From an uncultured bacterium (GTDB lineage Bacteria > Actinomycetota > Actinomycetes > S36-B12 > CAIKAW01): a stretch of DNA of 63,563 nt. A program made the position numbers and the translations under genes. Below the pieces are notes generated by a model. The model did not search any database. It saw only the letters and a program-made list of their open reading frames with translations, and was not told the DNA's origin. Of the stretch, positions 1-63,563 are shown one piece after another (position 1 is the first letter of the stretch; the number at the start of each line of letters is the position of its first letter). Location of the stretch: positions 1 through 63,563 of the forward strand of contig CAIKAW010000010.1 in the NCBI GenBank assembly GCA_903825575.1, given 5' to 3'.

Positions 1-330
1 AACGAACGCGTAGACCACGAGCACGGTTGCAATGAACACGAACATTTCCGCTAGGCCGAACAACTTGAGTTGGTCGAACGCGATAGCCCACGGGTAGAGG
101 AAGACGATTTCAATGTCGAACACGATGAACAGCATTGCGGTCAGGTAGTACTTGACCGGGAATCGGCCACCACCAACAGGTTGGGGCGTCGGCTCAATTC
201 CACATTCGTAGGCTTCGAGTTTGGCCCGGTTGTACCGCTTCGGACCGGTGATGCTCGCAATGCCGACTGACATTGCAGCGAATCCGAAGGCAAGTATGCC
301 GAGTACGAGGATCGGCCAGTAGACGTTCAC
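1..330 (-). CDS. nuoA: NADH-quinone oxidoreductase subunit A (NuoA), 3' truncated by the window edge
   Basis: Membrane subunit of respiratory complex I, which passes electrons from NADH to menaquinone and pumps protons. Reading from a GTG at 330 there are 110 codons without a stop, running off the left edge. The translation has a first membrane helix (about residues 4-24), the conserved loop with KRYNRAKLEAYECGIEP and FPVKYY, then helices around FIVFDIEIVFLYPWA. A strong GGAGGAG ribosome site lies 10 nt before the GTG. It is the first nuo gene of an operon running leftwards and lies 88 bp downstream of menJ, so it may share the menJ promoter and its Rex-like operator. Identification is secure; the C-terminus is not visible. 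Confidence 0.93.
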   Translation of the reverse strand, partial: MNVYWPILVLGILAFGFAAMSVGIASITGPKRYNRAKLEAYECGIEPTPQPVGGGRFPVKYYLTAMLFIVFDIEIVFLYPWAIAFDQLKLFGLAEMFVFIATVLVVYAFV

Positions 331-418
331 CGCCGCCTGTCTCCTCCTTGGGAGGCCGGCGAGGTTGCCGGACGTGAACATCCTAGGGCGGTCCGATTCC
401 GGACTTGATTCAGGTGGG

Positions 419-1684
419 TCATGCGGCCGGGGTGATCTTGCTCAGAGCATTTATGACGCGATCGTTGACATCGCCATCGCTCGGATCTGTGAGGTTTGCC
501 AACAGTTTTAGGGTGAAACGCATCAGGCGTTCGCGCTTAAGTCCGTGACGGGTAGCCATCCGCATGACCTCCGGGTGCCCGATCAGGTCGACGAACCAAC
601 GTCCCAAGGTGTAGTACCCGCCATAGGTGCTCTTCAGTGCCGCCGGATATCCCTGCAGGGCGCGCTCAAGGGCCTCGGCCGAGCCAGCCGCGTGAGCATT
701 CGCGATGATTTCCGCGGCCAGCGAGCCAGACTCCATGGCGTAGGAGATTCCCTCGCCATTAAACGGATTGACCATCCCGCCAGCATCGCCGACGAGAAGT
801 AGTCCGCGCTCATAGTGTGGTTGGCGGTTGAAGCCCATCGGCAGCGCCGCTCCGCGCACTTCCTGGGTTCGGTTTTCCTCCCGGAAGCCCCACTCCTCGG
901 GTGTCTGGTCCAGCCATTTGCTGAGCAGGTCCTTGTAGTCGACCTTGCCGAAGGCGTCGGAGGTGTTAAGGATTCCCAGCCCGACGTTGCAGGTGCCATC
1001 GCCCATGCCGAAGATCCAGCCGTAGCCAGGCAGCAACGCTGTGCCGTCCCACAATTCGAGCCACGACTCGAGCCAGTCGTCCTTGTCGCGAGGTGATTTG
1101 TAGTACGTACGTACGGCCACGCCCATCGGTCGGTCGTCACGTTTCTCGCGGCCTACCGAGAGCGCGAGCCGACTGGAGTTGCCGTCGGCCGCAATGACGA
1201 TCGGTGCGCGTACTTCGGACGGTCCACCGTCGCGTGCCCGAGTAGTTACACCAATTACTCGCCCAGTGCGATCGTCGAGAATCGCTCCGGTTACTGGGGT
1301 TTGCTCGAAAAGTCGAGCGCCAGCTGCCTCCGCAGTCCGGGCTAGAAGTTCATCAAAATCCGCTCGCGGACGGACTAATCCGTAGTTTGGAAATGAGGCT
1401 AGGTCGGGCCAGGGAATCTCCAACCGATTCCCGCCGCCGACAATGCGCAGGCCGCGATTATGCAGCCAGCCCGCCGATTCACTGGTGTCGATCCCCAGGT
1501 TGAGCAACTGTTTTACAGCGCGAGGGGTCAGTCCGTCGCCACAGACCTTTTCGCGCGGAAACGTGGTCTTTTCCAATAGCACAACGTCAAGTCCGGCGTT
1601 CGCCAGATGGGCGGCGGCCGTAGCTCCGCCTGGCCCGGCGCCGACGATGACCACATCGGCACTCAGCGAGGTTTGGCTTTCCAT
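419..1684 (-). CDS. menJ: Geranylgeranyl reductase-family FAD protein, probable menaquinone reductase MenJ
   Basis: FAD-dependent oxidoreductase of 421 residues. Members of this family next to menG in actinobacteria saturate one isoprene unit of the menaquinone side chain (MenJ), though geranylgeranyl-lipid reductases look alike. Visible motifs are the N-terminal dinucleotide fold GAGPGG (residues 15-20), the family block EKTTFPREKVCGDGLTPRAV, and the second FAD motif LLVGDAGGMVNPFNGEGI near residue 294. I chose the ATG at 1684, with AAGGA just upstream, over an upstream TTG at 1711 that would lie inside a hairpin-forming operator. It follows menG by 61 bp and precedes nuoA. Function is inferred from family and context. 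Confidence 0.82.
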   Translation of the reverse strand: MESQTSLSADVVIVGAGPGGATAAAHLANAGLDVVLLEKTTFPREKVCGDGLTPRAVKQLLNLGIDTSESAGWLHNRGLRIVGGGNRLEIPWPDLASFPNYGLVRPRADFDELLARTAEAAGARLFEQTPVTGAILDDRTGRVIGVTTRARDGGPSEVRAPIVIAADGNSSRLALSVGREKRDDRPMGVAVRTYYKSPRDKDDWLESWLELWDGTALLPGYGWIFGMGDGTCNVGLGILNTSDAFGKVDYKDLLSKWLDQTPEEWGFREENRTQEVRGAALPMGFNRQPHYERGLLLVGDAGGMVNPFNGEGISYAMESGSLAAEIIANAHAAGSAEALERALQGYPAALKSTYGGYYTLGRWFVDLIGHPEVMRMATRHGLKRERLMRFTLKLLANLTDPSDGDVNDRVINALSKITPAA

Positions 1685-1714
1685 TACGTCCTTTGCTCCT
1701 GGCAGCACCAACGC

Positions 1715-1732
1715 TCGTGAATGGCTTCACGA
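1715..1732. promoter_or_regulatory. Candidate Rex operator upstream of menJ-nuoA
   Basis: TCGTGAATGGCTTCACGA is the core of a longer perfect inverted repeat (1712-1735) with 10-bp arms CGCTCGTGAA/TTCACGAGCG and a 4-nt centre TGGC. The known Rex operator is TTGTGAA-N4-TTCACAA; this site matches 12 of its 14 fixed positions, with the GTGAA-N4-TTCAC core intact. On the minus strand it starts about 10 nt downstream of a TAGGAT -10 element (1743-1748), so bound Rex would cover the transcription start of menJ and perhaps nuoA. A rex gene is in the window at 21363-22046. An RNA hairpin role is possible, but no T-run follows, so an intrinsic terminator is unlikely. Confidence 0.7.
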
Positions 1733-1742
1733 GCGCCCAGTA

Positions 1743-1748
1743 ATCCTA
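1743..1748 (-). promoter_or_regulatory. Candidate -10 element for menJ
   Basis: TAGGAT on the minus strand fits the actinobacterial TANNNT -10 consensus and overlaps the stop codon of menG. It lies 58 nt upstream of the menJ ATG with the Rex-like palindrome between. No convincing -35 hexamer was seen. Confidence 0.4.
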
Positions 1749-2447
1749 GCCTCGGTCCCCGGCAACGGCTCGGTGGAGGGCTACGATCCCGCCGGTTAGG
1801 TTGCGCCACTGGACCTGAGCCCAACCTGCGGCACCCACCCGGTCAGCAAGTGCGCCTTGGTCGGGCCAGGCGCGGATCGACTCGGCCAAGTAGACATATG
1901 CCTCAGGGTTACTCGCAACTCGCCGGGCAACTTCGGGCAACGCCCGCATGAGGTACTCGACATAAACCTTGCGAAACGCCGCGTTGGTTGGGCTCGAGAA
2001 CTCGCAAACAACCAGTCTCCCGCCGGGCCGAGTAACCCGGCGCAGTTCGCGCAGTGCCTGGTCAACGTCGGCCACATTGCGCAGTCCGAATGAGATCGTT
2101 ACTGCGTCAAAGACCTCATCCGCGAACGGCAACGCCAACGCATCCCCGGCCGTGAATGGTAGATAGGGAACTCGGTTCTTGCCGACGGCCAGCATGCCCA
2201 GCGAGAAATCGCATGGGACGACGAAAGCCCCGGCCGCCCAGAGCGGCTCGCTGCTGCTGCCGGTGCCCGCGGCCAAGTCAAGGATCCGTTCCCCAGCCAA
2301 GGGCTTAATAGCTGCCCGAACAGCCTTGCGCCAAACTGCGGTCTGCCCCAAGGACAAGACATCGTTGGTTAGGTCGTACTTGGCCGCCACGTCATCAAAC
2401 ATCGCCGCCACATCGGCGGGCGCCTTGTCCAGTTCGGCCCGGGTCAC
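1746..2447 (-). CDS. menG: Demethylmenaquinone methyltransferase MenG/UbiE
   Basis: SAM-dependent methyltransferase (233 residues) catalysing the final C-methylation of demethylmenaquinone. The N-terminus [22 protein letters not shown] is typical of actinobacterial MenG; motif [12 protein letters not shown] lies at residues 55-65 and the [15 protein letters not shown] and [13 protein letters not shown] blocks follow. The start is a GTG at 2447 with GGAGGA seven nt upstream; the frame stays open to 2585, but that extension has no family similarity. Divergent from menF across 73 bp; menJ follows on the same strand. Confidence 0.93.
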
Positions 2448-2454
2448 CGGGACA

Positions 2455-2460
2455 TCCTCC
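2455..2460 (-). promoter_or_regulatory. Ribosome binding site fixing the menG start
   Basis: GGAGGA seven nt before the GTG at 2447. It decides against the 46-codon upstream extension of the same open frame. Confidence 0.7.
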
Positions 2461-2508
2461 CAGTTGCCGATCTCGGCGCCCGCTCGGGCAGGTTGGGTTC
2501 CGGGCGCG

Positions 2509-2514
2509 TAGCCT
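2509..2514 (+). promoter_or_regulatory. -10 element for a leaderless menF transcript
   Basis: TAGCCT followed by exactly six nt and the GTG at 2521. With usual -10 to +1 spacing, transcription would begin at or within a base of the start codon. No Shine-Dalgarno sequence is visible, which agrees. No clear -35. Confidence 0.5.
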
Positions 2515-2520
2515 TTCGCC

Positions 2521-3774
2521 GTGACTTCGCTGCCGTTGCCCAACCCGCTGCGGGTTGTTGGATCCGGGGTCAGCGTGCGCACCACGGCAATCTCGGATGA
2601 CTCGGCGCTGTTGTCGCTGTTGCCCGACGAAACGGCCTACGCATGGGTTCGAAATGGCGAGGGCTTGGTCGGTTGGGGCGAGGCCGCGCGGGTGGAGTTG
2701 TCTGGACCGGAGCGGTTCAGTCGGGCCCAGCGCTGGTGGTCCAACTGGTGCGCCGAAGCAGATATCGATGACCAGGTCGGACTCCCAGGGTCCGGTCCAG
2801 TCGCGTTTGCTTCCTTTGCTTTCGACCCACGTCCCGGCGACAGCGTCCTTGTCGTCCCACAAGTAATCGTCGGCCGGCGAAATGGGCGCACCTGGTTGAC
2901 CGTGATCGGCACGGATCCGCACCCGATTCGCCCCACGACGACTCCCCGACGTCCGTCCGGAATCCGTTGGTCCCAAGGCACCCGTAGCGCCCCGGATTGG
3001 CAATCTTGCGTTGCCCAAGCGATTTCGCGGATCGCCGCCGGCGAACTGGACAAGGTGGTGCTTGCCCGCGATGTCGTGGCTACCACCGATGAACCGGTTG
3101 ATCCGAGGTTCTTGCTGGACCGATTAGCTGCGCGGTTTCCCGAATGCTGGACGTTCAGCGTTGACGGCCTCGTCGGCGCGACGCCGGAATTGCTTGTCCG
3201 CCGCGAAGACGACCTAGTCACTTCGCGGGTGCTGGCTGGGACCGTTCGACGTTTAGCTGATGCTGTCGCCGATGGCCGCCTGACCGAGGCGCTTCTGGCA
3301 TCGGGCAAGGACCAAGAGGAACACGATTTCGCTGTCAACTCAGTGGCTGCAGCTCTAGCCAACCACTGCACCGACCTTGACGTCCCCGAACGGCCGCACG
3401 TCTTGCGCTTGGCCAACGTTGTTCATCTGGCAACCGATGTCACGGGCCGCCTTGCCGACGGCGCACCTGCTCTGGCACTGGCAGCTTCGCTGCATCCAAC
3501 CGCGGCAGTTTGCGGCACACCGACGGAGCGTGCCCTCGGCCTTATCCGCGAAATCGAAGGTCTAGATCGTGGCCGCTATGCCGGGCCGGTCGGCTGGATC
3601 GATTCCCACGGCGACGGCGAGTTCGGAATTGCCTTGAGGTGCGCCGAAATTAACGAAAACCGGATCCGTTTGTTCGCTGGCTGTGGCATTGTCGCAGGCT
3701 CAGACCCGGAGTCCGAACTTGCAGAGTCCCAAGCCAAACTCGTCGCAGTCCGCGACGCGCTTGAGTCAGACTGA
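2521..3774 (+). CDS. menF: Isochorismate synthase MenF
   Basis: Converts chorismate to isochorismate, the first committed step of menaquinone synthesis. The 417 residues carry the chorismate-binding fold: [59 protein letters not shown] and [21 protein letters not shown]. The siderophore isochorismate synthase EntC/DhbC is the alternative, but the neighbours menD, menC, menE and menA favour menaquinone. The GTG at 2521 is supported by a -10 element six nt upstream; an internal GTG at 2575 is possible. The 3' end overlaps convergent menD by 9 bp. Confidence 0.9.
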
Positions 3775-5427
3775 CCCATCGAGTGCAGCACGCAACTGCT
3801 GCAGCGTTGCCCATTCGCCAGCCCGACTTCCGACGTCGGCAATCACTACCTGAACTCCGCCTGCGGCGCGCGCGACCGCGAGCGCAGTTCGCAAAGCCAA
3901 CCGGTCGCCAACGCGTTGTGTCGGAATATCCAGAGCAGAACTGATCGCGGTTAGATCAAGATCATGCGCAGTTCCGAAGACCCGTTCAAAGTGTTCCGCG
4001 TACTCAGGGCGACCCTGCTCAAGTTGATGGAAGATGCCGCCTCCATTGTTGTCAACAACGACTACAAGCAGATCGGGCCTTGCTTCCGAATCTGGCGCCA
4101 GTAAAGAGTTGTGGTCGTAGAGGAACGCGAGATCGCCGACCAAAGCGGTGGTCGGCAGACCGGTGCCCGATGCAATCCCCCAAGCTGTCGCCAGCAGCCC
4201 GTCGATCCCATTGGCTCCACGATTGCAATGCAACGTCGGTGCGTCGTCTCGTTGCTTTGCGACCGCTGCGATTGCACGCATCGACCACGAAGCGCCAACG
4301 AGGAACGGGGTCTGAACTGTGGCCTGCGCCCATACTTCGGCCGCCACTGTCAGTCCCGAGAAGCGCGCCGCCACCTGCATTTCAACTACCCCGGCCACGC
4401 GAGCAGCCGCGGCGCGCCACTCTGCAAGCCAACCGCCGGCAGGACGCAAAGGTGCGTCCGGGACAACATCAAGGGTCACGTGGGCACTAAGGCCCGGGTC
4501 AGCGGGAAGCTCAAGGCGCCGCACGGCAATATGCGTTTGGACGCGGGCCGCCAACTCCAACACTGATCTGGACACGCCAAAAGCGCCAACTGTTAGCAAC
4601 ACCTCGGGAAGGTGGTCCTCAAGCCAACTGGCGTCTTCGAGCAGCAAGGGGCCGTGCGGTAAGACACCCGCTGCCGGACCACCACCGGCCGCTTCGGCTA
4701 GCACTGGCCAGCCCAAGGCGGTTCCTAGAGTTATGGCGGCACTGTGTAGCGACGGGTCTGCACCCGTGTCGCCGAGCAGGATTAGTCCGTGCGCCGGAAC
4801 AGTTGAATGCCCAAGTTCGATCATCACAGCGGCGAACAATTGCGGGGAAGAAACCGAAGGGTTCGGTTTCGGCGCCGACTTAGGCAATGCAGCATTCGCT
4901 CCCGGCTCGGGGACCAGCGGCGGCGCGAAACAAACATTGAGATGGATCGGGCCGGCGGCCTTGCCAAGGGCGGCCGCTAGCGGGACGGCGACTAACGCCG
5001 TGAGGTCGCTGGGGTCGGGCGGAATATCCACGAAAGCTCGCACCGCAGTCCCAAACAATTGGACCTGATCGATCGTCTGATTCGCGCCGGTGCCCCGTAG
5101 CAGCGGTGGCCGATCTGCGGTCACGACAATCAGAGGGATGCCCGAGTGTGATGCCTCAACGATTGCCGGATGCAACTCAACCGCGGCAGTGCCCGACGTC
5201 GTGATCACAGCTACGGGACGTCCGCTACCGCGTGCGATTCCCAATGCCAAGAATCCGGCACTTCGTTCATCTATTCGAACGTGCAGCCGAACCTCGTTGC
5301 GAGCTTCCGCTGCCGCCAATGCCAGGGCCAACGGCGCATTGCGCGACCCCGGCGAAAGCACGAAGTCGGCGACCCCAGCGCGAACCAGCTCCGTGAGAAG
5401 TTCATGTGCGGTAGCCGAGGACGTCAT
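3766..5427 (-). CDS. menD: SEPHCHC synthase MenD
   Basis: Thiamine-diphosphate enzyme (553 residues) that adds 2-oxoglutarate-derived succinic semialdehyde to isochorismate. Visible are the N-terminal TPP pyrimidine domain (VLSPGSRNAPLALAL, then IDERSAGFLALGIARGSGRPVAVITTSGTA) and the C-terminal pyrophosphate domain (NRGANGIDG, LVGDLAFLYDHNSLL, VVVDNNGGGIFHQLEQ). The ATG at 5427 overlaps the stop of menC by 4 bp (ATGA), implying translational coupling; an upstream extension to 5472 lies inside menC and is rejected. Convergent with menF, overlapping by 9 bp. Confidence 0.95.
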   Translation of the reverse strand: MTSSATAHELLTELVRAGVADFVLSPGSRNAPLALALAAAEARNEVRLHVRIDERSAGFLALGIARGSGRPVAVITTSGTAAVELHPAIVEASHSGIPLIVVTADRPPLLRGTGANQTIDQVQLFGTAVRAFVDIPPDPSDLTALVAVPLAAALGKAAGPIHLNVCFAPPLVPEPGANAALPKSAPKPNPSVSSPQLFAAVMIELGHSTVPAHGLILLGDTGADPSLHSAAITLGTALGWPVLAEAAGGGPAAGVLPHGPLLLEDASWLEDHLPEVLLTVGAFGVSRSVLELAARVQTHIAVRRLELPADPGLSAHVTLDVVPDAPLRPAGGWLAEWRAAAARVAGVVEMQVAARFSGLTVAAEVWAQATVQTPFLVGASWSMRAIAAVAKQRDDAPTLHCNRGANGIDGLLATAWGIASGTGLPTTALVGDLAFLYDHNSLLAPDSEARPDLLVVVVDNNGGGIFHQLEQGRPEYAEHFERVFGTAHDLDLTAISSALDIPTQRVGDRLALRTALAVARAAGGVQVVIADVGSRAGEWATLQQLRAALDGSV

Positions 5428-6428
5428 GGGACCAGCGTCCCGTACGCCGCTGAGAGCCGCTGCACCCACCACTGCTGGCGAACAGGTGCGACGCCGGCGG
5501 CAGCGGCGGCTAACGCGTCAGCATCGGGCGCGCGCCGACCAATAGCTAGTGCGCCGGCCGTGGGCAGGATCGTCTGATCTACCAGATCCGCAGCCAATAG
5601 CGCACCGGTTCCAAGGCCGCAGTCCAGGGGCAGGTCAGCAATTCCCGCGGCCAATGCAAGTCCTGCGGCCAGCCCAACACTGGAATCCAGCGCACCGGAA
5701 ACAACCACCGGGAGTCCAATTCGTTTGGCAAGTTCGATCGCGACAGCGACCCCACCGAGCGGTCCGGCCTTCAGCACCAACACATCTCCGGCAGCTCGAA
5801 TCAGCTCGGGCAGCGCCGGGTCGGACAAGTCCGGTGCCCGTCGCAGGCCTTCGTCTACAGCCAACGGAACGCCGATGCTCTCTCGAAGCCGGCGCATATC
5901 GCCCAGCTGATCCAACGGTTGCTCTACGTACTCCACGCCACCGGCTGCCCGAACCAACTGCGGCAAAATGGCCTCGGCTTCGGTAAGCGTCCAACGACCA
6001 TTGCCATCGATCCGGATCCGGCCTTCAGACCCGAGCACTTCTCGCACAGCGACGAGCCGGGCTAGGTCCTCGCTCGGGCTGGACTCGGCAACCTTCACCT
6101 TGACTGTGCGCACCCCAAACTCGTCCCGTGCTCGCAGCGTCCAGTCCCGCGCCTCGGCCACGGCCAGGCTCGGCAGGATTGCGTTAACCCGAATCGTCGC
6201 ACGCACCGGCTCAGGCCACTGTCCGTAGGCAGCCTCGATCGCGCAACGCAGCCAGCGCCCGGCCGCTACATCGTCATAGTCGTCGAAGGGGGCAAACTCC
6301 CCCCATCCCACCGGACCCCGCAGCAAAACGCCGTCGCGGACGTCCAGGCCCCGAAACGTCCGGCGTAACGGCAACGCAAATGGCGTCGCTGTCTCGAGCA
6401 GGTCCGTTAGGCCAGGCAGGTCAAACAC
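5424..6428 (-). CDS. menC: o-Succinylbenzoate synthase MenC
   Basis: Enolase-superfamily dehydratase (334 residues) forming o-succinylbenzoate from SHCHC. The lysine pair region VRTVKVKVAE and the metal-ligand series RIDGNGRWT, VEYVEQPLD and AVDEGLR are present, followed by VLKAGPLGGV and SGALDSSVGLAAGLALAAG. GTG start at 6428 with AGGA six nt upstream. Leads a menC-menD pair and is divergent from menE across 82 bp. A palindromic GCCTAGGC between them supplies a possible -10 on both strands (TAGCCT for menC). Confidence 0.93.
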   Translation of the reverse strand: MFDLPGLTDLLETATPFALPLRRTFRGLDVRDGVLLRGPVGWGEFAPFDDYDDVAAGRWLRCAIEAAYGQWPEPVRATIRVNAILPSLAVAEARDWTLRARDEFGVRTVKVKVAESSPSEDLARLVAVREVLGSEGRIRIDGNGRWTLTEAEAILPQLVRAAGGVEYVEQPLDQLGDMRRLRESIGVPLAVDEGLRRAPDLSDPALPELIRAAGDVLVLKAGPLGGVAVAIELAKRIGLPVVVSGALDSSVGLAAGLALAAGIADLPLDCGLGTGALLAADLVDQTILPTAGALAIGRRAPDADALAAAAAGVAPVRQQWWVQRLSAAYGTLVP

Positions 6429-6495
6429 TTGTGGTCCTGCGCAGCATGCCGCTCCAATCTTGGCCCGCCGACCGGTGGCAGCGGGGGAACACGCC

Positions 6496-6501
6496 TAGGC
6501 T
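6496..6501 (+). promoter_or_regulatory. -10 element for menE, shared palindrome with menC
   Basis: TAGGCT nine nt before the menE ATG. It sits in the palindrome GCCTAGGC (6493-6500); read on the minus strand, 6497-6502 gives TAGCCT, a candidate -10 for menC. menE has no visible Shine-Dalgarno, fitting a very short or absent leader. Confidence 0.42.
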
Positions 6502-6510
6502 AACGACGCT

Positions 6511-7737
6511 ATGAACACTCGTGCGCTGAGCCAGTTGCTTGTGTCACCCGGCCCGACCGGGGTCCAAGCCTTGCTTGCGGCCCTCCCTAGCGCCCTCTCA
6601 GGCGAGGGCGCCGCCATCGCACCCGCTGAGGTGGGAGTCCCCGAACAAGTCAGGACCGGATGGAATACGGCGGTCCGTGCCGATGACCGCAAGGCGCCGC
6701 TTGAATCCGATGCCGCGGCGGTGGTGCTCACGACCAGCGGATCTACCGGCACCCCAATCGGAGTGCTGCTGTCGGCTGCTGCCCTGCGTGCAGCTGCCGA
6801 CTCGGCTCACGATCGCTTAGCTGGGCCTGGGCATTGGCTAGTGGCATTGCCGGTGACCTCGGTAGGCGGACTCATGACGATCGTCCGTGCGCTCGTGTCT
6901 GAAACACGGCCGGTGATTTGGCCGGGAGTAGGTGGCGCCGAAACCTTTACGCCCGAGTCGTTCCTAGCTTCAGCAGAATTGACGCTCGCTCAAGCCGGCA
7001 CGGAACCTGCCTACGTTTCGCTGGTGCCAACGCAGTTGCAGCGCATCGTCAGCAGTGGAGGTCCGGCGCTAGCGGCCTTGGCGCGGTTTAGTGCGGTGCT
7101 GGTGGGGGCCGCAGATTTGCCATCGCAGACCCGGAACCCGGCAGTGGCCGCCGGCGTCAATGTGGTGCGCACCTACGGCATGACTGAAACGTGTGGTGGC
7201 TTTTGCTACGAAGGGCGGCCACTAGGCAACATGGGCCTTGAAATTGTGGAGGAAGATACGCACGGCGTTGGGCGCGTTGTCGTCTCCGGCTCCGCCTTGG
7301 CTTTGGGCTACCGACTCCAACCGGACCTGACCGCAACTCGCTTCACATCAACTGGCTTGTGGACCGAAGACTTAGGTCGGCTAGTCGATGGACGCTTGAC
7401 GATTGTTGGCCGCCTCGACGAAATGGTGAAGGTGGGCGGAGTTTCGGTTGCGTTGCCCGCAGTTGCCGCGGTGCTGCGAGCCCACGTCGGTATTAGCGAC
7501 GCCGTTGCGGTTGCTCGCCCTGATCCGGAATGGGGCGTCCGCGTCGTAGCAGTAGTCGTTACTTCGAACTCTGACGTTGAGGGAGTCGAAGATTTGTTAC
7601 CGCAATTGCAACGCGTTGTAGGCGATCGACTGGGCCGACTAGCGGCACCGGTAGCAGTGCGCGTAGTACCAGAGATTCCGTTGCTACCTAACGGAAAACC
7701 AGACCGAGTCGCCTTGGCTGCTCTGGTCGAACGATGA
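6511..7737 (+). CDS. menE: o-Succinylbenzoate-CoA ligase MenE
   Basis: Acyl-CoA synthetase of the ANL superfamily (408 residues, the compact actinobacterial form) activating o-succinylbenzoate with ATP and CoA. Motifs: AMP/phosphate loop TTSGSTGTPIGVLLS, the YGMTETCGG block, LWTEDLGRLVDGRLTIVGRLDEMVKVGG and the C-terminal LLPNGKPDRVAL containing the adenylation lysine. The ATG at 6511 has no Shine-Dalgarno. The 3' end overlaps menA by 4 bp (ATGA). No menB (naphthoate synthase) is in this window. Confidence 0.93.
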   Translation: MNTRALSQLLVSPGPTGVQALLAALPSALSGEGAAIAPAEVGVPEQVRTGWNTAVRADDRKAPLESDAAAVVLTTSGSTGTPIGVLLSAAALRAAADSAHDRLAGPGHWLVALPVTSVGGLMTIVRALVSETRPVIWPGVGGAETFTPESFLASAELTLAQAGTEPAYVSLVPTQLQRIVSSGGPALAALARFSAVLVGAADLPSQTRNPAVAAGVNVVRTYGMTETCGGFCYEGRPLGNMGLEIVEEDTHGVGRVVVSGSALALGYRLQPDLTATRFTSTGLWTEDLGRLVDGRLTIVGRLDEMVKVGGVSVALPAVAAVLRAHVGISDAVAVARPDPEWGVRVVAVVVTSNSDVEGVEDLLPQLQRVVGDRLGRLAAPVAVRVVPEIPLLPNGKPDRVALAALVER

Positions 7738-9467
7738 CCGCACTGGGCCTTTGGCTCGCCGGCGCTCGACCAAGGACGCTTCCTGCCGCCGTCGCACCGG
7801 TAGCAGTGGGCACAGGCGTTGCTGCATACGAAAGCTCAATGCTTGTCGGTCGTGCCGGACTTGCGCTGGTTGTTGCTCTCTCATTGCAGGTAGGCGTCAA
7901 CTACGCCAACGACTACAGCGACGGGATCCGCGGCACCGACAATGAGCGGGTCGGACCGATTCGACTTGTAGGCCAGCAGTTGGCCAGCCCGCGCGCAGTC
8001 AAGTCGGCGGCGCTGCTCTCGTTTGCTGTCGCGGCAGTGGCGGGATTGGCGCTTGTAGTTCTCACTGGGGCTTGGTGGCTCCTTGCGGTTGGCGCTGCTT
8101 GCATCGCCGCCGCCTGGTTATACACCGGAGGGTCGCGCCCGTACGGCTATGCCGGATTCGGCGAAGTCTTCGTGTTCGTGTTTTTCGGATTGGTCGCGAG
8201 TGCCGGCACGACGTTCGTGCAGACCGGAACCGCACCTCGCATGTCGTGGCTGGCGGCGACCGCGGTGGGTTTGCCAATCGTTGCGATTCTTGTCGCCAAC
8301 AACTTGCGCGACATTCCAGGCGACACCGAATCGGGCAAGAAGACGCTGGCTGTTCGTCTGGGCGATCACCGCACTCGCATCCTTTACGAAGTTCTCATTG
8401 CCCTCACGTGCCTGCTAACGCTTCTGATTGCCGGGCTCGGTCCGCGTAAGGCCGTCGTTGCTTTGCTTGCATTGGTGGGACTGGTGCCCGCGCTACGAAC
8501 CTTGCGCTCCGGGGCGACCGGCCGGGACCTGATTCCGGTGCTGGCTGGAACCGGTCGATTCGTGCTGGTGTTTGGTCTGCTCTTAGGGCTGGGGCTCAGT
8601 TGGGGCACTTGGATTGCCGGGCCGCGACCGCGACCGAGCAGTTCCGGTATCCTTGGTATCTCGATCGTGGCGCGGGTAAACACCTTGAGCGAACAAGGCG
8701 GAACGTGCGGGGGTACCCCAATGCCGGTGAGGCTTCCGCGGCTGACCCGGCCGCTGCACATTGATTCCATCATCAGTTGCCCGTCGGGCCTTGAGACCGG
8801 CGCCAGCGACATCCTGATTCGTCGGAACGCAAGAACCACCAAGTTGTTGGACGGTTTCAGCGCCGCTCTGGCGGTTGCTGATGCACCACGAACTGCAGGC
8901 GCCTGCTTGGCGATGCTCCCAAACGTCTGGCCATTTGTGGCACTTATCCAAGGGCGGCAGTTCCGCCTAGCCATGCCGTTGAATGGCTGCGGCGGGCCGC
9001 AAACGAGTGCGACTGCTGCTTTTGCTGCGGTATTTCAACTCGCGCACCAAGAGCCCACACCCACCAATGGCGTGAGCGCAGTCAATTCGGCTAGACCTTG
9101 TGGAGTTGCCGATGTGACCGCGATGGTCGCCACTGACCTGACTGTTCGCGTAGTCAACACATCCGCGACAGCGTGTTCGATCAGCGGGAGTCCTGCTGTG
9201 GGATTAAAAGTGGCCAAGACCGAACGCGACATCCCCGGGTGGACCACCTATGTGCTGCAACCCGGACAGGGCATCGTCCAGCAGAACTACGTCAGGCCCG
9301 ACCAAACAGCCTGCACTCAACCGATCCCCACTGGTACGGGCGGCACGCCCACTTGGACAGTCAACGTCGGTGGCGTCACCTTGCATCCAACCGGATCTGC
9401 CCAACAAATCCGTCAGGTCGAAGGTTGTGCCGTTGTTGTCGCACAGGCAAGTAGTTCTTGGCGATGA
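7734..9467 (+). CDS. menA: MenA prenyltransferase fused to a Cys-containing, DUF4232-like C-terminal region
   Basis: The first ~292 residues are 1,4-dihydroxy-2-naphthoate polyprenyltransferase: a UbiA-family membrane protein with the two Asp motifs NYANDYSDGIRGTD and NNLRDIPGDTESGKKTLAVRLG and about nine hydrophobic helices. The frame then continues with no stop for about 285 more residues (577 in all; the family is normally ~290). After a Pro/Ser/Gly-rich linker there are a region with paired cysteines (SIISCPSG, AGACLAML, NGCGGP) and a DUF4232-like block (RPCGVAD, NTSATACSISGSPAVGLK, EGCAVVV). The extension has no signal peptide; a nine-helix MenA with its N-terminus inside would put it outside the membrane. 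Internal starts at GTG 8667 or ATG 8721 could make it a separate protein. MenA is certain, the extension's role unknown. Confidence 0.88.
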   Translation: MTALGLWLAGARPRTLPAAVAPVAVGTGVAAYESSMLVGRAGLALVVALSLQVGVNYANDYSDGIRGTDNERVGPIRLVGQQLASPRAVKSAALLSFAVAAVAGLALVVLTGAWWLLAVGAACIAAAWLYTGGSRPYGYAGFGEVFVFVFFGLVASAGTTFVQTGTAPRMSWLAATAVGLPIVAILVANNLRDIPGDTESGKKTLAVRLGDHRTRILYEVLIALTCLLTLLIAGLGPRKAVVALLALVGLVPALRTLRSGATGRDLIPVLAGTGRFVLVFGLLLGLGLSWGTWIAGPRPRPSSSGILGISIVARVNTLSEQGGTCGGTPMPVRLPRLTRPLHIDSIISCPSGLETGASDILIRRNARTTKLLDGFSAALAVADAPRTAGACLAMLPNVWPFVALIQGRQFRLAMPLNGCGGPQTSATAAFAAVFQLAHQEPTPTNGVSAVNSARPCGVADVTAMVATDLTVRVVNTSATACSISGSPAVGLKVAKTERDIPGWTTYVLQPGQGIVQQNYVRPDQTACTQPIPTGTGGTPTWTVNVGGVTLHPTGSAQQIRQVEGCAVVVAQASSSWR

Positions 9468-9871
9468 ACCGCCGCGGCAAGTTTGGGGCGTCCTTCCTGC
9501 TAAGCGTCTTGGCTCTGGCCGCGTGTTCACAGCACCAGAGCACCGCACTTGGTTCCGACGGACTGCACCACTGCAAGATTACCGACCCGTCGGCAAATGA
9601 ATCGGGTGCCTCGTGGGCGGATGTCCTGCACTGGGACGGCCGTCAATACATCGGCACCGAAACAAACATCGCGCCGGACAAACTTGGCGCGGTTATCGGA
9701 GCCATCACCTGCGAAGTCAGCACTTCAGGACTTGGCGCTAACTACCAATTACAAAACGGTGATGGCACAATCCCAGCGGGCTCAAAGATCTACGCAATCC
9801 TTGGCGTGCCAATCACGCAAGATGTGGCCGCAACCCGGCTCGGTGAGACCGTCAGGTACCGAGCGGGTTAG
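9464..9871 (+). CDS. Small lipoprotein coupled to the menA fusion gene
   Basis: Predicted 135-residue lipoprotein of unknown function. The N-terminus has basic residues (MNRRGKFG), a hydrophobic stretch and the lipobox LAAC, with the lipidated Cys near residue 20. The mature part has two further cysteines (HHCKIT, AITCEV), a W-x-GRQYIGTE segment and NGDGTIPAGSKIY, resembling a family of actinobacterial secreted proteins with a W...DGDAT pattern. The ATG at 9464 overlaps the menA stop (ATGA), so translation is probably coupled. A TTG two codons earlier is less likely. It ends 5 bp from the convergent PPOX gene. Confidence 0.75.
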   Translation: MNRRGKFGASFLLSVLALAACSQHQSTALGSDGLHHCKITDPSANESGASWADVLHWDGRQYIGTETNIAPDKLGAVIGAITCEVSTSGLGANYQLQNGDGTIPAGSKIYAILGVPITQDVAATRLGETVRYRAG

Positions 9872-9876
9872 TGCGT

Positions 9877-10263
9877 TTAAACCGTGCGACGTTCAACCCC
9901 AAGAAAACGCTTGTCTGCATCTTGGTTGACAGACCAACTCCAGATCACTTCTGGCGTGATCCGGATCTGCAATCCGCCATCGTGTTCCTCAATCAATGCT
10001 GAACCGCGAACTTTTACCCCACGCGGGCTCCACGGATTCGTGGTCACGAGTTCGTCGATAACAATTGTGGCGCGAGGATTGTTGCGAAGGTTCCCGTAGC
10101 GAACCGTCTTGGTGATGTCGTACCCACCGCTGACGATGGTGTCGGCGTCTAAGCCGAAAGTTACGGCGGCCACATCAGGCTCACCGGTAGCAGAGGCCGT
10201 GGCCAAGCGAGCCAATCGCTGCGACTTCAGGAAGGCAACTTCGGCGTCGGTGAAAACCCCCAT
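9877..10263 (-). CDS. PPOX-class, probably F420-dependent oxidoreductase
   Basis: 128-residue split-barrel flavin/deazaflavin oxidoreductase. The opening (FLKSQRLARLATASATGEPDVAAVTFGLD), the TKTVRYGNLRNNPRATIVIDEL block and KVRGSALIEEH are typical of the PPOX-class F420-dependent family; substrate unknown. The ATG at 10263 has AAAGGGA five nt upstream. It is the last gene of the heme/cytochrome c unit, 26 bp after the DUF4229 gene. A classical PNP oxidase is unlikely because the FMN-type C-terminus is absent. Confidence 0.8.
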   Translation of the reverse strand: MGVFTDAEVAFLKSQRLARLATASATGEPDVAAVTFGLDADTIVSGGYDITKTVRYGNLRNNPRATIVIDELVTTNPWSPRGVKVRGSALIEEHDGGLQIRITPEVIWSWSVNQDADKRFLGVERRTV

Positions 10264-10289
10264 GTAAATCCCTTTCGTGACTGATTGAG

Positions 10290-10616
10290 CTACTCGTCGT
10301 CCTCGGACGCAGCGGCATCGTCGATCTTCTTGTTGAGACGATCGGCAATAGAAACAATACCCGCCGAAATTGAACCGCGCTGTTTGGACAAAAGCGGAAC
10401 GGCAGCAATCCCGGAAATCACAAACGCGAGTGCGAGCAAGAGCCAACCGCGGGCTCCAAGTGCGTAGCAAATCCCGGCAGCGACGATCAGCAACCCGAGT
10501 CGAGCCAAGGTGTACCAAAGTGGTGCGAGCCGAGGGTCATGAACTACGGCCCTATAAGAAGCCACAGGAACTGCTGGAGCCTCAGACTCAACCGGCTCAG
10601 GCATCGCTTCGCTCAT
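10290..10616 (-). CDS. DUF4229-type membrane protein
   Basis: 108-residue protein with two membrane helices (WYTLARLGLLIVAAGICYAL and WLLLALAFVISGIAAVPLL) followed by LSKQRGSIS and an acidic tail (SEDDE), the layout of the actinobacterial DUF4229 family. Function unknown. The ATG at 10616 overlaps the ccsB stop by 4 bp, so it is coupled to cytochrome c maturation genes; a role in that membrane process is inference from position. Confidence 0.78.
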   Translation of the reverse strand: MSEAMPEPVESEAPAVPVASYRAVVHDPRLAPLWYTLARLGLLIVAAGICYALGARGWLLLALAFVISGIAAVPLLSKQRGSISAGIVSIADRLNKKIDDAAASEDDE

Positions 10617-11584
10617 CCGACACCGGCGAACGAGTGCAGCCCGGTGACGAAAAGGTTCACGCCGTAGTAGTTGAAGATGAACGCCGCGAATCCGAGCAAG
10701 GAGATATAGGCGGCTCGTCGGCCACGCCAGCCGATGGTGGCTCGCGCGTGCAGATAGCCGGCGTAAATCACCCAAGTGATGAACGCCCAAGTCTCCTTGG
10801 GATCCCAGCCCCAGTAACGACCCCACGCACTCTCAGCCCAGATCGCACCGGCGATCACAGCGAACGTCCACAGCGGGAACATGAAAGCGATGATGCGATA
10901 GCCCAACGTGTCCAACCGATCGGCTGTCGGCACCTTCGGGACAAGGAAGCCAAGACGCCCCGGAGTCAACCCGGCGGCTACGCGGCGATCGATTCGCTCG
11001 ATCGCGAGGTAGAGGATCGTTACAACACCGCTGACGCAGAAGGAACCACCGGACAAGATCGCTGCGGTGACGTGAATCCCTAGCCAGTAAGAGTGCAACT
11101 CGGGTACTAGCGGCCCGCTGGTGCTGTATAGCACCGTCACCGCCAGACCGAGAGTCAACAGGACGGGCAGCACGACGAAGATGCCCAGCCAACGAACATC
11201 GCGACGTAGGGAGATGACAAGGAACACAAGTGAGACTGCGAAGGCGGCGGCACAGGAGAACTCGTACATGTTGCCCCACGGCAACCGGTGCGCGGAAAGC
11301 CCTCGAGCTGCAATTCCAAGGGCGAGGAACGTTGTGGCGAGCCAGTACAACGACATGCCGACGTTGCCGGAGCGACGCCCGCTAGCTAGCAGCGGTGCCG
11401 GCATTTGCAATGGTGCGGGCGCCTGCCCGCCACCCACGAGCGCAGGTTCGGCTACAACTTCCGCAACCTTTCCACGTCCCGCGGCCAGTGAGACAGCGAA
11501 GGCAATCATGGCAACGGTGAACGCGGTCATCGACGCGTAGACGAGGATGTTGCTCAACTGCGCCAAGGTGGCATCGGACGGCAC
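10613..11584 (-). CDS. ccsB: Cytochrome c biogenesis protein CcsB (CcsA/ResC type)
   Basis: System II heme handling protein (323 residues) that with ResB exports heme and attaches it to apocytochrome c outside the membrane. Multiple hydrophobic helices and the conserved tryptophan-rich WWD-like segment WGRYWGWDPKETWAFITW with flanking histidines (SAHRLPWGNMYE, LHARATIGW) are visible. GTG start at 11584 with GGAG six nt upstream; 3 bp after resB. In actinobacteria this paralogue is usually named CcsB although it belongs to the CcsA/ResC family. Confidence 0.93.
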   Translation of the reverse strand: MPSDATLAQLSNILVYASMTAFTVAMIAFAVSLAAGRGKVAEVVAEPALVGGGQAPAPLQMPAPLLASGRRSGNVGMSLYWLATTFLALGIAARGLSAHRLPWGNMYEFSCAAAFAVSLVFLVISLRRDVRWLGIFVVLPVLLTLGLAVTVLYSTSGPLVPELHSYWLGIHVTAAILSGGSFCVSGVVTILYLAIERIDRRVAAGLTPGRLGFLVPKVPTADRLDTLGYRIIAFMFPLWTFAVIAGAIWAESAWGRYWGWDPKETWAFITWVIYAGYLHARATIGWRGRRAAYISLLGFAAFIFNYYGVNLFVTGLHSFAGVG

Positions 11585-11587
11585 TGG

Positions 11588-13183
11588 CTACTCCTTCGTC
11601 TCCGGGGCTACGCCCCGCAGGCCTTCGACCAAGGACGCCAGCTCGGCCGATATGTCGGTCGAGTCGGCTCGGGTAAGCCCGGCGACCTCGATGAGGGTAC
11701 CTCCGGATCCGGAATTGCTCACCCGCACCCAGAGCCGGCGACGCCGGACAGACAGGGAAAGCATCAGGCCAACTACGGCCGTGAGGGCTGAGGCGAGGGC
11801 AATCCCCTTGCCCGGGTCGTCGGCCACCGACAACGTCGCGTACTGGGCGACACCGGCAAATGTGACGGTGCCAGAGCCGTCGGGCAGCGTCCAGGTATCC
11901 CCTGGCCTAAGTGCCTTGATCGAGATGCGCGAGAGGTGCGTCATATCTAGGCGGTAGACGCTCTGGGGGACCCCGGAATTCAGCCCGAGGTCGCCGCGCC
12001 AGGCCGACAAGAACAGCGCCGGGTCCTGGGCCGCCGGGAAGACCGAGATCGGTCCGCGCACCGGGTCGACCACAGCTGTCGGCAAGAAGATGCCCTGCAA
12101 CCCAAGTTGCGGCGTCATGTCTGGGATCTTCGCGACACCTTGCGACGTGAAGTTGCCGTCCTGCGGCAGGAACACCACAAGGTCGTCGAACACGACCTTG
12201 CCCTGCCTGTCGTGCACGACCACGTGCGGTGCGTAGCCGTGTCCGATCAGGTACACGCGAGCGGTCCCGATCCCCAGCGGATGATTCGCCGTGATCGCTG
12301 CCGAGGTTGCTGATGCACCGGGTGCAGAACTGGATGTCACGTGAGCTGCGAAGTAGAGCGGCTCGCCATTCTGCGGGCCACCGGCTTGATAGGTGATGTC
12401 GAACGCGTCCAGGTGCACTGTGAAGGGCGGCAGATTTGACTGGTTGACCAGGCGCCCTGCGGTGAAGGTGTCGTATTGAGTAACGGTGTTCGCAAACCCG
12501 CCACCCTCTTTCACAATCACTTGCCCCTTCCAGCCGAACGCACTGCCGATTCCGATACCGACGAGTAGCACGAGGAGGGCGACGTGGAACAGCAGGTTCC
12601 CGGTCTCGCGGGCGTAGCCCTTCTCGGCACTAACAAAGCCCGAAGCCTTCGGGGCAACTTCGGAATTCAGTTCCACATGGTCCGTACGCCAACGCTTTGC
12701 ACGAAGTGTGTCGGCGGCCGCGACTAACACCTGGGGACCAAGTTCCGCCAAAGGAAGCGAACTCACCCAAGCGATGCCACCTGGCAGGCGAGCCGGATGT
12801 GCCGGCGCAATGGGAGGGCGAGCGCGCAGCGCGCGTAGATGCAATCTGGTGCGCGGGATAACACAGCCCGCCAGCGATATGAACAACAGCAGGTAGATCG
12901 CGGCGAACCAGGCCGAGCCAAACACGTTGAAGAAGCCGATCCGGTCAAGCAGCGGACCGAGCTTTGGATGCGCCGCAAGGTAAGCGTTTACTTCAGTTGG
13001 CTTGGACCCGCGCTGCGGGAACAGCGAGCCCGGAATACTGGCTAGAGCCAGCAAGAAAAGCAGCACCAACGCCACCCGCATACTGGTTAGTGCACGCCAC
13101 ATCCAGCGCAGCCAGCCACGAAAACCGATCGGGACAACCGGAGTCGCCGGCGCGGTACTGAGATCCGCTCCAGGGTCGCTCAT
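11588..13183 (-). CDS. resB: Cytochrome c biogenesis protein ResB
   Basis: System II partner of CcsB (531 residues). An N-terminal pair of helices ([44 protein letters not shown]), a further helix near [18 protein letters not shown], a large extracytoplasmic domain and a last helix near [16 protein letters not shown] match the ResB plan. I start at the ATG at 13183, which overlaps the ccdA stop (ATGA); the frame is open further upstream but that lies inside ccdA. Confidence 0.93.
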
Positions 13184-13941
13184 AGGGCCGGAGTGAAGCC
13201 GCCGACAAGTCCTCGCAAAGCGATCGTCAGGTGGCCCCACAATCCAGTTACGAGGAGCAATCCGATTATGACCAGCAGACCGCCACCGATTCGCATAACC
13301 CAGACGTAGTGGCGCTTGACTATTCCAAGCGCACCCATCGCGCGACGGAAGGCCAGCCCAACAATCACGAAAGGCAGACCCAACCCGATGCAATAGAACA
13401 ACGACAAAAGCGCGCCGCGCGCAGCCGAACCTTGGCTGAAGGCAAGACCTTCAACCGCCCCAAGTGTCGGCCCAATACAAGGAGTCCAGCCCAGACCGAA
13501 AAGAACTCCGAGCACCGGAGCGCCCCAGAGCCCGAACTTCGGCGCCCAAGTGTGGATGCGGTAATCGCCCTGCAGCCCAGGAATCAAGCCAAGAAACGCC
13601 AGTCCCAGCCCAATTACTAGCAAGCCCAATCCGCGACTGATGATGTTTTGATAATGCAGCAAGAAAGAACCGATCCCGCCGAACATTGCGCCGTAAGACA
13701 CAAAGACAATGCTGAATCCGGCGACAAAGAGCAGACTGCCGAGCAGCACACGGCCCTTGGCGCGGACGTTGGTGCCTTCGGGGTCGGCCAGTTCTGATCC
13801 GGTCATACCTGTGACGAAAGACAAGTAGCCCGGAACCAACGGCAGCACACAAGGCGAAAGAAAACTCACCACTCCGGCTGCAAGTGCGATCGGAGCAGCA
13901 AGGATCAGGGAGCCGTCAGTGACGGTCTGCACCGCACTCAT
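13180..13941 (-). CDS. ccdA: Cytochrome c biogenesis transmembrane protein CcdA
   Basis: Thiol:disulfide carrier of the DsbD/CcdA family (253 residues, six helices) moving reducing power across the membrane to keep the apocytochrome CXXCH cysteines reduced. The two redox cysteines are in [14 protein letters not shown] (Cys31) and [11 protein letters not shown] (Cys155). ATG at 13941 with GGGGG five nt upstream. It lies 19 bp after the tlpA-like gene, its likely electron acceptor, and overlaps resB by 4 bp. Confidence 0.94.
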
Positions 13942-13960
13942 GACAACCCCCAAATGTTCG

Positions 13961-14524
13961 TCACGACGTCTCCTGCAACACCGGATCAATCAACCCTAAC
14001 AACCGGGACTCATCGACACCGCCGAGCGCCCTGGCGGCTACCCGCCCATGCCGATCGATCACAAGCGTGGAAGGAATGGCCGCGGGAGGAAGCGTTCCTC
14101 GGAAGGCAAGCAGCAATGCGCCGTCCTGATCGAACAAGCTTTGGAACGTCAGTCCAAAGTTTGCGGCGTACGCCTGGCCGGCAACGAGATTGTCTCGGGT
14201 GTCGATGCCGATGAACACCACTCCCTTAGCTGCTAACGCCTTAGCCACACGTTCAAGGGTTGGAGCCTCGGCTCGGCATGGAGGACACCAAGATGCCCAG
14301 ACGTTTAGAACAACTACCTTGCCCGAGAATTGCGACAACGCCAGCGAAGTGCCAGTTAGTGTTTGGCCCGAAACTGATGGAAGGGCTGCCCGATCCTTTA
14401 TCGAAAGAATCGTTGTAGCCCCATCACCACTGACGTAGTGAAGATCGCTCGAGCCAGTCCCAGAAGTCGCCGCACAACCGGTTAGGACCACTGCGGCGCC
14501 AAGCAGCAACGCCGAACCACGCAT
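13961..14524 (-). CDS. TlpA/ResA-type thioredoxin lipoprotein
   Basis: Extracytoplasmic thiol reductase (187 residues), likely the ResA/CcsX function: it takes electrons from CcdA and reduces apocytochrome c. Lipobox LTGC puts the lipidated Cys at residue 17; the thioredoxin active site [13 protein letters not shown] has Cys80 and Cys83; the cis-Pro region is [15 protein letters not shown]. The ATG at 14524 shares one base with the stop of the preceding phosphatase gene (TGATG). Confidence 0.92.
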
Positions 14525-15165
14525 CAGGCGCCGGCGATCTTGCTCGAGCCTGGGAGCAGCGCTGCGGCAGGCTCAGAGTAGGTGATCGCGACCAAATCGT
14601 TGCCATCAAAAGTGAGCGACGTCAGCGACGCAAGAGTGCACTGCCGGTGGCGGGGGTCATGGAAGAACCGGCGCTGCTCGGCGTCGAGTCGGGCTATCCA
14701 AACCGGCAACTGGTGACTAACAAGTACAGCCTCATGGCCGCGAGCCTGCTCGCGCGCAGCGGTGATTGCCGCCCGCATTCTGGCTGCCACCTCAACGTAG
14801 GGCTCGCCCCAAGAAGGTCGGAACGGATTGACGAGATGGCGCCAGTACTTGGGCTGGCGCAGCACGCCGTCGCCAACCGAAACTTGCTTACCCTCGAACA
14901 CGTTGTCGGCTTCGATCAGGTTCGGGTCCGTGGCAATCTCTAGCGAACGTCGGGCCGCCAAGGGGGCTGCCGTTTCCTGTGCCCGTTCCAACGGGGAGGC
15001 CACAACCAAGACGATGTCGCGCTCACCAATTGCAGTCGCGACTTTGTCAGCCATCGCCCGGCCAAGCTCGGACAAATGGAAATCGGGCAACCTTCCGTAG
15101 AGCACCTTGCCGGGGTTGTGCACCTCGCCATGACGCAGCAGGTGCACGATCGTCTGGTCGCTCAT
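14524..15165 (-). CDS. Histidine phosphatase (phosphoglycerate mutase-like)
   Basis: 213-residue histidine phosphatase. The catalytic motif [10 protein letters not shown] is at the N-terminus, the second catalytic block [10 protein letters not shown] follows and [11 protein letters not shown] supplies the C-terminal histidine. The substrate cannot be read from sequence. The gene is embedded between hemL and the tlpA-like gene with 4-bp and 1-bp overlaps, an arrangement also seen in other actinobacteria, so a link to heme or cytochrome supply is inferred. Confidence 0.85.
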
Positions 15166-16481
15166 GCCGTCGGCGCCTTAGCCGCAGCCGCGGCCTTCGC
15201 CGCTGCTGGAAGAGCCTGGGCAACTCGGTCTAGTGCCGTTGCGTCATGGGCGGCCGACACGAACCAGGCCTCAAAAGACGAAGGCGGCAAGGAGACGCCC
15301 GCTTCCAGAAGCGAATGGAAGAACGGGCCGTACCTGAACGACTCCTGCGTGCGCGCGACGTCATAGTTGATGACCTCGGCAGCGGTGAAGAAGACACTGA
15401 AGAGATTGCCCGCCGTCTGTAATCTGTGAGCAACGCCCTCGGCCGTCAGTGCCGCCGAAACCAGTTCGCCAACCGTCTTGGCCGCCGCATCAACGCGCGC
15501 GTAAACATCAGGAGTGCATTGGCGCAAGGTAGCCAGCCCGCAGGCCGTGGCAACTGGATTTCCAGACAGCGTCCCAGCTTGGTACACCGGACCCGCAGGG
15601 GCGAGAAAGGCCATTACATCCGCCCGGCCGCCGAACGCCGCCGCAGGTAGCCCACCGCCCATTACCTTGCCAAAGGTAAATAGGTCGGGAGCCCAAGTGG
15701 CATCAATGGCCGCTTCGAGGCCGTACCAACCGTTGGGCGAAACCCGGAAACCGGTCATCACTTCATCGCTGATGAATAGCGCACCATTTGCCCGGCAGAT
15801 CCGAGCCAATGCAGCGTTGAAGCCAGGCAGCGGCGGAACAACGCCCATGTTGGCGGCCGCGGCTTCTGTGATCACACACGCAATCTCGTCACCAAACTCG
15901 GCGAATGCTGCCTCGACGGCAGCAATGTCGTTGTACGGCAACACGACAGTGTCGGCCGCAGATGCGCCGGTAACTCCAGGACTATCCGGCAAGCCGAGCG
16001 TGACAAGTCCCGACCCCGCAGCGGCGAGCAACGCATCGACGTGGCCGTGGTAGCAGCCGGCGAACTTCACTACTCGGCGCCGGCCGGTGAAGCCACGCGC
16101 AAGTCGAATCGCAGACATCGTGGCTTCGGTGCCGCTGGAAACGAACCGAACCTGCTCCACTGGCTCGACTCGGGCAACGATCTCTTCGGCCAACAAGACT
16201 TCACCTGGGCCTGGCGCCCCGAACGAGAATCCCTTAGCAGTAGCGGCGTTGACGGCGGCGAGCACCTCGGGATGAGAGTGGCCAAGGATCATCGGGCCCC
16301 ATGAGCAGACTAGGTCGACATACTCACGGCCGTCGGCGTCGGTGACGTAAGGACCGCGCCCCGAAACCATGAAACGCGGAGTGCCACCAACTGCCTTGAA
16401 TGCTCGAACCGGTGAGTTCACTCCGCCTGGGGTAACCGCCAATGCCCTTTCGAACAAGGCTTCAGATGCAGTCGCGTTCAT
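15162..16481 (-). CDS. hemL: Glutamate-1-semialdehyde 2,1-aminomutase HemL
   Basis: PLP enzyme (439 residues) turning glutamate-1-semialdehyde into 5-aminolevulinate, the step after HemA. The N-terminus ([24 protein letters not shown]), [28 protein letters not shown] and the PLP lysine in [16 protein letters not shown] (Lys272) are all present. ATG at 16481 overlaps the hemB stop by 4 bp and the stop overlaps the next gene by 4 bp. Confidence 0.96.
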
Positions 16482-17461
16482 CGGCCAGCCTTAAGCCAAC
16501 CGGCAACCTCAGTAGCCCAGTAAGTCAGCACCGCACCAGCCCCGGCTCGCCGAATTCCAAGCAGGGATTCAAGAATCGCCCTATCACGATCGATCCAACC
16601 TTGGGCCGCAGCGGCCTCCAACATGGCGTACTCGCCCGATACTTGGTAAGCCCAAACCGGCACATCGACGGTCTCGGCCGCAGCCCGAACGACGTCGAGA
16701 TAACTTCCGGCGGGCTTCACGATCACCATGTCGGCCCCCTCCGCGACATCGAGGCGGAGTTCGCGCAAGGCCTCGCGGCCATTGGCTGGATCCTGCTGAT
16801 ATGTCCGACGATCGCCGACTAGCGCACTGTCGACCGCTTCGCGGAATGGGCCATAGAACGCGCTGGAGTACTTCGCGGCATACGCGACGATCCCGACGTC
16901 CGATCGTCCGGCGTCATCAAGCGCCGAACGCACCGCCGCGACTTGACCGTCCATCATTCCGCTCGTACCAACGAGGTGCGCCCCGGCTGCTGCCTGCGCG
17001 ATTCCCATTTCGCGGTACCGCAGCAGCGTCGCGTCGTTGTCGACGGAGCCGTCCGGTGCCAAAACCCCGCAGTGACCGTGATCAGTGAACTCGTCCAAGC
17101 ACAGGTCGGCCATCACCACTGTCGAGTCGCCCACCTCTGCGACTACGTCCCGGATCGCAACGTTCAAGGCGCCATCCGGATCAGTCGCGCCGCTGCCGTC
17201 TGCGTCCCGAACCGCTGGAACGGCAAAAAGCATGACCCCGCCGACTCCGACGGCTGCAGCGTCGGCGACTGCGCGACGCAAACTTTCGCGAGTGTGTTGC
17301 ACGACGCCGGGCATTGACTTGATCGCAGCCGGCTCGGTCAAGCCTTCACGATAGAACAACGGAAGAATCAATTCGGCCGAAGCCAATCGAGTCTCCGCGA
17401 CTAATCGGCGAATTGGTGCGCTTGCCCGCAAGCGTCGCGGACGCTCAATCGGGAAGCCCAT
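16478..17461 (-). CDS. hemB: Porphobilinogen synthase HemB
   Basis: Condenses two 5-aminolevulinates to porphobilinogen (327 residues). Active-site lysines lie in [14 protein letters not shown] (Lys197) and [12 protein letters not shown] (Lys249). The metal region [14 protein letters not shown] keeps Cys121 and Cys131 with Asp in place of the middle cysteine, as in other actinobacterial zinc-type enzymes. ATG at 17461, 1 bp after hemD. Confidence 0.95.
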
Positions 17462-17462
17462 T

Positions 17463-19130
17463 TCAGGTCGCCTTCCGCCGCGCCGCCGGGCGTCGGCGCG
17501 ATGGTCGCCAGGACGCCTCGCCGGCTTCAGCGGCGGCTAGTCGAAGGACTTCGCCGTGAGCCGCCAAAGCATCTGCAAGCGCAGCCACGCTGGCATCCTC
17601 CGGCATGACGTCAACCCGGAGCCCGTGTTCCTCGGCCGTCTTGACAGTGGCCTTTCCGATGCACGCAACGACGGTAGTCGGGTGAGGCTTGCCAGCGATG
17701 CCAACGAGATTGCGCACGGTCGACGATGACGTGAACAGCACGGCATCAAATCCGCCAGTCTTGATCGCTTCGCGAGTCTCGGCGGGCGGCGGTGCCGCAC
17801 GCACGGTGCGATAGGCCGTGACGTCGTCAACTTCCCAGCCGAGTTCGGTCAGACCAGCGACCAAGGTCTCTGTCGCGATATCTGCCCGTGGCAAGAAGAC
17901 TCGATTGATCGGGTCGACAAGCGAATCAAACTCGGGCCAGTCTTCTAGCAATCCAACACTCGACTGGTCGCCGGACGGTACGAGGTCGGGTTTGACGCCA
18001 AAGGCGACCAACGCCGCAGCGGTGGCTTCGCCGACAGCGGCTACCCGAAGTCCGGCAAAGGATCTGGCATCTAGGCCGTATTCATCGAATCGCTCGCGCA
18101 CTGCCTTAACGGCATTGGCCGAGGTAAATGCAATCCATTCGTAGCGGCCCGAAACAAGTCCGTGGATCGCTCGTTCCATCTGCTGTGGGGTGCGTGGCGG
18201 CTCCACCGAAATTGTCGGAACCTCAATCGGGACAGCGCCGTGGCGACGTAGCTGCTCGGATAGCGCTCCGGCCTGCTCCTTCGTGCGCGGCACAAGCACT
18301 CGCCAGCCAAACAACGGCTTGGTTTCAAACCACGAGAGTCGATCGCGCGCACCAACTGGATCACCGATAACGATGATGCCTTCGCCCTGTTGACGCGAGG
18401 CCTTAACAACCGTGGCCACGTCCGCAAGCGAGGCAGTCACGGTGACCTGCTCAACTGTGGTCCCGCCGCGCGTGATTGCTACGGGAGTTTGGGCAGATCG
18501 CCCGGCAGCAAGCAACGCCTTGGCAATCTCAGGGGCGCGATCGGCGCCGCCCAGTATCACCAAGGTAACCCTCGGGGAAATATGTAACGCGTAGTCGACT
18601 CCAGGGTCATCGGCATCCAGGACCCGAACCTCGCGGCCCGCACCCCCGGTCAAGGTGATCCCCGCGTATGCAGCGATTCCGGTAACCGTCGAAACTCCGG
18701 GAGCAAGTTCGAACGGAACCCGAGCCTTGGCCAACAAGGCGGCTTCGGCGGCGACGGCACCGTCCAAAACGGGGTCACCGGCGAGAAAACGAACCACACT
18801 GCGACCGGCTCTGGAAGCTTCGATAACGAGCTTCGCGCGCTCAGCGCGCGACAACGGCGAACCGTCGAGGGCGACCGCTGACACGACCTCAACGTCAGCT
18901 GCGACTCGGGTGCGCGCCAGATCAACGACCTCAGCATCTGCCACCACCAGCTCTGCCGCAGCCAACAGCGCTACGGCTCGAATGGTGAGGAGTTCGGGGT
19001 CGCCGGGACCAGCCGCCACTAGGGCGACTGCCCCCAGCGGGGCTTTGCGACGCACGGCTCGAGTGGCTCCACCCCCGGGCTCGGCTGGGGTTCGGTCATC
19101 GGACACGGCAACTGGACGGGTGCTGCTCAC
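17463..19130 (-). CDS. hemD: Fused SUMT-like / uroporphyrinogen-III synthase HemD
   Basis: 555 residues. The C-terminal half (from about residue 275) is uroporphyrinogen-III synthase, which closes hydroxymethylbilane with ring-D inversion ([57 protein letters not shown]). The N-terminal half has the fold of uroporphyrinogen-III methyltransferase ([19 protein letters not shown]) but its motifs are worn: the usual GGDPFxFGRGGEE block reads [14 protein letters not shown]. It may not methylate. A basic C-terminal tail ([14 protein letters not shown]) follows. GTG start overlaps the hemC stop (GTGA). Confidence 0.9.
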
Positions 19131-20053
19131 GGCACTCGCTCTCCCAATAATTCGGCGGCACCGGACGCGACGAGTTCGGCGGCTAGGCGTGCGCCCAGAA
19201 CCTCCGGCTCGTCGGCAGGACCGACGATGGACTTGCGGACAACTGCACCAACGCCAAGTACGGCGGCATGCAGGTTCAGTTCGGGTCGCTCAGACCCAAA
19301 TCCATGTGTGCTCGCGTACGCGCCAACCGGCGCGCTGCAGCCGGCCTCCAGCGTTGCAAGCACCGAACGTTCCGCCAAGACGGCGGCACGAGTCTCGGCG
19401 TCATCAAGTTGAGCCAACGCGGCCAGCAACTCGAGATCGGTTTCGTCCGACCGGCATTCAACGGCAAGTGCGCCCTGGCCTGGTGCTGGAAGAAAGTCGG
19501 TAGGTGAAAGCAACTGCGTAGCTGAATCCGCCCGTCCAAGACGCGCAAGTCCAGCCTGCGCAAGCACAACTGCATCCAGGTCGCCAGATGTAACGCGGCC
19601 TAAGCGAGTGTCGACGTTGCCGCGCAATTCGACGACATTCAGATCCGCCCTCGCGTTCAGCAACAGTGCCCGACGTCGCGGCGAGCCCGTACCCACGCTG
19701 GCACCAGTCGGAAGATCTGCAAGCTTGAGCCGATCCCGAGCGCACAATGCGTCACGCGGATCAGCCCGGCGCGGAATCGCGGCCAGCCGCAGGCTCGGAT
19801 CTGGCGCAGTTGGCAGATCCTTGAGCGAATGAACGGCCAGTTGCGCTTGGCCAGCGTTCAACGCAGCCCTGACTGCTCCAACGAAGACACCCGTGCCACC
19901 AATTACTTCGAGTGGGGCAGAGTTCACATCGCCATGGGTTGTGATCGGAAGTAACTCAACCGGGCGCCCCATAATGCTGCTGAGCTCTGTCGCTAGTGCG
20001 CCCGCTTGAGCAAGTGCTAGCGCACTTCCGCGCGTGGCGATGAATACGGTCAT
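19127..20053 (-). CDS. hemC: Hydroxymethylbilane synthase HemC
   Basis: Porphobilinogen deaminase (308 residues) polymerising four porphobilinogens. Typical blocks: FIATRGSALALAQ, AVHSLKDLPT, GTGSPRRRALL, ELRGNVDTRL, and LEAGCSAPVGAYA, whose Cys239 carries the dipyrromethane cofactor. ATG at 20053 overlaps the hemA stop by 4 bp. Confidence 0.96.
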   Translation of the reverse strand: MTVFIATRGSALALAQAGALATELSSIMGRPVELLPITTHGDVNSAPLEVIGGTGVFVGAVRAALNAGQAQLAVHSLKDLPTAPDPSLRLAAIPRRADPRDALCARDRLKLADLPTGASVGTGSPRRRALLLNARADLNVVELRGNVDTRLGRVTSGDLDAVVLAQAGLARLGRADSATQLLSPTDFLPAPGQGALAVECRSDETDLELLAALAQLDDAETRAAVLAERSVLATLEAGCSAPVGAYASTHGFGSERPELNLHAAVLGVGAVVRKSIVGPADEPEVLGARLAAELVASGAAELLGERVP

Positions 20054-21366
20054 GACAGCATCGGCGGAAGGTCGTCGGCTACGACCGCTGGGCGGGTTAG
20101 GGCTGCAATGGCATTGGGGTCAAGATCGAACAGGGCCTGCAGCGCCTCGGCATAGCGGTGCCCACCAGATTGCGTGGCAAATTCCTTCATGCGCACTGTG
20201 GGGGTGTGCAGCAAGGTCGACACAAGGCGACGCATCGCCCGTTCAATTTCGTCTGTAGGAACCGAATCCGCGTGGTGCGAACGAAGTTTGTCCATCTCAG
20301 CGGACACGACCTCGTTCGCCCGCGCCCGTAGTGAGACAACGATGGGGTCGACCCGACTCGCTTCGCGTGTTCCGACGTACGCTGCGACCTCTTCAACAAT
20401 GATCACGCGAGCAGCAGCGATCTGGGCTTCTGACACCGCGGCATCTGGACGAGCGGCGATCGCAGACATGTCGATCCGCACTACGCCTGGGAGGTCAGCT
20501 AGCTCCGGATCAGTGTCGTGAGGAACGGCAAGATCGATGATGACTAGAGGCCTCGAGCCACGCTGCGGCAACGCCTTTGCAATCTCAGCCGTGCCGATGA
20601 CAACGCCCATTGCACCGGTACCGCTGATGATCAGGTCGGCAGACGCGTATTCCTCAGCGATGTGCTCCAACGACAAGGCACGACCGCCGGTAAGTGCGGC
20701 GAGGCGCTCGGCGTTTGCATGGGTCCGGTTTGCAATCACCAGGTGCCCGATTCCGGCCGCCTGCAAAGTCGTTGCGGCCAAACTCGAAATGGCACCGGCG
20801 CCGACAACCAACGCGTGCCGTCCGGAAAGGCCGCCAAGCGCTTCGTCAGCCAAGCCAAGGGCTACCGAAACAATAGATGCGCCGGCACGATCGATTCCGG
20901 TATCGGTATGCACCCGCTTCCCGACCCGAAGTGCCGCCTGGCCGAGGCCATTGAGCGTGCGACCAACCGTGGCCGCCTCCTGCGATCGACGCAACCCAGA
21001 ACGCACCTGCCCGAGGATCTGCTGCTCGCCTACGACCATCGAATCAAGACCTGACGCGACATCGAAGAGATGCTCGACCGCGCGGTCTTCGTACAGCGCA
21101 TACAAGTGCGGCGTCAGTTCCTCGCGCGAGACACCCGCATGCTTAGCCAAGGCCGCGGTAACGGAATCGACCGCACCATGGAACCGCGCGACGTCTGCAT
21201 ACACCTCAACCCGGTTGCATGTCGTAACGAGGAGCACCTCGGCAACGTGTTCGGAATCGAATACTTCGTGCAGCAATGCCTGCGCATCTGCTTCGGAAAG
21301 TGCCGTGCGATCAAGCAGATCCATCGGCGCACTGCGGTGACTCGCACCAACAACGAGGAGCGTCAT
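20050..21366 (-). CDS. hemA: Glutamyl-tRNA reductase HemA
   Basis: NADPH-dependent enzyme (438 residues) reducing glutamyl-tRNA to glutamate-1-semialdehyde, the entry point of C5 heme synthesis. Catalytic Cys50 lies in TTCNRVEVY; GASHRSAP near the N-terminus, GLRRSQEAATVG and HALVVGAGAISSLAA (NADPH-binding) follow. ATG at 21366 overlaps the rex stop by 4 bp, so expression follows rex. Confidence 0.95.
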   Translation of the reverse strand: MTLLVVGASHRSAPMDLLDRTALSEADAQALLHEVFDSEHVAEVLLVTTCNRVEVYADVARFHGAVDSVTAALAKHAGVSREELTPHLYALYEDRAVEHLFDVASGLDSMVVGEQQILGQVRSGLRRSQEAATVGRTLNGLGQAALRVGKRVHTDTGIDRAGASIVSVALGLADEALGGLSGRHALVVGAGAISSLAATTLQAAGIGHLVIANRTHANAERLAALTGGRALSLEHIAEEYASADLIISGTGAMGVVIGTAEIAKALPQRGSRPLVIIDLAVPHDTDPELADLPGVVRIDMSAIAARPDAAVSEAQIAAARVIIVEEVAAYVGTREASRVDPIVVSLRARANEVVSAEMDKLRSHHADSVPTDEIERAMRRLVSTLLHTPTVRMKEFATQSGGHRYAEALQALFDLDPNAIAALTRPAVVADDLPPMLS

Positions 21367-22046
21367 GCCTGCACCGCCGCGACCTTGCGCTGTTCGTGGA
21401 AGGCAAGGATTTGCAACTCAAGTCCGAGGTCGACCTGACGCAATTCGGTGCCTTCAGGCACGGTGAGAATCGTGGGAGCGAAATTCAAGATTGCGGTGAT
21501 CCCGGCCGCAACAAGTCGATCGCAGACGCCTTGGGCCGCTGTGGCTGGGGTCGCGATCACTCCGATCGCTGCGCCGGTGGCGGCGATGGTGGATTCGAGT
21601 TCCGAGAGCGGCTGAACTGTTCGAGGCGGCTGCAACGCGGTCACAGTCGTACCAATCAAGTCGGGGTCAACGTCGAACATGCCCACGATCTGGAACCCTC
21701 GGGAAGCGAATCCGCCGTAGTGGACTAGGGCGTGCCCTAGGTGCCCTACCCCAACGACGACGACCGGCCACTCGTGGGTTAATCCCAGTTCGCGCGAGAT
21801 CTGGAAGCGCAGGTAACCCACGTCATAACCCACACCTCGAGTGCCGTAAGTGCCCAGATGTGAAAGATCCTTGCGCAGTTTCGCGCTCGTGACACCGGCC
21901 GTAAGCGCCAATTCTTCGCTGCTTACCGTTATGACTCCCCGCTCGAGGAAGACCCCGAGCACCCGCAGGTAGACCGGCAGTCGCGCCACGGTCGCATCGG
22001 GTATGGCAGCGCCGGCACGAGCGCGGACTCCGCGGGCGAGCGTCAC
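21363..22046 (-). CDS. rex: Redox-sensing transcriptional repressor Rex
   Basis: NADH/NAD+-sensing repressor (227 residues). The N-terminal winged helix (ARLPVYLRVLGVFLERGV, SSEELALTAGVTSAKLRKDLSHLG) is followed by a Rossmann domain with GVGHLG at 99-104. Rex leaves its operators when NADH is high. GTG start at 22046 with GGAGGA five nt upstream. It heads the rex-hemA-hemC-hemD unit, the order known in Streptomyces, where Rex also represses nuo and cyd operons. A Rex-type operator is present upstream of menJ-nuoA at 1715-1732. Confidence 0.95.
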   Translation of the reverse strand: MTLARGVRARAGAAIPDATVARLPVYLRVLGVFLERGVITVSSEELALTAGVTSAKLRKDLSHLGTYGTRGVGYDVGYLRFQISRELGLTHEWPVVVVGVGHLGHALVHYGGFASRGFQIVGMFDVDPDLIGTTVTALQPPRTVQPLSELESTIAATGAAIGVIATPATAAQGVCDRLVAAGITAILNFAPTILTVPEGTELRQVDLGLELQILAFHEQRKVAAVQA

Positions 22047-22122
22047 AGTGTTCCTCCGACGGGCAGGGCTAGGGCCGCATCAGGTTCCGGCGTCCCCTGT
22101 TGGTCAGGGTAGGTATCCCGGG

Positions 22123-22138
22123 CACAAAGTCACAAAGT
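22123..22138. repeat. Direct repeat CACAAAGT x2 in the rex promoter region
   Basis: Two head-to-tail copies of CACAAAGT. On the minus strand they read ACTTTGTG twice and contain TTGTGA, followed after 18 nt by TACCCT, a possible -35/-10 pair for rex. TTGTGA also resembles one half of a Rex site, but no second half is present. Confidence 0.4.
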
Positions 22139-22150
22139 CAGCCGGGAGGG

Positions 22151-22167
22151 TGTCCACTATGTGGACA
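22151..22167. promoter_or_regulatory. Perfect inverted repeat between the glutaredoxin-like gene and rex
   Basis: TGTCCACTATGTGGACA: perfect 7-bp arms around TAT, about 105 bp upstream of the rex GTG and overlapping the stop of the preceding gene. It does not fit the Rex consensus (GTGAA-N4-TTCAC). No T-run follows on either strand, so an operator is more likely than a terminator. The cognate regulator is unknown. Confidence 0.4.
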
Positions 22168-22405
22168 ATCCGCCCAATATTATGCGCCGGAGCTCTTGCG
22201 GGTCCACCCGCCAGTGGGCCACCTTCACCCCGTCAACCAAGACCACCGGGATCCACTCCCAGTACTTTTCGGCCAATTCCGCATCGTCCAGGATCGAACG
22301 CTCCTCCCAGGCCACGCCCGCCGCGTCGCACTCGTCGGCAACCACGACCCGGGCGACGTCGCACAAGTGGCAGCCAGGTTTGCCGATAAGGGTCACTCGC
22401 GTCAT
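22157..22405 (-). CDS. Glutaredoxin-like protein
   Basis: 82-residue thioredoxin-fold protein with a CXXC active site in LIGKPGCHLCDVA (Cys12, Cys15), the cis-Pro region EWIPVVLVDGV and C-terminal PQELRRIIL; matches the glutaredoxin-like DUF836 group. Probable thiol-disulfide exchange partner, substrate unknown. I use the ATG at 22405; the frame is open further upstream without similarity. It precedes rex by 110 bp on the same strand. Confidence 0.85.
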   Translation of the reverse strand: MTRVTLIGKPGCHLCDVARVVVADECDAAGVAWEERSILDDAELAEKYWEWIPVVLVDGVKVAHWRVDPQELRRIILGGLST

Positions 22406-22452
22406 TCCACAAGTGTCCCATCGCCCCGCGGGCCCGCCGACGTCCAACGGCC

Positions 22453-22458
22453 TAGTCT
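22453..22458 (+). promoter_or_regulatory. -10 element for a leaderless HAD gene transcript
   Basis: TAGTCT exactly six nt before the GTG at 22465. GGAG occurs but too close to the GTG to act as a Shine-Dalgarno, so leaderless initiation fits better. Confidence 0.5.
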
Positions 22459-22464
22459 CGGAGT

Positions 22465-23346
22465 GTGAGTCTTGGACCGATGGCAGCTGGGGCAAAGCGC
22501 GAGCCCATGTTCGATGCTGCGGCAGCAGCGATCCCGGAAGTGGAAGCCGAGCTCAGCGTCCCCAAAGATCCGCGGGCCGCAGCGTTCTTCGATGTAGATA
22601 ACACCATCTTGAGAGGGGCCAGCGCTTTCCACCTGGCTCGCGGATTGGCGGCGCGAAATTACTTCTCTGGTGCAGATCTTGCTGGTTTCGCTTGGAAGCA
22701 AGCCAAATTCGCACTAGGTGGCAAAGAAGATCGTGCCGACATGGCAGCCGCGACGGCGGCAGCTCTCACATTCGTAGCGGGGCGCGACGTTGCCGAACTC
22801 GTTGGTATCGGCGAGGAAATCTTCGATGAGTACATAATCGACAAACTTTGGCCCGGAACGTTGGCCCTGGCTCAATCGCACCTCGATGCGGGTCAGCGAG
22901 TCTGGTTGGTCACCGCCACCCCAATCGAATTGGCTGAGGTAATCGCTCGCAGGCTGGGGTTGACCGGAGCGCTCGGTACAACGAGCGAGATCCGCCACGG
23001 CCACTACACGGGAAGACTGCTGGGCCATCCGATGCATGGCCCAGCCAAGGCCAGCGCAGTGCGCGAATTGGCTATCCATGAGGGACTCGAACTCGAACGT
23101 TGCTCGGCCTACTCGGATTCGGCAAACGACATCCCGCTGTTGTCATTGGTCGGGCACCCCACGGCGGTGAATCCAGACAGAGAACTACTCAGGTATGCGC
23201 GGACCCACTCATGGCCGGTGCGCGACTACCGCCGGAGCCGGCGGGTGTGGCGGGTTACCGTGCCGGGGGCCGCAACCGCAGGTATCGCAGCCGGGGTCGG
23301 CATCGGCATCGTCGCAACGCGTCACCGAGGTGACGCGGCCCGCTGA
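22465..23346 (+). CDS. HAD-IB family phosphatase with C-terminal membrane helix
   Basis: 293-residue HAD hydrolase of subclass IB (SerB/CicA-like). The nucleophile motif AAFFDVDNTIL (Asp43, Asp45), motif II VWLVTATP and motif IV SAYSDSANDIPLL are intact. A hydrophobic C-terminal segment (PGAATAGIAAGVGIGIVAT) suggests membrane anchoring. The neighbouring acyltransferase and membrane location suggest a phospholipid-related phosphatase, but phosphoserine phosphatase cannot be excluded. The 3' end overlaps the convergent acyltransferase gene by 25 bp. Confidence 0.85.
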   Translation: MSLGPMAAGAKREPMFDAAAAAIPEVEAELSVPKDPRAAAFFDVDNTILRGASAFHLARGLAARNYFSGADLAGFAWKQAKFALGGKEDRADMAAATAAALTFVAGRDVAELVGIGEEIFDEYIIDKLWPGTLALAQSHLDAGQRVWLVTATPIELAEVIARRLGLTGALGTTSEIRHGHYTGRLLGHPMHGPAKASAVRELAIHEGLELERCSAYSDSANDIPLLSLVGHPTAVNPDRELLRYARTHSWPVRDYRRSRRVWRVTVPGAATAGIAAGVGIGIVATRHRGDAAR

Positions 23347-24182
23347 GCAAGTAGTTCATAGAGCGTGGCTTGGATCTGCTCGCGCACCGAATCAGTCAGA
23401 TCTAGCACCGCCATCGTGTCGTCAGCGTCCACCGCAAGATCAGCCGGATAGATCGGCTCGCCAAAGCGAATCAGCCATTTGCTGCGAAGCGGAATCAAGC
23501 CCAACGGTCCGAGCCATGGGAAAGTCGGAGTCAGCGGGAAGTACGGCGCCCCGATCAAACGAGCAAGCAGCTTGGAGTTGCCCAACATCGGATACGCCTC
23601 CTCGGCACCGACGATGCTGCATGGAATCAGCGGCACCCCGGTGCGCAACGCAGCTGAGACAAATCCGCCTCGGCCGAATCGCTGCAGTCGGTAGCGCTGC
23701 GAGTAGGGCTTGCCAACACCCTTGTAGCCCTCGGGCCACACGCCCACCAATTCCCCCGCCTTAAGTAAGCGCTCCGCGTCGGCATTGCACGCGAGCGTCG
23801 TACCACCTCGACGCGCAACTTCGGACAGGAACGGCATCCGGAATACAAAATCAGCGCCCAAGGTGCGCAAGAAGCGCCCACTGGAATCGTGTACGGCCAC
23901 TTGAGTCATCAACGCATCGATCGCGATCGTGCCCGAGTGGTTGGCCACGATCAACGCCCCACCGTCGACCGGCAGGTGTTCGGCGCCGCTTACTTCGACC
24001 CGAAACCAATCTCGATACAACGTACGAAATGCCGGGAGAAACACTCGTTCAGTTAACTCGGCGTCGAAACCAAAATCGTCTACTTCGTAATCGCCGGCAA
24101 GCCGCCGTTGAAGGAATGATGCGAAGTCATTTGAGGCAGGCATGGGCGGGACTGGCAGAGGAATGATCTTGGCGTCAGCCAT
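23322..24182 (-). CDS. PlsC-like lysophospholipid acyltransferase
   Basis: 286-residue membrane-associated acyltransferase. The catalytic His-Asp pair lies in VANHSGTIAIDALM (His82 and Asp89, six residues between, the spacing of an actinobacterial subgroup rather than classic HX4D). VGVWPEGYKGVGK is the substrate-binding glycine/proline block. Likely acylates lysophosphatidate or a related glycerolipid; the exact acceptor is not readable. ATG at 24182 overlaps the SDR gene by 8 bp. Confidence 0.85.
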   Translation of the reverse strand: MADAKIIPLPVPPMPASNDFASFLQRRLAGDYEVDDFGFDAELTERVFLPAFRTLYRDWFRVEVSGAEHLPVDGGALIVANHSGTIAIDALMTQVAVHDSSGRFLRTLGADFVFRMPFLSEVARRGGTTLACNADAERLLKAGELVGVWPEGYKGVGKPYSQRYRLQRFGRGGFVSAALRTGVPLIPCSIVGAEEAYPMLGNSKLLARLIGAPYFPLTPTFPWLGPLGLIPLRSKWLIRFGEPIYPADLAVDADDTMAVLDLTDSVREQIQATLYELLAQRAASPR

Positions 24183-25173
24183 GGTCAGCCTCCCGTGCGG
24201 CAGTCGAATCTAAGGTTGCGCCGGCAACTTCAACCGCGCCGTGCACGTAGGCGTCAAAGGCCGCTCTAGTCGAATACTTGGGAATGAAGCCCCAGCTACG
24301 TTCTGCCGCGGAAGTGTCAAGCATCCGGCCGTAGGCAAGGTATTCAACCTCCTGCCCAGAGAAGTCGACACCGGCCTGGTGAAGCACACCGAGCACTGGA
24401 CCGAACAGTGGTGCTGGCACTGGTAACACCGGACGCCCAATTAGCCCGGCGGCCTGAAGCAAGGTGATCGCTCCTGCACCAGCAATGTTGTACGTCCCGG
24501 TGAAATCGGCAATTGCCGCGCGATGTAACGCCGATAGCAAGTCGTCTTCGTGCAGAAACTGCAACCGAGGATCGCGACCTAGGACAATTGGAATCACGGG
24601 TAGCCGAAAGTAATGAGTCATCCCGGTTTGCACTGTCGGTCCGATGGCGTGGGCAAACCTCAAGGTCGCGATACCGACATCAGGACGACGTCGTGCGAAC
24701 GCAGCCACGTAGCCTTCGACTTCGACGCAGTCGCGCGCCCAACCGCCGAGCGGTGGACTGTCCGGCTGATCGGACTCTGTGAAGAGCGCCGGATCCGACG
24801 GACCGCATCCATATACCGATCCGGTTGACTTAACCACCAGACGTTGCACGCTTGGGGTCGCTTGGACCGCCGCCAGCAATTGCAACGACCCAATGACGTT
24901 GATCTCTTTCATTGCTGACCGATTGCCCACCGACGCTCGAGTGGAAAGCACCCCGGCATGCACGACAGTGTCGACCGCAGCGTCCGCTAGTACTTTGCCC
25001 AAGACGGCACTACGGATGTCTATGCGAATGAAGTCGGCCCCGCCGAGATCCGCCTCTGGGGCTCGCAAATCGACCGCAATGACTCGCTCTACGTTCGGGT
25101 CATTCGAGAGCGCGGCAGCAAGCCGCGAGCCAAACTGCCCGGCCGCACCGGTCACTAGCACAACCCGAGGCAT
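24175..25173 (-). CDS. Atypical NAD-dependent epimerase/dehydratase (extended SDR)
   Basis: 332-residue Rossmann protein. NAD(P)-binding VTGAAGQFGSRLAAAL (GxxGxxG) and the STGSVYG serine block are present. Where active SDRs have YxxxK this one reads WARDCVEVEGY, so both catalytic Tyr and Lys are missing; related actinobacterial proteins share the VEVEGY block. LRFAHAIGP and LQFLHEDDLLSALH follow. Substrate unknown; it may bind rather than turn over a nucleotide sugar or lipid. AAGGAGG five nt upstream supports the ATG at 25173. Confidence 0.8.
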   Translation of the reverse strand: MPRVVLVTGAAGQFGSRLAAALSNDPNVERVIAVDLRAPEADLGGADFIRIDIRSAVLGKVLADAAVDTVVHAGVLSTRASVGNRSAMKEINVIGSLQLLAAVQATPSVQRLVVKSTGSVYGCGPSDPALFTESDQPDSPPLGGWARDCVEVEGYVAAFARRRPDVGIATLRFAHAIGPTVQTGMTHYFRLPVIPIVLGRDPRLQFLHEDDLLSALHRAAIADFTGTYNIAGAGAITLLQAAGLIGRPVLPVPAPLFGPVLGVLHQAGVDFSGQEVEYLAYGRMLDTSAAERSWGFIPKYSTRAAFDAYVHGAVEVAGATLDSTAAREADHG

Positions 25174-25190
25174 GCGAGCCTCCTTAGGAA

Positions 25191-25289
25191 CTACTTCTTG
25201 TTACGGCGCTGAACGCGCGTCTTCTTCAACAACTTGCGGTGCTTCTTCTTGGCCATTCGCTTGCGACGCTTCTTGATTACGGAGCCCAC
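25191..25289 (-). CDS. 32-residue basic AURKAIP1/COX24-domain protein
   Basis: Very short gene: GTG at 25289 to TAG at 25191, with GAGG seven nt upstream. The product begins [19 protein letters not shown] and ends TRVQRRNKK; more than half of the residues are Lys or Arg. It matches the tiny actinobacterial AURKAIP1/COX24 proteins, which are thought to be ribosome-associated. It sits 148 bp after bldC and 17 bp before the SDR gene. Confidence 0.92.
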
Positions 25290-25437
25290 CGGGCTACCTC
25301 ACTATCGGTCGGGCGACCCTCAGGTCGATTACTGACACGGCCTCGCGATCGCCGTGCGCGACCTCTTGCAGCCTACTCGCGCCCCCGAACAGCCCTAACC
25401 AGCGGACGCCGGGTGACACAACAACTCCTGGAACGAC

Positions 25438-25644
25438 TCAGCCGGCTTCGACGAACGAATCGCGAAGGTATCCGTGGACCGCCTGCTCTGGGACCCGAAA
25501 GGACCGCCCAACTCGCACGGCTGGCAAGTCACCCCCGTGGACCAGGCGGTAAACGGTCATCTTGGATACGCGCATTACCTGCGCGACTTCCGCCACGGTA
25601 AGGAAGCGGACCTCCGCGAGGGGTCGCTCGTGCGACGAGGACAT
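25438..25644 (-). CDS. bldC: BldC-family MerR-like DNA-binding protein
   Basis: 68-residue single-domain winged-helix regulator, the same length as Streptomyces BldC. The helix-turn-helix VRFLTVAEVAQVMRVSKMTVYRLVHGG and wing LPAVRVGRSFRVPEQAVHGYL are clear. BldC binds direct repeats cooperatively and controls development in Streptomyces; its targets here are unknown. I start at ATG 25644 (MSSSHERP); the frame is open further upstream with no similarity. The order bldC, AURKAIP1 protein, SDR, acyltransferase also occurs in other actinobacteria. Confidence 0.9.
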   Translation of the reverse strand: MSSSHERPLAEVRFLTVAEVAQVMRVSKMTVYRLVHGGDLPAVRVGRSFRVPEQAVHGYLRDSFVEAG

Positions 25645-25792
25645 GAGCCACCGACCATTCCGCGTGGTCTGGACCCCGGCTTCCCCACCGGACCAAATAA
25701 CACGCTCAAGTGGAGGAAGGCTAGTGGCCAGTGGGGCTGCTGGGGAAGGGGGGCCCGGCTGCGACTTTCTCACAGCCCCTAATGGTTGGCCG

Positions 25793-26989
25793 TTAGAACG
25801 AGGGAAAAGGATCCACATTCAGTCCCAAAAACGGAAAGCAGGCTTCGCGGGACTGCAGGATCGCGCGGTCGATCGGATCGTCCGGGTCATATCCGCTTTC
25901 CCAGGGGCGAGCCCACGGGTCGGCGCCATCCGTCATGGTCAAAGGCGCTGCTCGTCCGAACAAGTTGAACACGTGCTCGCGGTAGTCCGGGGGCAGCGCC
26001 GCATTCGGATCCAGCGGACTTCCAGCAACTTCGGCCAGCAAGTGCGCCCAAGTCCGGGGTACGACGTCGATCCACTCATATCCTCCGCCGCCCAGCGCCA
26101 GCCATTTGCCATCGGCAAAGCGGTGGGCAAGTCGGTGAATCGCGACACCCGCCAATCGCTGGCCATCAATCGTCAGCGTCAGGTGAGCGAGGGGATCGGC
26201 GAAGTGGGTGTCGCACCCGTGCTGGCTGACGATGAACGATGGCGAGAAGGCTTCGATCGCAGGGGGAACCACGGCCTGAAAAGCACGCAGCCAAGCATCG
26301 TCGCCACTGCCGGCCGGAATTGCCACGTTGATCGCCGAACCCGGGGCCTGGCGCCCGCCGGTCTCGTGGGGATAACCGGTACCTGGGAACAGCGTGCGGG
26401 GACTTTCATGCAACGAGATGGTCAGGACCCGCGGATCGTCCCAGAAGATCGTCTGAACGCCGTCGCCGTGATGTACATCAATGTCGATGTAAGCCACCCG
26501 TTCAACGCCTTGGTCAAGCAGCCAAGCAATCGCAGCTGCGCAGTCGTTGTACACGCAGAAACCTTCAGCGGCTCCTGGCATCGCATGGTGCAACCCACCA
26601 GCCAAGTTCACCGCATGCTCAAATCCCCCGGTCAGGACTGCGCGTGCGCCAGCGATTGATGCACCAACGACTCGGGCCGCTGCCTCGTGCATTCCTGGGA
26701 AGACCGGATCGTCGGTCGTGCCGAGGCCACGAGCCACGTCGGTGAAACCGGGTTCTGAGCCTGCCCGCTTAACCGCATGAACGTATTCGGCTTCGTGGAC
26801 GCGAAGAAGATCCTCGTCGCTCACCGGTTCGATGTGATCGATCTTCGTGACGTTTGGCTGGGTCAACACCCCAAGATCGCTGGCGAGCCGATGGGCCAGT
26901 TGAACACGAATCGGTGCAAGTGGATGTCCGGGACCGAAGTCGTATGCCGCTAGTTCATCGTCCCAGATCACTGCCACTTGGTCACTCAC
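25793..26989 (-). CDS. acuC: AcuC-type histone deacetylase-family protein
   Basis: 398-residue zinc hydrolase of the arginase/deacetylase fold. Catalytic and metal blocks: AGGLHHAMPGAAEGFCVYND, IDIDVHHGDGVQTIFW, SQHGCDTHFADPLAHL and LALGGGGYEW. AcuC removes acetyl groups from proteins such as acetyl-CoA synthetase in other bacteria. It follows proC by 3 bp and precedes bldC by 148 bp. Confidence 0.9.
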   Translation of the reverse strand: MSDQVAVIWDDELAAYDFGPGHPLAPIRVQLAHRLASDLGVLTQPNVTKIDHIEPVSDEDLLRVHEAEYVHAVKRAGSEPGFTDVARGLGTTDDPVFPGMHEAAARVVGASIAGARAVLTGGFEHAVNLAGGLHHAMPGAAEGFCVYNDCAAAIAWLLDQGVERVAYIDIDVHHGDGVQTIFWDDPRVLTISLHESPRTLFPGTGYPHETGGRQAPGSAINVAIPAGSGDDAWLRAFQAVVPPAIEAFSPSFIVSQHGCDTHFADPLAHLTLTIDGQRLAGVAIHRLAHRFADGKWLALGGGGYEWIDVVPRTWAHLLAEVAGSPLDPNAALPPDYREHVFNLFGRAAPLTMTDGADPWARPWESGYDPDDPIDRAILQSREACFPFLGLNVDPFPSF

Positions 26990-26992
26990 CGA

Positions 26993-27796
26993 TCAAGCAC
27001 CGCCCGCCAATTCGCGGGAGCGATCGCGGGCAGCTTCCATGGCGCTAAGAAACGCGGCCCGCACTTTGTGGTCATCGAGTTCACGCAAAGCCGCCACAGT
27101 CGTCCCAGCCGGCGACGTCACGTTCTCGCGCAACACCGTGGGATGTTCGCCGGTTTCGCGCAACATCGTCGCCGCGCCGAAGAGCGTCTGAACGACAAGT
27201 TCGGAAGACGTAACGCGAGGCAGGCCAAGGAGAACTCCGGCTTCGATCATGGCTTCAACGACGTAGTAGATGTAGGCCGGACCGGAACCGGAGATTGCAG
27301 TTACTGCGTCCTGATGCTTCTCCGGGACGCGGAGCACATGACCCACAGAACCAAGCAAAGTCTCAGCAGCAGCCAGATGAAGTTCGTCGCAATTGGTTCC
27401 CCCAGAAATCGCCGACATACCTTCATCCACCAGTGCGGGAGTGTTCGGCATTACACGAACAACTGCCACGCCGGCCACCAACCTAGATTCAATGAAGGCA
27501 GTAGTGATTCCGGCCGCGAGCGAAATAACAAGCGTCGCAGGTGTAACTACGCCAGCAATCTCGCTCAAGAGTGCGTCCATGTCCTGAGGCTTAACCACCA
27601 GCAGCAAGGTGTCGGCGCGGGTCGCGGCTTCAAGATTCGAAACGACATCGACTCCGTAGCGCTCCCGCAATTCGGTCGCCCGATCGGGACGACGCTCTGC
27701 GACTAACAGGTCGGCCGGAGTGCGTCCGGACCTGAGTAGGCCAGAGAGCAGGGCCTCGCCCATTACTCCAGCCCCGAGTACAGCAACCCGTTCCAT
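26993..27796 (-). CDS. proC: Pyrroline-5-carboxylate reductase ProC
   Basis: Last step of proline synthesis (267 residues). N-terminal Rossmann motif VAVLGAGVMGEALLSGLL; KPQDMDALL; VRVMPNTPALV; and the family signature AISGSGPAYIYYVVEAM near the C-terminal domain. ATG at 27796 with GGAGG five nt upstream. No transcriptional link to the ABC genes is apparent (99-bp gap). Confidence 0.95.
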   Translation of the reverse strand: MERVAVLGAGVMGEALLSGLLRSGRTPADLLVAERRPDRATELRERYGVDVVSNLEAATRADTLLLVVKPQDMDALLSEIAGVVTPATLVISLAAGITTAFIESRLVAGVAVVRVMPNTPALVDEGMSAISGGTNCDELHLAAAETLLGSVGHVLRVPEKHQDAVTAISGSGPAYIYYVVEAMIEAGVLLGLPRVTSSELVVQTLFGAATMLRETGEHPTVLRENVTSPAGTTVAALRELDDHKVRAAFLSAMEAARDRSRELAGGA

Positions 27797-27895
27797 TGCT
27801 ACCTCCGACTAGTCAAAGCTCCGGCCGCTCGAACCGTAAGTCGCATCATGTACCAGAAGGGGGCAGACCTGCACTGCAGATACCCTCAGCGCCGC

Positions 27896-28633
27896 TCAAT
27901 CAGTACGCCTCCGGAGCGTGACCGCGCCTAAGAGCAGGCTACTCAACACGAATGCGAGCACTACCCCTAGATCCAGCCAGGTCGCACGGGAAACGTATGT
28001 CTGTGTGGAGATCCGCTGCATCGCATCAACCGCATAGGAAAGCGGCAGCACGTCCGACAGCCATCGCAGCGGCGTGGTCATAGCTTGTCGATCGGCTAGC
28101 AGACCGCACAGAAGGAACTGCGGCAGCACCATGGCAGGCATAAATTGCACTGCTTGGAACTCAGTTTCGGCAAAGGCGCTGATGAACAGTCCCATCGCCG
28201 TGCCTAGCTCGGCTACGACAACGGCGACCAGCACAACGGCCCAGGTTGGGCCTATGACCTTTAGTCCCAATCCCCAAACCGTGACGCTCGTAGCGATCAA
28301 CGCCTGAAGAACTGCAAACGTGCCGAATGCGATTTGATAACCGAAGACCAGATCGGCCTTACCCAACGGCATGGCGAGCAACCGCTCTAGCGTGCCTGAC
28401 TTCCGCTCGCGGAGCGTCGCAACACTGGTAATCAGGAACATCGAAACGAACGGGAAGATCCCAAGCAGGCTTAGCCCAACCGAATTGAAAGCTCCAGGCG
28501 TGGCGTCCAATACCCACTTCAGCAAACTGATCAGCACAACCGGAACCACGAGCATCAGGGCGATCGTGCGCTTGTCATGTCGCAACTGAGCGAGCACCCG
28601 GCGAGCCGTGGCCATAGTCCGCCTGGGCGTCAT
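27896..28633 (-). CDS. ABC-2 type transporter permease
   Basis: 245-residue membrane protein with about six helices (LMLVVPVVLISLLKW, LLGIFPFVSMFLITSVATL, FGTFAVLQALIATSVTVWGL, WAVVLVAVVVAELGTAMGLF, LPQFLLCGLLAD, LDLGVVLAFVLSSLLLGAVTL). The block LRERKSGTLERLLAMPLGKADLVFGYQ is the ABC-2 signature. Overlaps the ATPase gene by 4 bp. Probably a drug or lipid exporter; substrate unknown. Confidence 0.9.
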   Translation of the reverse strand: MTPRRTMATARRVLAQLRHDKRTIALMLVVPVVLISLLKWVLDATPGAFNSVGLSLLGIFPFVSMFLITSVATLRERKSGTLERLLAMPLGKADLVFGYQIAFGTFAVLQALIATSVTVWGLGLKVIGPTWAVVLVAVVVAELGTAMGLFISAFAETEFQAVQFMPAMVLPQFLLCGLLADRQAMTTPLRWLSDVLPLSYAVDAMQRISTQTYVSRATWLDLGVVLAFVLSSLLLGAVTLRRRTD

Positions 28634-29343
28634 GACGGCTCCTCCTGAACTAGGGCTAGGAATGCCGACTCGATGTCGGAGGTGCCGGTTGCTGCCAAGA
28701 TCTCAGCGCGAGTTCCGTCGGCAAGGATGCGTCCACTCCGCAACAGGAGCAGCCGATCACAACGATCGGCTTCGTCCATAACGTGACTCGAGACCAAGAC
28801 CGTCACGCCTCGACTCGCAAGGTCGCGGAACAACACCCACAAAGACCTGCGCAGCACCGGATCGAGCCCGACAGTCGGTTCATCTAGTACCAGCAATTCA
28901 GGTGATCCGAGTAGAGCCGTGGCCAGTGAAGCCCGCGCGCGCTCGCCACCGGAAAAGGTGCGGATCACCGTATCGAGCAAGGGAGCCAGGTCGACTTCGG
29001 AAGCAACTCGGTCTACATCTGCCGCTGGCGCGTCGAGCACCGCCGCGAAATAGGCGAGGTTCTCGCGCAGGGTCAAGTCCTCGTAAACACTAGGCGACTG
29101 GGTTACGTAGCCGATCCGGTGCCGGAGTTCGGGGGCTCCGGCCGGCAATCCGAGAACCGACACCGACCCGCTAGCAATCCTTTGCACACCAACGATTGCG
29201 CGCATCAGGGTGGTCTTGCCGCCGCCCGACGGCCCGAGCAGGCCGGTCACCAAACCGGGCTGCACTGTGCAAGTTAGCCCCGGCAGAATTAGCTTTCCTC
29301 CACGAACGACGGTGAGGTCTTGCACGTCAAGCGTGTGCATCAT
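28630..29343 (-). CDS. ABC transporter ATP-binding protein
   Basis: 237-residue ATPase partner of the downstream permease. Walker A GPSGGGKTT (37-45), signature FSGGERARASLATAL, Walker B LLVLDEPTVGLD and H-loop VLVSSHVMDEA. Two consecutive ATG codons occur; the first, at 29343, overlaps the TetR stop (ATGA). The TetR-ATPase-permease order suggests an inducible exporter. Confidence 0.93.
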   Translation of the reverse strand: MMHTLDVQDLTVVRGGKLILPGLTCTVQPGLVTGLLGPSGGGKTTLMRAIVGVQRIASGSVSVLGLPAGAPELRHRIGYVTQSPSVYEDLTLRENLAYFAAVLDAPAADVDRVASEVDLAPLLDTVIRTFSGGERARASLATALLGSPELLVLDEPTVGLDPVLRRSLWVLFRDLASRGVTVLVSSHVMDEADRCDRLLLLRSGRILADGTRAEILAATGTSDIESAFLALVQEEPS

Positions 29344-29936
29344 GAGGTCTCAAACTTCACACCAGGTAGCGGTTTGGTCGGCGTCAGCCAATCCTGCACA
29401 GTCGGAGCAAGGATTTGGATTAGTTCGTCCTCCGGCATTGATGCGATCGGTTCGATCTTGAGAATGAATCGGGTCGCCGCGATGCCCACCAAGTACGAAG
29501 AAATCAATGCCACCCGCAGTCTGGCGTCTGGAACGCCAACGGCGCGGACGATGCGATCGATGACCGACTCCTGCAGGAACTCAGCCAGCGGACCAGCTGC
29601 CCGGCCGGCTGCCGCACCCGATTGGAACAGCGCGATCAATTCATCCCGCGACTTCGGATCGCCGAGTGTGTCGAGAACGAACTTGACGAGTCGCTCACCC
29701 ATGCCATCGAGACCGGGAGCCAGCAGCCTCGGGATGGCCGAGGCCGGATCGACGGGCAGTTGCAGCACTGCGGCGAACAGCGTCTCTTTGTTGTCGTAGT
29801 AGCGACGCACAACTTCCGGCGCAACACCGGCTGCCGCGGCGACTCCCTTAAAGGTCGTTCCAACGTATCCGCGAGCACGAAACAGGGCTCGGGCGGCGTC
29901 AACGACCGATGCGCGAACTTCATCGCCAGCAGCCAC
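29340..29936 (-). CDS. TetR-family regulator of the adjacent ABC exporter
   Basis: 198-residue repressor-type protein. The N-terminal helix-turn-helix is ARALFRARGYVGTTFKGVAAAAGVAPEVVRRYYDNKETLFAAVL; the C-terminal ligand domain is variable. GTG at 29936 gives the usual TetR length; the frame is open upstream but runs into the preceding gene. Its coupling with the ABC genes suggests it controls them; the ligand is unknown. Confidence 0.88.
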   Translation of the reverse strand: MAAGDEVRASVVDAARALFRARGYVGTTFKGVAAAAGVAPEVVRRYYDNKETLFAAVLQLPVDPASAIPRLLAPGLDGMGERLVKFVLDTLGDPKSRDELIALFQSGAAAGRAAGPLAEFLQESVIDRIVRAVGVPDARLRVALISSYLVGIAATRFILKIEPIASMPEDELIQILAPTVQDWLTPTKPLPGVKFETS

Positions 29937-29947
29937 AGTTGAGCAGC

Positions 29948-30763
29948 CTATTCCTGGGCAGCCGAGCGCAGTCCGGCACGTGCAAAGTCCAACGCTGCTT
30001 GAAGGTCGGCATCCCGCTCGTCTCGCCCTGCCGTATCCCGCGTCGAAACCTCGACGACGACATCCCCGGAATAGCCCGTGGCCGCTAGGTGCCGCAGCAG
30101 AGGGACGCAAGGTTGATTTCCGCGACCGGGAATTAGATGTTCATCGCGAGCGCTGCCGAGACCGTCGGCCAGGTGCACGTGCGAAAGTCGATCGCCTAAG
30201 TCCCGCGCGAGCTCCATGGCGTCAGTCCCAGAAACCGAAGTATGTGAAAGATCCAATGTCGTCTGCGGGTAATCCTCGTCGCGCGGATCCCAGCCCGGCG
30301 CGTAACTTGCAAGCTCCCGGCCACCAGCTCGCCACGGGAACATGTTCTCAACCGCGAAGCGAATCGGTGTGTCCTGCGACATGCGGGTCAAGCCGGCAAC
30401 GAACTCACGCGCATACTCGCGCTGCCACCGAAATGGCGGATGAACCACAACCGTCGAAGCCCCCAACTTCTCCGCAGCAGCACGCGCCTTTTGTAGCTTC
30501 CCCCAGGGATCCGTGCCCCACACTCGCTGAGTCAACAACAGGCATGGCGCATGTACCGCCAGGATCGGCACACCGTAGTGATCTCGCAGCCGAAGTAGAG
30601 CTTCCGGATCCTGCGACACCGGATCGGCGAGGACCATGATCTCAACGCCGTCATAACCGAGTCGGGCAGCAACTTCAAATGCGGTGGCCGCTGATGACGG
30701 GTACACAGATACGGTCGAAAGTGCGACCCGCACTTTCGGGACTGGGCTTGGGGTTTCGCTCAT
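29948..30763 (-). CDS. Sugar phosphate isomerase/epimerase-like TIM barrel
   Basis: 271-residue protein of the AP endonuclease 2/xylose isomerase-like family. Metal-binding blocks are recognisable: [63 protein letters not shown] and VVVEVSTRD. Substrate unknown. Coupled to ppx by a 4-bp overlap, and 11 bp ahead of the TetR gene. Confidence 0.85.
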
Positions 30764-31689
30764 GTCTCCAGGCCGTCAAGACGGCGCAGGATAATTCCCT
30801 CACGTAGCGCCCAAGGGCAGATTTCAGCTTCGCTGACTCCGAGCAGATCCAGGGCCGCCTCCGCGACGATTGCCCCTGCCAACAGCTGACTTGCCCGTCC
30901 GGCCGAGACTCCCGGCAATTCTCCGCGCTCTTCGGCCGTCATTGCCGCAAGCTTGGGGACCCAAGTCCGCAGATCCGATCGCGCTAAAACTCGCCGTACG
31001 TACGGGCCGTCGCTTGACGGCGCCGCACCAGCCAAACGGGCCAACGATCGAAAAGTCTTGGAGGTTGCGACAACGTGCTGCGCCTCTCCTTGGCGCACAA
31101 CGCGCCCAACAACTTTGGCCACCTCGGCGCGAACTTCTCGACGCAGAGCCCGAACCTCTTCGGCCGTGGCCGGGTCATTCTTCAGGTGCAGCTTCGTAAG
31201 TCGTCCGGCACCTAATGGTAATGAGATTGCCAAGTCGGGCTCTTCATCATGGCCGGCGGCAATCTCCAATGAGCCACCGCCGATGTCAAGAACAAGCAGC
31301 CGTCCGCTTGACCAGCCGTACCAACGTCGCACTGCAAGGAAGGTCAATCGAGCCTCGTCGTGGCCCGCTAGCACCTGCAGTTCGATCCCCGTCCGCGCCT
31401 TCACATCTGCGAGGACCTCATCGCCATTGGTCGCTTCTCGGATTGCGGAAGTCGCAAAGGCCATTACCTCTGTTACGCCCATGTCCTCTGCAACGACAAT
31501 CGCATCTCTGATGAAGTCGACGAGTTGGTCAACTCCAGCGCTACCCAGTCGGCCAGATTCATCTTCGTGTTCGGCCAATCGCAATTCGAGTTTCTGCGAG
31601 AAAGCTGGCAGTGGGCGGGCGCCATAGTGAGCGTCCACCACAAGGAGGTGGACGGTATTGGACCCGACGTCTAACACCCCTAAGCGCAC
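30760..31689 (-). CDS. Ppx/GppA-family phosphatase
   Basis: 309-residue exopolyphosphatase/guanosine pentaphosphatase-family protein of the short actinobacterial type. Phosphate-binding loops [16 protein letters not shown] and [12 protein letters not shown], with [13 protein letters not shown] between. It may degrade polyphosphate or pppGpp, or be regulatory; sequence does not decide. GTG start at 31689 is seven nt after a TAGCGT element, and no Shine-Dalgarno is seen. Confidence 0.9.
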
Positions 31690-31696
31690 ACGGGTG

Positions 31697-31702
31697 ACGC
31701 TA
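31697..31702 (-). promoter_or_regulatory. -10 element for ppx (leaderless)
   Basis: TAGCGT on the minus strand, seven nt before the ppx GTG. It lies 16 nt from the -10 of the divergent gene, so the two promoters overlap within 41 bp. Confidence 0.48.
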
Positions 31703-31718
31703 CTAGTTGGCGAACGTC

Positions 31719-31724
31719 TAGTCT
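31719..31724 (+). promoter_or_regulatory. -10 element for the Cys-rich gene (leaderless)
   Basis: TAGTCT exactly six nt before the GTG at 31731. GTGACG at 31694-31699, with a 19-nt spacer, is a weak -35 candidate. Confidence 0.5.
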
Positions 31725-31730
31725 TGCCCG

Positions 31731-32522
31731 GTGCCTGAAGTAGCCCTCGATTTCCCGCGCCAGTGGGTGGAGTTCCCAGACCCCTCTGACGCCAAGCAGA
31801 TATTCCGCTGCGACCTGACCTGGTTGACGTCGAGTTGGTCCTGCATCTTCGGGAACGGATGCAAAGGAATCTACGAGGGACGCCCGAATGACGGGTGCTG
31901 CACTCTCGGTGCCCACTTCTCGGACAAGGACGATGAACGCAACGTCGCCAAAGCTGCTGCCCGACTGACGGCCGACACTTGGCAGTTCCACAAGACCGGC
32001 ACCAAGAAGGGTTTCGTCGAGAAGGACGACGAAGGCGCCCGGAAGACTCGTGTCGTCGAGGGTGCCTGCATCTTCCTAAATCGACCGGGGTTCGCCACCG
32101 GCGAGGGCTGTGCGTTGCACCAACTGGCCGGCCGGGAAGAGGTCGACTTCTTCCGCCTCAAGCCGCAGGTTTGCTGGCAACTGCCGATCCGCCGGACTTT
32201 TGAATGGATTACTCGTCCTGACGAGTCGCAAGTGATGGTGGTGTCCATCTCCGAATATGACCGCCGCGGCTGGGGCGAGGGCGGCCACGAGCTCAAGTGG
32301 TACTGCAGTGGTAACACCGAGGCTCACGTTGGTGCCGAACCGGTGTACGTCTCGAATCGAGCTGAACTCGTAGAACTCATGGGCCAGGGCGCCTACGACG
32401 TGCTGGCCGAATACGCCGCTGCCAGAGTCACGGCTCTGACTGCGGCCAGAACACTGGCCCGGCGCACCGGAGACCGCAGCGCTGTCAAAGCCTTCGCCCC
32501 GCACCCGGCCGACCCCGAATAG
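31731..32522 (+). CDS. Cys-rich protein, YkgJ/DUF3109-like
   Basis: 263 residues, not confidently assigned. Nine cysteines: Cys27, 38, 44, 56, 57, 113, 127, 148 and 192. [23 protein letters not shown] and [21 protein letters not shown] recall the metal-chelating cysteine pattern of YkgJ/DUF3109 proteins, suggesting a Zn or Fe-S site. There is no signal peptide, so a cytoplasmic location is likely. Divergent from ppx and 53 bp ahead of radA. A repair or redox role would be guesswork. Confidence 0.7.
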
Positions 32523-32563
32523 GGCCCAGGGGACAGCCCGTCACGCTCGTCGGACCCAGCGCA

Positions 32564-32569
32564 TAGCGT
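32564..32569 (+). promoter_or_regulatory. -10 element for radA (leaderless); fixes the ATG start
   Basis: TAGCGT exactly six nt before the ATG at 32576. A GTG in the same frame directly abuts the hexamer and would lie before +1, so the ATG is preferred. Confidence 0.5.
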
Positions 32570-32575
32570 GTGCCC

Positions 32576-33961
32576 ATGGCCAAGTCATCCACGTCCTACC
32601 GGTGCACGGCCTGCTCAGCCACGTCCGTCAAGTGGACCGGGCGGTGCGTGAAGTGCAGCGAATACGGCACGGTCGTCGAGGTAGTGGCAGCAGCACCGAC
32701 CGCCGGCCGGGTGGCCTCAGCTCGAGGTCGCGAGCCGAGCCAACCCGCTCAACCCGTCACCGAGGTCATGAGTGCCGGCCCCACCCCGCGCATTACTACC
32801 GGGATCGGGGAGTTCGACCGGGTACTTGGCGGCGGGCTGGTCGCCGGACAGGTCGTGCTCTGCAGCGGGCCTCCGGGATCGGGCAAAAGCACGCTGTTGC
32901 TGGCTGTGGCCGACTCAATGGCTAAGCGCACCGGACGCCCGGTGCTGTACATCTCAGGTGAGGAATCCGTCGAGCAGATCGCGGTTCGGGCTCGCCGCCT
33001 GGGCGCCGATAGCCCCAACTTGCTCTTGGCCGACGACACCGATTTGGCCGCGGTGATTGGCCACCTCGATGCGCACGGTCCCGACGTCGCACTTGTCGTC
33101 ATCGACTCGGTACAAACGATTGCTTCCGCTGACGTCGATGGCCGCGCGGGCGGCGTAACCCAGGTCATGGAAGTCGCTCAGGTGCTAACCCGCGTGGCCA
33201 AATCACGCCGGATTCCGATGATCCTGATCGGACAGGTAACCAAGGACTCCAACGTTGCCGGGCCGCGGGCTTTGGAACACATAGTTGATGCGACCCTCAG
33301 TCTCGACGGCGACAAGCACACTGCGCTCCGGCTTCTTCGGGCGGTTAAGAACAGGTTCGGATCGCTGGAGGTCGCTGCGTTCGAACAGACCGACACTGGG
33401 CTGCGCGAAGTAATCGATCCGAGCGTCCTGTTTCGCGGCGAACGCGATACCCCGGTGCCTGGCATGTGCGTTACCGTCACCATCGAAGGGCACCGGGCCC
33501 TAATCGCCGAAGTTCAAGCTCTCGTAGCGGCGACCACCAACCCTAATCCGCGCCGCGGGGTCTCCGGATTTGATGCTGCCCGCAGTGCCATGTTGATCGC
33601 GGTCACCGAGCGTGCCGGGTCACTACGTCTGTTCGACAAGGACGTATTCCTCGCGACGATCGGTGGCATGCGCCTGACCGATCCAGGCACTGATCTTGCC
33701 GTGTGTCTGGCCGTGGTTTCCGGTGCCAACGGAGGTAGCGTCCCCCTCGATCTCGTGGCTATCGGGGAGGTCACTCTCACCGGCGATATCCGTCCGGTGC
33801 CGCAACTATCGGAACGAGTCGCTGAGGCCGTTCGGCTCGGCTATCGCCGACTCTTGGTGCCACCTGGCACCACAGCCCGAGTCAACGGCCGCGGCGTCGG
33901 CGCAAAACTGCTCGAGGTACCCGACCTTGCCACCGCAATTCGCACCGGAATCGGGCAATAG
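32576..33961 (+). CDS. radA: DNA repair protein RadA
   Basis: 461-residue helicase-like ATPase that promotes branch migration in recombination. Zinc finger C10-x2-C13...C24-x2-C27 (YRCTACSATSV, GRCVKCSEYGT), Walker A GPPGSGKSTLLL, the RadA-specific KNRFG motif, then a Lon-like C-terminal domain (GFDAARSAMLIAV, DLVAIGEVTLTGDIRPVPQ). Upstream of disA as in many bacteria, but here a diguanylate cyclase gene lies between. Confidence 0.95.
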   Translation: MAKSSTSYRCTACSATSVKWTGRCVKCSEYGTVVEVVAAAPTAGRVASARGREPSQPAQPVTEVMSAGPTPRITTGIGEFDRVLGGGLVAGQVVLCSGPPGSGKSTLLLAVADSMAKRTGRPVLYISGEESVEQIAVRARRLGADSPNLLLADDTDLAAVIGHLDAHGPDVALVVIDSVQTIASADVDGRAGGVTQVMEVAQVLTRVAKSRRIPMILIGQVTKDSNVAGPRALEHIVDATLSLDGDKHTALRLLRAVKNRFGSLEVAAFEQTDTGLREVIDPSVLFRGERDTPVPGMCVTVTIEGHRALIAEVQALVAATTNPNPRRGVSGFDAARSAMLIAVTERAGSLRLFDKDVFLATIGGMRLTDPGTDLAVCLAVVSGANGGSVPLDLVAIGEVTLTGDIRPVPQLSERVAEAVRLGYRRLLVPPGTTARVNGRGVGAKLLEVPDLATAIRTGIGQ

Positions 33962-34018
33962 CAACCAAAATCAAACCATCGCGCCTCTACTGCCGGTGCT
34001 CCTTTGTAGCAAGGCTGA

Positions 34019-34036
34019 AGGTGTGAAACTTCACCT
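34019..34036. repeat. Inverted repeat across the start of the diguanylate cyclase gene
   Basis: AGGTGTGAAACTTCACCT: arms AGGTG/CACCT, with an offset inner repeat GTGAA-AC-TTCAC at 34023-34034. It covers the GTG start codon at 34023. The central spacing (N2) is wrong for Rex (N4). Could be an operator or a start-site hairpin. Confidence 0.35.
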
Positions 34037-34883
34037 AACCCATCGCCGGCCGGCTGCCCGATATCTGTGGCTGACGTTGGCATTGGTGGTCGAGGCACTT
34101 ATTGCAGTGATCGACTTGACCCAGAAATCGGTAATCTTCATGCCGCTTTCCTGGACGGTCATCATCATCGCCGCAATCTTCATTACTTGGCGCCAGACGT
34201 TGTGGCTCTCCGCACTGGCGCTCCTGTTCTCTGCAATTGCCAGTAGCCACTGGAACCACTTTCACGACCGTAACTACCAGGTGCAGTTCATGACGATGGT
34301 TGCGATGTCCATCGTTGCGGCCGTGTTGGCAGCCCACATCACCAGCAAGGACGAACGCCTAGTTCGACTGTCCATGACTGACGCACTCACCGGACTACCC
34401 AATCGCCTACTCCTTGCCGACCGGATGGCACAACGAGGACGTCAACGCGGAGTCAGTGCGGAAGTGATCGTCAGTTATCTCGACCTTGACGACTTCAAGT
34501 CAGTAAACGACCGCTACGGCCACACGATCGGGGATGAAGTCCTCCGTCAGGTTGCCCACCGTCTTCAATCGGTCGTGCGAGCCGGAGACACCGTTGCCCG
34601 CGTCGGAGGCGACGAGTTCGTCGTGCTCACGACGTCGGCCTCAGAGCCGCCTGAGGCGACTCGGCTAACCGAACGAATCGCGAGCGCAGTTCAACAGCCT
34701 TTGATCATCGGTGAACTCGAGCTGATCCAACGGGCAACTATCGGCACGGTGGTTGGCTCGATCGATCTCGCGGATCCCGACCACCTCGTCATGCTGGCCG
34801 ACAAGTTCTTGACCGAAGCCAAAGCCCGAGGCAAAGGCCGTACTCGAGTCGTCGACCTGCGATCCCAAAAGGTTGGTAACTAG
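34023..34883 (+). CDS. Membrane-anchored diguanylate cyclase (GGDEF)
   Basis: 286 residues. Four hydrophobic helices (about 13-31, 36-55, 59-75, 88-105) precede a GGDEF domain that begins at DALTGLPNR (120-128). The active-site GGDEF is intact at 195-199 (RVGGDEFVVL) and the product-inhibition motif RAGD lies at 186-189, so it should make c-di-GMP with feedback control. No EAL domain. Start at GTG 34023, since the longer open frame overlaps radA. Sits between radA and disA, 90 bp ahead of disA. Confidence 0.88.
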   Translation: MKLHLTHRRPAARYLWLTLALVVEALIAVIDLTQKSVIFMPLSWTVIIIAAIFITWRQTLWLSALALLFSAIASSHWNHFHDRNYQVQFMTMVAMSIVAAVLAAHITSKDERLVRLSMTDALTGLPNRLLLADRMAQRGRQRGVSAEVIVSYLDLDDFKSVNDRYGHTIGDEVLRQVAHRLQSVVRAGDTVARVGGDEFVVLTTSASEPPEATRLTERIASAVQQPLIIGELELIQRATIGTVVGSIDLADPDHLVMLADKFLTEAKARGKGRTRVVDLRSQKVGN

Positions 34884-34923
34884 TCAGCGACGGATTCTGC
34901 GCAACCACACTCGGGAGGTCAAC

Positions 34924-34998
34924 ATGACTAGAATGGCCTCCTGTGGCGGGGCTGAATCAGGGGAATCTAGAACGTGGCAACTGAAAAGATTGATGTAG
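34924..34998 (+). CDS. Possible 24-residue upstream ORF overlapping the disA start
   Basis: ATG at 34924 with GGGAGG five nt upstream (34913-34918), a better ribosome site than that of disA. It encodes MTRMASCGGAESGESR plus eight further residues and stops at 34996-34998, out of frame and overlapping the disA start by 25 nt. It may be chance, or a leader peptide tuning disA translation. No homology is claimed. Confidence 0.25.
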   Translation: MTRMASCGGAESGESRTWQLKRLM

Positions 34999-36062
34999 AA
35001 GCTCGGCTACGCGAAGCCTTACGCGCCGTTGCCCCCGGTACCGCACTGCGAGACGGACTCGAGCGGATCCTGCGCGGGCGTACCGGCGGGTTGATCGTTC
35101 TGGGGCAGGATCGCCTAGTCGACACCCTGGCGACCGGCGGGTTCAACGTGGGCGTCGAGTTCACCTCGACCCGACTGCGGGAACTGTCCAAGATGGACGG
35201 CGCCTTGATCCTTGATCGGGATGCCACTCGAATAGTCCGAGCAGCGGTCCAATTGGTTCCTGATCCCAGCATTCCCACCGACGAAACCGGAACCCGGCAC
35301 CGCACTGCAGATCGGGTGGCGCGCCAGACCGGATTCCCCGTGATCAGCGTGAGCAAGTCGATGAACATCATTGCTTTGTATGTCCATGGGCGTCGGTATG
35401 TCCTGGAGAACTCCGCAGCAATCCTTTCGCGCGCCGATCAGGCGCTCGCGACCCTCGAGCGTTACCGCTCGCGACTGGATGCGGTGAGCGGAACACTTTC
35501 GGCGCTCGAGGTTGAAGACCTCGTGACTGTGCGGGACGTCGTTGCAGTCGGCCAACGACTTGAGATGGTGCGCCGGATCGCTCGCGAGGTTGAAAGCTAC
35601 TTGGTCGAACTCGGCACCGACGGGCGACTACTCGCGCTGCAACTGGAAGAGCTCGTCGCCGGAGTCGAGGCGGATCGAGCCCTGATCCTGCGCGACTATT
35701 TGCCTCCAGCCACCAAACGGGCCCGCCGGATCGAAACATCAATGGCCGAACTCGACGCCCTCACCGCGGCTGACTTGCTTGATCCCATCAGCATGGCCCG
35801 TGCGTTCGGCTTTTCCGGCTCTACAGATGTGCTCGACCAGTCGGTGAGCCCTCACGGCTTCCGCCTGCTGGCCCGCGTGCCACGACTGCCCGAAGTCGTC
35901 GTTGAGCGCCTCGTCGAACACTTCGGCACCTTGGACAAGTTGCTGGCTGCCGGTATCGATGACCTTCGGGCCGTCGAAGGCGTCGGCGATACCCGTGCAA
36001 GGTCGGTCCGCGACGGCCTTTCACGGTTGGCAGAATCGAGCATCCTGGAGCGTTACGTATGA
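34974..36062 (+). CDS. disA: DNA integrity scanning protein, diadenylate cyclase DisA
   Basis: 362-residue c-di-AMP synthase that scans DNA and stops synthesis at branched structures. N-terminal DAC domain with the catalytic DGA (LSKMDGALILDRD) and RHR (TGTRHRTADRVA) motifs; linker helical domain; C-terminal helix-hairpin-helix (VVERLVEHFGTLDKLL, AVEGVGDTRARSVRDGL). GTG at 34974; the nearest ribosome site, GGGG, is modest. Overlaps the methyltransferase gene by 4 bp. Confidence 0.95.
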   Translation: MATEKIDVEARLREALRAVAPGTALRDGLERILRGRTGGLIVLGQDRLVDTLATGGFNVGVEFTSTRLRELSKMDGALILDRDATRIVRAAVQLVPDPSIPTDETGTRHRTADRVARQTGFPVISVSKSMNIIALYVHGRRYVLENSAAILSRADQALATLERYRSRLDAVSGTLSALEVEDLVTVRDVVAVGQRLEMVRRIAREVESYLVELGTDGRLLALQLEELVAGVEADRALILRDYLPPATKRARRIETSMAELDALTAADLLDPISMARAFGFSGSTDVLDQSVSPHGFRLLARVPRLPEVVVERLVEHFGTLDKLLAAGIDDLRAVEGVGDTRARSVRDGLSRLAESSILERYV

Positions 36063-36826
36063 CCCTTGACCCCGACGCGCTGGCGAACCGCGAGATGTGG
36101 ACCCAGTACAACGCCGACTACATGGACGCCAGCGCCAGCGCGAATTGGGCTGCCACCGAGATCTCCTGGGGCATCTTTGGTGTGCCCGAAACTGATGTAA
36201 ATGTGATCGGAGACGTTGGCGGGCTCGACGTCGTCGAACTCGGGTGTGGCACTGCCTACTTCTCGTCATGGCTGGCGCGACGCGGTGCGCGGCCAGTCGG
36301 CGTCGACGTAACTCCTGCTCAACTTGATACGGCCCGCAGGCTGCAGGCTGAAACCGGCATCCAGTTTCCGCTGATCGAAGCCAGCGCCGAAGCTGTTCCG
36401 CTCCCTGACGCTTCGTTCGACTTAGCACTGTCTGAATACGGCGCGAGTCTGTGGTGCGATCCGGAGAAGTGGATCCCAGAAGCCGCCCGGCTGCTGCGTC
36501 CCGGTGGACGCCTAATCTTCCTGACGAACAGCGTGCTCGTTACCTTGTGTGTGCCCGAGACCGACGACTTTGCTACTACTTCGTTGCAAAGGCCGCAGCG
36601 TGGGCTCGGTCGAATCCAATGGTCGTTCGACGATGGCATTGAACATCACCGGTCGCATGGTGCATGGATTGACCTCTTGCATTTGCACGGGTTCAGCATC
36701 GAAGCTCTACGCGAGGTATATGCGCCCGAAGACGCCGTCGACCATCCGTGGCACAACGTGGCTAGCTCAGACTGGGCCAGACAGTGGCCCATTGAGGACC
36801 TCTGGGTAGCGCGCCTGCGCGCCTGA
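36059..36826 (+). CDS. Class I SAM-dependent methyltransferase
   Basis: 255 residues. Motif I VVELGCGTAYFSSWLARRG, then GARPVGVDVT, a motif II-like region FDLALSEYGASLWCD and the LRPGGRLIFLTNS block are clear. The acceptor is unknown. ATG overlaps the disA stop (ATGA), and the gene ends directly against the convergent DUF4232-like gene with no spacer. Confidence 0.85.
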   Translation: MTLDPDALANREMWTQYNADYMDASASANWAATEISWGIFGVPETDVNVIGDVGGLDVVELGCGTAYFSSWLARRGARPVGVDVTPAQLDTARRLQAETGIQFPLIEASAEAVPLPDASFDLALSEYGASLWCDPEKWIPEAARLLRPGGRLIFLTNSVLVTLCVPETDDFATTSLQRPQRGLGRIQWSFDDGIEHHRSHGAWIDLLHLHGFSIEALREVYAPEDAVDHPWHNVASSDWARQWPIEDLWVARLRA

Positions 36827-37423
36827 TCAGCCGATTGCGAAGGGTGCGGAGTTCGATAGCAATCCAACGTTGCCGACGACCAAGTCGTAGTAGCCGGGTT
36901 TTGCCTTACCAACCAGCGGCGGGCATCCGTGTAAGGAACGCTGCAATCGCCAGGTCAAGTTGACTTCTACGACAGCCTTGGGCTTCAAAACCCGGACGCT
37001 ATGTCCGGACGGCGTGAGACAGTCGCGATTGGCCCAGGTCGCGTAGCCGCCCGAAGTCACCGTGAAGGTATTGGCAGCGGCTCCGACATCTCGGCGGCAG
37101 GAGATCTTGCCAACGTTCTGTAGCCGCAATTGCAATTGCACCGACGAACCTGCCGGGTAGGACGTGGCATCGGTAGTCGCAACGATCTTCAAAGAACTAT
37201 CCGAGCAAAGCGGAATTGGAGTAGCACTCGGCGACGCGGAACCACTGGGCAACGCCGATACGGTCGGCAAGGGGTGCGACGCCATGGGGTGACCGCTAGG
37301 CCGAACGGACCAGTATCCGGCCGCCACCAGCAAAAGCAGCATCGCGAAGATGATCGCCCGCCGCAGCCAGTAGGTCAGCGCCGAGTCCGGGCCGACCGGT
37401 CGCCAGATCCCGCTAAGTCCCAC
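36827..37423 (-). CDS. Membrane-anchored DUF4232-like extracytoplasmic protein
   Basis: 198 residues: a single N-terminal helix (RRAIIFAMLLLLVAAGYW, about 21-38), a Pro/Ser/Thr-rich linker with SGSASPSATP, then an all-beta type domain with four cysteines (IPLCSDSS, GKISCRRDVG, ANRDCLTP, LHGCPPL). Conserved in actinobacteria, function unknown. GTG at 37423 is six nt from a TAGTTT element. Related in type to the C-terminal extension on MenA. Confidence 0.75.
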   Translation of the reverse strand: MGLSGIWRPVGPDSALTYWLRRAIIFAMLLLLVAAGYWSVRPSGHPMASHPLPTVSALPSGSASPSATPIPLCSDSSLKIVATTDATSYPAGSSVQLQLRLQNVGKISCRRDVGAAANTFTVTSGGYATWANRDCLTPSGHSVRVLKPKAVVEVNLTWRLQRSLHGCPPLVGKAKPGYYDLVVGNVGLLSNSAPFAIG

Positions 37424-37429
37424 TCGCCA

Positions 37430-37435
37430 AAACTA
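37430..37435 (-). promoter_or_regulatory. -10 element for the DUF4232-like gene (leaderless)
   Basis: TAGTTT on the minus strand, six nt before the GTG at 37423. No Shine-Dalgarno is present. Confidence 0.48.
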
Positions 37436-37543
37436 TTGCCCAAGGCACCCAGTTGGGCACCCCCATCGGGTGATCAGATCGCAGCAGGTCAGGTCCAGAC
37501 AGGCCTTATTCCTGTTGCTACCTCCACACCCATGTGCCACCCT

Positions 37544-37549
37544 TACGTT
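37544..37549 (+). promoter_or_regulatory. -10 element for the orphan ORF
   Basis: TACGTT eight nt before the ATG at 37558. It supports that ATG over an in-frame start at 37534. Confidence 0.35.
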
Positions 37550-37557
37550 GTTTGATC

Positions 37558-38040
37558 ATGAAACAGCCTGAGGGTTGCCCACCCTGGAGACAATTGAGCC
37601 ACTCAGATCGCGCCCCGGCCCTTCGCCGGTTTATTGCCCTGAGCGACTCACTAACGCCAGGTCAGCGCGCCATACTCGCCGGCATCCTGCGCAATCTGAG
37701 TCTGCCCCATGACTTTGAGCTCGACCTATTGGGAAGCCGAGCGGTGTTTACCAAGCTCAATGACTTGATCACTTCCAAACCCCACCCTGACCTCCGACAG
37801 GCGCGGACAGCTGGGTTTGAAGAGGCGTTTGGAACACCTGACGTCTGGACGCTGGCGGCGGCGGCCCGCAGGTTGCAACAGTGGCTAGACGTGAGTTGGC
37901 TGACTGAATTACCGACCGGAAACCAGTCAGCCATCAGCCTCAACGAAGTGCACCTATGCCTTGATTGCCTCGTGCGATTGCTGTCCACTTACGCCGAAGA
38001 ACCCGCTCAAGCCACCGAGAAATCCACAAGCGAATGCTGA
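37558..38040 (+). CDS. Orphan ORF, unknown function
   Basis: 160 residues, unrecognised. Predicted mostly helical and soluble, with no membrane helix or signal peptide; a long amphipathic central part (DVWTLAAAARRLQQWLDVSWL) and a C-terminal HLCLDCLVRLLSTYAEE. Codon use differs from its neighbours: it contains AGA, AGG, ATA and TTA. That suggests a recent or transferred gene, or a fast-evolving one. It ends 6 bp from convergent clpC. Confidence 0.55.
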   Translation: MKQPEGCPPWRQLSHSDRAPALRRFIALSDSLTPGQRAILAGILRNLSLPHDFELDLLGSRAVFTKLNDLITSKPHPDLRQARTAGFEEAFGTPDVWTLAAAARRLQQWLDVSWLTELPTGNQSAISLNEVHLCLDCLVRLLSTYAEEPAQATEKSTSEC

Positions 38041-38046
38041 ATAACT

Positions 38047-40578
38047 TTAGGAACTAGGCGAAGCCTCAACTGGCGTCGGCGCTATGACCGCCTCAGCCTC
38101 AGCGGGTGGCTCGTCCGGAATCAGCGGCTTGTCGGTCCCAGCAAAAGTGAACTCGCGCTTGTCACCCTCGCCCGTAACATCGACATGGACGATCTGACCA
38201 GGGCGCAACTCGGAGAACAAGATCTTCTCCGATAGCGGATCCTCGATCTCGCGCTGAATCGTGCGGCGCAACGGCCGAGCGCCAAGTACTGGGTCGTAGC
38301 CACGCTCCGAGAGAAGTTCCTTGGCCGCCGGGCTCATTTCCAGCGTCATGTCCTTGTCGCGCATCCGAAGGTCGAGCTTCGCGAGCATAAGGTCGACGAT
38401 CTCGATGATCTCCAAGCGCGTCAACTGGTGGAACACGATCATGTCGTCGATGCGGTTTAGGAACTCTGGGCGGAAGTGCTGCTTGAGCTCTTCCTGAACC
38501 TTCTGCTTCATTCGCTCGTAGTTTGACTCGTCCGCGTTGCTAGCAGCGAAGCCGAGGTTAAGCCCCTTGGCGATGTCGCGCGTTCCTAGGTTGGTCGTCA
38601 TGATGATCACCGTGTTCTTGAAGTCAACAACGCGACCTTGCGAATCAGTCAGGCGGCCATCCTCCAGGATCTGCAACAACGAGTTGAAGATGTCTGGGTG
38701 GGCCTTCTCGACCTCGTCGAAAAGCACCACCGAGAACGGCTTGCGCCGCACCTTCTCGGTGAGTTGGCCGCCCTCTTCGTACCCGACGTAGCCGGGAGGA
38801 GATCCGAACAAGCGCGAGACAGTGTGCTTCTCGGAGTACTCGCTCATGTCGAGTTGGATCAACGCACTCTCGTCGCCAAACAGGAACTCTGCAAGCGTCT
38901 TGGACAACTCGGTCTTACCGACACCCGAAGGTCCGGCAAAGATAAACGAGCCACCCGGGCGCTTCGGATCCTTTAGTCCGGCACGCGTGCGCCGAATTGC
39001 CTGGGAGAGTGCCTTGATCGCCTGCTGCTGCCCGATAACGCGCTTATGCAGTTCATCTTCCATGTGCAGCAAACGGGCGGACTCTTCCTCGGTCAACTTG
39101 AACACAGGGATGCCAGTCGCAATCGCCAAGACCTCGGCGATCAACTCCTCGTCCACCTCGGCAACTACATCCATGTCGCCGGACTTCCATTCCTTTTCAC
39201 GCTGCGCCTTTTCGGCCAGCAACTGCTTCTCGGTGTCGCGCAACGCCGCGGCCTTCTCAAAGAGTTGGCCGTCAATTGCCGACTCCTTCTCGCGCCGCGT
39301 GGCCGCAATGCGCTCGTCAAATTCGCGCAGGTCCGGTGGTGCTGTCATTCGACGAATGCGCAAGCGAGCGCCTGCCTCGTCAATCAGGTCAATTGCCTTG
39401 TCAGGTAGGAACCGATCAGAGATGTAGCGATCGGCCAAGGTCGCTGCCGAGACAAGAGCCGCGTCGGTGATCGAAACCCGGTGGTGCGTCTCATAGCGGT
39501 CGCGCAGACCCTTGAGGATCTCGATGGTGTGCGCCAACGTCGGTTCGTTCACCTGGATCGGCTGGAAGCGGCGCTCTAGTGCGGCATCCTTCTCGACGTA
39601 CTTGCGGTACTCATCGAGAGTGGTAGCACCAATCGTCTGCAACTCACCACGAGCCAGCATCGGCTTGAGAATGCTGGCAGCGTCGATGGCACCTTCGGCC
39701 GCACCAGCACCTACGAGCGTGTGCATCTCGTCGATGAACAAGATGATGTCCCCGCGGGTCCGAATCTCCTTGAGGACCTTCTTCAACCGCTCCTCAAAGT
39801 CACCGCGATAGCGAGAGCCAGCCACCAGCGCGCCGAGATCCAGTGTGTATAGCTGCTTGTCCTTGAGAGTTTCGGGTACCTCGCCGCGCACGATCATCTG
39901 GGCCAGACCTTCGACGATCGCCGTCTTGCCGACGCCTGGCTCGCCGATCAGAACTGGATTGTTCTTTGTGCGCCGCGACAGCACCTGCATCACACGTTCA
40001 ATTTCCTTCTCGCGCCCGATGACCGGGTCGAGTTTGGCTTCACGCGCGGATTGGGTCAGGTTACGACCGAACTGATCGAGAACCAGCGACGTTGACGGAG
40101 TTGCCTCCGCCGGTCCTCCGGCCGCCACTGGCTCTTTGCCTTGGTAGCCGGACAGCAACTGGATGACCTGCTGGCGGACCCGGTTGAGGTCGGCGCCAAG
40201 TTTGACCAGCACCTGAGCGGCGACCCCTTCACCTTCGCGAATCAACCCCAGCAAGATGTGCTCAGTGCCGATGTAGTTGTGGCCCAACTGGAGGGCTTCG
40301 CGCAAGGAAAGTTCCAGGACCTTCTTGGCCCGAGGGGTGAAGGGGATATGCCCGCTAGGTGCCTGCTGGCCCTGGCCGATGATCTCCTCGACCTGTTGGC
40401 GGACGGCCTCTAGCGAGATGCCAAGGCTCTCCAGCGACTTGGCTGCGACGCCTTCGCCCTCATGGATCAGGCCGAGCAGGATGTGCTCGGTCCCGATGTA
40501 GTTGTGGTTGAGCATCCTGGCTTCTTCTTGCGCCAAGACGACAACCCGCCGCGCCCGGTCGGTAAACCTCTCGAACAT
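38047..40578 (-). CDS. clpC: ATP-dependent Clp protease ATPase ClpC
   Basis: 843-residue AAA+ unfoldase feeding ClpP. Two N-terminal Clp repeats ([32 protein letters not shown]), first Walker [14 protein letters not shown], the M-domain with a UVR-like stretch ([14 protein letters not shown]), second Walker [13 protein letters not shown] and the C-terminal D2 small domain. A TAGCAT -10 candidate precedes the gene by about 30 nt. The 140-bp gap to lsr2 shows no clear ClgR-type site. Confidence 0.96.
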
Positions 40579-40718
40579 GCCGCTCCGTCCCCGTGCAATG
40601 GTCCGGCAATGCTAGCCCCGTTGGAGCCAGCCTGCTGCCGCCGGACTTGTCTACCACCCCAACGACCCAGAGCGCCTGGACCTTCCCGGCCCGGATACGC
40701 CCACGGTGAACTCCCCGA

Positions 40719-41063
40719 TCAGGCGCCTGGATGCTCCATTTCGTACCGCATCCTTAGGTTTAGAGGAACCCGCCCCCGGTCACCCAGGGGAATTCCTTGC
40801 TGCTGCGCCCAAACCCGGATCGCGTGGATTCTGGGGTCTGCCTTGCTGCGTTGCTTTCGCGCCCCGGCTGGCTTTGGCCGGTTCAGAGCACTGGCTCTAC
40901 GTGCATGGCTGAGATATGGCGCCAAAGCGTTACGTAATTGCGCCGCATTTGCAGAACTGAGATCGATCTCGTAGGCGGCACCGTCCAAGGCGAAGTGGAC
41001 GAGTTCGTCTGCCGGACCCCCGTCCAAATCGTCGACCAAGATTATTTGCACTTTCTGAGCCAT
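40719..41063 (-). CDS. lsr2: Lsr2 nucleoid-associated protein
   Basis: 114-residue xenogeneic silencer that bridges AT-rich DNA. The N-terminal dimerisation domain starts AQKVQIILVDDLDGGPADE; the C-terminal DNA-binding domain has RVWAQQQGIPLGDRGRVP, the AT-hook-like RGR core with Val in place of the usual Ile. ATG at 41063. The 94 bp upstream are AT-richer than the surroundings, with TATCCT as a possible -10. Confidence 0.95.
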   Translation of the reverse strand: MAQKVQIILVDDLDGGPADELVHFALDGAAYEIDLSSANAAQLRNALAPYLSHARRASALNRPKPAGARKQRSKADPRIHAIRVWAQQQGIPLGDRGRVPLNLRMRYEMEHPGA

Positions 41064-41157
41064 CCGGATTACCCCGATTTCCGTCGGACGTGTGGCTTTT
41101 AGGATAGTGGTAACTAATGCGCTAAATCACCTCAGGAAAATCAATTAGCGGCCGAAA

Positions 41158-41973
41158 CTAGCGCCCGAGATAAATCCGGATCCCGTTCAACAGCCCTTTG
41201 GCCACCTTGGCACGACCGTTTGGAGACTTCGCCAGATTTGCATCCGAGGTGTTGCGCATGTTCAGCGTCTCGACAATGACCGTCGGGATGCTGCTGCAGT
41301 TCAGCGTTCCCTGATCGCTGGAAATCATGGTCGCATTGTTGATATAGGTCGACTTTGTTAGCCCAGCGCGCACCATGCCCGTGATTATTGAGCGACCCAG
41401 CGTGCGTGAACGCGTGACCATCGAACTGGGGCGAGATAGGCAAGGCCGGGCAATGTTCGCTGGTTCCATCACGAAGAATCCATGTCCACCGGAGGCAGCG
41501 CCGTCCGCATGGATACTCACCTTCAGCACGGCATGTTGCGCCAAGCCAAATTGGCCCCGAATCTTGATGCATGGGCCGTAAGAATTCCAGGTATTTGTGT
41601 AACGCGTCATGACGACAGTCGCGCCTAGGGCCCGCAATGCGGCCCGCAGGTCTTGCGCCACTGCAAAGTTGTAGGTGGCTTCGGGGTATCCAGAGTTCGT
41701 CGCTGTTCCCGTCGTATTGCAGATCTTGTACGGAACAGTGCCACCGACGAACGTCTTCTTGTTCAGGAGACTGAAGAACCTGGGATTGGAATTACCGAGT
41801 TGATGGCCTGGGTCGATTGCGATGATGACGCCGGCCAGTGGGAGGGTCACCGCAGCGGCGGTAGCGTTGATCGTCGCTCTGGCTGCAGACCCAGCAGTCG
41901 CAGGCGCCGCAAGCATTGTCAGGCTGAGCGCACCTGCCAAAGCAATCCCGACCACGTATGGCGAGCGACGCAT
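41158..41973 (-). CDS. Secreted N-acetylmuramoyl-L-alanine amidase (Amidase_3)
   Basis: 271-residue zinc amidase cleaving peptidoglycan stem peptides. Signal peptide MRRSPYVVGIALAGALSLTM ending near APATAGSA; catalytic/metal set His in IAIDPGHQLG, Glu in YPEATYNFAV, His in VSIHADGAASGG and Glu in VIVETLNMRN. No cell-wall binding module. Of two in-frame ATGs I chose 41973, since AGGGAG directly abuts the other (41979). Cell-wall remodelling is its probable job. Confidence 0.92.
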   Translation of the reverse strand: MRRSPYVVGIALAGALSLTMLAAPATAGSAARATINATAAAVTLPLAGVIIAIDPGHQLGNSNPRFFSLLNKKTFVGGTVPYKICNTTGTATNSGYPEATYNFAVAQDLRAALRALGATVVMTRYTNTWNSYGPCIKIRGQFGLAQHAVLKVSIHADGAASGGHGFFVMEPANIARPCLSRPSSMVTRSRTLGRSIITGMVRAGLTKSTYINNATMISSDQGTLNCSSIPTVIVETLNMRNTSDANLAKSPNGRAKVAKGLLNGIRIYLGR

Positions 41974-41979
41974 CGTCAT

Positions 41980-41985
41980 CTCCCT
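41980..41985 (-). promoter_or_regulatory. Ribosome binding site deciding the amidase start
   Basis: AGGGAG six nt before ATG 41973 and with no spacer to ATG 41979; the downstream ATG is therefore favoured. Confidence 0.6.
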
Positions 41986-42481
41986 AGAGCACGCGCAACA
42001 TGCGGTGGTTGCCGAGGGTATTTGGCTTGACCCGTTCCAGATCCAGGAACTCGGCGACACCTTCGTCATAGGACTCAAGCAGTTCGGCAAACACCGCTGG
42101 GTCAACTGGCGAACCTTCGATCTCGACGAAACCATGGCGAGCGAAGAAACCGGTCTCGAAGGTCAGGCAGAACAAACGTCTAACCCCGAGATCTGTTGCT
42201 CGGTCGACGAGCGCCGTCAGGATGCGCCCGCCAAGCCCAGTTCCGCGCTGCTCAGGAGTCACGGCCAAGGTACGGATTTCGGCCAAGTCCTCCCAAAGCA
42301 CGTGCAGCGCTCCAAAGCCAACGATCACTCCACCGTCGTCTGCAACCAAGAATTCCTGAACATCTTCGTAAAGCGTCACTGTGGCTTTGGTGAGCAACCT
42401 GCGATCGGCCGTATAGAGGTCAACCAGCGACTTGATGGCACGAACGTCGGTCGTTCTGGCCTGCCTGATAATCGCGCTCAT
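41984..42481 (-). CDS. argA: GNAT N-acetyltransferase, probable N-acetylglutamate synthase
   Basis: 165-residue GNAT protein. The acetyl-CoA loop is [17 protein letters not shown], preceded by [29 protein letters not shown] completes the fold. It resembles the short ArgA-type synthases of actinobacteria (Rv2747-like), which start arginine synthesis. GNATs are hard to assign, so activity is inferred. ATG overlaps the lysS stop by 4 bp. Confidence 0.78.
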
Positions 42482-44007
42482 TCGGGCTTCACCAACGGAA
42501 ACAAAACTGTTTCGCGGATCCCGAGACCAGTTAGCGTCATCAGCATTCGATCAATCCCAAGGCCGACGCCACCACTTGGCGGCATGCCATGTTCAAGTGC
42601 GCGAAGAAAATCCTCGTCCAGTCGCATCGCTTCGGCGTCCCCGCGTGCCGCAGCCTTGGCCTGCTCCTCGAGACGTTCACGCTGCACGACCGGGTCCACC
42701 AGCTCGCTGTAGCCCGTCGCCTGCTCGTACCCGTCGATGTACAGGTCCCACTTCTCGACCACACCAGGTTGCGAGCGGTGGGCGCGAACCAACGGTGAGG
42801 TGTCAACCGGGAAATCGCGAACGAACGTCGGTCCGGTGAAAGTTGGGGCGACATGATGCTCAAACAGTTGTTCCACGTAGTGGCCCGGTCCCCATGTGGG
42901 TAGCGGCACGATGCCGACCGCTGATACGAGTTGCTGCAACGTTGCTATCGGCGTTGCCGGCATCACATCGATACCGACAGCGTCTGAAACAGCTGGGTAC
43001 ATCGACACCGTTGTCCATTCGCCAGACAGATCGCGCGTCGTTCCGTCGTGATGGTCGAACTGCAGCGAGCCGTGAACCGCGACAGCAGCTTCCTGAATCA
43101 ACTCGCGGGTCACGCGGGCCATGTCGTTGTAGTCGGCGTAGGCCTCGTAGAACTCGAGCATGGCGAACTCGGGGCTATGTGTTGAATCGGCACCCTCGTT
43201 GCGGAAATTGCGATTGATTTCGAACACTCGCTCAATGCCGCCAACCACACATCGCTTCAAGAACAACTCAGGCGCAATCCGCAAGTACAGGTCCATGTCA
43301 TACGCATTCATGTGCGTCACAAATGGACGAGCGGTCGCGCCGCCGTGCAACGTCTGAAGCATGGGCGTCTCGACCTCGACGTAGTCGCGTGTTGCTAGCG
43401 ACGTCCGCAAGGCGGCCACTGCTGCCATCCGCTGGCGAGCCATGATGCGAGCTTCGGGCCTGACAATCAGGTCTACGTAACGCTGACGCACTCGGATCTG
43501 CTCCGACAGCGGCTTATGTGCAACAGGAAGCGGACGAAGCGCTTTCGTCGCCATCAGCCACGAATCGGTGAAGATCGATAATTCACCCCGACGACTCGTG
43601 CCGACCTCACCCTGAACGGCGACGATGTCCCCAATGTCCACGAGGTGCTTCCAGTCATCTAGCACAGCGGTCCCAACCCGATCGGCGGAGAGCATCACCT
43701 GCAACTCAGTGCCATCTCCCGCCCGCAGGGTCGCAAAGCACAACTTGCCGGTATTGCGTTGGAAGATGACCCGGCCGGCGATGGACACCAAGTCGCCAGT
43801 TGCGACATCGATCTCGAGGGTGGCGTACTGAGCACGAATCGCGTCGAACTGATGGGTTATCGGGACCTGAACGGGGTAGGCCTCGGAGCCCGCCGCGAGC
43901 AATTCAGCTCGCTTTCCCAACCGCACCCGCATCTGCTCCGGGACGTCGTCAACCTCCTGGTCGGCGGCAGGGGCTGCGTCTTTCTTGGGCGCGGCTTGGT
44001 CAGTCAT
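42478..44007 (-). CDS. lysS: Lysyl-tRNA synthetase, class II
   Basis: 509 residues. OB-fold anticodon domain ([20 protein letters not shown]), class II motif 2 [20 protein letters not shown], and motif 3 [18 protein letters not shown]-terminal [18 protein letters not shown] is typical of LysS. ATG at 44007 is eight nt from TAACCT; no Shine-Dalgarno. Translationally coupled to the acetyltransferase. Confidence 0.96.
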
Positions 44008-44015
44008 GGTGGTTC

Positions 44016-44021
44016 AGGTTA
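44016..44021 (-). promoter_or_regulatory. -10 element for lysS (leaderless)
   Basis: TAACCT on the minus strand, eight nt before the lysS ATG. Confidence 0.42.
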
Positions 44022-44101
44022 GTCGTCCCCGGTCGACCGGCGCCGAGGACCCGCGGCCACTGAGGCCGAACACGGGTGCGAACGGAACAAACCGTACTTT
44101 C

Positions 44102-44126
44102 TAGGTGGCATGGAATGTTTCACCTA
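44102..44126. repeat. Short inverted repeat upstream of lysS
   Basis: TAGGTG and CACCTA separated by 13 nt in the 140-bp gap between coaX and lysS. Arms are only 6 bp; no T-box or other riboswitch features were seen. Significance uncertain. Confidence 0.25.
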
Positions 44127-44147
44127 TGCGCGCGCACGGCACTTTCT

Positions 44148-44906
44148 TCAGGGATTGCGGTCGAAGACTAGGCGCAGGCCGATTAGGGTCAGGTCGGGCT
44201 CGTGTCGGGTAATCGTTTCGCTCAGCCCTAACACGATCGGAGCCAATCCCCCAGTAGCGATCACAGCTACATCTGAGGTTCCCAGTTCGACCAGAATGCG
44301 CCGCACCAGGCCATCCACCTGACCGGCGAAACCAAACAGAACTCCCGACTGCAGTGACTCAACCGTGTTCTTCCCAATCACCGAGCGCGGCGCCACAAGC
44401 TCGACCTTGCGCAACTGCGCGGCCCGCGAAGCCAGAGCCTCCAACGAGATCTCAATACCAGGTGCAAGCGCACCGCCGAGAAACTCCCCGGCCGCTGACA
44501 CGACGTCGAAATTTGTCGAAGTGCCAAAGTCGACGACGATGGCCGAACCGCCGACCAGGTGGTGCGCCGCCAGCGTATTGACGATGCGGTCAGCACCAAC
44601 CTCTTTCGGGTTGTCTGTGAGCACCGGCACGCCGGTCTTGGTTCCAGGTTCAACGATCACCGTGTGCAGATCGGCGTAGTAGCCCGCCAGCATCGTGCGC
44701 AATTCCCGAAGGACCGAGGGAACCGTCGAACACAGGGCAATACCAGTGACCTCGCCGGCTCCGGCAAGCAAGCCACGGAAAGTCAGCGCTAGTTCGTCGG
44801 CAGTGGAGTGAGCATCGGTCTTCACCCGCCATGAGTGGCTCAGCACTTCACCATCGAATAGGCCCAGCACAGTATTGGTGTTGCCGACGTCAATCGCCAG
44901 AAGCAT
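44148..44906 (-). CDS. coaX: Type III pantothenate kinase CoaX
   Basis: 252-residue ASKHA-fold kinase, the first step of CoA synthesis. PHOSPHATE loop LLAIDVGNTNTVLGLFDG, then WRVKTDAHSTADE, GADRIVNTLAAHHL and IVVDFGTSTNFDVV. Last gene of the panC-nadB-nadC-coaX run. ATG at 44906 with GAAGGG eight nt upstream. A 20-bp tandem repeat lies just ahead in the gap from nadC. Confidence 0.94.
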   Translation of the reverse strand: MLLAIDVGNTNTVLGLFDGEVLSHSWRVKTDAHSTADELALTFRGLLAGAGEVTGIALCSTVPSVLRELRTMLAGYYADLHTVIVEPGTKTGVPVLTDNPKEVGADRIVNTLAAHHLVGGSAIVVDFGTSTNFDVVSAAGEFLGGALAPGIEISLEALASRAAQLRKVELVAPRSVIGKNTVESLQSGVLFGFAGQVDGLVRRILVELGTSDVAVIATGGLAPIVLGLSETITRHEPDLTLIGLRLVFDRNP

Positions 44907-44932
44907 GAATGCAACCCTTCGACGCGTGCGAG

Positions 44933-44972
44933 CCTTGACCGATCAGTGTTCCCCTTGACCGATCAGTGTTCC
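44933..44972. repeat. Perfect 20-bp tandem repeat between nadC and coaX
   Basis: CCTTGACCGATCAGTGTTCC occurs twice head-to-tail with no mismatch. Each unit contains the near-palindrome TGACCGATCA. The 20-bp period puts both copies on roughly the same face of DNA, so paired binding of a regulator is plausible. A recent slippage duplication is the alternative. Confidence 0.6.
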
Positions 44973-44983
44973 CTACTGGTGGA

Positions 44984-45868
44984 CTAGAGCGGAACCAGGT
45001 CGGCGCCAATGTCCAAGACCGGCGCCGAATGGGTCAACGCCCCCACTGCCAAGTAGTCAACACCCGTGGCCGCCACCTCAGCCGCCGTATCCAACGTGAG
45101 GCCACCGCTGGCCTCCAGCCGGGCCCGCCCGGCTGTGCGGGCAACAGCTTCGGTCATCTCGTCCGTGGTGAAGTTGTCGAGCAACACAAGGTCGGCGCCG
45201 GCCGCAAGCACCTCATCAAGTTGGTCGAGCGAGTCCACCTCAACTTCCACCGCCAAATCCGGCCACTTCGTTCGCACGGCTTCGAAAGCAGCTGCTACCC
45301 CACCAGCGGCCACGACATGGTTGTCCTTGACGAGTGCGGCGTCCGACAACGACATCCGATGGTTCACCCCACCGCCGCAACGCACCGCGTACTTCTCAAG
45401 TGACCGCATCCCTGGCGTTGTCTTACGGGTATCACGGATTGCCGCCTGCGTTCCTGCCACTGCTCGAACCCAGAAGCTTGTCAGCGTGGCGATCCCCGAA
45501 AGATGACCTAAGAGATTCAGTGACGTGCGTTCGGCGACCAACAGGTCAGCCACCGGTCCAGTGATCGAAAGCAACACAGTCCCGGCAGTAACTGCGGTGC
45601 CGTCGGCTACCAACATCTCGGCCTGGCAACTGCCAGCACCAACAACGTCGTAAACCGCCGCAGCCACTGGCACACCTGCGGCAATGCCCGCCCGCCGGGC
45701 TGTGAGTTCAAGTCTGGCCCGCTGTCCGGCTGGAACGGTCGCCGACGTTGTGACATCGACCCCGCCCGCAAGGTCTTCTGCAACGGCCGCGCGGGCCAAC
45801 TCCGCGACGAAGGTCGGATCCAGTCCGGCCGCAACGAGAGCTCCATGGGTCGCAACCGAGATCGTCAT
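44984..45868 (-). CDS. nadC: Nicotinate-nucleotide pyrophosphorylase NadC
   Basis: Quinolinate phosphoribosyltransferase (294 residues) making nicotinate mononucleotide. Blocks: VAEDLAGGVDVTT, AERTSLNLLGHLSGIATLT, DTRKTTPGMRSLEKYAV, HRMSLSDAALVKDNH, VEVEVDSLDQL and ASGGLTLDTAAEVA. ATG at 45868 overlaps the nadB stop (ATGA). Confidence 0.95.
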   Translation of the reverse strand: MTISVATHGALVAAGLDPTFVAELARAAVAEDLAGGVDVTTSATVPAGQRARLELTARRAGIAAGVPVAAAVYDVVGAGSCQAEMLVADGTAVTAGTVLLSITGPVADLLVAERTSLNLLGHLSGIATLTSFWVRAVAGTQAAIRDTRKTTPGMRSLEKYAVRCGGGVNHRMSLSDAALVKDNHVVAAGGVAAAFEAVRTKWPDLAVEVEVDSLDQLDEVLAAGADLVLLDNFTTDEMTEAVARTAGRARLEASGGLTLDTAAEVAATGVDYLAVGALTHSAPVLDIGADLVPL

Positions 45869-47553
45869 CGCGCACCATCCCAATCAGCCGGCGCGGCTAA
45901 ATCCTGAGTTGAAGTCTGCACTTCTCCGGCTTCGTCTAGTTGACTTACCAGCCGAACTCGCCACGCCTGATCGTCACGGTCCGGGAAATCCTCGCGCCAG
46001 TGGCTGCCGCGGGTCTCTTCGCGAAGCAGAGCATGTTGCACCAAGACTGTCGCCAAGGTTGCAAGATTCGTTGTCTCCCACGACTCGGTCGACGGTTCGA
46101 CCCCGGGAACTAGTCCTGACAACACCGCGCGCGTCGAAAGCAGCGACGACTCTGAGCGCAGCACACCGGCGCCTTCGGTCATCGAACGTTGCAAAACCCC
46201 ACGCTGATCTGCGGCAATCAAACCCGTGCCTTGCGTATCTGGTGCGATTGGATCGCGACGCGGACCGATACCGGTCGCGAGGAAGTCACCAATCCGCTCG
46301 GCCAACACCAGTCCCTCCAACAGCGAGTTCGAAGCAAGTCGATTGGCGCCGTGTACACCAGAGCAAGCGCACTCGCCACACGCGAAGAGCCCAGGCACGG
46401 TCGTTCGGCCGAAGGAATCAGTACGAAGCCCACCACTTGCGTAGTGCTGGGCTGGCGCAACCGGAATCAAGTCAACGATTGGGTCTACGCCGTGAACGCG
46501 ACAGGACTCCAGAATGGTCGGGAAACGAGTGTTCCACTCGGCAGCGCCTAGCCTGCGGCCGTCAAGCCAGACATGTTCCGCGCCGCTTTCACGCATCCGA
46601 CGCATGATTGCCTTGGCCACCACATCGCGGGGTGCCAGATCAGCCAGCGGGTGAATGCCCTGCATGAAAGCCTTGCCGTCGTCGTCAACGAGGACTGCGC
46701 CTTCGCCCCGCACTGCCTCCGAGACCAATGGTTGTTGCCCGCGCGCCGACCGGCCGAGCCACAACACCGTCGGATGGAACTGCACGAATTCCAGATCCGC
46801 CACCGCAGCTCCGGCCCGCAAGCCCATCGCAACGCCGTCGCCCGTCGCCACTGCTGGGTTGGTAGTCGCTGAGAAGACTTGACCGATCCCACCGGTGGCC
46901 AACACAACTGCGGGCGTCAGAACCCCACCAACGCCATCACGTTGGCCAGCACCCATGACGTGCAGGGTCAGTCCTTGTACGGCACCGAAGACATCACGCA
47001 AGAGATCGAGAACTAGTGCGTTCTCGATGGTTTCAATGCCCTCGTCGCGCGCGACCGCTGCAACAAGCGCGCGCGAAATTTCCGCGCCCGTGGCATCACC
47101 GCCGGCATGAGCGATGCGATCGTGGTGATGCCCACCTTCACGACCAAGGGAAATTTCGCCGCCCGGCTCCCGATCAAACTGCGCCCCGAGTCCAATCAAA
47201 CGGCGCACCGCGGCCGGGCCAGCCGTCACGAGAAAGCGCACCGCTGCCTCGTCACACAAGCCCGCGCCTGCCTCGAGGGTGTCGGCCAAGTGATCTTCGG
47301 GGGAGTCGTCCTCAGCTAAAGCCGCCGCGATCCCCCCCTGCGCCCAGCGGGTAGATCCTTCATCGACTTTGGCCTTGGTCACAAGCAGGACGCGGTGTCC
47401 AGCCCGGCGGGCGCGGATTGCGGTTGTCAGGCCAGCAACTCCAGAGCCGACAACGCAAACATCGGCGGTCAGCCACCACCCGGGTGCTGCCGATTCCACC
47501 CGCATCGGAACGGATGGAGCCGATCCCACCCACATCGGGACGGGTGCGGTCAC
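45865..47553 (-). CDS. nadB: L-aspartate oxidase NadB
   Basis: FAD enzyme (562 residues) oxidising aspartate to iminoaspartate for quinolinate. FAD motif VVGSGVAGLTTAIRARRAG near residue 34, then GSTRWAQGGIAAAL, LATGGIGQVFSATTNP, VQFHPTVL, RDVVAKAIMRRM and HYASGGLRTDSFGRT. GTG start overlaps the panC stop (GTGA). The first ~25 residues come from an imperfect 30-bp tandem duplication (APVPMWVGS then APSVPMRVES), an odd extension. No nadA is in this window. Confidence 0.95.
   Translation of the reverse strand: MTAPVPMWVGSAPSVPMRVESAAPGWWLTADVCVVGSGVAGLTTAIRARRAGHRVLLVTKAKVDEGSTRWAQGGIAAALAEDDSPEDHLADTLEAGAGLCDEAAVRFLVTAGPAAVRRLIGLGAQFDREPGGEISLGREGGHHHDRIAHAGGDATGAEISRALVAAVARDEGIETIENALVLDLLRDVFGAVQGLTLHVMGAGQRDGVGGVLTPAVVLATGGIGQVFSATTNPAVATGDGVAMGLRAGAAVADLEFVQFHPTVLWLGRSARGQQPLVSEAVRGEGAVLVDDDGKAFMQGIHPLADLAPRDVVAKAIMRRMRESGAEHVWLDGRRLGAAEWNTRFPTILESCRVHGVDPIVDLIPVAPAQHYASGGLRTDSFGRTTVPGLFACGECACSGVHGANRLASNSLLEGLVLAERIGDFLATGIGPRRDPIAPDTQGTGLIAADQRGVLQRSMTEGAGVLRSESSLLSTRAVLSGLVPGVEPSTESWETTNLATLATVLVQHALLREETRGSHWREDFPDRDDQAWRVRLVSQLDEAGEVQTSTQDLAAPADWDGAR
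47490..47549. repeat. Imperfect 30-bp tandem duplication at the nadB 5' end
   Basis: Two adjacent 30-bp units (47490-47519 and 47520-47549) are identical at 24 of 30 positions and encode two related ten-residue segments at the NadB N-terminus. The unit length keeps the reading frame. Confidence 0.7.
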
Positions 47554-48386
47554 GACTTCTCCGTCAGCAGCACAGAAGCATTGTCGATCAGTCGCACTCC
47601 GCCAACTACAGCGGCCACCAGCAGCCGCCCAATTCCAGACGCTGGAGGCGGGGCCAGATCGGACGAAAGGCAGCGCACGTAGTCAACGTCGAGTCCGCGC
47701 AGTTCGGCGCTGGCAGCAGCTTCGACATCCGAGGCGGATCCTGCTGCAGCAACTCCTGCTGCAATGGCACGCGGGATAGCCAGCGCAACCGATCGCGCGG
47801 CTGCATTCAGCCTTGAGTTACGGCTGCTCAGCGCCAGCCCGTCCGCGTCGCGCACGATAGGCACTGCGAGCAATTCGACCGGCAAACCCGAGTGAGCAAC
47901 AAGTTCGCGAACCAAGACAAGTTGCTGATAGTCCTTTTCGCCGAACACGGCGAAGTCTGGCTCCACCCATGACAACAGCCGGTGCACTACCGTCAGCATT
48001 CCAGCGAAATGCCCTGGTCGGCTGGCACCTTCGAGAATCTGACCCAATGGGCCCGGCTCAAACTGCTGCGCCGGAATCGCTGCCGGATAGATGTCGGAAA
48101 CGGCCGGCAACCACGCAACGTCGACGCCTGATCTGTACATCAGTTCAAGATCAGATTCGGAGGTCACCGGATACTTTTCCAAATCGGCGGCGTCGGTGAA
48201 CTGAAGCGGGTTGACGAATACTGAAACGACCACCTGTCCAGCAGCACCGACCTGATCCCGGGCACGGCTAATCAACTCTGCGTGGCCGGCGTGAAGAGCC
48301 CCCATCGTCGGAACCAGCGCACGCGGTCGCTGCGAATCAACAAGTGCGTGTCGCAGTTCCTGGGCTGAATGAACAACAGTGGTCAC
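47550..48386 (-). CDS. panC: Pantothenate synthetase PanC
   Basis: Ligates pantoate and beta-alanine (278 residues). HIGH-type motif LVPTMGALHAGHAEL, SVFVNPLQF, EKDYQQLVLVREL and ALSSRNSRL are diagnostic. ATG overlaps the DUF2520 gene by 4 bp and the stop overlaps nadB. panD, often between panC and nadB in actinobacteria, is absent from this position. Confidence 0.95.
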   Translation of the reverse strand: MTTVVHSAQELRHALVDSQRPRALVPTMGALHAGHAELISRARDQVGAAGQVVVSVFVNPLQFTDAADLEKYPVTSESDLELMYRSGVDVAWLPAVSDIYPAAIPAQQFEPGPLGQILEGASRPGHFAGMLTVVHRLLSWVEPDFAVFGEKDYQQLVLVRELVAHSGLPVELLAVPIVRDADGLALSSRNSRLNAAARSVALAIPRAIAAGVAAAGSASDVEAAASAELRGLDVDYVRCLSSDLAPPPASGIGRLLVAAVVGGVRLIDNASVLLTEKS

Positions 48387-49327
48387 GGACGCGGCCCTTG
48401 GTCGACAGGTCCCAATGGACCGCCGTCGAATGGGCGACCTTGTCCAAGAATCCCGAGCAATTCTGCGGCCCGACCGGGAGCCAACCGACCCAGTTCCAAC
48501 GCCAGATCGGCCGATGCCCGGGCAAGTGCTAGGTAGACCGGCAGCGCCTGCGGGTCAGCCGCCGCGATCGCGGCAACATGAGCAGCCACCGTTCCTGAAT
48601 CTCCGCGCACGACCGGACCCGTCAGCGCGTTTGCGCCACTGCGCAAAACGTTGTCCAGCGACGCATGCAGAAGTGGTCCAAGCAGACCGGCCGGATCCTG
48701 AATTCCTGCCGACTGCGCAATCGCGGTGGCCTGAACGACCAGAGTGATCAAATGATTCGCCCCGGCTACCAGCGCCGCGTGGTAGAGCACTCGTGACTCT
48801 TCGGGCACCCAGATCGGATCGCCGCCCATTTCGACTACCAAGGCTTCGGCCACCGCTCGCAACTGTTGTGGCGCCGTCACACCGAACGGCACACCGTCTA
48901 ACCGCGGTAGCGGTCCGCCAGGCACGCCCGGAAAGCTCATCGCCGGATGCAGTGCCAACGGCAGGGCCCCGGCGCGGGTAGCAGGTTCAAGTACCCCAAT
49001 CCCGTAGCGCCCAGCGGTATGGGCGATGAACTGCCCGGCGCGAACTGCACCGGTCGCGGCAAGTCCGGAGACCAGATCAGGCAATGAATCATCCGGAACT
49101 GTCAGGAACACGAGGTCTGCAAGAGAGCACACCGCTTCGGGCGGGAGGACGGCAACGCCTGGCAGCACCTCGGTTGCCCGCCGACGCGATACGTCCGAGA
49201 TTGCAGAAACAGCCACCACCTGGTGGCCAACCCGAGCCAGCGCCGCCGCAAGCACGCCACCGACGCGTCCAAACCCGACGACGCCCACGGTCAGCCGCGG
49301 CGCTCCGCCTTCTGGCAACGCGGTCAT
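48383..49327 (-). CDS. Rossmann-like DUF2520 protein upstream of panC
   Basis: 314 residues: N-terminal NAD(P)-binding domain VGVVGFGRVGGVLAAALARVG and a helical C-terminal DUF2520 domain (FGVTAPQQLRAVAEALV, LYHAALVAGANHLITLV). Tight coupling to panC suggests a ketopantoate-reductase-like role in pantothenate synthesis; this is inference from position and fold. ATG overlaps the P450 stop by 4 bp. Confidence 0.78.
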   Translation of the reverse strand: MTALPEGGAPRLTVGVVGFGRVGGVLAAALARVGHQVVAVSAISDVSRRRATEVLPGVAVLPPEAVCSLADLVFLTVPDDSLPDLVSGLAATGAVRAGQFIAHTAGRYGIGVLEPATRAGALPLALHPAMSFPGVPGGPLPRLDGVPFGVTAPQQLRAVAEALVVEMGGDPIWVPEESRVLYHAALVAGANHLITLVVQATAIAQSAGIQDPAGLLGPLLHASLDNVLRSGANALTGPVVRGDSGTVAAHVAAIAAADPQALPVYLALARASADLALELGRLAPGRAAELLGILGQGRPFDGGPLGPVDQGPRP

Positions 49328-50544
49328 CGCCGTGGTTCTCCGACCAGGATCGACTCATAGCCGCGCAGCACGAAGGTCGGTCGTCGCACTGGTTCGGCCA
49401 CCAAGTTCAGAGTTGGGAAGCGCTCGAGTAACAGCGGCAGCGAGATTCCCATCTCCATTCGGGCCAAAGGACCGCCAAGACAAAAATGAATTCCGACCCC
49501 GAAACCAAGATGCGGGTTTGGGTCGCGTCCCACATCGAATTTGTCAGGATCTGCAAACACTTCAGGATCACGGTTTGCAGCACCCAGCAGTACCGCGATC
49601 TTCGTGCCAGCTGCAACGGTCACGCCAGCCACGGACACGTCCTCATACGCCGTGCGCTCGAATAGGTGCAATGGCGAGTCGTAGCGCAAAAACTCCTCTA
49701 CGGCAGTCGCAGCCATTCCCCACGGGTCGGCGAACAGGCGAGCCAATTGGTCTGGATGCTCGAGTGCGGCAACTATCCCGTTTCCGAACGCGTTCACGCT
49801 GGCTTCGTGCCCTGCATTTAGCAGCAACACGCAGGTCGCGACCAGTTCGTGTTCGCTGAGCCGCTCGCCACCATCCTCAACGTTCGCCAGCGCAGTAACG
49901 AGATCGCCGCCATCACCGCCGCGACGCTCACGCGCCAAGTCTCGGACATACATTGCGAACTCCGCACATGCCACCCGGGCCGCCGCCTCAAGTTCGGCCG
50001 TTCGGTCGTACTCGTACATCCGCACGATTGCCTGCGACCACGGGCGCAGCAAATCACGATCACCTTCGGGCACCCCAAGGAGTTCGGCAATCACTAGCAC
50101 TGGCAATGGCTCGGCATAGTCCGCAAGTACGTCAAAGTGCCCGGTATCAGCGTGCTTGATAGTTGCAGCGTCGAGCAACTCTTGGGTCAACTGCGTAACT
50201 CGGGGCCGCAGGCTCTCGACGTATGGTCGGGTAAAAACTGCCGAGACAAGGCGTCGCAATCTGGTGTGCTTCGGCGGTTCGCTGTCGAGAATCGATTCGG
50301 CGTGCAGCCAGTTGAACGTCTCCCAGACATCCAGTGGCTCGCGCTCATGAAAAATTCGACCGAGTTTGCGGCTCTTGAGCACCGCCTCAACGTCAGCGTG
50401 CCTAGCCGCCAACCAGATCCCGAGGCGCTCATCGCGCACGGCATGACCGGCGCTGCGCAACCGAGCAAAGCTCGGATATGGGTCGGCTACCCACGCGGGG
50501 TTGTCCAAGTCCAACCGCATCGAATCGTCCGAGGTCATGCTCAT
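49324..50544 (-). CDS. Cytochrome P450
   Basis: 406-residue soluble class I P450. Heme-binding FGVGIHFCLGGPLARME with the Cys ligand, the K-helix pair EEFLR, PERF-like RDPNPH region and an I-helix LLNAGHEASVN where Ser replaces the usual Thr. Substrate unknown; no dedicated ferredoxin nearby. ATG at 50544 (or 50538) is eight nt from TAGGGT. Overlaps the DUF2520 gene, so it may head the panC-nad unit. Confidence 0.9.
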   Translation of the reverse strand: MSMTSDDSMRLDLDNPAWVADPYPSFARLRSAGHAVRDERLGIWLAARHADVEAVLKSRKLGRIFHEREPLDVWETFNWLHAESILDSEPPKHTRLRRLVSAVFTRPYVESLRPRVTQLTQELLDAATIKHADTGHFDVLADYAEPLPVLVIAELLGVPEGDRDLLRPWSQAIVRMYEYDRTAELEAAARVACAEFAMYVRDLARERRGGDGGDLVTALANVEDGGERLSEHELVATCVLLLNAGHEASVNAFGNGIVAALEHPDQLARLFADPWGMAATAVEEFLRYDSPLHLFERTAYEDVSVAGVTVAAGTKIAVLLGAANRDPEVFADPDKFDVGRDPNPHLGFGVGIHFCLGGPLARMEMGISLPLLLERFPTLNLVAEPVRRPTFVLRGYESILVGEPRR

Positions 50545-50552
50545 GGCGCACC

Positions 50553-50558
50553 ACCCTA
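50553..50558 (-). promoter_or_regulatory. -10 element for the P450 gene (leaderless)
   Basis: TAGGGT on the minus strand eight nt before ATG 50544; divergent from the NuoD-like gene across 47 bp. Confidence 0.42.
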
Positions 50559-50591
50559 CGAGAGGGAGCCGGCTAGTGACACGATGCCCGC

Positions 50592-51752
50592 GTGAGAGTT
50601 GAGCCTGACCGGTCAGCAACCCCGGCGATTCTCATTGCCGGGATTGGCATCGCAGCCGCTGGCTCGCAGTTGCCGATCGACCTTGGTCCGTTCCATCCGG
50701 CTACTCATGCCGCCTTGGAGTTGGCCCTGACCGTTGAGTCCGGTCGCGTCACGGCAGCCGAGGCTAGGCCTGGGCTGATGCATCGCGGAGCCGAGAAACT
50801 GTTCGAAGTCAGGGACTACCCGGCTGTGCTGGCGCTGGCTAACCGCCACGATTGGCTGGCGCCGTTCGCTGGCGAACTTGGCGTCGCGCTGGCAGTTGAG
50901 TCGTTGTTGGGAATCAGCGTCCCGCCACGTGCGGTGTGGATTCGGATGCTTCTAGCCGAACTATCCAGGGTGTCCTCTCACCTAGCATTCCTCTCGGCCT
51001 TGCCAACTCACCCGGATTCGAAGACCTTGCCCGCGTTTGCCTGGGCGTCGCGGGAACGGGTTCAGCAACTGTTGGCAGCAGCGACTGGTGCCCATCTACA
51101 TTCGATGGCCGTTGCGATTGGCGGAGTCCGACACGACGTCACGGCGCAATGGCTTGCCTCGGTGCAAACCGAATTGCCGCAACTTCGCAACGATGTCGCG
51201 CACCTGGCAGAGGCAGCCGACCTAACCTCGCTGCGTGGGGTTGCGCCCCTTGGTTTGGCTCCGGCCCTTGAGTTCGGCGTTACCGGGCCGATGGCGCGCG
51301 CCGGCGGATCGACATTCGATGTGCGAAGCGCCGAGCCCTACTTGGCTTACGGTGAGGTAGCGGACGCTGGGTTACTCCGAATACCGAGCAGGGCCCAAGG
51401 CGATGCGGCGGCTCGATTTGAGTTACTGCTGGAAGAAACGAGCATGACGCTAGATCTCGTGCATTACTGCGCGGACCGAGTTGCAAGTACGCCGGGGCCG
51501 ATCGGCATCCGGCTGCCAAAAGTGTTGCGCGTCCCCGAAGGTCGAACTGTTTCGTGGACTGAGACCCCGCTCGGCGCGGCTACTTGGCTTTTGGACTCTC
51601 ACGGCGACAAGGTGCCTTGGCGATTGAAACTAAAAGCTCCATCGTTCGCGATCATGGCTGCAATGTCGGCACTTCTAGTCGGAGTGGACGTCTCTGACCT
51701 GCCATTGGCGCTTTCTTCGTGCTTCTTCGTAGTCGGCGACGCCGACCGATAA
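50592..51752 (+). CDS. Solitary NuoD-like (49-kDa subunit) protein
   Basis: 386 residues related to complex I subunit D and [NiFe]-hydrogenase large subunits. The GPFHPATHAALELALTVE region keeps His35 and His39; VPPRAVWIRMLLAELSRVSSHL, IGGVRHDV, GVTGPMARAGGSTFDVR and the C-terminal APSFAIM...VVGDADR align along the whole length. The Tyr of the quinone site (MDYLHSF in Thermus Nqo4) is Trp88 here (HDWLAPF), so quinone reduction is doubtful. No other nuo gene is adjacent. Possible accessory or alternative complex I part; function unknown. Confidence 0.78.
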   Translation: MRVEPDRSATPAILIAGIGIAAAGSQLPIDLGPFHPATHAALELALTVESGRVTAAEARPGLMHRGAEKLFEVRDYPAVLALANRHDWLAPFAGELGVALAVESLLGISVPPRAVWIRMLLAELSRVSSHLAFLSALPTHPDSKTLPAFAWASRERVQQLLAAATGAHLHSMAVAIGGVRHDVTAQWLASVQTELPQLRNDVAHLAEAADLTSLRGVAPLGLAPALEFGVTGPMARAGGSTFDVRSAEPYLAYGEVADAGLLRIPSRAQGDAAARFELLLEETSMTLDLVHYCADRVASTPGPIGIRLPKVLRVPEGRTVSWTETPLGAATWLLDSHGDKVPWRLKLKAPSFAIMAAMSALLVGVDVSDLPLALSSCFFVVGDADR

Positions 51753-51764
51753 CGCAGGCGCAGG

Positions 51765-52454
51765 TCAGGCAGTAGGGCGGTCCTGCAGCCACGGATAATC
51801 CTCGACCAGATCAATCGGACTCATCAACTGCGGTTCCTCGAAATCAGAATCAATCAGCGGCAACTGCAATCGAATGCCAGCAGCCGCAGTGGCCTGAGCC
51901 GTAGGCGCAACGAGTCGGCGCACAACCTCGTCGACAAGTTCGCCCGCATGATCGAGTCGCCGGCGAAGGTCGGATACCTGTTCGCGCAGTACGGCTTCGA
52001 CACCATCACTGGATGCGCGGGCGGGCTCGAGTTCCGCGGCCGGAGCCTGCGCCGGTACGGCGAGGGCCGCCTCGGCTGCTGCTAGGCGCATCTCGCGGTC
52101 GGCCAATTCGAATCGCAAATCGGTAACTGTGGACAGCGCCTCGTTCAACTGTTCTTGACCTTCAGCCACCGCAGCGGCGTACCAATCGACCCACGCCTGC
52201 AGACCGGCGGTCGTCTGGCCAAGTGCGGTCGCGTACTGGGTCCACTCTGCGACTTGTGCGGCGCCAACGGCAGCGAGGCCGTCGGCAAATGCCAGCCGAT
52301 CAGCTAGGCGATCACCGGTCAAGCGCAGATACTCAACATCCGAGCGAAGTGAGTCAACCTCCGCGGTCAGCGCGGTTAGGTTGTTGCGAAGGCGTTCGTT
52401 CTCAGCCCGCAGGGCTTTTCTCCCCCGAGCCGGACGCTCAGCATTTGCAGCCAT
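51765..52454 (-). CDS. Coiled-coil protein, unknown function
   Basis: 229 residues. After a short basic N-terminus (MAANAERPARGRKAL) a long coiled coil spans about 15-55 (ENERLRNNLTALTAEVDSL), with further heptads at 120-145 and 165-195. The C-terminal LPLIDSDFEEP and VEDYPWLQD are acidic. No membrane helix or known domain. ATG at 52454 is seven nt from TACCCT, which rules out the longer frame. A cytoskeletal or division-related role is possible but unsupported. Confidence 0.7.
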   Translation of the reverse strand: MAANAERPARGRKALRAENERLRNNLTALTAEVDSLRSDVEYLRLTGDRLADRLAFADGLAAVGAAQVAEWTQYATALGQTTAGLQAWVDWYAAAVAEGQEQLNEALSTVTDLRFELADREMRLAAAEAALAVPAQAPAAELEPARASSDGVEAVLREQVSDLRRRLDHAGELVDEVVRRLVAPTAQATAAAGIRLQLPLIDSDFEEPQLMSPIDLVEDYPWLQDRPTA

Positions 52455-52461
52455 AAGAAAT

Positions 52462-52467
52462 AGGGTA
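52462..52467 (-). promoter_or_regulatory. -10 element for the coiled-coil gene (leaderless)
   Basis: TACCCT on the minus strand seven nt before ATG 52454. Confidence 0.45.
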
Positions 52468-52516
52468 GCGCTGGTACCGAAAACGAACAATGCGCCCGAC
52501 TGACCTGACTGACTTC

Positions 52517-52795
52517 TCAGGCCTCGTGTTCGCGAAGGTATGAGGCGAATCGGGCTCTGAAGAGCGGTTCCAAGTCCCCAACTGAATCCGAGCCGAAGGC
52601 CTCGCGGGCAGCCCGGATTGTCTCGATGATGCTTCCGCTGATCTCACCCAAGGAGCCTCCCTCATCAGCCATCGCCCGCATCGCGGACGTGTGCGTGAAG
52701 AGTCCAACGAAGAACCCAATGTCATGGCGCTGCTCAGCTAGGTGGAATGCTCGGTCGCGCAATTCCAGATACGGCAGATCCTCGAGGCTGGCCAC
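52517..52795 (-). CDS. Small conserved hypothetical protein
   Basis: 92 residues, unrecognised. Helical, soluble and acidic (LPYLELRDRAFHLAEQRHD; PLFRARFASYLREHEA). GTG at 52795, 9 bp after the DUF3180 gene, so probably in the folate unit. No motif points to a function. Confidence 0.7.
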   Translation of the reverse strand: MASLEDLPYLELRDRAFHLAEQRHDIGFFVGLFTHTSAMRAMADEGGSLGEISGSIIETIRAAREAFGSDSVGDLEPLFRARFASYLREHEA

Positions 52796-52804
52796 GGTTG
52801 GACT

Positions 52805-53284
52805 CTAGTCCCCTGCATCCGTGTCTGAGCCACGTCCCCGCTGATCCGGAGGCAATCGGCACACGGACTCGAGCCACAAGGCAGCCAACACGACAGCAAG
52901 GGCGGCCAGCGCGGCGCACAAGGACAGCAACGTGTGATTGCGGCCACCAATCGTGTCCAAGTGCGCACTGAAAGCCAGCGCGGCGCCTAGGTAGCCACCA
53001 CATACCAAAGCACCCGTGCGTGATGCCGCAAGTGAGAGAGCTGCAGTTCGGGCCGCGAGCAAAGGTGAAATTTCTTTCGACCCTTCCTTGCGCTGGATTC
53101 GACCGCGCACTCCAAGCGTCCACGCGAGTAACCCCACCGCCAATAACGCCAGTGTCGCCGGCGCCAACCAAGGCACCGGCGGAAAGTTTCCCAACAATGA
53201 ATCTGAGAGGCGAATAAACGACCACCCGAGTCCGGCAGCAAACAGCGCCAGCAACAACAGGTCACGGATGCGAGTTGGTTTCAT
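52805..53284 (-). CDS. DUF3180 membrane protein
   Basis: 159 residues, four membrane helices (DLLLLALFAAGLGWSFI; VPWLAPATLALLAVGLLAWTL; ALVCGGYLGAALAFSAHL; SLCAALAALAVVLAALWLE), starting with MKPTRIRDL as is typical of DUF3180. In actinobacteria it usually follows folK, as here (11-bp gap). Function unknown. Confidence 0.88.
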   Translation of the reverse strand: MKPTRIRDLLLLALFAAGLGWSFIRLSDSLLGNFPPVPWLAPATLALLAVGLLAWTLGVRGRIQRKEGSKEISPLLAARTAALSLAASRTGALVCGGYLGAALAFSAHLDTIGGRNHTLLSLCAALAALAVVLAALWLESVCRLPPDQRGRGSDTDAGD

Positions 53285-53295
53285 ACCAAGTCCAC

Positions 53296-53820
53296 TCAGG
53301 TGCCAGCAGGTACGGCCGGAAGGCGCAGCGATAAGTCCGGACGGCCGCGCACGCCACGAATGTCAACAACCCGCGCCAACGCCTCGACCAGTCCATGCCC
53401 TGGCAGCGAAGCGCTCGGATCAACCTCAGCCCAAGGAAGAAGCACAAACCCACGTTCGTGAGCCCGCGGATGCGGCAAGGTTAGATTCGGGTCAGCACTG
53501 ATCAACTCGCCAACCGCCAACAAATCGACGTCCAGAGTTCGTGGCCCCCACCTAATTTCGCGGATGCGCCCGGCCGAGACCTCCGCAGCTTGGGCCAATC
53601 GCAGCAATTCGCTCGGAGCAAGATCACTGTCAACCACAAGTACCGCATTGAGATAGTCCGGTTGCTCCGGCCCTCCAACAGGATCTGTTTCTACGATGGC
53701 CGATACCGCGACCGGCGTAATACCCGAGCCGGCGCAGATCTGATCAATCGCCTGCTGCAGCGCGGCCTGTCGATCTCCAAGATTGGCTCCGAGTCCGAAT
53801 GCCACCCGCCGGACACTCAC
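53296..53820 (-). CDS. folK: HPPK (2-amino-4-hydroxy-6-hydroxymethyldihydropteridine kinase) FolK
   Basis: 174 residues transferring pyrophosphate to the pterin. GLGANLGDRQAALQQAI, the signature IRWGPRTLDVDLLAVG and LPHPRAHERGFVLLPW are present. Start overlaps folB by 4 bp. Confidence 0.94.
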   Translation of the reverse strand: MSVRRVAFGLGANLGDRQAALQQAIDQICAGSGITPVAVSAIVETDPVGGPEQPDYLNAVLVVDSDLAPSELLRLAQAAEVSAGRIREIRWGPRTLDVDLLAVGELISADPNLTLPHPRAHERGFVLLPWAEVDPSASLPGHGLVEALARVVDIRGVRGRPDLSLRLPAVPAGT

Positions 53821-54176
53821 TTCGTTCTCGTCACGGTCACAACTACGTCGGCAAAACTCACGGTCAAAGGCGCCTGCGGCTTGTGTACTCGAACTGTGAC
53901 GGCGGTTGCCAAAGGCGCGTCTAGTGCAACCTCGACAATGCGCTGGGCCAGCGTCTCAAGCAGGTCGACTGGTTCACCTTCGATCACAGCAACAACGGCC
54001 AGAGCCAGTGCCCCGTAGTCGACGGTATCGGCCAAATCATCCGAGATCGCGGCCCGCGAGGTGTCAACCGACAACGCCAAGTCCACTATGAATACCTGAC
54101 CATTAGCGCGCTCTTCTGGAAAGACGCCATGGCGGCCGAAACCGCGTAGGCCGAGCAGTTCGATTTGGTCACCCAC
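53817..54176 (-). CDS. folB: Dihydroneopterin aldolase FolB
   Basis: 119 residues, the usual size. QIELLGLRGFGRHGVFPEERANGQ and VDLLETLAQRIVEVAL carry the active-site region. I start at GTG 54176, with GGTGG upstream and an 8-bp overlap with folP. The frame is open to 54239, but that would overlap folP by 71 bp and exceed family length. Confidence 0.9.
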   Translation of the reverse strand: MGDQIELLGLRGFGRHGVFPEERANGQVFIVDLALSVDTSRAAISDDLADTVDYGALALAVVAVIEGEPVDLLETLAQRIVEVALDAPLATAVTVRVHKPQAPLTVSFADVVVTVTRTK

Positions 54177-55038
54177 GCGTACCACCGGCCCTCCAAGCAC
54201 TGGCAACACGTACTGCCTGCGCGCTTCCCGCAACGTCATGCACTCGCACGCACCAGACTCCCCGCCAGGCGGCTAGTGCGCTGATCGCGTCGGTGGCTCG
54301 ATCCCGCTCTTCGGGTGCAGGTGCTCGACCGTCGACGCTCAACAATTCGCCGAGGAATCTCTTACGTGAAGCGCCGATTAGGAGTGGTCGGCCGAGCTCG
54401 AAGAGTCGATCCAACCCGGCCAACAGCGACCAGTTGTGGTCCCCTTCCTTAGCAAAACCAAGTCCAGGATCCAGCGCCATGCGCTGCATTTCGACGCCGG
54501 CTGACTGCGCCGCCTCAAACCGCTCGCTTAACTCTGCGCACACTTCGTCAACTACATCGACGTACTTGGCGCGATCGGCCATCTGAGTCGAATGCCCACG
54601 CCAGTGCATCACTACATATGGGAGTTGAGCGCTGGCAACACAGGCAAACATGCCAGGGTCAGCAAGCCCGCCGCTGACGTCGTTAATCATGATGGCACCG
54701 GCATCGATCGCGGCGGCGGCAACCTCAGCCCGCATCGTGTCGACACTGACGGGCACGCCAGCATTCGAAAGCCCGCGAATTACCGGCAAAACCCGACGCA
54801 GTTCTTCGGCCACTTCGATTCGAGTGGCACCAGGCCGAGTGGACTCGCCACCCACGTCGACTAGGTCCGCCCCATTGCGCAGCATCTCGATGCCGTGGGC
54901 AACGGCGATTCCTGGATCGAGCCAGCGTCCGCCATCGGAGAACGAGTCGGGGGTCACGTTGATGACGCCCATGACCAACGCCCGACCAAGGCCGGTTAGT
55001 TGCGTTGGCAGGCCGGCTGGGCCAGCAAATGGCTCCAC
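54169..55038 (-). CDS. folP: Dihydropteroate synthase FolP
   Basis: 289-residue TIM barrel condensing pterin pyrophosphate with p-aminobenzoate, the sulfonamide target. VMGVINVTPDSFSDGG, DVGGESTRPGA, INDVSGG, LDPGLGFAK and LIGASRKRFLG are intact. GTG start 1 bp after folE. Confidence 0.95.
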   Translation of the reverse strand: MEPFAGPAGLPTQLTGLGRALVMGVINVTPDSFSDGGRWLDPGIAVAHGIEMLRNGADLVDVGGESTRPGATRIEVAEELRRVLPVIRGLSNAGVPVSVDTMRAEVAAAAIDAGAIMINDVSGGLADPGMFACVASAQLPYVVMHWRGHSTQMADRAKYVDVVDEVCAELSERFEAAQSAGVEMQRMALDPGLGFAKEGDHNWSLLAGLDRLFELGRPLLIGASRKRFLGELLSVDGRAPAPEERDRATDAISALAAWRGVWCVRVHDVAGSAQAVRVASAWRAGGTRG

Positions 55039-55039
55039 G

Positions 55040-55651
55040 TCAGCGCCCGAGGATCAACGCCATTGCTTCGGCCCGGGTGGCCGCATCGCGCAATTGACCG
55101 CGCACCGCACTAGTCGTCGTACGTGCGCCAGGTTTGCGAATACCGCGCATTGACATGCATAGGTGTTCGCATTCGATGACGACGATCGCCCCGCGGGGTT
55201 CGAGAATATTCACCATCGCATCTGCAATCTGCGTGGTCAGCCGCTCCTGAACTTGCGGACGCTTAGCGTAGACATCAACAAGCCGGGCTAGCTTCGACAG
55301 TCCGGTTATGCGCCCAGATTCGTTAGGGATGTAGCCGACATGGGCGACCCCGTGGAATGGCACTAGGTGGTGCTCACAGGTGCTGTAGACGGCGATGTCC
55401 TTCACGAGAACCAACTCGTCGTGGCCCAAGTCGAATGTCGTCGTCAGTACGTCTTCCGGTTCCTGTCGCAACCCAACAAAGATCTCAGCGAGCGATCGAG
55501 CCACGCGATCCGGGGTATCGCGCAACCCATCTCGCTCCGGATCCTCACCGATACCCAGTAGCAATTCGCGAACCGCCGCCGCCACTCGGGCAGCGTCAAA
55601 TTTGCCCGCTGATATGCCGTCGGGGAGAGTTACCGGGTCGATCCCCATCAC
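55040..55651 (-). CDS. folE: GTP cyclohydrolase I FolE
   Basis: First folate step, GTP to dihydroneopterin triphosphate (203 residues). Zinc ligands in [12 protein letters not shown] and [34 protein letters not shown]. The start is GTG 55651 (GTGA overlap with ftsH) or the next codon, ATG 55648. The order folE-P-B-K behind ftsH is common in actinobacteria. Confidence 0.95.
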
Positions 55652-57621
55652 ACCGGATCCGCCCCATCGGGGGTTGGCGCAGGTGCTTCAAGTTCGGAAG
55701 CAACCTCATTCGCACTGCCGTTGGCGGCTACCTTGACCGGGCCACGGTCAGATGGCTGCCGCCGAGCAGAGCCGGTCCAAGGTGGACGACCAGGTCGGCG
55801 GCGCAAAGGCTCGAAGATTCGCGCGACCTGTTCCTTGTCGAGGGTCTCGCGTTCGAGTAGCTCGACGACGAGTGAATCCAGGACATCGCGGTTGTCGACA
55901 AGGATCTCGAAAGCCTCTTGGTGCGCCTGCTCGATAAAGGCACGAACCTCTTCGTCGATTGCTGCTGCCACTTCTTCGGAGTAGTCACGCATGTGTCCCA
56001 TATCGCGGCCGAGGAAGACTTCACTGTTCTCTTGGCCGTAACGAATGGCGCCGAGGCGTTCGGTCATGCCGTACTGAGTGACCATCGCGCGGGCTACCGC
56101 GGTGGCCTTCTCAATGTCATTGGAGGCCCCGGTCGTGGGATCGTGGAACACCAGTTCCTCGGCAGCCCGGCCCCCGAGCATGTACGCCAACTGGTCGAGC
56201 ATTTCGTTGCGCGTGGTCGAGTACTTCTCCTGGTCCGGCAAGACCATGGTGTAACCAAGCGCTCGACCGCGCGGCAAGATCGTGATCTTGTGAACTGGGT
56301 CAGTATTTGGCAACGCCGCAGCGACCAAAGCGTGGCCGCCTTCGTGGTAGGCGGTGATCGTCTTTTCGTGATCACCCATCACGCGAGTGCGCTTCTGCGG
56401 GCCGGCGATGACTCGATCGATCGCCTCGTCCAAAGCTTCATTATCCAGCAGGCTCTTGCCCAGCCGAGCAGTCAGCAACGCAGCCTCATTGAGCACATTT
56501 GCTAAGTCCGCGCCAGTGAAGCCGGGCGTGCGACGCGCCACCGTACGTAGATCAATAGTCGGTTCGATCGGCTTGCCCTTGGCGTGCACGTTCAAGATCG
56601 CAAGGCGACCTTCAAGGTCAGGACGGTCTACGGCAATCTGCCGATCAAAGCGACCCGGACGCAGCAGTGCTGGGTCCAAGATGTCCGGACGGTTCGTGGC
56701 GGCAATCAGGATGACCCCACCGCTAACGTCGAAGCCGTCCATCTCGACGAGCAACTGGTTCAACGTTTGCTCGCGTTCGTCGTGCCCGCCGCCCAGACCG
56801 GCGCCACGGTGACGACCGACCGCATCTATCTCGTCGACGAAGACGATTGCCGGAGCGTTTGCCTTGGCCTGTTCAAATAGGTCACGCACGCGACTGGCCC
56901 CAACCCCAACAAACATTTCGACGAAGTCCGAACCCGAGATTGAATAGAACGGAACGCCTGCTTCACCGGCAACGGCGCGGGCCAGCAGGGTCTTTCCAGT
57001 TCCGGGGGGCCCATAAAGCAGCACACCTTTCGGAATCTTGGCTCCAACAGCCTGGAACTTGGCCGGCTCCTGCAAGAACTCTTTGATCTCCTGGAGTTCC
57101 TCGACCGCTTCATCGGCGCCTGCAACGTCAGCGAAGGTCGTCTTGGGCATGTCCTTGGAAACCATCTTCGCCTTGGACTTGCCGAAGTTCATGACGCCAC
57201 GGCCACCACCTTGCATCTGGCTCATGAAGAAGAACAGCAGCAGCACGACGATGCCGATGGGCAGCAGCGAGAACAGCAGCGTCAAGAAGACGTTGCCCTT
57301 GGGAGTGATCGCGTTGTAGCCGCCGGTCAACTGCCCGGCGACTCGTCGCTCTTCCAGCAAGGTGAGCAGCGATGGGCCTTCGCCCGCAATGAAGCTCGCC
57401 CGGATCTTCGTTCCGTCCGTCAAGACCAGATCAATCCGAAGATTCGTTCCATCAACGACAGCCGACTTGGCCTTGCCTTGATTGATGCTGTCGACGACCT
57501 TGTAGGTGTCCACGTTCTTGGGCCCGTTTAGGCCACTGACGATGTTTGAGCCGATGACGAGCAAGGCAAGGGCAGCGAAGATCCAGATGATTGGGCCGCG
57601 CAAAATCCGTCTGAAGTCCAT
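55648..57621 (-). CDS. ftsH: ATP-dependent zinc metalloprotease FtsH
   Basis: 657-residue membrane AAA protease. Two helices ([40 protein letters not shown]) bracket a small extracytoplasmic domain. Walker [14 protein letters not shown], Walker [12 protein letters not shown], second region RPGRFDRQ, and zinc site [15 protein letters not shown] 57621; 134 bp separate it from hpt. Confidence 0.96.
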
Positions 57622-57755
57622 TGCTTACAGGGTTTGCGCCCCGACCCCTCTCATTCGTGCTTCAGTGCTGGGAATGGAACGCTACACCGCGTCCGAAAAC
57701 CCTTCGGTCTGACAGCACAACGTCGGGCGCCCGGCCCCTGTTCCCTGCCTCGGAC

Positions 57756-58310
57756 CTAGCCGCCGTAAACGTGGGGAGCCAAGGTCCCCACGGCCCGCAG
57801 ATTGCGGTACCGCTGGGCGTAGTCGAGGCCATACCCGACGACGAACTCATTGGGGATATCGAAGCCGACGTACTTAGGCGTGACCTCGACCTGGGCCGCG
57901 TCAGGCTTTCGAAGCAACGTGAAGACTTCCAGGCTCGCGGGCCGGCGGGAGGCCAAGTTGCGCAGCAGCCACGACAACGTGAGCCCTGAGTCGAGGATGT
58001 CCTCAACCAGGAGGACGTCCCGGCCACCAATGTCCTTGTCCAAGTCCTTCAGGATCCGCACCACACCACTGGACTTGGCTCCGGAACCGTATGAGGACAC
58101 GGCCATCCAGTCCATTTCCAACGTCGTGTGCAGCGCCCGAGCGAGGTCGGCCATGACCATGACCGCTCCCTTGAGGATCCCCACAAGAAGCAGATCCCGA
58201 CCGGCGTAGTCGCTATCGATCTGGCTCGCCAACTCTGCAATCCGAGAGTTGATCTTGCCCTCGTCGATTAGTACTCGTTCGAGGTCAGCGCCTAGGTCGC
58301 TCGCGTCCAC
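57756..58310 (-). CDS. hpt: Hypoxanthine phosphoribosyltransferase
   Basis: 184-residue purine salvage enzyme. [20 protein letters not shown], the PRPP loop [14 protein letters not shown] and [20 protein letters not shown] are diagnostic. GTG 58310 ([14 protein letters not shown]) with GGGAG upstream fits the actinobacterial family; the frame continues upstream into tilS, with which it overlaps by 19 bp. Confidence 0.94.
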
Positions 58311-59326
58311 TGATCTCCCGTGCTCGGTTCGGACCCGGAGCCGGACGCAACTGGCCCGACGAACCCGAGCCTGCCATATCGACGTTCGCCGCTCACACCG
58401 CCCGGCAGTGCCACCGCCCCCTGTCCACGCCAGGACACCACGAGGGCGTCGAGCGCCAATAGCTGTTGCATGGACAGTTCGCCGCTCGGGACCCCCGCTG
58501 CCGCGGCCGCTCTGCGTAGCAGTCGCGCCCGAATCGCCTGCGGGACTTCTTCGAGCGCTGCAATCCCAAGGGAGCCATCGGCCGAATCCACGGCATCCAC
58601 CCAGCATCGATCGGCCCACTCGTCGAGGGCATCGGCGTCGGCCGCAGCCAGTTGGGCCGTGCGGGCTAACGCATCGCGCACCCCGGGACCAAGTTCAGCC
58701 TCAAGCATTGGCAGAACTCGGTTGCGCACTCGGACTCTGGCGAAGACCGGATCTTGATTGTGGGGGTCGTCCCAGACTTCGACTCCAAGTTCCGCGCACG
58801 CCGCGGCAGTGGTGGCGCGGGTCAACCCCAGCAACGGACGTCGATACCGCAAACTCGGCCCACTGCGCGGTGCCATCCCAGCCAGCGAACGCAGACCTGA
58901 TCCGCGCGCCAGACCGAGCAGCACGGTTTCTGCCTGATCGTCGCGGGTATGCCCCAGCAGCACTACTCGGGCCCCAACTCGTTCGGCAGCGCGATCTAAG
59001 GCGGCGTAGCGGGCCGCTCGAGCGCTGGCTTCTGGCCCGCCCCTGCCATCCGGTTGCACGCGCTCCAGTTCCACCGGATCCAGCCCTTGCTCGACTAGCC
59101 GCTGCGTCACAGCCGCCGACACCTCTGCGGAGCCAACCTGTAGACCGTGATCTACGACGACGGCCCCCACCCGCCAATGAGTCCGCTCCGACAACTGCTG
59201 AGCGGCCACCGCCAACGCGAGGGAGTCCCGACCGCCGGAACATGCCACGAGCACGACTTCCCCGGCTTCAATTTCCGCCAGTTCGGTCGAGATCGCCGCT
59301 TTCAACTCGGCAAGCGCAGTTCTCAT
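58292..59326 (-). CDS. tilS: tRNA(Ile)-lysidine synthetase TilS
   Basis: 344-residue PP-loop ATPase that modifies C34 of tRNA-Ile(CAU) so that it reads [18 protein letters not shown] is the PP-loop; [29 protein letters not shown] and RPLLGLTRA follow. ATG 59326; the longer frame lies in the divergent promoter region. Order tilS-hpt-ftsH is widely conserved. Confidence 0.94.
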
Positions 59327-59411
59327 GTGGCGCTCACTGCTTCTCTCGTTATTGATTGGCCGGTTATTAGGGAACACTAGGCAGCACCACCCCAGCCTTG
59401 GAGGGCAACCC

Positions 59412-59942
59412 GTGGAGTTCGACGTAACGATCGAGATCCCCGCCGGCAGTCGCAATAAATACGAGATCGACCACGCGACCGGACGGATCCGGCTCGACCG
59501 GATGCTCTTCACATCTACCCGGTACCCGCACGACTACGGCTTCGTAGAAGAGACCCTTGGCCTAGATGGCGATCCTTTGGATGCTCTGGTGATGCTCCAG
59601 GAGCCGACTTTCCCCGGCTGTCTGGTTCGCTGCCGCACCATCGGAATGTTCCGAATGACCGATGAAGCAGGTGGCGACGACAAGTTGCTCTGCGTCCCGG
59701 CGCACGACGTGCGACTTGAGCACCTACGCGATATCAGGCACGTGTCCGAGTTCGACCGGATGGAGATCCAACACTTCTTCGAGGTCTACAAGGAACTCGA
59801 ACCAGGCAAGTCGGTTGAAGGGGCAATGTGGGTCGGTCGTGCCGAGGCCGAGGCCGAAATCCTCAACTCGCAGGCCCGCTACGCCGGAGTCGAGCCAAGC
59901 CACACCTCAGCTGCTCCGCCCGACGCGCCAGAAGACGACTAG
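59412..59942 (+). CDS. ppa: Inorganic pyrophosphatase (family I)
   Basis: 176 residues hydrolysing pyrophosphate. [39 protein letters not shown] and [18 protein letters not shown] match the soluble family. GTG 59412 with GGAGGG six nt upstream; the frame is open to 59325 but only this start gives the family N-terminus. An acidic Pro/Ala tail closes the protein. Confidence 0.95.
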
Positions 59943-60002
59943 CCCACCTGCTCAACATTCGGCCCGCAGCGCCCGAAGATACGTCAGCGCCTAGGAGGTT
60001 AG

Positions 60003-62276
60003 ATGCCAAACGACTCACCGATGACGGCCCGGTTGGCCCAGTTGGGCCAGGCGCTAGCAGGAATCGATGGGGCCGATGTCCCCCAAGCCATCGCCGATGC
60101 GGCAGCCGAGTTCTTCGACGCCTCCGCCCTGGTCCTTGCCGCTACTGGCTCAACGGTTGAGCCTTTGGCTGCCGCAAGCCGCCGCCCAACCGCCGCCGCG
60201 TTCCTAGAAAGCACTCGTCGTCTTACGTTGCCAGGTCGCGGTAGCGGAACGCTCGGTCGCGTACTCGCGACGGGCGAGCCCTTCCTCGTCGCGGAACTAA
60301 CGCCGGGCGATTTGAACTCCGAGCCGCCCGCAGTCGCAGAGATGCTGCTCGAATTTGGAGCCACCTCGATTGTGCTCGTGCCGCTGGGCCTGTTTGGAAC
60401 GCCTTCACCTGACACCAGTAGCGCCGGCATCGGAGTTCTTTCACTGTTCCGGGTTGGCGATCAACCCGGCTTTGACGAGGTTGATCTGGTGATCGCCGGC
60501 GATCTAGCCCGTGCGGTCTCTGAAAGATTCTCGTCGGCGACCGCCGCCAGACATCATGAAACTCGCCGGACCAACGCGCAGGACGTTCACATCGCTGATG
60601 TGCTCGATGCCTTGCCAATGGAGGCGGCGATTGTTTCCGCCAGCGGCCAGTTACGAGCAACTAACCGAAAATGGGACGAGTACTCGACTTCAGCCGAATT
60701 CGACGGTGCCACAACACGCACCGGAACTCAGTACCTAGAGGTCCTGGCCGCCGCCGCCGCTAGCCATCGAGGAGCCGGACAGATTCTGGTTGGGCTTAGC
60801 GATGTGCTCAACGGAGACCAGTCGACTTTCAGCACCGACTACGAACCGGCCGGCGGCTCCACCAGCCGCAACTACTCCCTTACGGTGATGCCACTAGGAA
60901 ACCCGGTCGACGGAGCGTTGATCACCAGAACCGACATAACGCTTCGCAAGTCCCTTGAGCGCCAACTGGCTCAACGCGCAACTCACGATGCGCTCACAGG
61001 GCTGCCAAACCGGTTGCTCCTCCAGGAGCGGCTCTCGCACGCAGTGCTTAGGGCGGCCCGTTCGGCATCACTCGTTGCGGTGCTCTTCTGCGATCTTGAC
61101 CAATTCAAGTTTGTTAACGACACGCTCGGACACGATGTGGGCGACAAGGTCCTCATCGCCGTCGCAGATCGACTGCGCGGAGCCTGCCGTGCAACGGATG
61201 GAATCACTCGTTTCGGCGGCGATGAGTTCGTCGTGGTTGCAGAGGATCTAACGGACATTTCTGGAGCACACGCCGTCGCGGCAATGTTGCTCGACAGCCT
61301 GCGCAACCCGTTCGAGATCGACGGTCACGAACTGTACTTCGGCGTGAGTATCGGAGTAGCCGTAACTGCTGGCACGGCCGACATTCAACACGACGCGGCC
61401 GCAGTCCTCCTGCGTGAAGCAGACACCGCAATGTATGAAGCCAAACGCGCCGGTCGTAATCGCGTGGTTGTCTTCCGCACTGAACTACATGAGGCTGTCG
61501 AACGTGCGCTTCGAGTCAGCACATCTTTGCGCGCTGCAATGGCTCAGAATCAACTGCAATTGGAGTTCCAGCCTAAATTTGACTGCGCGACCGGTCTGCT
61601 AACTGGTGCCGAGGCCCAACTCCGTTGGCAGCACCCAGATTTGGGGCGTCTTCCTGCCGATGAGTTCTTGATCGAGGCGGAAGAGTCTGGGGCCATCATT
61701 GATCTTGGCGCTTGGGAGCTGGCTGCCGCTTGCGATCAAGTACGCGAATGGGCGGCGCACTTAGGCGAGAACTTTTCGATTGGCGTGAATCTCACGCCCA
61801 GACAGTTGTCTCACCCGGACCTCATCGACGTTGTCACGACCGCAATCAAGGAATCAGGCATCGAAGCTAGACGCCTAACCCTTGAGATCCCGGAAAGTGC
61901 CCTGGGCGATGACCCACTTCGCATGGCGAGCACTCTTGGGCGACTACACGAACTGGGTATTCGACTAGCGATCGACAACTTCGGTACCGGCTACTCGTCG
62001 CTGTCATACCTGCAGGCATTCCCAATTGACGAATTGAAGGTTGATCGTAGTTTCGTAGTAGTCCTTGGCGAAAGCCCCCGCGCTTCCGCGATGGTGTCCG
62101 GTATTTCTGGGCTGGCCAAAGCGATGGGTTTCCAACTCATCGCCGATGGAATCGACACCGAGGCCCAACTGGTAGCCGTTAGAGCGGCCGGCTGCGACGG
62201 CTACCAAGGAATTACCGAGCCCGAGACGGCAGCAGTCTTTGCGGCCCGACTTGGAATCGGGCAAGCACCGCTTTAG
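60003..62276 (+). CDS. GAF-PAS-GGDEF-EAL signalling protein with a degenerate EAL site
   Basis: 757 residues, no membrane helix. GAF-like sensor about 25-175, PAS-like about 195-315, GGDEF domain 320-490 with intact GGDEF (405-409) and I-site RATD (396-399), EAL domain 500-750. The cyclase half looks active. In the EAL half Glu537, Asn596, Glu628, Asp658, Lys679 and Gln735 are kept, but EAL reads EAQ (537-539), the DD pair is Asp658-Asn659 and the AEGVE block is ADGID (714-718). Phosphodiesterase activity is doubtful. AGGAGG four nt before the ATG. Confidence 0.9.
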   Translation: MPNDSPMTARLAQLGQALAGIDGADVPQAIADAAAEFFDASALVLAATGSTVEPLAAASRRPTAAAFLESTRRLTLPGRGSGTLGRVLATGEPFLVAELTPGDLNSEPPAVAEMLLEFGATSIVLVPLGLFGTPSPDTSSAGIGVLSLFRVGDQPGFDEVDLVIAGDLARAVSERFSSATAARHHETRRTNAQDVHIADVLDALPMEAAIVSASGQLRATNRKWDEYSTSAEFDGATTRTGTQYLEVLAAAAASHRGAGQILVGLSDVLNGDQSTFSTDYEPAGGSTSRNYSLTVMPLGNPVDGALITRTDITLRKSLERQLAQRATHDALTGLPNRLLLQERLSHAVLRAARSASLVAVLFCDLDQFKFVNDTLGHDVGDKVLIAVADRLRGACRATDGITRFGGDEFVVVAEDLTDISGAHAVAAMLLDSLRNPFEIDGHELYFGVSIGVAVTAGTADIQHDAAAVLLREADTAMYEAKRAGRNRVVVFRTELHEAVERALRVSTSLRAAMAQNQLQLEFQPKFDCATGLLTGAEAQLRWQHPDLGRLPADEFLIEAEESGAIIDLGAWELAAACDQVREWAAHLGENFSIGVNLTPRQLSHPDLIDVVTTAIKESGIEARRLTLEIPESALGDDPLRMASTLGRLHELGIRLAIDNFGTGYSSLSYLQAFPIDELKVDRSFVVVLGESPRASAMVSGISGLAKAMGFQLIADGIDTEAQLVAVRAAGCDGYQGITEPETAAVFAARLGIGQAPL

Positions 62277-62316
62277 TTGGTCCGCACCCAACTGGTTTAC
62301 CTGACTTGCCGCGGCA

Positions 62317-62322
62317 TATCGT
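62317..62322 (+). promoter_or_regulatory. -10 element for the homocysteine methyltransferase (leaderless)
   Basis: TATCGT seven nt before GTG 62330; it supports that start over a TTG at 62306. Confidence 0.42.
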
Positions 62323-62329
62323 TTCAGTC

Positions 62330-63304
62330 GTGCCTGACACTGCGCACGTTGAGCCGATCAACTCGAACGTTGCCACGTTTCGCGCGTGGCTAGCCACCGG
62401 CCCGCATGCAATTGATGGCGGCTTGGCAACTGAGCTCGAACGGGCGGGCCACAACCTCAACGGCATCCTTTGGTCGGCCCGACTGTTGCGCGACGATCCT
62501 GATGCCATTCGACGGGTTCACCTCGCATACTTTGCGGCCGGGGCGAAGATCGCGACATCCGCTAGCTATCAGGCCAGCCGCACAGGATTCGCCCAAGCCG
62601 GGTTGGACCCAAACCTTGCTGATGAATTACTGCGCACCAGCGTCCACCTAGCCCGTGAAGCCCGGGACCAAACCATGGCCGCCGGCGCGAGCGGGCCCCT
62701 CTGGGTGGCCGCCAGCATCGGACCTTACGGAGCCGTCCTCGGAGGCGGCGAGGAGTACGTCGGCCACTACAACATCAACAAAGACGAACTCATTGAATTT
62801 CACGCCGAGCGAATTGAAGTCCTCGTCAGTGCCGAACCGGACTTGCTCGCAATCGAGACCATTCCAGATCTGGTCGAAGTTGCCGCACTGGCGGACGTGT
62901 TAGGCGACTATCCACACCTGCCCATATGGCTGTCGCTGTCATGCCGCGACGGGTTCCACACCAATGCCGGCGATCGCGTAACTGGAGCGCTCGAAGTGAT
63001 CGGCAAAGTCCCGAATCTGGTTGCAGTGGGTGTCAACTGCACGGCGCCGGAATACGTAAGTGACTTACTGACGTCGCTGCGAGTGGCCAAGGTCGCCGCC
63101 GATCGCCCTGACATCGCTCTGCTTGCCTACCCGAACAGCGGGCGCGTCTGGGATGGCGCAACCGAACAGTGGCACGGTGAGGGCTGGGACCACCTTCCGG
63201 TGGCGGTAGTCAGCGATTGGTGCGACATCGGCGCCGAACTCGTAGGCGGTTGCTGCGGTTTGGGCCCGGCCGCTATCGAACACCTAGCCGCCACCCTCCG
63301 ATAG
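62330..63304 (+). CDS. mmuM: Homocysteine S-methyltransferase
   Basis: 324-residue zinc enzyme transferring methyl from S-methylmethionine (or SAM) to homocysteine. IDGGLATELERAGHNL at the N-terminus, TSASYQASRTGF, and zinc cysteines in VGVNCTAPE and LVGGCCGLGP are all present. No B12 domain, so it is not MetH. It ends 12 bp from the convergent MMPL gene. Confidence 0.92.
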   Translation: MPDTAHVEPINSNVATFRAWLATGPHAIDGGLATELERAGHNLNGILWSARLLRDDPDAIRRVHLAYFAAGAKIATSASYQASRTGFAQAGLDPNLADELLRTSVHLAREARDQTMAAGASGPLWVAASIGPYGAVLGGGEEYVGHYNINKDELIEFHAERIEVLVSAEPDLLAIETIPDLVEVAALADVLGDYPHLPIWLSLSCRDGFHTNAGDRVTGALEVIGKVPNLVAVGVNCTAPEYVSDLLTSLRVAKVAADRPDIALLAYPNSGRVWDGATEQWHGEGWDHLPVAVVSDWCDIGAELVGGCCGLGPAAIEHLAATLR

Positions 63305-63316
63305 ACGCTTACAACA

Positions 63317-63563
63317 TCAGTCGGCTATTCCGAAACGCTCGTGGAAACGACGCAGCGGCCTCGGCGCCCACCAGTTCCATTTGCCCGCAATCCGCATAAA
63401 GGCGGGAACTAGGAGCGCACGGACAACGGTGGCGTCGATAAGCACAGCAAATGCCACCCCAACACCAAGCTGCTTAATATTGGTAACGCCAGCCGACACG
63501 AACGCTGCAAACGACACTGCAATCAGCAAAGCTGCCGCTGTAATGATGCGGCCCGAGCGCTGC
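63317..63563 (-). CDS. MMPL-family transporter, C-terminal end only
   Basis: About 81 codons of the 3' end; the gene continues beyond the right edge. SGRIITAAALLIAVSFAAFV and VKQLG-like TNIKQLGVGVAFAVLIDATVV are the last helices, and RIAGKWNWWAPRPLRRFHER is the typical MMPL tail. Likely a lipid or drug exporter of the RND superfamily. Confidence 0.88.
   Translation of the reverse strand, partial: QRSGRIITAAALLIAVSFAAFVSAGVTNIKQLGVGVAFAVLIDATVVRALLVPAFMRIAGKWNWWAPRPLRRFHERFGIAD

Follow-up and report, generated by a model that had tools for sequence, protein, structure and literature searches.

The nearest counterparts are the Rex operators of Streptomyces avermitilis, which precede nuoA1, cydA1, rex-hem, hppA, atpI and wblE (PMC5355995). 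The hppA operator, TCGTGAATCAATTCACGA, is bound by Rex in vitro, the cydA1 operator was footprinted at positions -3 to +25, and binding to the nuoA operator, TTGTGACCTGCTTCACAT, is likewise established by footprinting (PMC5355995), which bears out the statement in an earlier note on the present DNA that Rex controls nuo in Streptomyces. With regard to quinone chemistry, mycobacterial MenJ saturates a single double bond in the menaquinone side chain, and electron transport becomes less efficient when the enzyme is lost (PMC6305584). Excerpts of a study of Actinomyces oris place the menJ-like gene ggr next to ubiE and the nuo locus, as in the DNA analysed here, and describe transposon mutants in nuo and ggr with a common coaggregation defect; they make no reference to Rex or to an operator (PMC5478893).

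The window, by which we mean the whole 63,563-nt stretch of contig CAIKAW010000010.1 (positions 1 to 63,563), shares with S. avermitilis the operator core GTGAAN4TTCAC, a complex I target and a rex gene that heads the hem genes. The outer bases of the hppA operator (TCGTGAA....TTCACGA) are exactly those of the window, and the location of the operator at the predicted start site in menJ loci resembles that of the cydA1 operator. In the window, however, the operator lies before menJ, one gene upstream of nuoA, whereas in Streptomycetaceae other genes intervene and the operator lies at nuoA; moreover, the operator of rex itself is eroded in the window, unlike that of rex-hem in S. avermitilis. 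The Staphylococcus aureus operator, TTGTGAAW4TTCACAA, has the same dyad and spacing as the window, but its spacer is confined to A/T whereas actinobacterial menJ sites accept any base, and it controls fermentation and nitrate genes that respond to anaerobiosis by induction, unlike menJ-nuo (PMC2883068). Rex control of complex I is known from Streptomyces, and what the predicted operator adds is one more gene, menJ, rather than a new type of system.

The menJ-nuo locus and its Rex-type dyad

The features at the beginning of the window are as follows.

1–330, minus strand: nuoA, NADH-quinone oxidoreductase subunit A (above the NF005922 cut-off), which runs off the window
380–385, minus strand: TAGGAT between menJ and nuoA, taken as the -10 of P2, a predicted second promoter before nuoA that has no Rex operator
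419–1684, minus strand: menJ-like gene for a 421-aa FAD protein of the geranylgeranyl reductase family, preceded by P1 and the operator
1712–1735, no strand assigned: predicted Rex operator, a perfect inverted repeat with 10-bp arms and a 4-bp spacer (18-bp core match at 1715–1732)
1743–1748, minus strand: TAGGAT hexamer, predicted to be the -10 of P1, the promoter of menJ; 10 nt separate its end from the 18-bp operator core, and it shares bases with the stop codon of menG
1746–2453, minus strand: menG/ubiE, demethylmenaquinone methyltransferase (above the NF001241 cut-off), the upstream neighbour

The sequence of positions 1712–1735 is CGCTCGTGAATGGCTTCACGAGCG, or CGCTCGTGAA-TGGC-TTCACGAGCG, in which the two 10-bp arms pair perfectly. 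Both halves of the GTGAA-N4-TTCAC core and its 4-bp spacing are intact, and each arm departs once from TTGTGAAN4TTCACAA, at its variable second position, which gives two mismatches in all. Read along the minus strand, the menG stop codon (TAG, 1748–1746) lies within the TAGGAT hexamer (1748–1743), followed by the operator core (1732–1715), the menJ ATG at 1684 and the nuoA GTG near 330, so that the site is situated just downstream of a predicted promoter. The earlier note had described a 24-bp perfect inverted repeat with a TGGC center and a Rex core, downstream of a TAGGAT -10 between menG and menJ with nuoA next; dyad and positions are as it stated, the -10 being a prediction. No convincing -35 element of the sigma-70 type was recognisable upstream of P1 in the window.

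By itself, the dyad lies within chance, because matches to the Rex consensus are about as frequent as expected both in the window (two with at most three mismatches versus 1.2 expected) and in the whole genome (seven places with at most two mismatches versus nine for a reversed-pattern control). Perfect 10-bp spaced inverted repeats number five in the window. Other genomic sites with at most two mismatches lie on contigs C6, C31 and C100 and in tuf, purA and an ORF of 470 aa; the check covered the ones in tuf, purA and the ORF, where the match falls within coding sequence. The significance of the dyad resides instead in its position together with its conservation.

The genome-wide matrix scan that the earlier note had suggested was carried out with R1, a sequence-only profile built from 50 menJ sites with the window excluded. 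Among the 150 of 907 first-look candidates scored in the window's genome, the menJ site was recovered alone, as the sole match at E ≤ 10, with E-values of 0.0012 and 0.0015 for the two strands of the same dyad. Applied to a Streptomyces-type genome, R1 found sites beside the H+-pyrophosphatase and ATP synthase genes, both of which are known Rex targets (PMC5355995). Two sites in the Streptomyces-type genome, TTGTGATACGGTTCACGA and ATGTGAACGCTTTCACGA, are identical to the atpI and wblE operators listed in the same report (PMC5355995).

The menJ-like protein is the only match of its kind in the window's genome. It scores 279.5 bits against the geranylgeranyl reductase subfamily model TIGR02032 (cut-off 158.8) but 270.6 bits against the MenJ equivalog NF045655, for which the cut-off is 700 bits. 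The menaquinone-modifying menJ of the earlier note therefore holds as a member of the geranylgeranyl reductase family and falls short as a MenJ equivalog, and the name is valid at the family level only. Given this score, we infer a role in quinone tailoring from the family and from the flanking menG and nuo genes, according to which the enzyme would saturate the menaquinone side chain. Elsewhere in the window, a UbiA-family (menA-like) ORF at 7734–9467 on the plus strand (577 aa) matches UbiA over residues 20–257 only, and the rest of the ORF gave no Pfam match at 0.001.

Conservation of the predicted operator and its co-occurrence with rex

Loci containing menJ were collected from 80 named contigs, from genomes of the same order and from further genomes of the class, and 151 distinct upstream regions were kept. 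With menJ and nuoA regarded as adjacent when the gap is below 400 bp, there are 91 distinct adjacent loci, window included. An operator with 0–2 mismatches precedes menJ in 83 of these and one with 3–5 mismatches in none, as compared with a best site of at most two mismatches in about 0.03% of shuffled regions of about 300 bp (about 0.0003 per locus). Across the 83 sites, the GTGAA and TTCAC cores are fixed or nearly so (1.9–2.0 bits), including the invariant or nearly invariant inner bases A7 and T12; the 4-base spacer is free (about 0.1 bit); and the base preceding GTGA is C in 62% of cases, as it is in the window. The conservation upstream of menJ that the earlier note wished to see checked is thus present in 83 of 91 loci, and variable arms within conserved surroundings, the pattern that the note held against a Rex operator, are the reverse of what is seen. 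A TANNNT hexamer is mostly found 6–17 nt upstream of the operator (TAGACT in 47 loci, TACACT in 14, TAGGAT in 3, and others), which would place the operator at the transcription start site. Most loci also carry an asymmetric GCGC flank on the menJ side of the operator (positions 19–22; 1714–1711 on the minus strand of the window).

The proposed trans-acting partner is encoded in the same window, 20 kb away and heading the heme genes, in agreement with the earlier note.

20050–21366, minus strand: hemA, directly after rex (rex-hem arrangement), from family matches
21363–22046, minus strand: rex, redox-sensing repressor (Pfam PF06971 and PF02629; NF003992 equivalog at 336 bits, cut-off 226)
22118–22135, minus strand: eroded Rex operator before rex, TTGTGACTTTGTGCCCGG, with only the left half retained and five mismatches

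The genome encodes a Rex with a conserved DNA-binding domain: the stretch SAKLRKDxSxLGxYGTRGVGYDV is common to the window protein and the Streptomyces-type Rex of the comparison set, which are nearly identical in the DNA-binding stretch and 65% identical overall. With presence of rex defined by a PF06971 search of the genomes behind the loci, the operator occurs in 53 of 54 rex-containing genomes and in neither of two without rex (completeness of 90% or more, menJ and nuoA adjacent; Fisher p 0.002), and in 53 of 57 and none of three, respectively, once loci in which no nuoA is visible are also counted (Fisher p 0.001), although these tests make no correction for relatedness and include only two or three genomes that lack rex. 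The site is therefore kept at the orthologous position and lost with rex, as judged from few rex-less genomes. Four rex-containing genomes with menJ beside nuoA have no operator at menJ (G099, G081, G137 and G135; loci L126, L141, L134 and L165), only one of them reaching 90% completeness. Conversely, rex was not found in three incomplete metagenome-assembled genomes (73–82%) that have the site. All four rex-containing genomes without the operator retain a CTAGGATG box before nuoA.

Position and conservation, taken together, make the dyad with high probability a Rex operator, to which binding is predicted. The site before rex itself presents a different picture: of 20 relatives checked, 17 carry an operator there with 1–3 mismatches, versus five mismatches in the window. 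The corresponding site of G003, from the same order, resembles the eroded one, and because of this shared erosion, the window genome may have lost Rex autoregulation while keeping the menJ-nuo site. In the window and in locus L205, the left half of the pre-rex operator is followed by a repeated TTTGTG, and the full sites of relatives often read TTGTGCAN4TTCACAA, with C at position 6.

Complex I as the apparent constant target and a predicted second promoter

Loci of the Streptomycetaceae type (n = 43) have genes between menJ and nuoA, which are 0.56–4.4 kb apart. At menJ the operator is absent from all 43, and each carries one with two mismatches within 300 bp before nuoA; some of these operators are the exact sequence TTGTGACCTGCTTCACAT that is footprinted in S. 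avermitilis. A Nocardiopsis locus (L044) carries operators at both genes. On the basis of the Streptomycetaceae arrangement, the constant target appears to be complex I and not menJ, and menJ would be a passenger or a co-target in loci that begin with it. The position of the operator shifts with gene order, and its location one gene earlier in most of the remaining actinobacteria whose menJ adjoins nuoA suggests that a probable menaquinone-modifying enzyme is thereby placed under the same NADH signal.

In the window, menJ and nuoA are separated by a 97-nt gap that has no recognisable terminator. The gap contains the box CTAGGAT (385–380), which is present in the gap in 37 of 91 loci as compared with 0.28 expected and is not accompanied by an operator; it is likely the -10 element of a Rex-free nuo promoter, the predicted P2. 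Because this operator-free box precedes nuoA, control of complex I from the menJ site is probably partial. A similar TAGGATG is found upstream of the nuoA operator in Streptomycetaceae, where the published start site lies downstream of the operator (PMC5355995), and these boxes are consequently putative promoters only. The earlier note had the operator link Rex to menJ and complex I: a predicted operator does precede menJ-nuo, but complex I is the constant partner (43/43) and its control from this site is likely incomplete.

Mechanism and alternative readings

In the reading that we favour, at a probability of about 0.8, a Rex operator overlies the P1 start and represses menJ together with read-through into nuo, and P2 supplies a Rex-free basal level. 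The operator overlaps the predicted start of P1 (-10 TAGGAT, 1748–1743), such that at low NADH, NAD+-bound Rex dimers would occupy it and prevent transcripts from being initiated or from passing early elongation, with less menJ mRNA and less read-through into nuoA-N as the outcome. A rise in NADH, as at low oxygen or with a reduced quinone pool, would cause Rex to depart and allow expression of menJ and nuo, and the operator-free P2 (380–385) would probably provide basal, Rex-independent complex I. We infer from the locus and its relatives that Rex binds the site and represses, that menJ and nuo share one transcript and that P1 and P2 are both active; co-control of menJ by Rex is likely, as is a partial control of complex I from the menJ site.

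The motif GTGA-N6-TCAC of the Crp/FNR family is contained, at the same spacing, in GTGAA-N4-TTCAC, and the window's genome has a gene for a Crp-type helix-turn-helix protein. An operator of that family is nonetheless very unlikely. The Crp consensus has T before GTGA and does not include the inner A/T pair, whereas most sites, the window among them, have C in the former position, and the near-invariance of A7 and T12 over 83 sites is Rex-like; the pattern TGTGA-N6-TCACA is therefore not what is conserved. Rex-less genomes keep a Crp homologue yet lack the site, and the same motif is footprinted by Rex at Streptomyces nuoA. Nor is the dyad at all likely to act as RNA, whether by terminating menG transcripts or as a stem between the cistrons of a menG-menJ transcript, a highly improbable reading even though the minus strand of the window folds between the two genes into a stem of 11–12 pairs with a tetraloop. 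No T-run follows this stem in the window, shuffled sequences fold almost as stably (z -1.28), and no Rfam family exceeds threshold. Among 50 aligned relatives, four core pairs never vary, pairing is barely above that of shuffles, without support from covariation, and operator pair 2–17 is unpaired in 30 (mostly C with A); invariant cores combined with this unpaired position indicate constraint on sequence and not on pairing.

A functionless palindrome would be consistent with the chance matches expected in one genome at this mismatch level, but its presence at the corresponding place in 83 of 91 loci leaves that explanation a negligible probability. Unlikely, too, is an operator that serves menJ alone, with nuo transcribed from P2 independently of Rex. 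The operator-free CTAGGAT before nuoA in 37 of 91 loci and the 97-nt gap of the window would accommodate such an arrangement; against it, where genes intervene the operator is at nuoA and not at menJ (43/43), as selection on complex I control predicts, and no terminator is recognisable in the menJ-nuoA gap of the window.

The comparisons make an effect of redox state on menaquinone saturation testable. We suggest, tentatively and with some doubt, that across much of the actinobacteria the NADH/NAD+ ratio, acting via Rex, could set menaquinone saturation jointly with the level of complex I, so that one signal would tune quinone chemistry and its electron donor, and that streamlined genomes such as that of the window may retain menJ-nuo as their sole strong Rex target. 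A literature search found no report of Rex at menJ; it did not take in what is reportedly the main earlier computational survey of Rex (J. Bacteriol. 2012), where the link may already have been predicted. A possible further target is indicated by a strong R1 match (E 0.003) at G120:C2:296581 (L208), near an ORF resembling D-3-phosphoglycerate dehydrogenase.

Follow-up and report, generated by a model that had tools for sequence, protein, structure and literature searches.

The window, i.e., the whole stretch of 63,563 nucleotides that was analyzed, belongs to a draft actinobacterial genome (108 contigs, 95.4% complete) and contains on its forward strand an open frame of 577 residues (positions 7734-9467, stop codon at 9465-9467) in which a menA gene runs on into a long additional coding region. 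Residues 1-293 (7734-8612) correspond to MenA, the 1,4-dihydroxy-2-naphthoate polyprenyltransferase, with nine predicted membrane helices, after which the frame continues for 284 residues without a stop. A preliminary description of this DNA had reported about 285 in-frame residues past the MenA end and this holds, the family match ending at residue 289. The fusion is known from this one genome, in its assembled form.

Upstream, a menE-like gene containing AMP-binding enzyme domains (6511-7737, plus strand) overlaps the menA start in an ATGA. Downstream, the start of a 135-residue predicted lipoprotein (9464-9871, plus strand), with a lipobox-like LAAC recognized by eye, overlaps the fusion stop in the same manner. 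It is followed on the minus strand by a pyridoxamine 5'-phosphate oxidase (PPOX)-like gene (9877-10263; PF01243 above its cut-off) and by a DUF4229 gene (10290-10616; PF14012), which is the usual downstream neighbor of menA in the order.

The MenA part and its surroundings

Judging from its sequence, the first part of the frame is a whole and ordinary MenA with predicted enzyme activity. It matches NF004751 over residues 4-289 with 368.6 bits (cut-off, 264) and TIGR00751 with 270.1 bits (cut-off, 102.15), which places it in the MenA family, and it contains both motif regions, NDYSD (residue 59) and NNLRDIPGD (residue 189). These regions fall within the 45 invariant columns of a 61-sequence alignment that includes the window, a figure which proves nothing alone, as any column lost in the window is omitted from the count. 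AlphaFold2 modeling of the full chain gave 265 residues with a pLDDT of at least 90, the tail being mostly below 50, and nine long helices in the MenA part, the last one at residues 263-294. The top Foldseek matches of the model are UbiA enzymes (UBIAD1 8djk_B, TMt 0.79; 4od4_A, 0.75), and the MenA part is modeled with the nine membrane helices of the UbiA fold. Because it is the sole frame of its genome above the TIGR00751 cut-off, the fusion must serve for MenA if the cell makes menaquinone.

The usual arrangement in the order is menE, menA and then, on the opposite strand, DUF4229, ccsB and resB. Among 32 order loci, several of which are cut by contig ends, a menE match lies directly upstream of menA in 31, a minus-strand DUF4229 is no more than 250 bp away from the menA match in 18 (the DUF4229 match is on the plus strand in some) and ccsB lies downstream on the minus strand in 24. 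These genes also border menA on both sides in the window. The fusion shares with actinobacterial MenA (NF004751/TIGR00751) the full family match, the motif regions, the nine helices and the adjoining menE, and differs in its 284 extra residues after residue 293, the 118 distinct relatives described below extending at most 17 residues past residue 289.

From the codon of residue 289 to the DUF4229 stop, the window measures 1.69 kb, which comprises the tail, the 135-residue lipoprotein and the PPOX-like gene. None of these three parts has a match in 112 menA neighborhoods (32 from the order and 80 from named genomes; tblastn, E 1e-4). Because all three are absent there, sequence comparison indicates that the segment was either gained between menA and DUF4229 in this genome or lost in the others. 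The lipoprotein has no Pfam match and no relative in the 165 other genomes of the order. As known synteny surrounds the added segment on both sides, a gross chimera is argued against.

MenA ends in relatives

The ends of MenA were compared in an order-level sample, in which 55 of 60 genomes (own genome counted) yielded a MenA, and in a second collection that added 80 loci from named genomes. For the count of stop positions, loci up to L150 were taken, minus nine, and identical frames were counted once, which gave 118 distinct menA frames. The nine left out are the genome's own copies (L001, L004, L034 and L118), its other UbiA loci (L002 and L003), and L035, L116 and L117. In 117 of the 118 frames, the stop lies between 3 residues before and 17 residues after residue 289; the remaining frame (L073) has an early stop and looks broken. 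In window numbering, 53 of the 118 relatives have their stop at residue 292 or 293, and TGA serves as the menA stop in 74. Reading of the codons shows that the window has a TGG, coding for Trp293, at this frequent stop position (8610-8612, plus strand).

Long frames were surveyed in genomes of the phylum, where at least 171 of 396 genomes gave a MenA match at E ≤1e-30. Among the matches listed, 32 had stop-to-stop frames of at least 450 residues and 11 had frames of 405-449 residues; all of the former and 8 of the latter were examined, and in 39 of these 40 loci the tail does not exceed 39 residues. In the remaining one (L185), homology ends at residue 218 and the frame extends 180 residues beyond the usual end, which looks, from the sequence, like a late frameshift in menA. 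The fusion architecture was found in none of the relatives examined (118 distinct frames and 40 long-frame loci), in keeping with the earlier statement that no MenA of this form was known to have been described, and searches of order, class and phylum genomes did not return a second example that would point to selection for it. The comparison also revealed that a contig binned as Bifidobacterium breve (L048) and a bin of Candidatus Nanopelagicales (L043) have nearly identical MenA proteins; the label of the former is probably wrong.

The available parts of the literature on MenA fusions, UbiA topology and structure, and UbiA domain fusion mention no MenA with an extracytoplasmic domain. UbiA-superfamily fusions as such are already known, since ORF15 of Citrobacter youngae, according to the accessible portion of its report (PMC11127046), also has a UbiA-family membrane domain and another domain in one chain. 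In contrast to the fusion described here, its partner domain is N-terminal and its UbiA part is not a MenA but a synthase of the polyprenyl phosphoribosyl type.

Composition of the tail

The tail contains eight cysteine residues (325, 349, 391, 419, 456, 481, 527 and 565), and not seven as first counted. No CxxC motif is found among them, and a thioredoxin-like role was dropped on this ground. The tail had no match in plasmid, phage and viral collections, no paralogue in its own genome (E up to 10) and no match in a sequence search against solved structures. Two class-wide matches, L116 and L117 (E ~0.001), were attributed to chance after inspection of their alignments and frames. Structure prediction of the region gave low confidence both within the fusion and alone (mean pLDDT 34.8).

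Two parts can be distinguished. Part 1 (residues about 293-450; 8613-9083, plus strand) consists of a linker and then a region containing the first four cysteines (325, 349, 391 and 419). It has no Pfam match (E up to 5) and no homologue in 166 genomes of the order, 394 of the class and 396 of the phylum, the own genome being included in each. Its codon usage is typical of 44 genes of the window, 224 of 499 gene windows scoring at or below its value.

Part 2 (residues ~451-577; 9084-9464, plus strand), with cysteines 456, 481, 527 and 565, is a divergent DUF4232-like region. The DUF4232 family has a four-cysteine pattern; for part 2, the cysteines were compared with those of its relative L035, described below. 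The end block had been called DUF4232-like from the outset, and a resemblance to PF14016 was indeed found over residues 451-577 (E 0.0018). At 18.9 bits, this match remains below the curated cut-off of 27 and does not make part 2 a member of the family. The match covers the first half of the model, and the tail differs from DUF4232 in being joined behind a membrane enzyme with neither a signal peptide nor a lipobox of its own. In the same genome, the DUF4232 search returned the fusion locus and two weaker loci, all below the cut-off; a literature search returned no paper on DUF4232.

The one good relative of part 2 is L035, a 278-residue predicted lipoprotein encoded in another genome of the order (G062). 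The two are 39% identical over 114 residues (E 1.4e-17 in G062) and have all four cysteines in common; L035 is itself below the DUF4232 cut-off (E 0.0041, 17.7 bits). Unlike the fusion, L035 has its own lipoprotein-type signal (by eye), lacks tail part 1 and bears another C-terminal part, and its locus gave no menA match. A profile built from part 2 and L035 gained two more genomes, which were rejected as they matched only through this other C-terminal part.

Joint, topology and interpretation

At the joint, no signal peptide was seen by eye in the three forward frames, in agreement with the preliminary description. The first common in-frame starts after the MenA part, GTG at 8667 and TTG at 8685, are not followed by a hydrophobic stretch that can be discerned by eye, and a separate gene starting within the tail was rejected for lack of a signal peptide after them. 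The tail thus has no start codon of its own combined with a signal peptide, and does not qualify as an independent secreted protein or lipoprotein. Two reverse-strand frames (8384-8974 and 8583-8951) were attributed to chance on visual inspection. A short hydrophobic run occurs in the linker (residues ~306-314) with no start codon before it; as a guess, it may be the remnant of an old signal. A direct repeat of 21 nucleotides, 81% alike, links positions 8426-8446 and 8612-8632, its second copy starting at the joint; a duplication scar was considered, but the resemblance may be fortuitous.

These features bear on whether a base error or a misjoin at 8600-8700 could hide the menA stop, the tail being then a separate gene or the joint a product of the assembler. 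Such an artefact is considered unlikely, albeit not negligible. In its favor, the assembly is a draft of 108 contigs, the TGG at the usual stop position is one base off TGA, the MenA of relatives ends at this very place and menA of L185 provides an apparent case of late frameshift. Against it, no frame at the joint offers a signal peptide or a good start for a secreted gene, so that a single missed stop would strand an exported-type domain without a way out. One missed stop joining two complete genes was rejected on this basis: it fits poorly because the second gene would lack any signal for export, and for the same reason this reading would also need a loss of sequence, real or artificial, at the joint. 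Furthermore, synteny on both flanks matches that of relatives, and codon usage is gene-like straight after the MenA part (34 codons, 8601-8708), although this sample is small. As for the split arrangement envisaged in the preliminary description, i.e., a menA stop followed by a separate secreted gene, relatives do stop at this place, but no separate homologue of the whole tail was found in the genomes searched.

A neutral read-through, in which the menA stop was lost recently and the tail, made but idle, is the decaying remnant of a neighboring gene, is regarded as improbable. Codon usage in part 2 is lower than in every one of 569 equally long gene windows, which suggests a foreign origin or weak constraint, and this reading also draws on the lack of a homologue of part 1 in the searches made and of the fusion in the relatives examined. 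By contrast, the tail has remained free of stops over 284 codons, part 2 keeps all its four cysteines, the total number of cysteines is even and the frame overlaps the next gene in an ATGA. In a simulation using Markov sequences of the tail's dinucleotide make-up, 288 codons stayed open in 29 of 20,000 cases; these odds, together with the homology of the last part to a predicted lipoprotein, argue that the tail is more than chance.

The tail is probably displayed outside the cell, because nine helices are modeled and UbiA enzymes end outside. According to the available part of one structural report (PMC4106721), the C-terminus of AfUbiA was assigned to the extracellular side, in line with E. 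coli UbiA. For M. tuberculosis MenA, seven helices were predicted by TMHMM, while archaeal crystal structures have nine, as stated in the accessible part of a further study (PMC6461227). In the MenA part of the fusion, the inside loops contain eight Lys/Arg residues and the outside loops none. The nine helices and outward C-terminus initially proposed are consistent with the model, the family topology and these charges; an outside location of the whole tail is less secure, as a stretch at residues 387-405 resembles a membrane helix. With a KD value of 1.58 and an octanol value of -5.75, this stretch is within the range of the accepted MenA helices. It could be a tenth helix, which would leave part 1 outside and return the DUF4232-like domain to the cytoplasm, but this is very improbable: the stretch includes one of the four part 1 cysteines as well as an asparagine and two prolines, and the kinship of part 2 with a predicted lipoprotein assigns the domain to the outside. 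The active-site motif regions are located on the predicted cytoplasm-facing side, which makes a direct catalytic role of the tail unlikely.

The best explanation, with a probability of about 0.6, is that the sole menA of this genome is a genuine gene fusion in which MenA acts as an anchor exporting the DUF4232-like tail. A segment of ~1.69 kb would have come between menA and DUF4229, and the menA stop at ~292-293 would have been lost, allowing a single protein of ~59 kDa to be made. Helix 9, exiting outward, would take over the task of a signal peptide and carry the cysteine-bearing tail outside, while the synthesis of demethylmenaquinone by MenA would continue through its cytoplasm-facing active site. 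The tail would most likely be a tethered, disulfide-stabilized binding or structural module, which perhaps acts together with the co-encoded lipoprotein. A sensing role is conceivable. Little credence is given to the more elaborate idea that MenA is a surface receptor or anchor whose outside disulfide-bonded module, by binding either a ligand or the co-encoded lipoprotein, would regulate the synthesis or placement of menaquinone.

If the joint is confirmed, this fusion would clearly illustrate how a core membrane enzyme can acquire a domain of the exported type when its stop codon is lost, with the last MenA helix replacing the signal peptide. A natural handle on the topology of MenA would also be gained, as well as a MenA whose outside part is open to labeling or binding.

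As a separate observation, the MenA of several relatives (L120, L123, L124, L129 and L093) has an in-frame insertion of ~40-60 residues in the first loop (window residues 33-37). This insertion is predicted to lie outside and would represent a second site of growth on the outer face of MenA.
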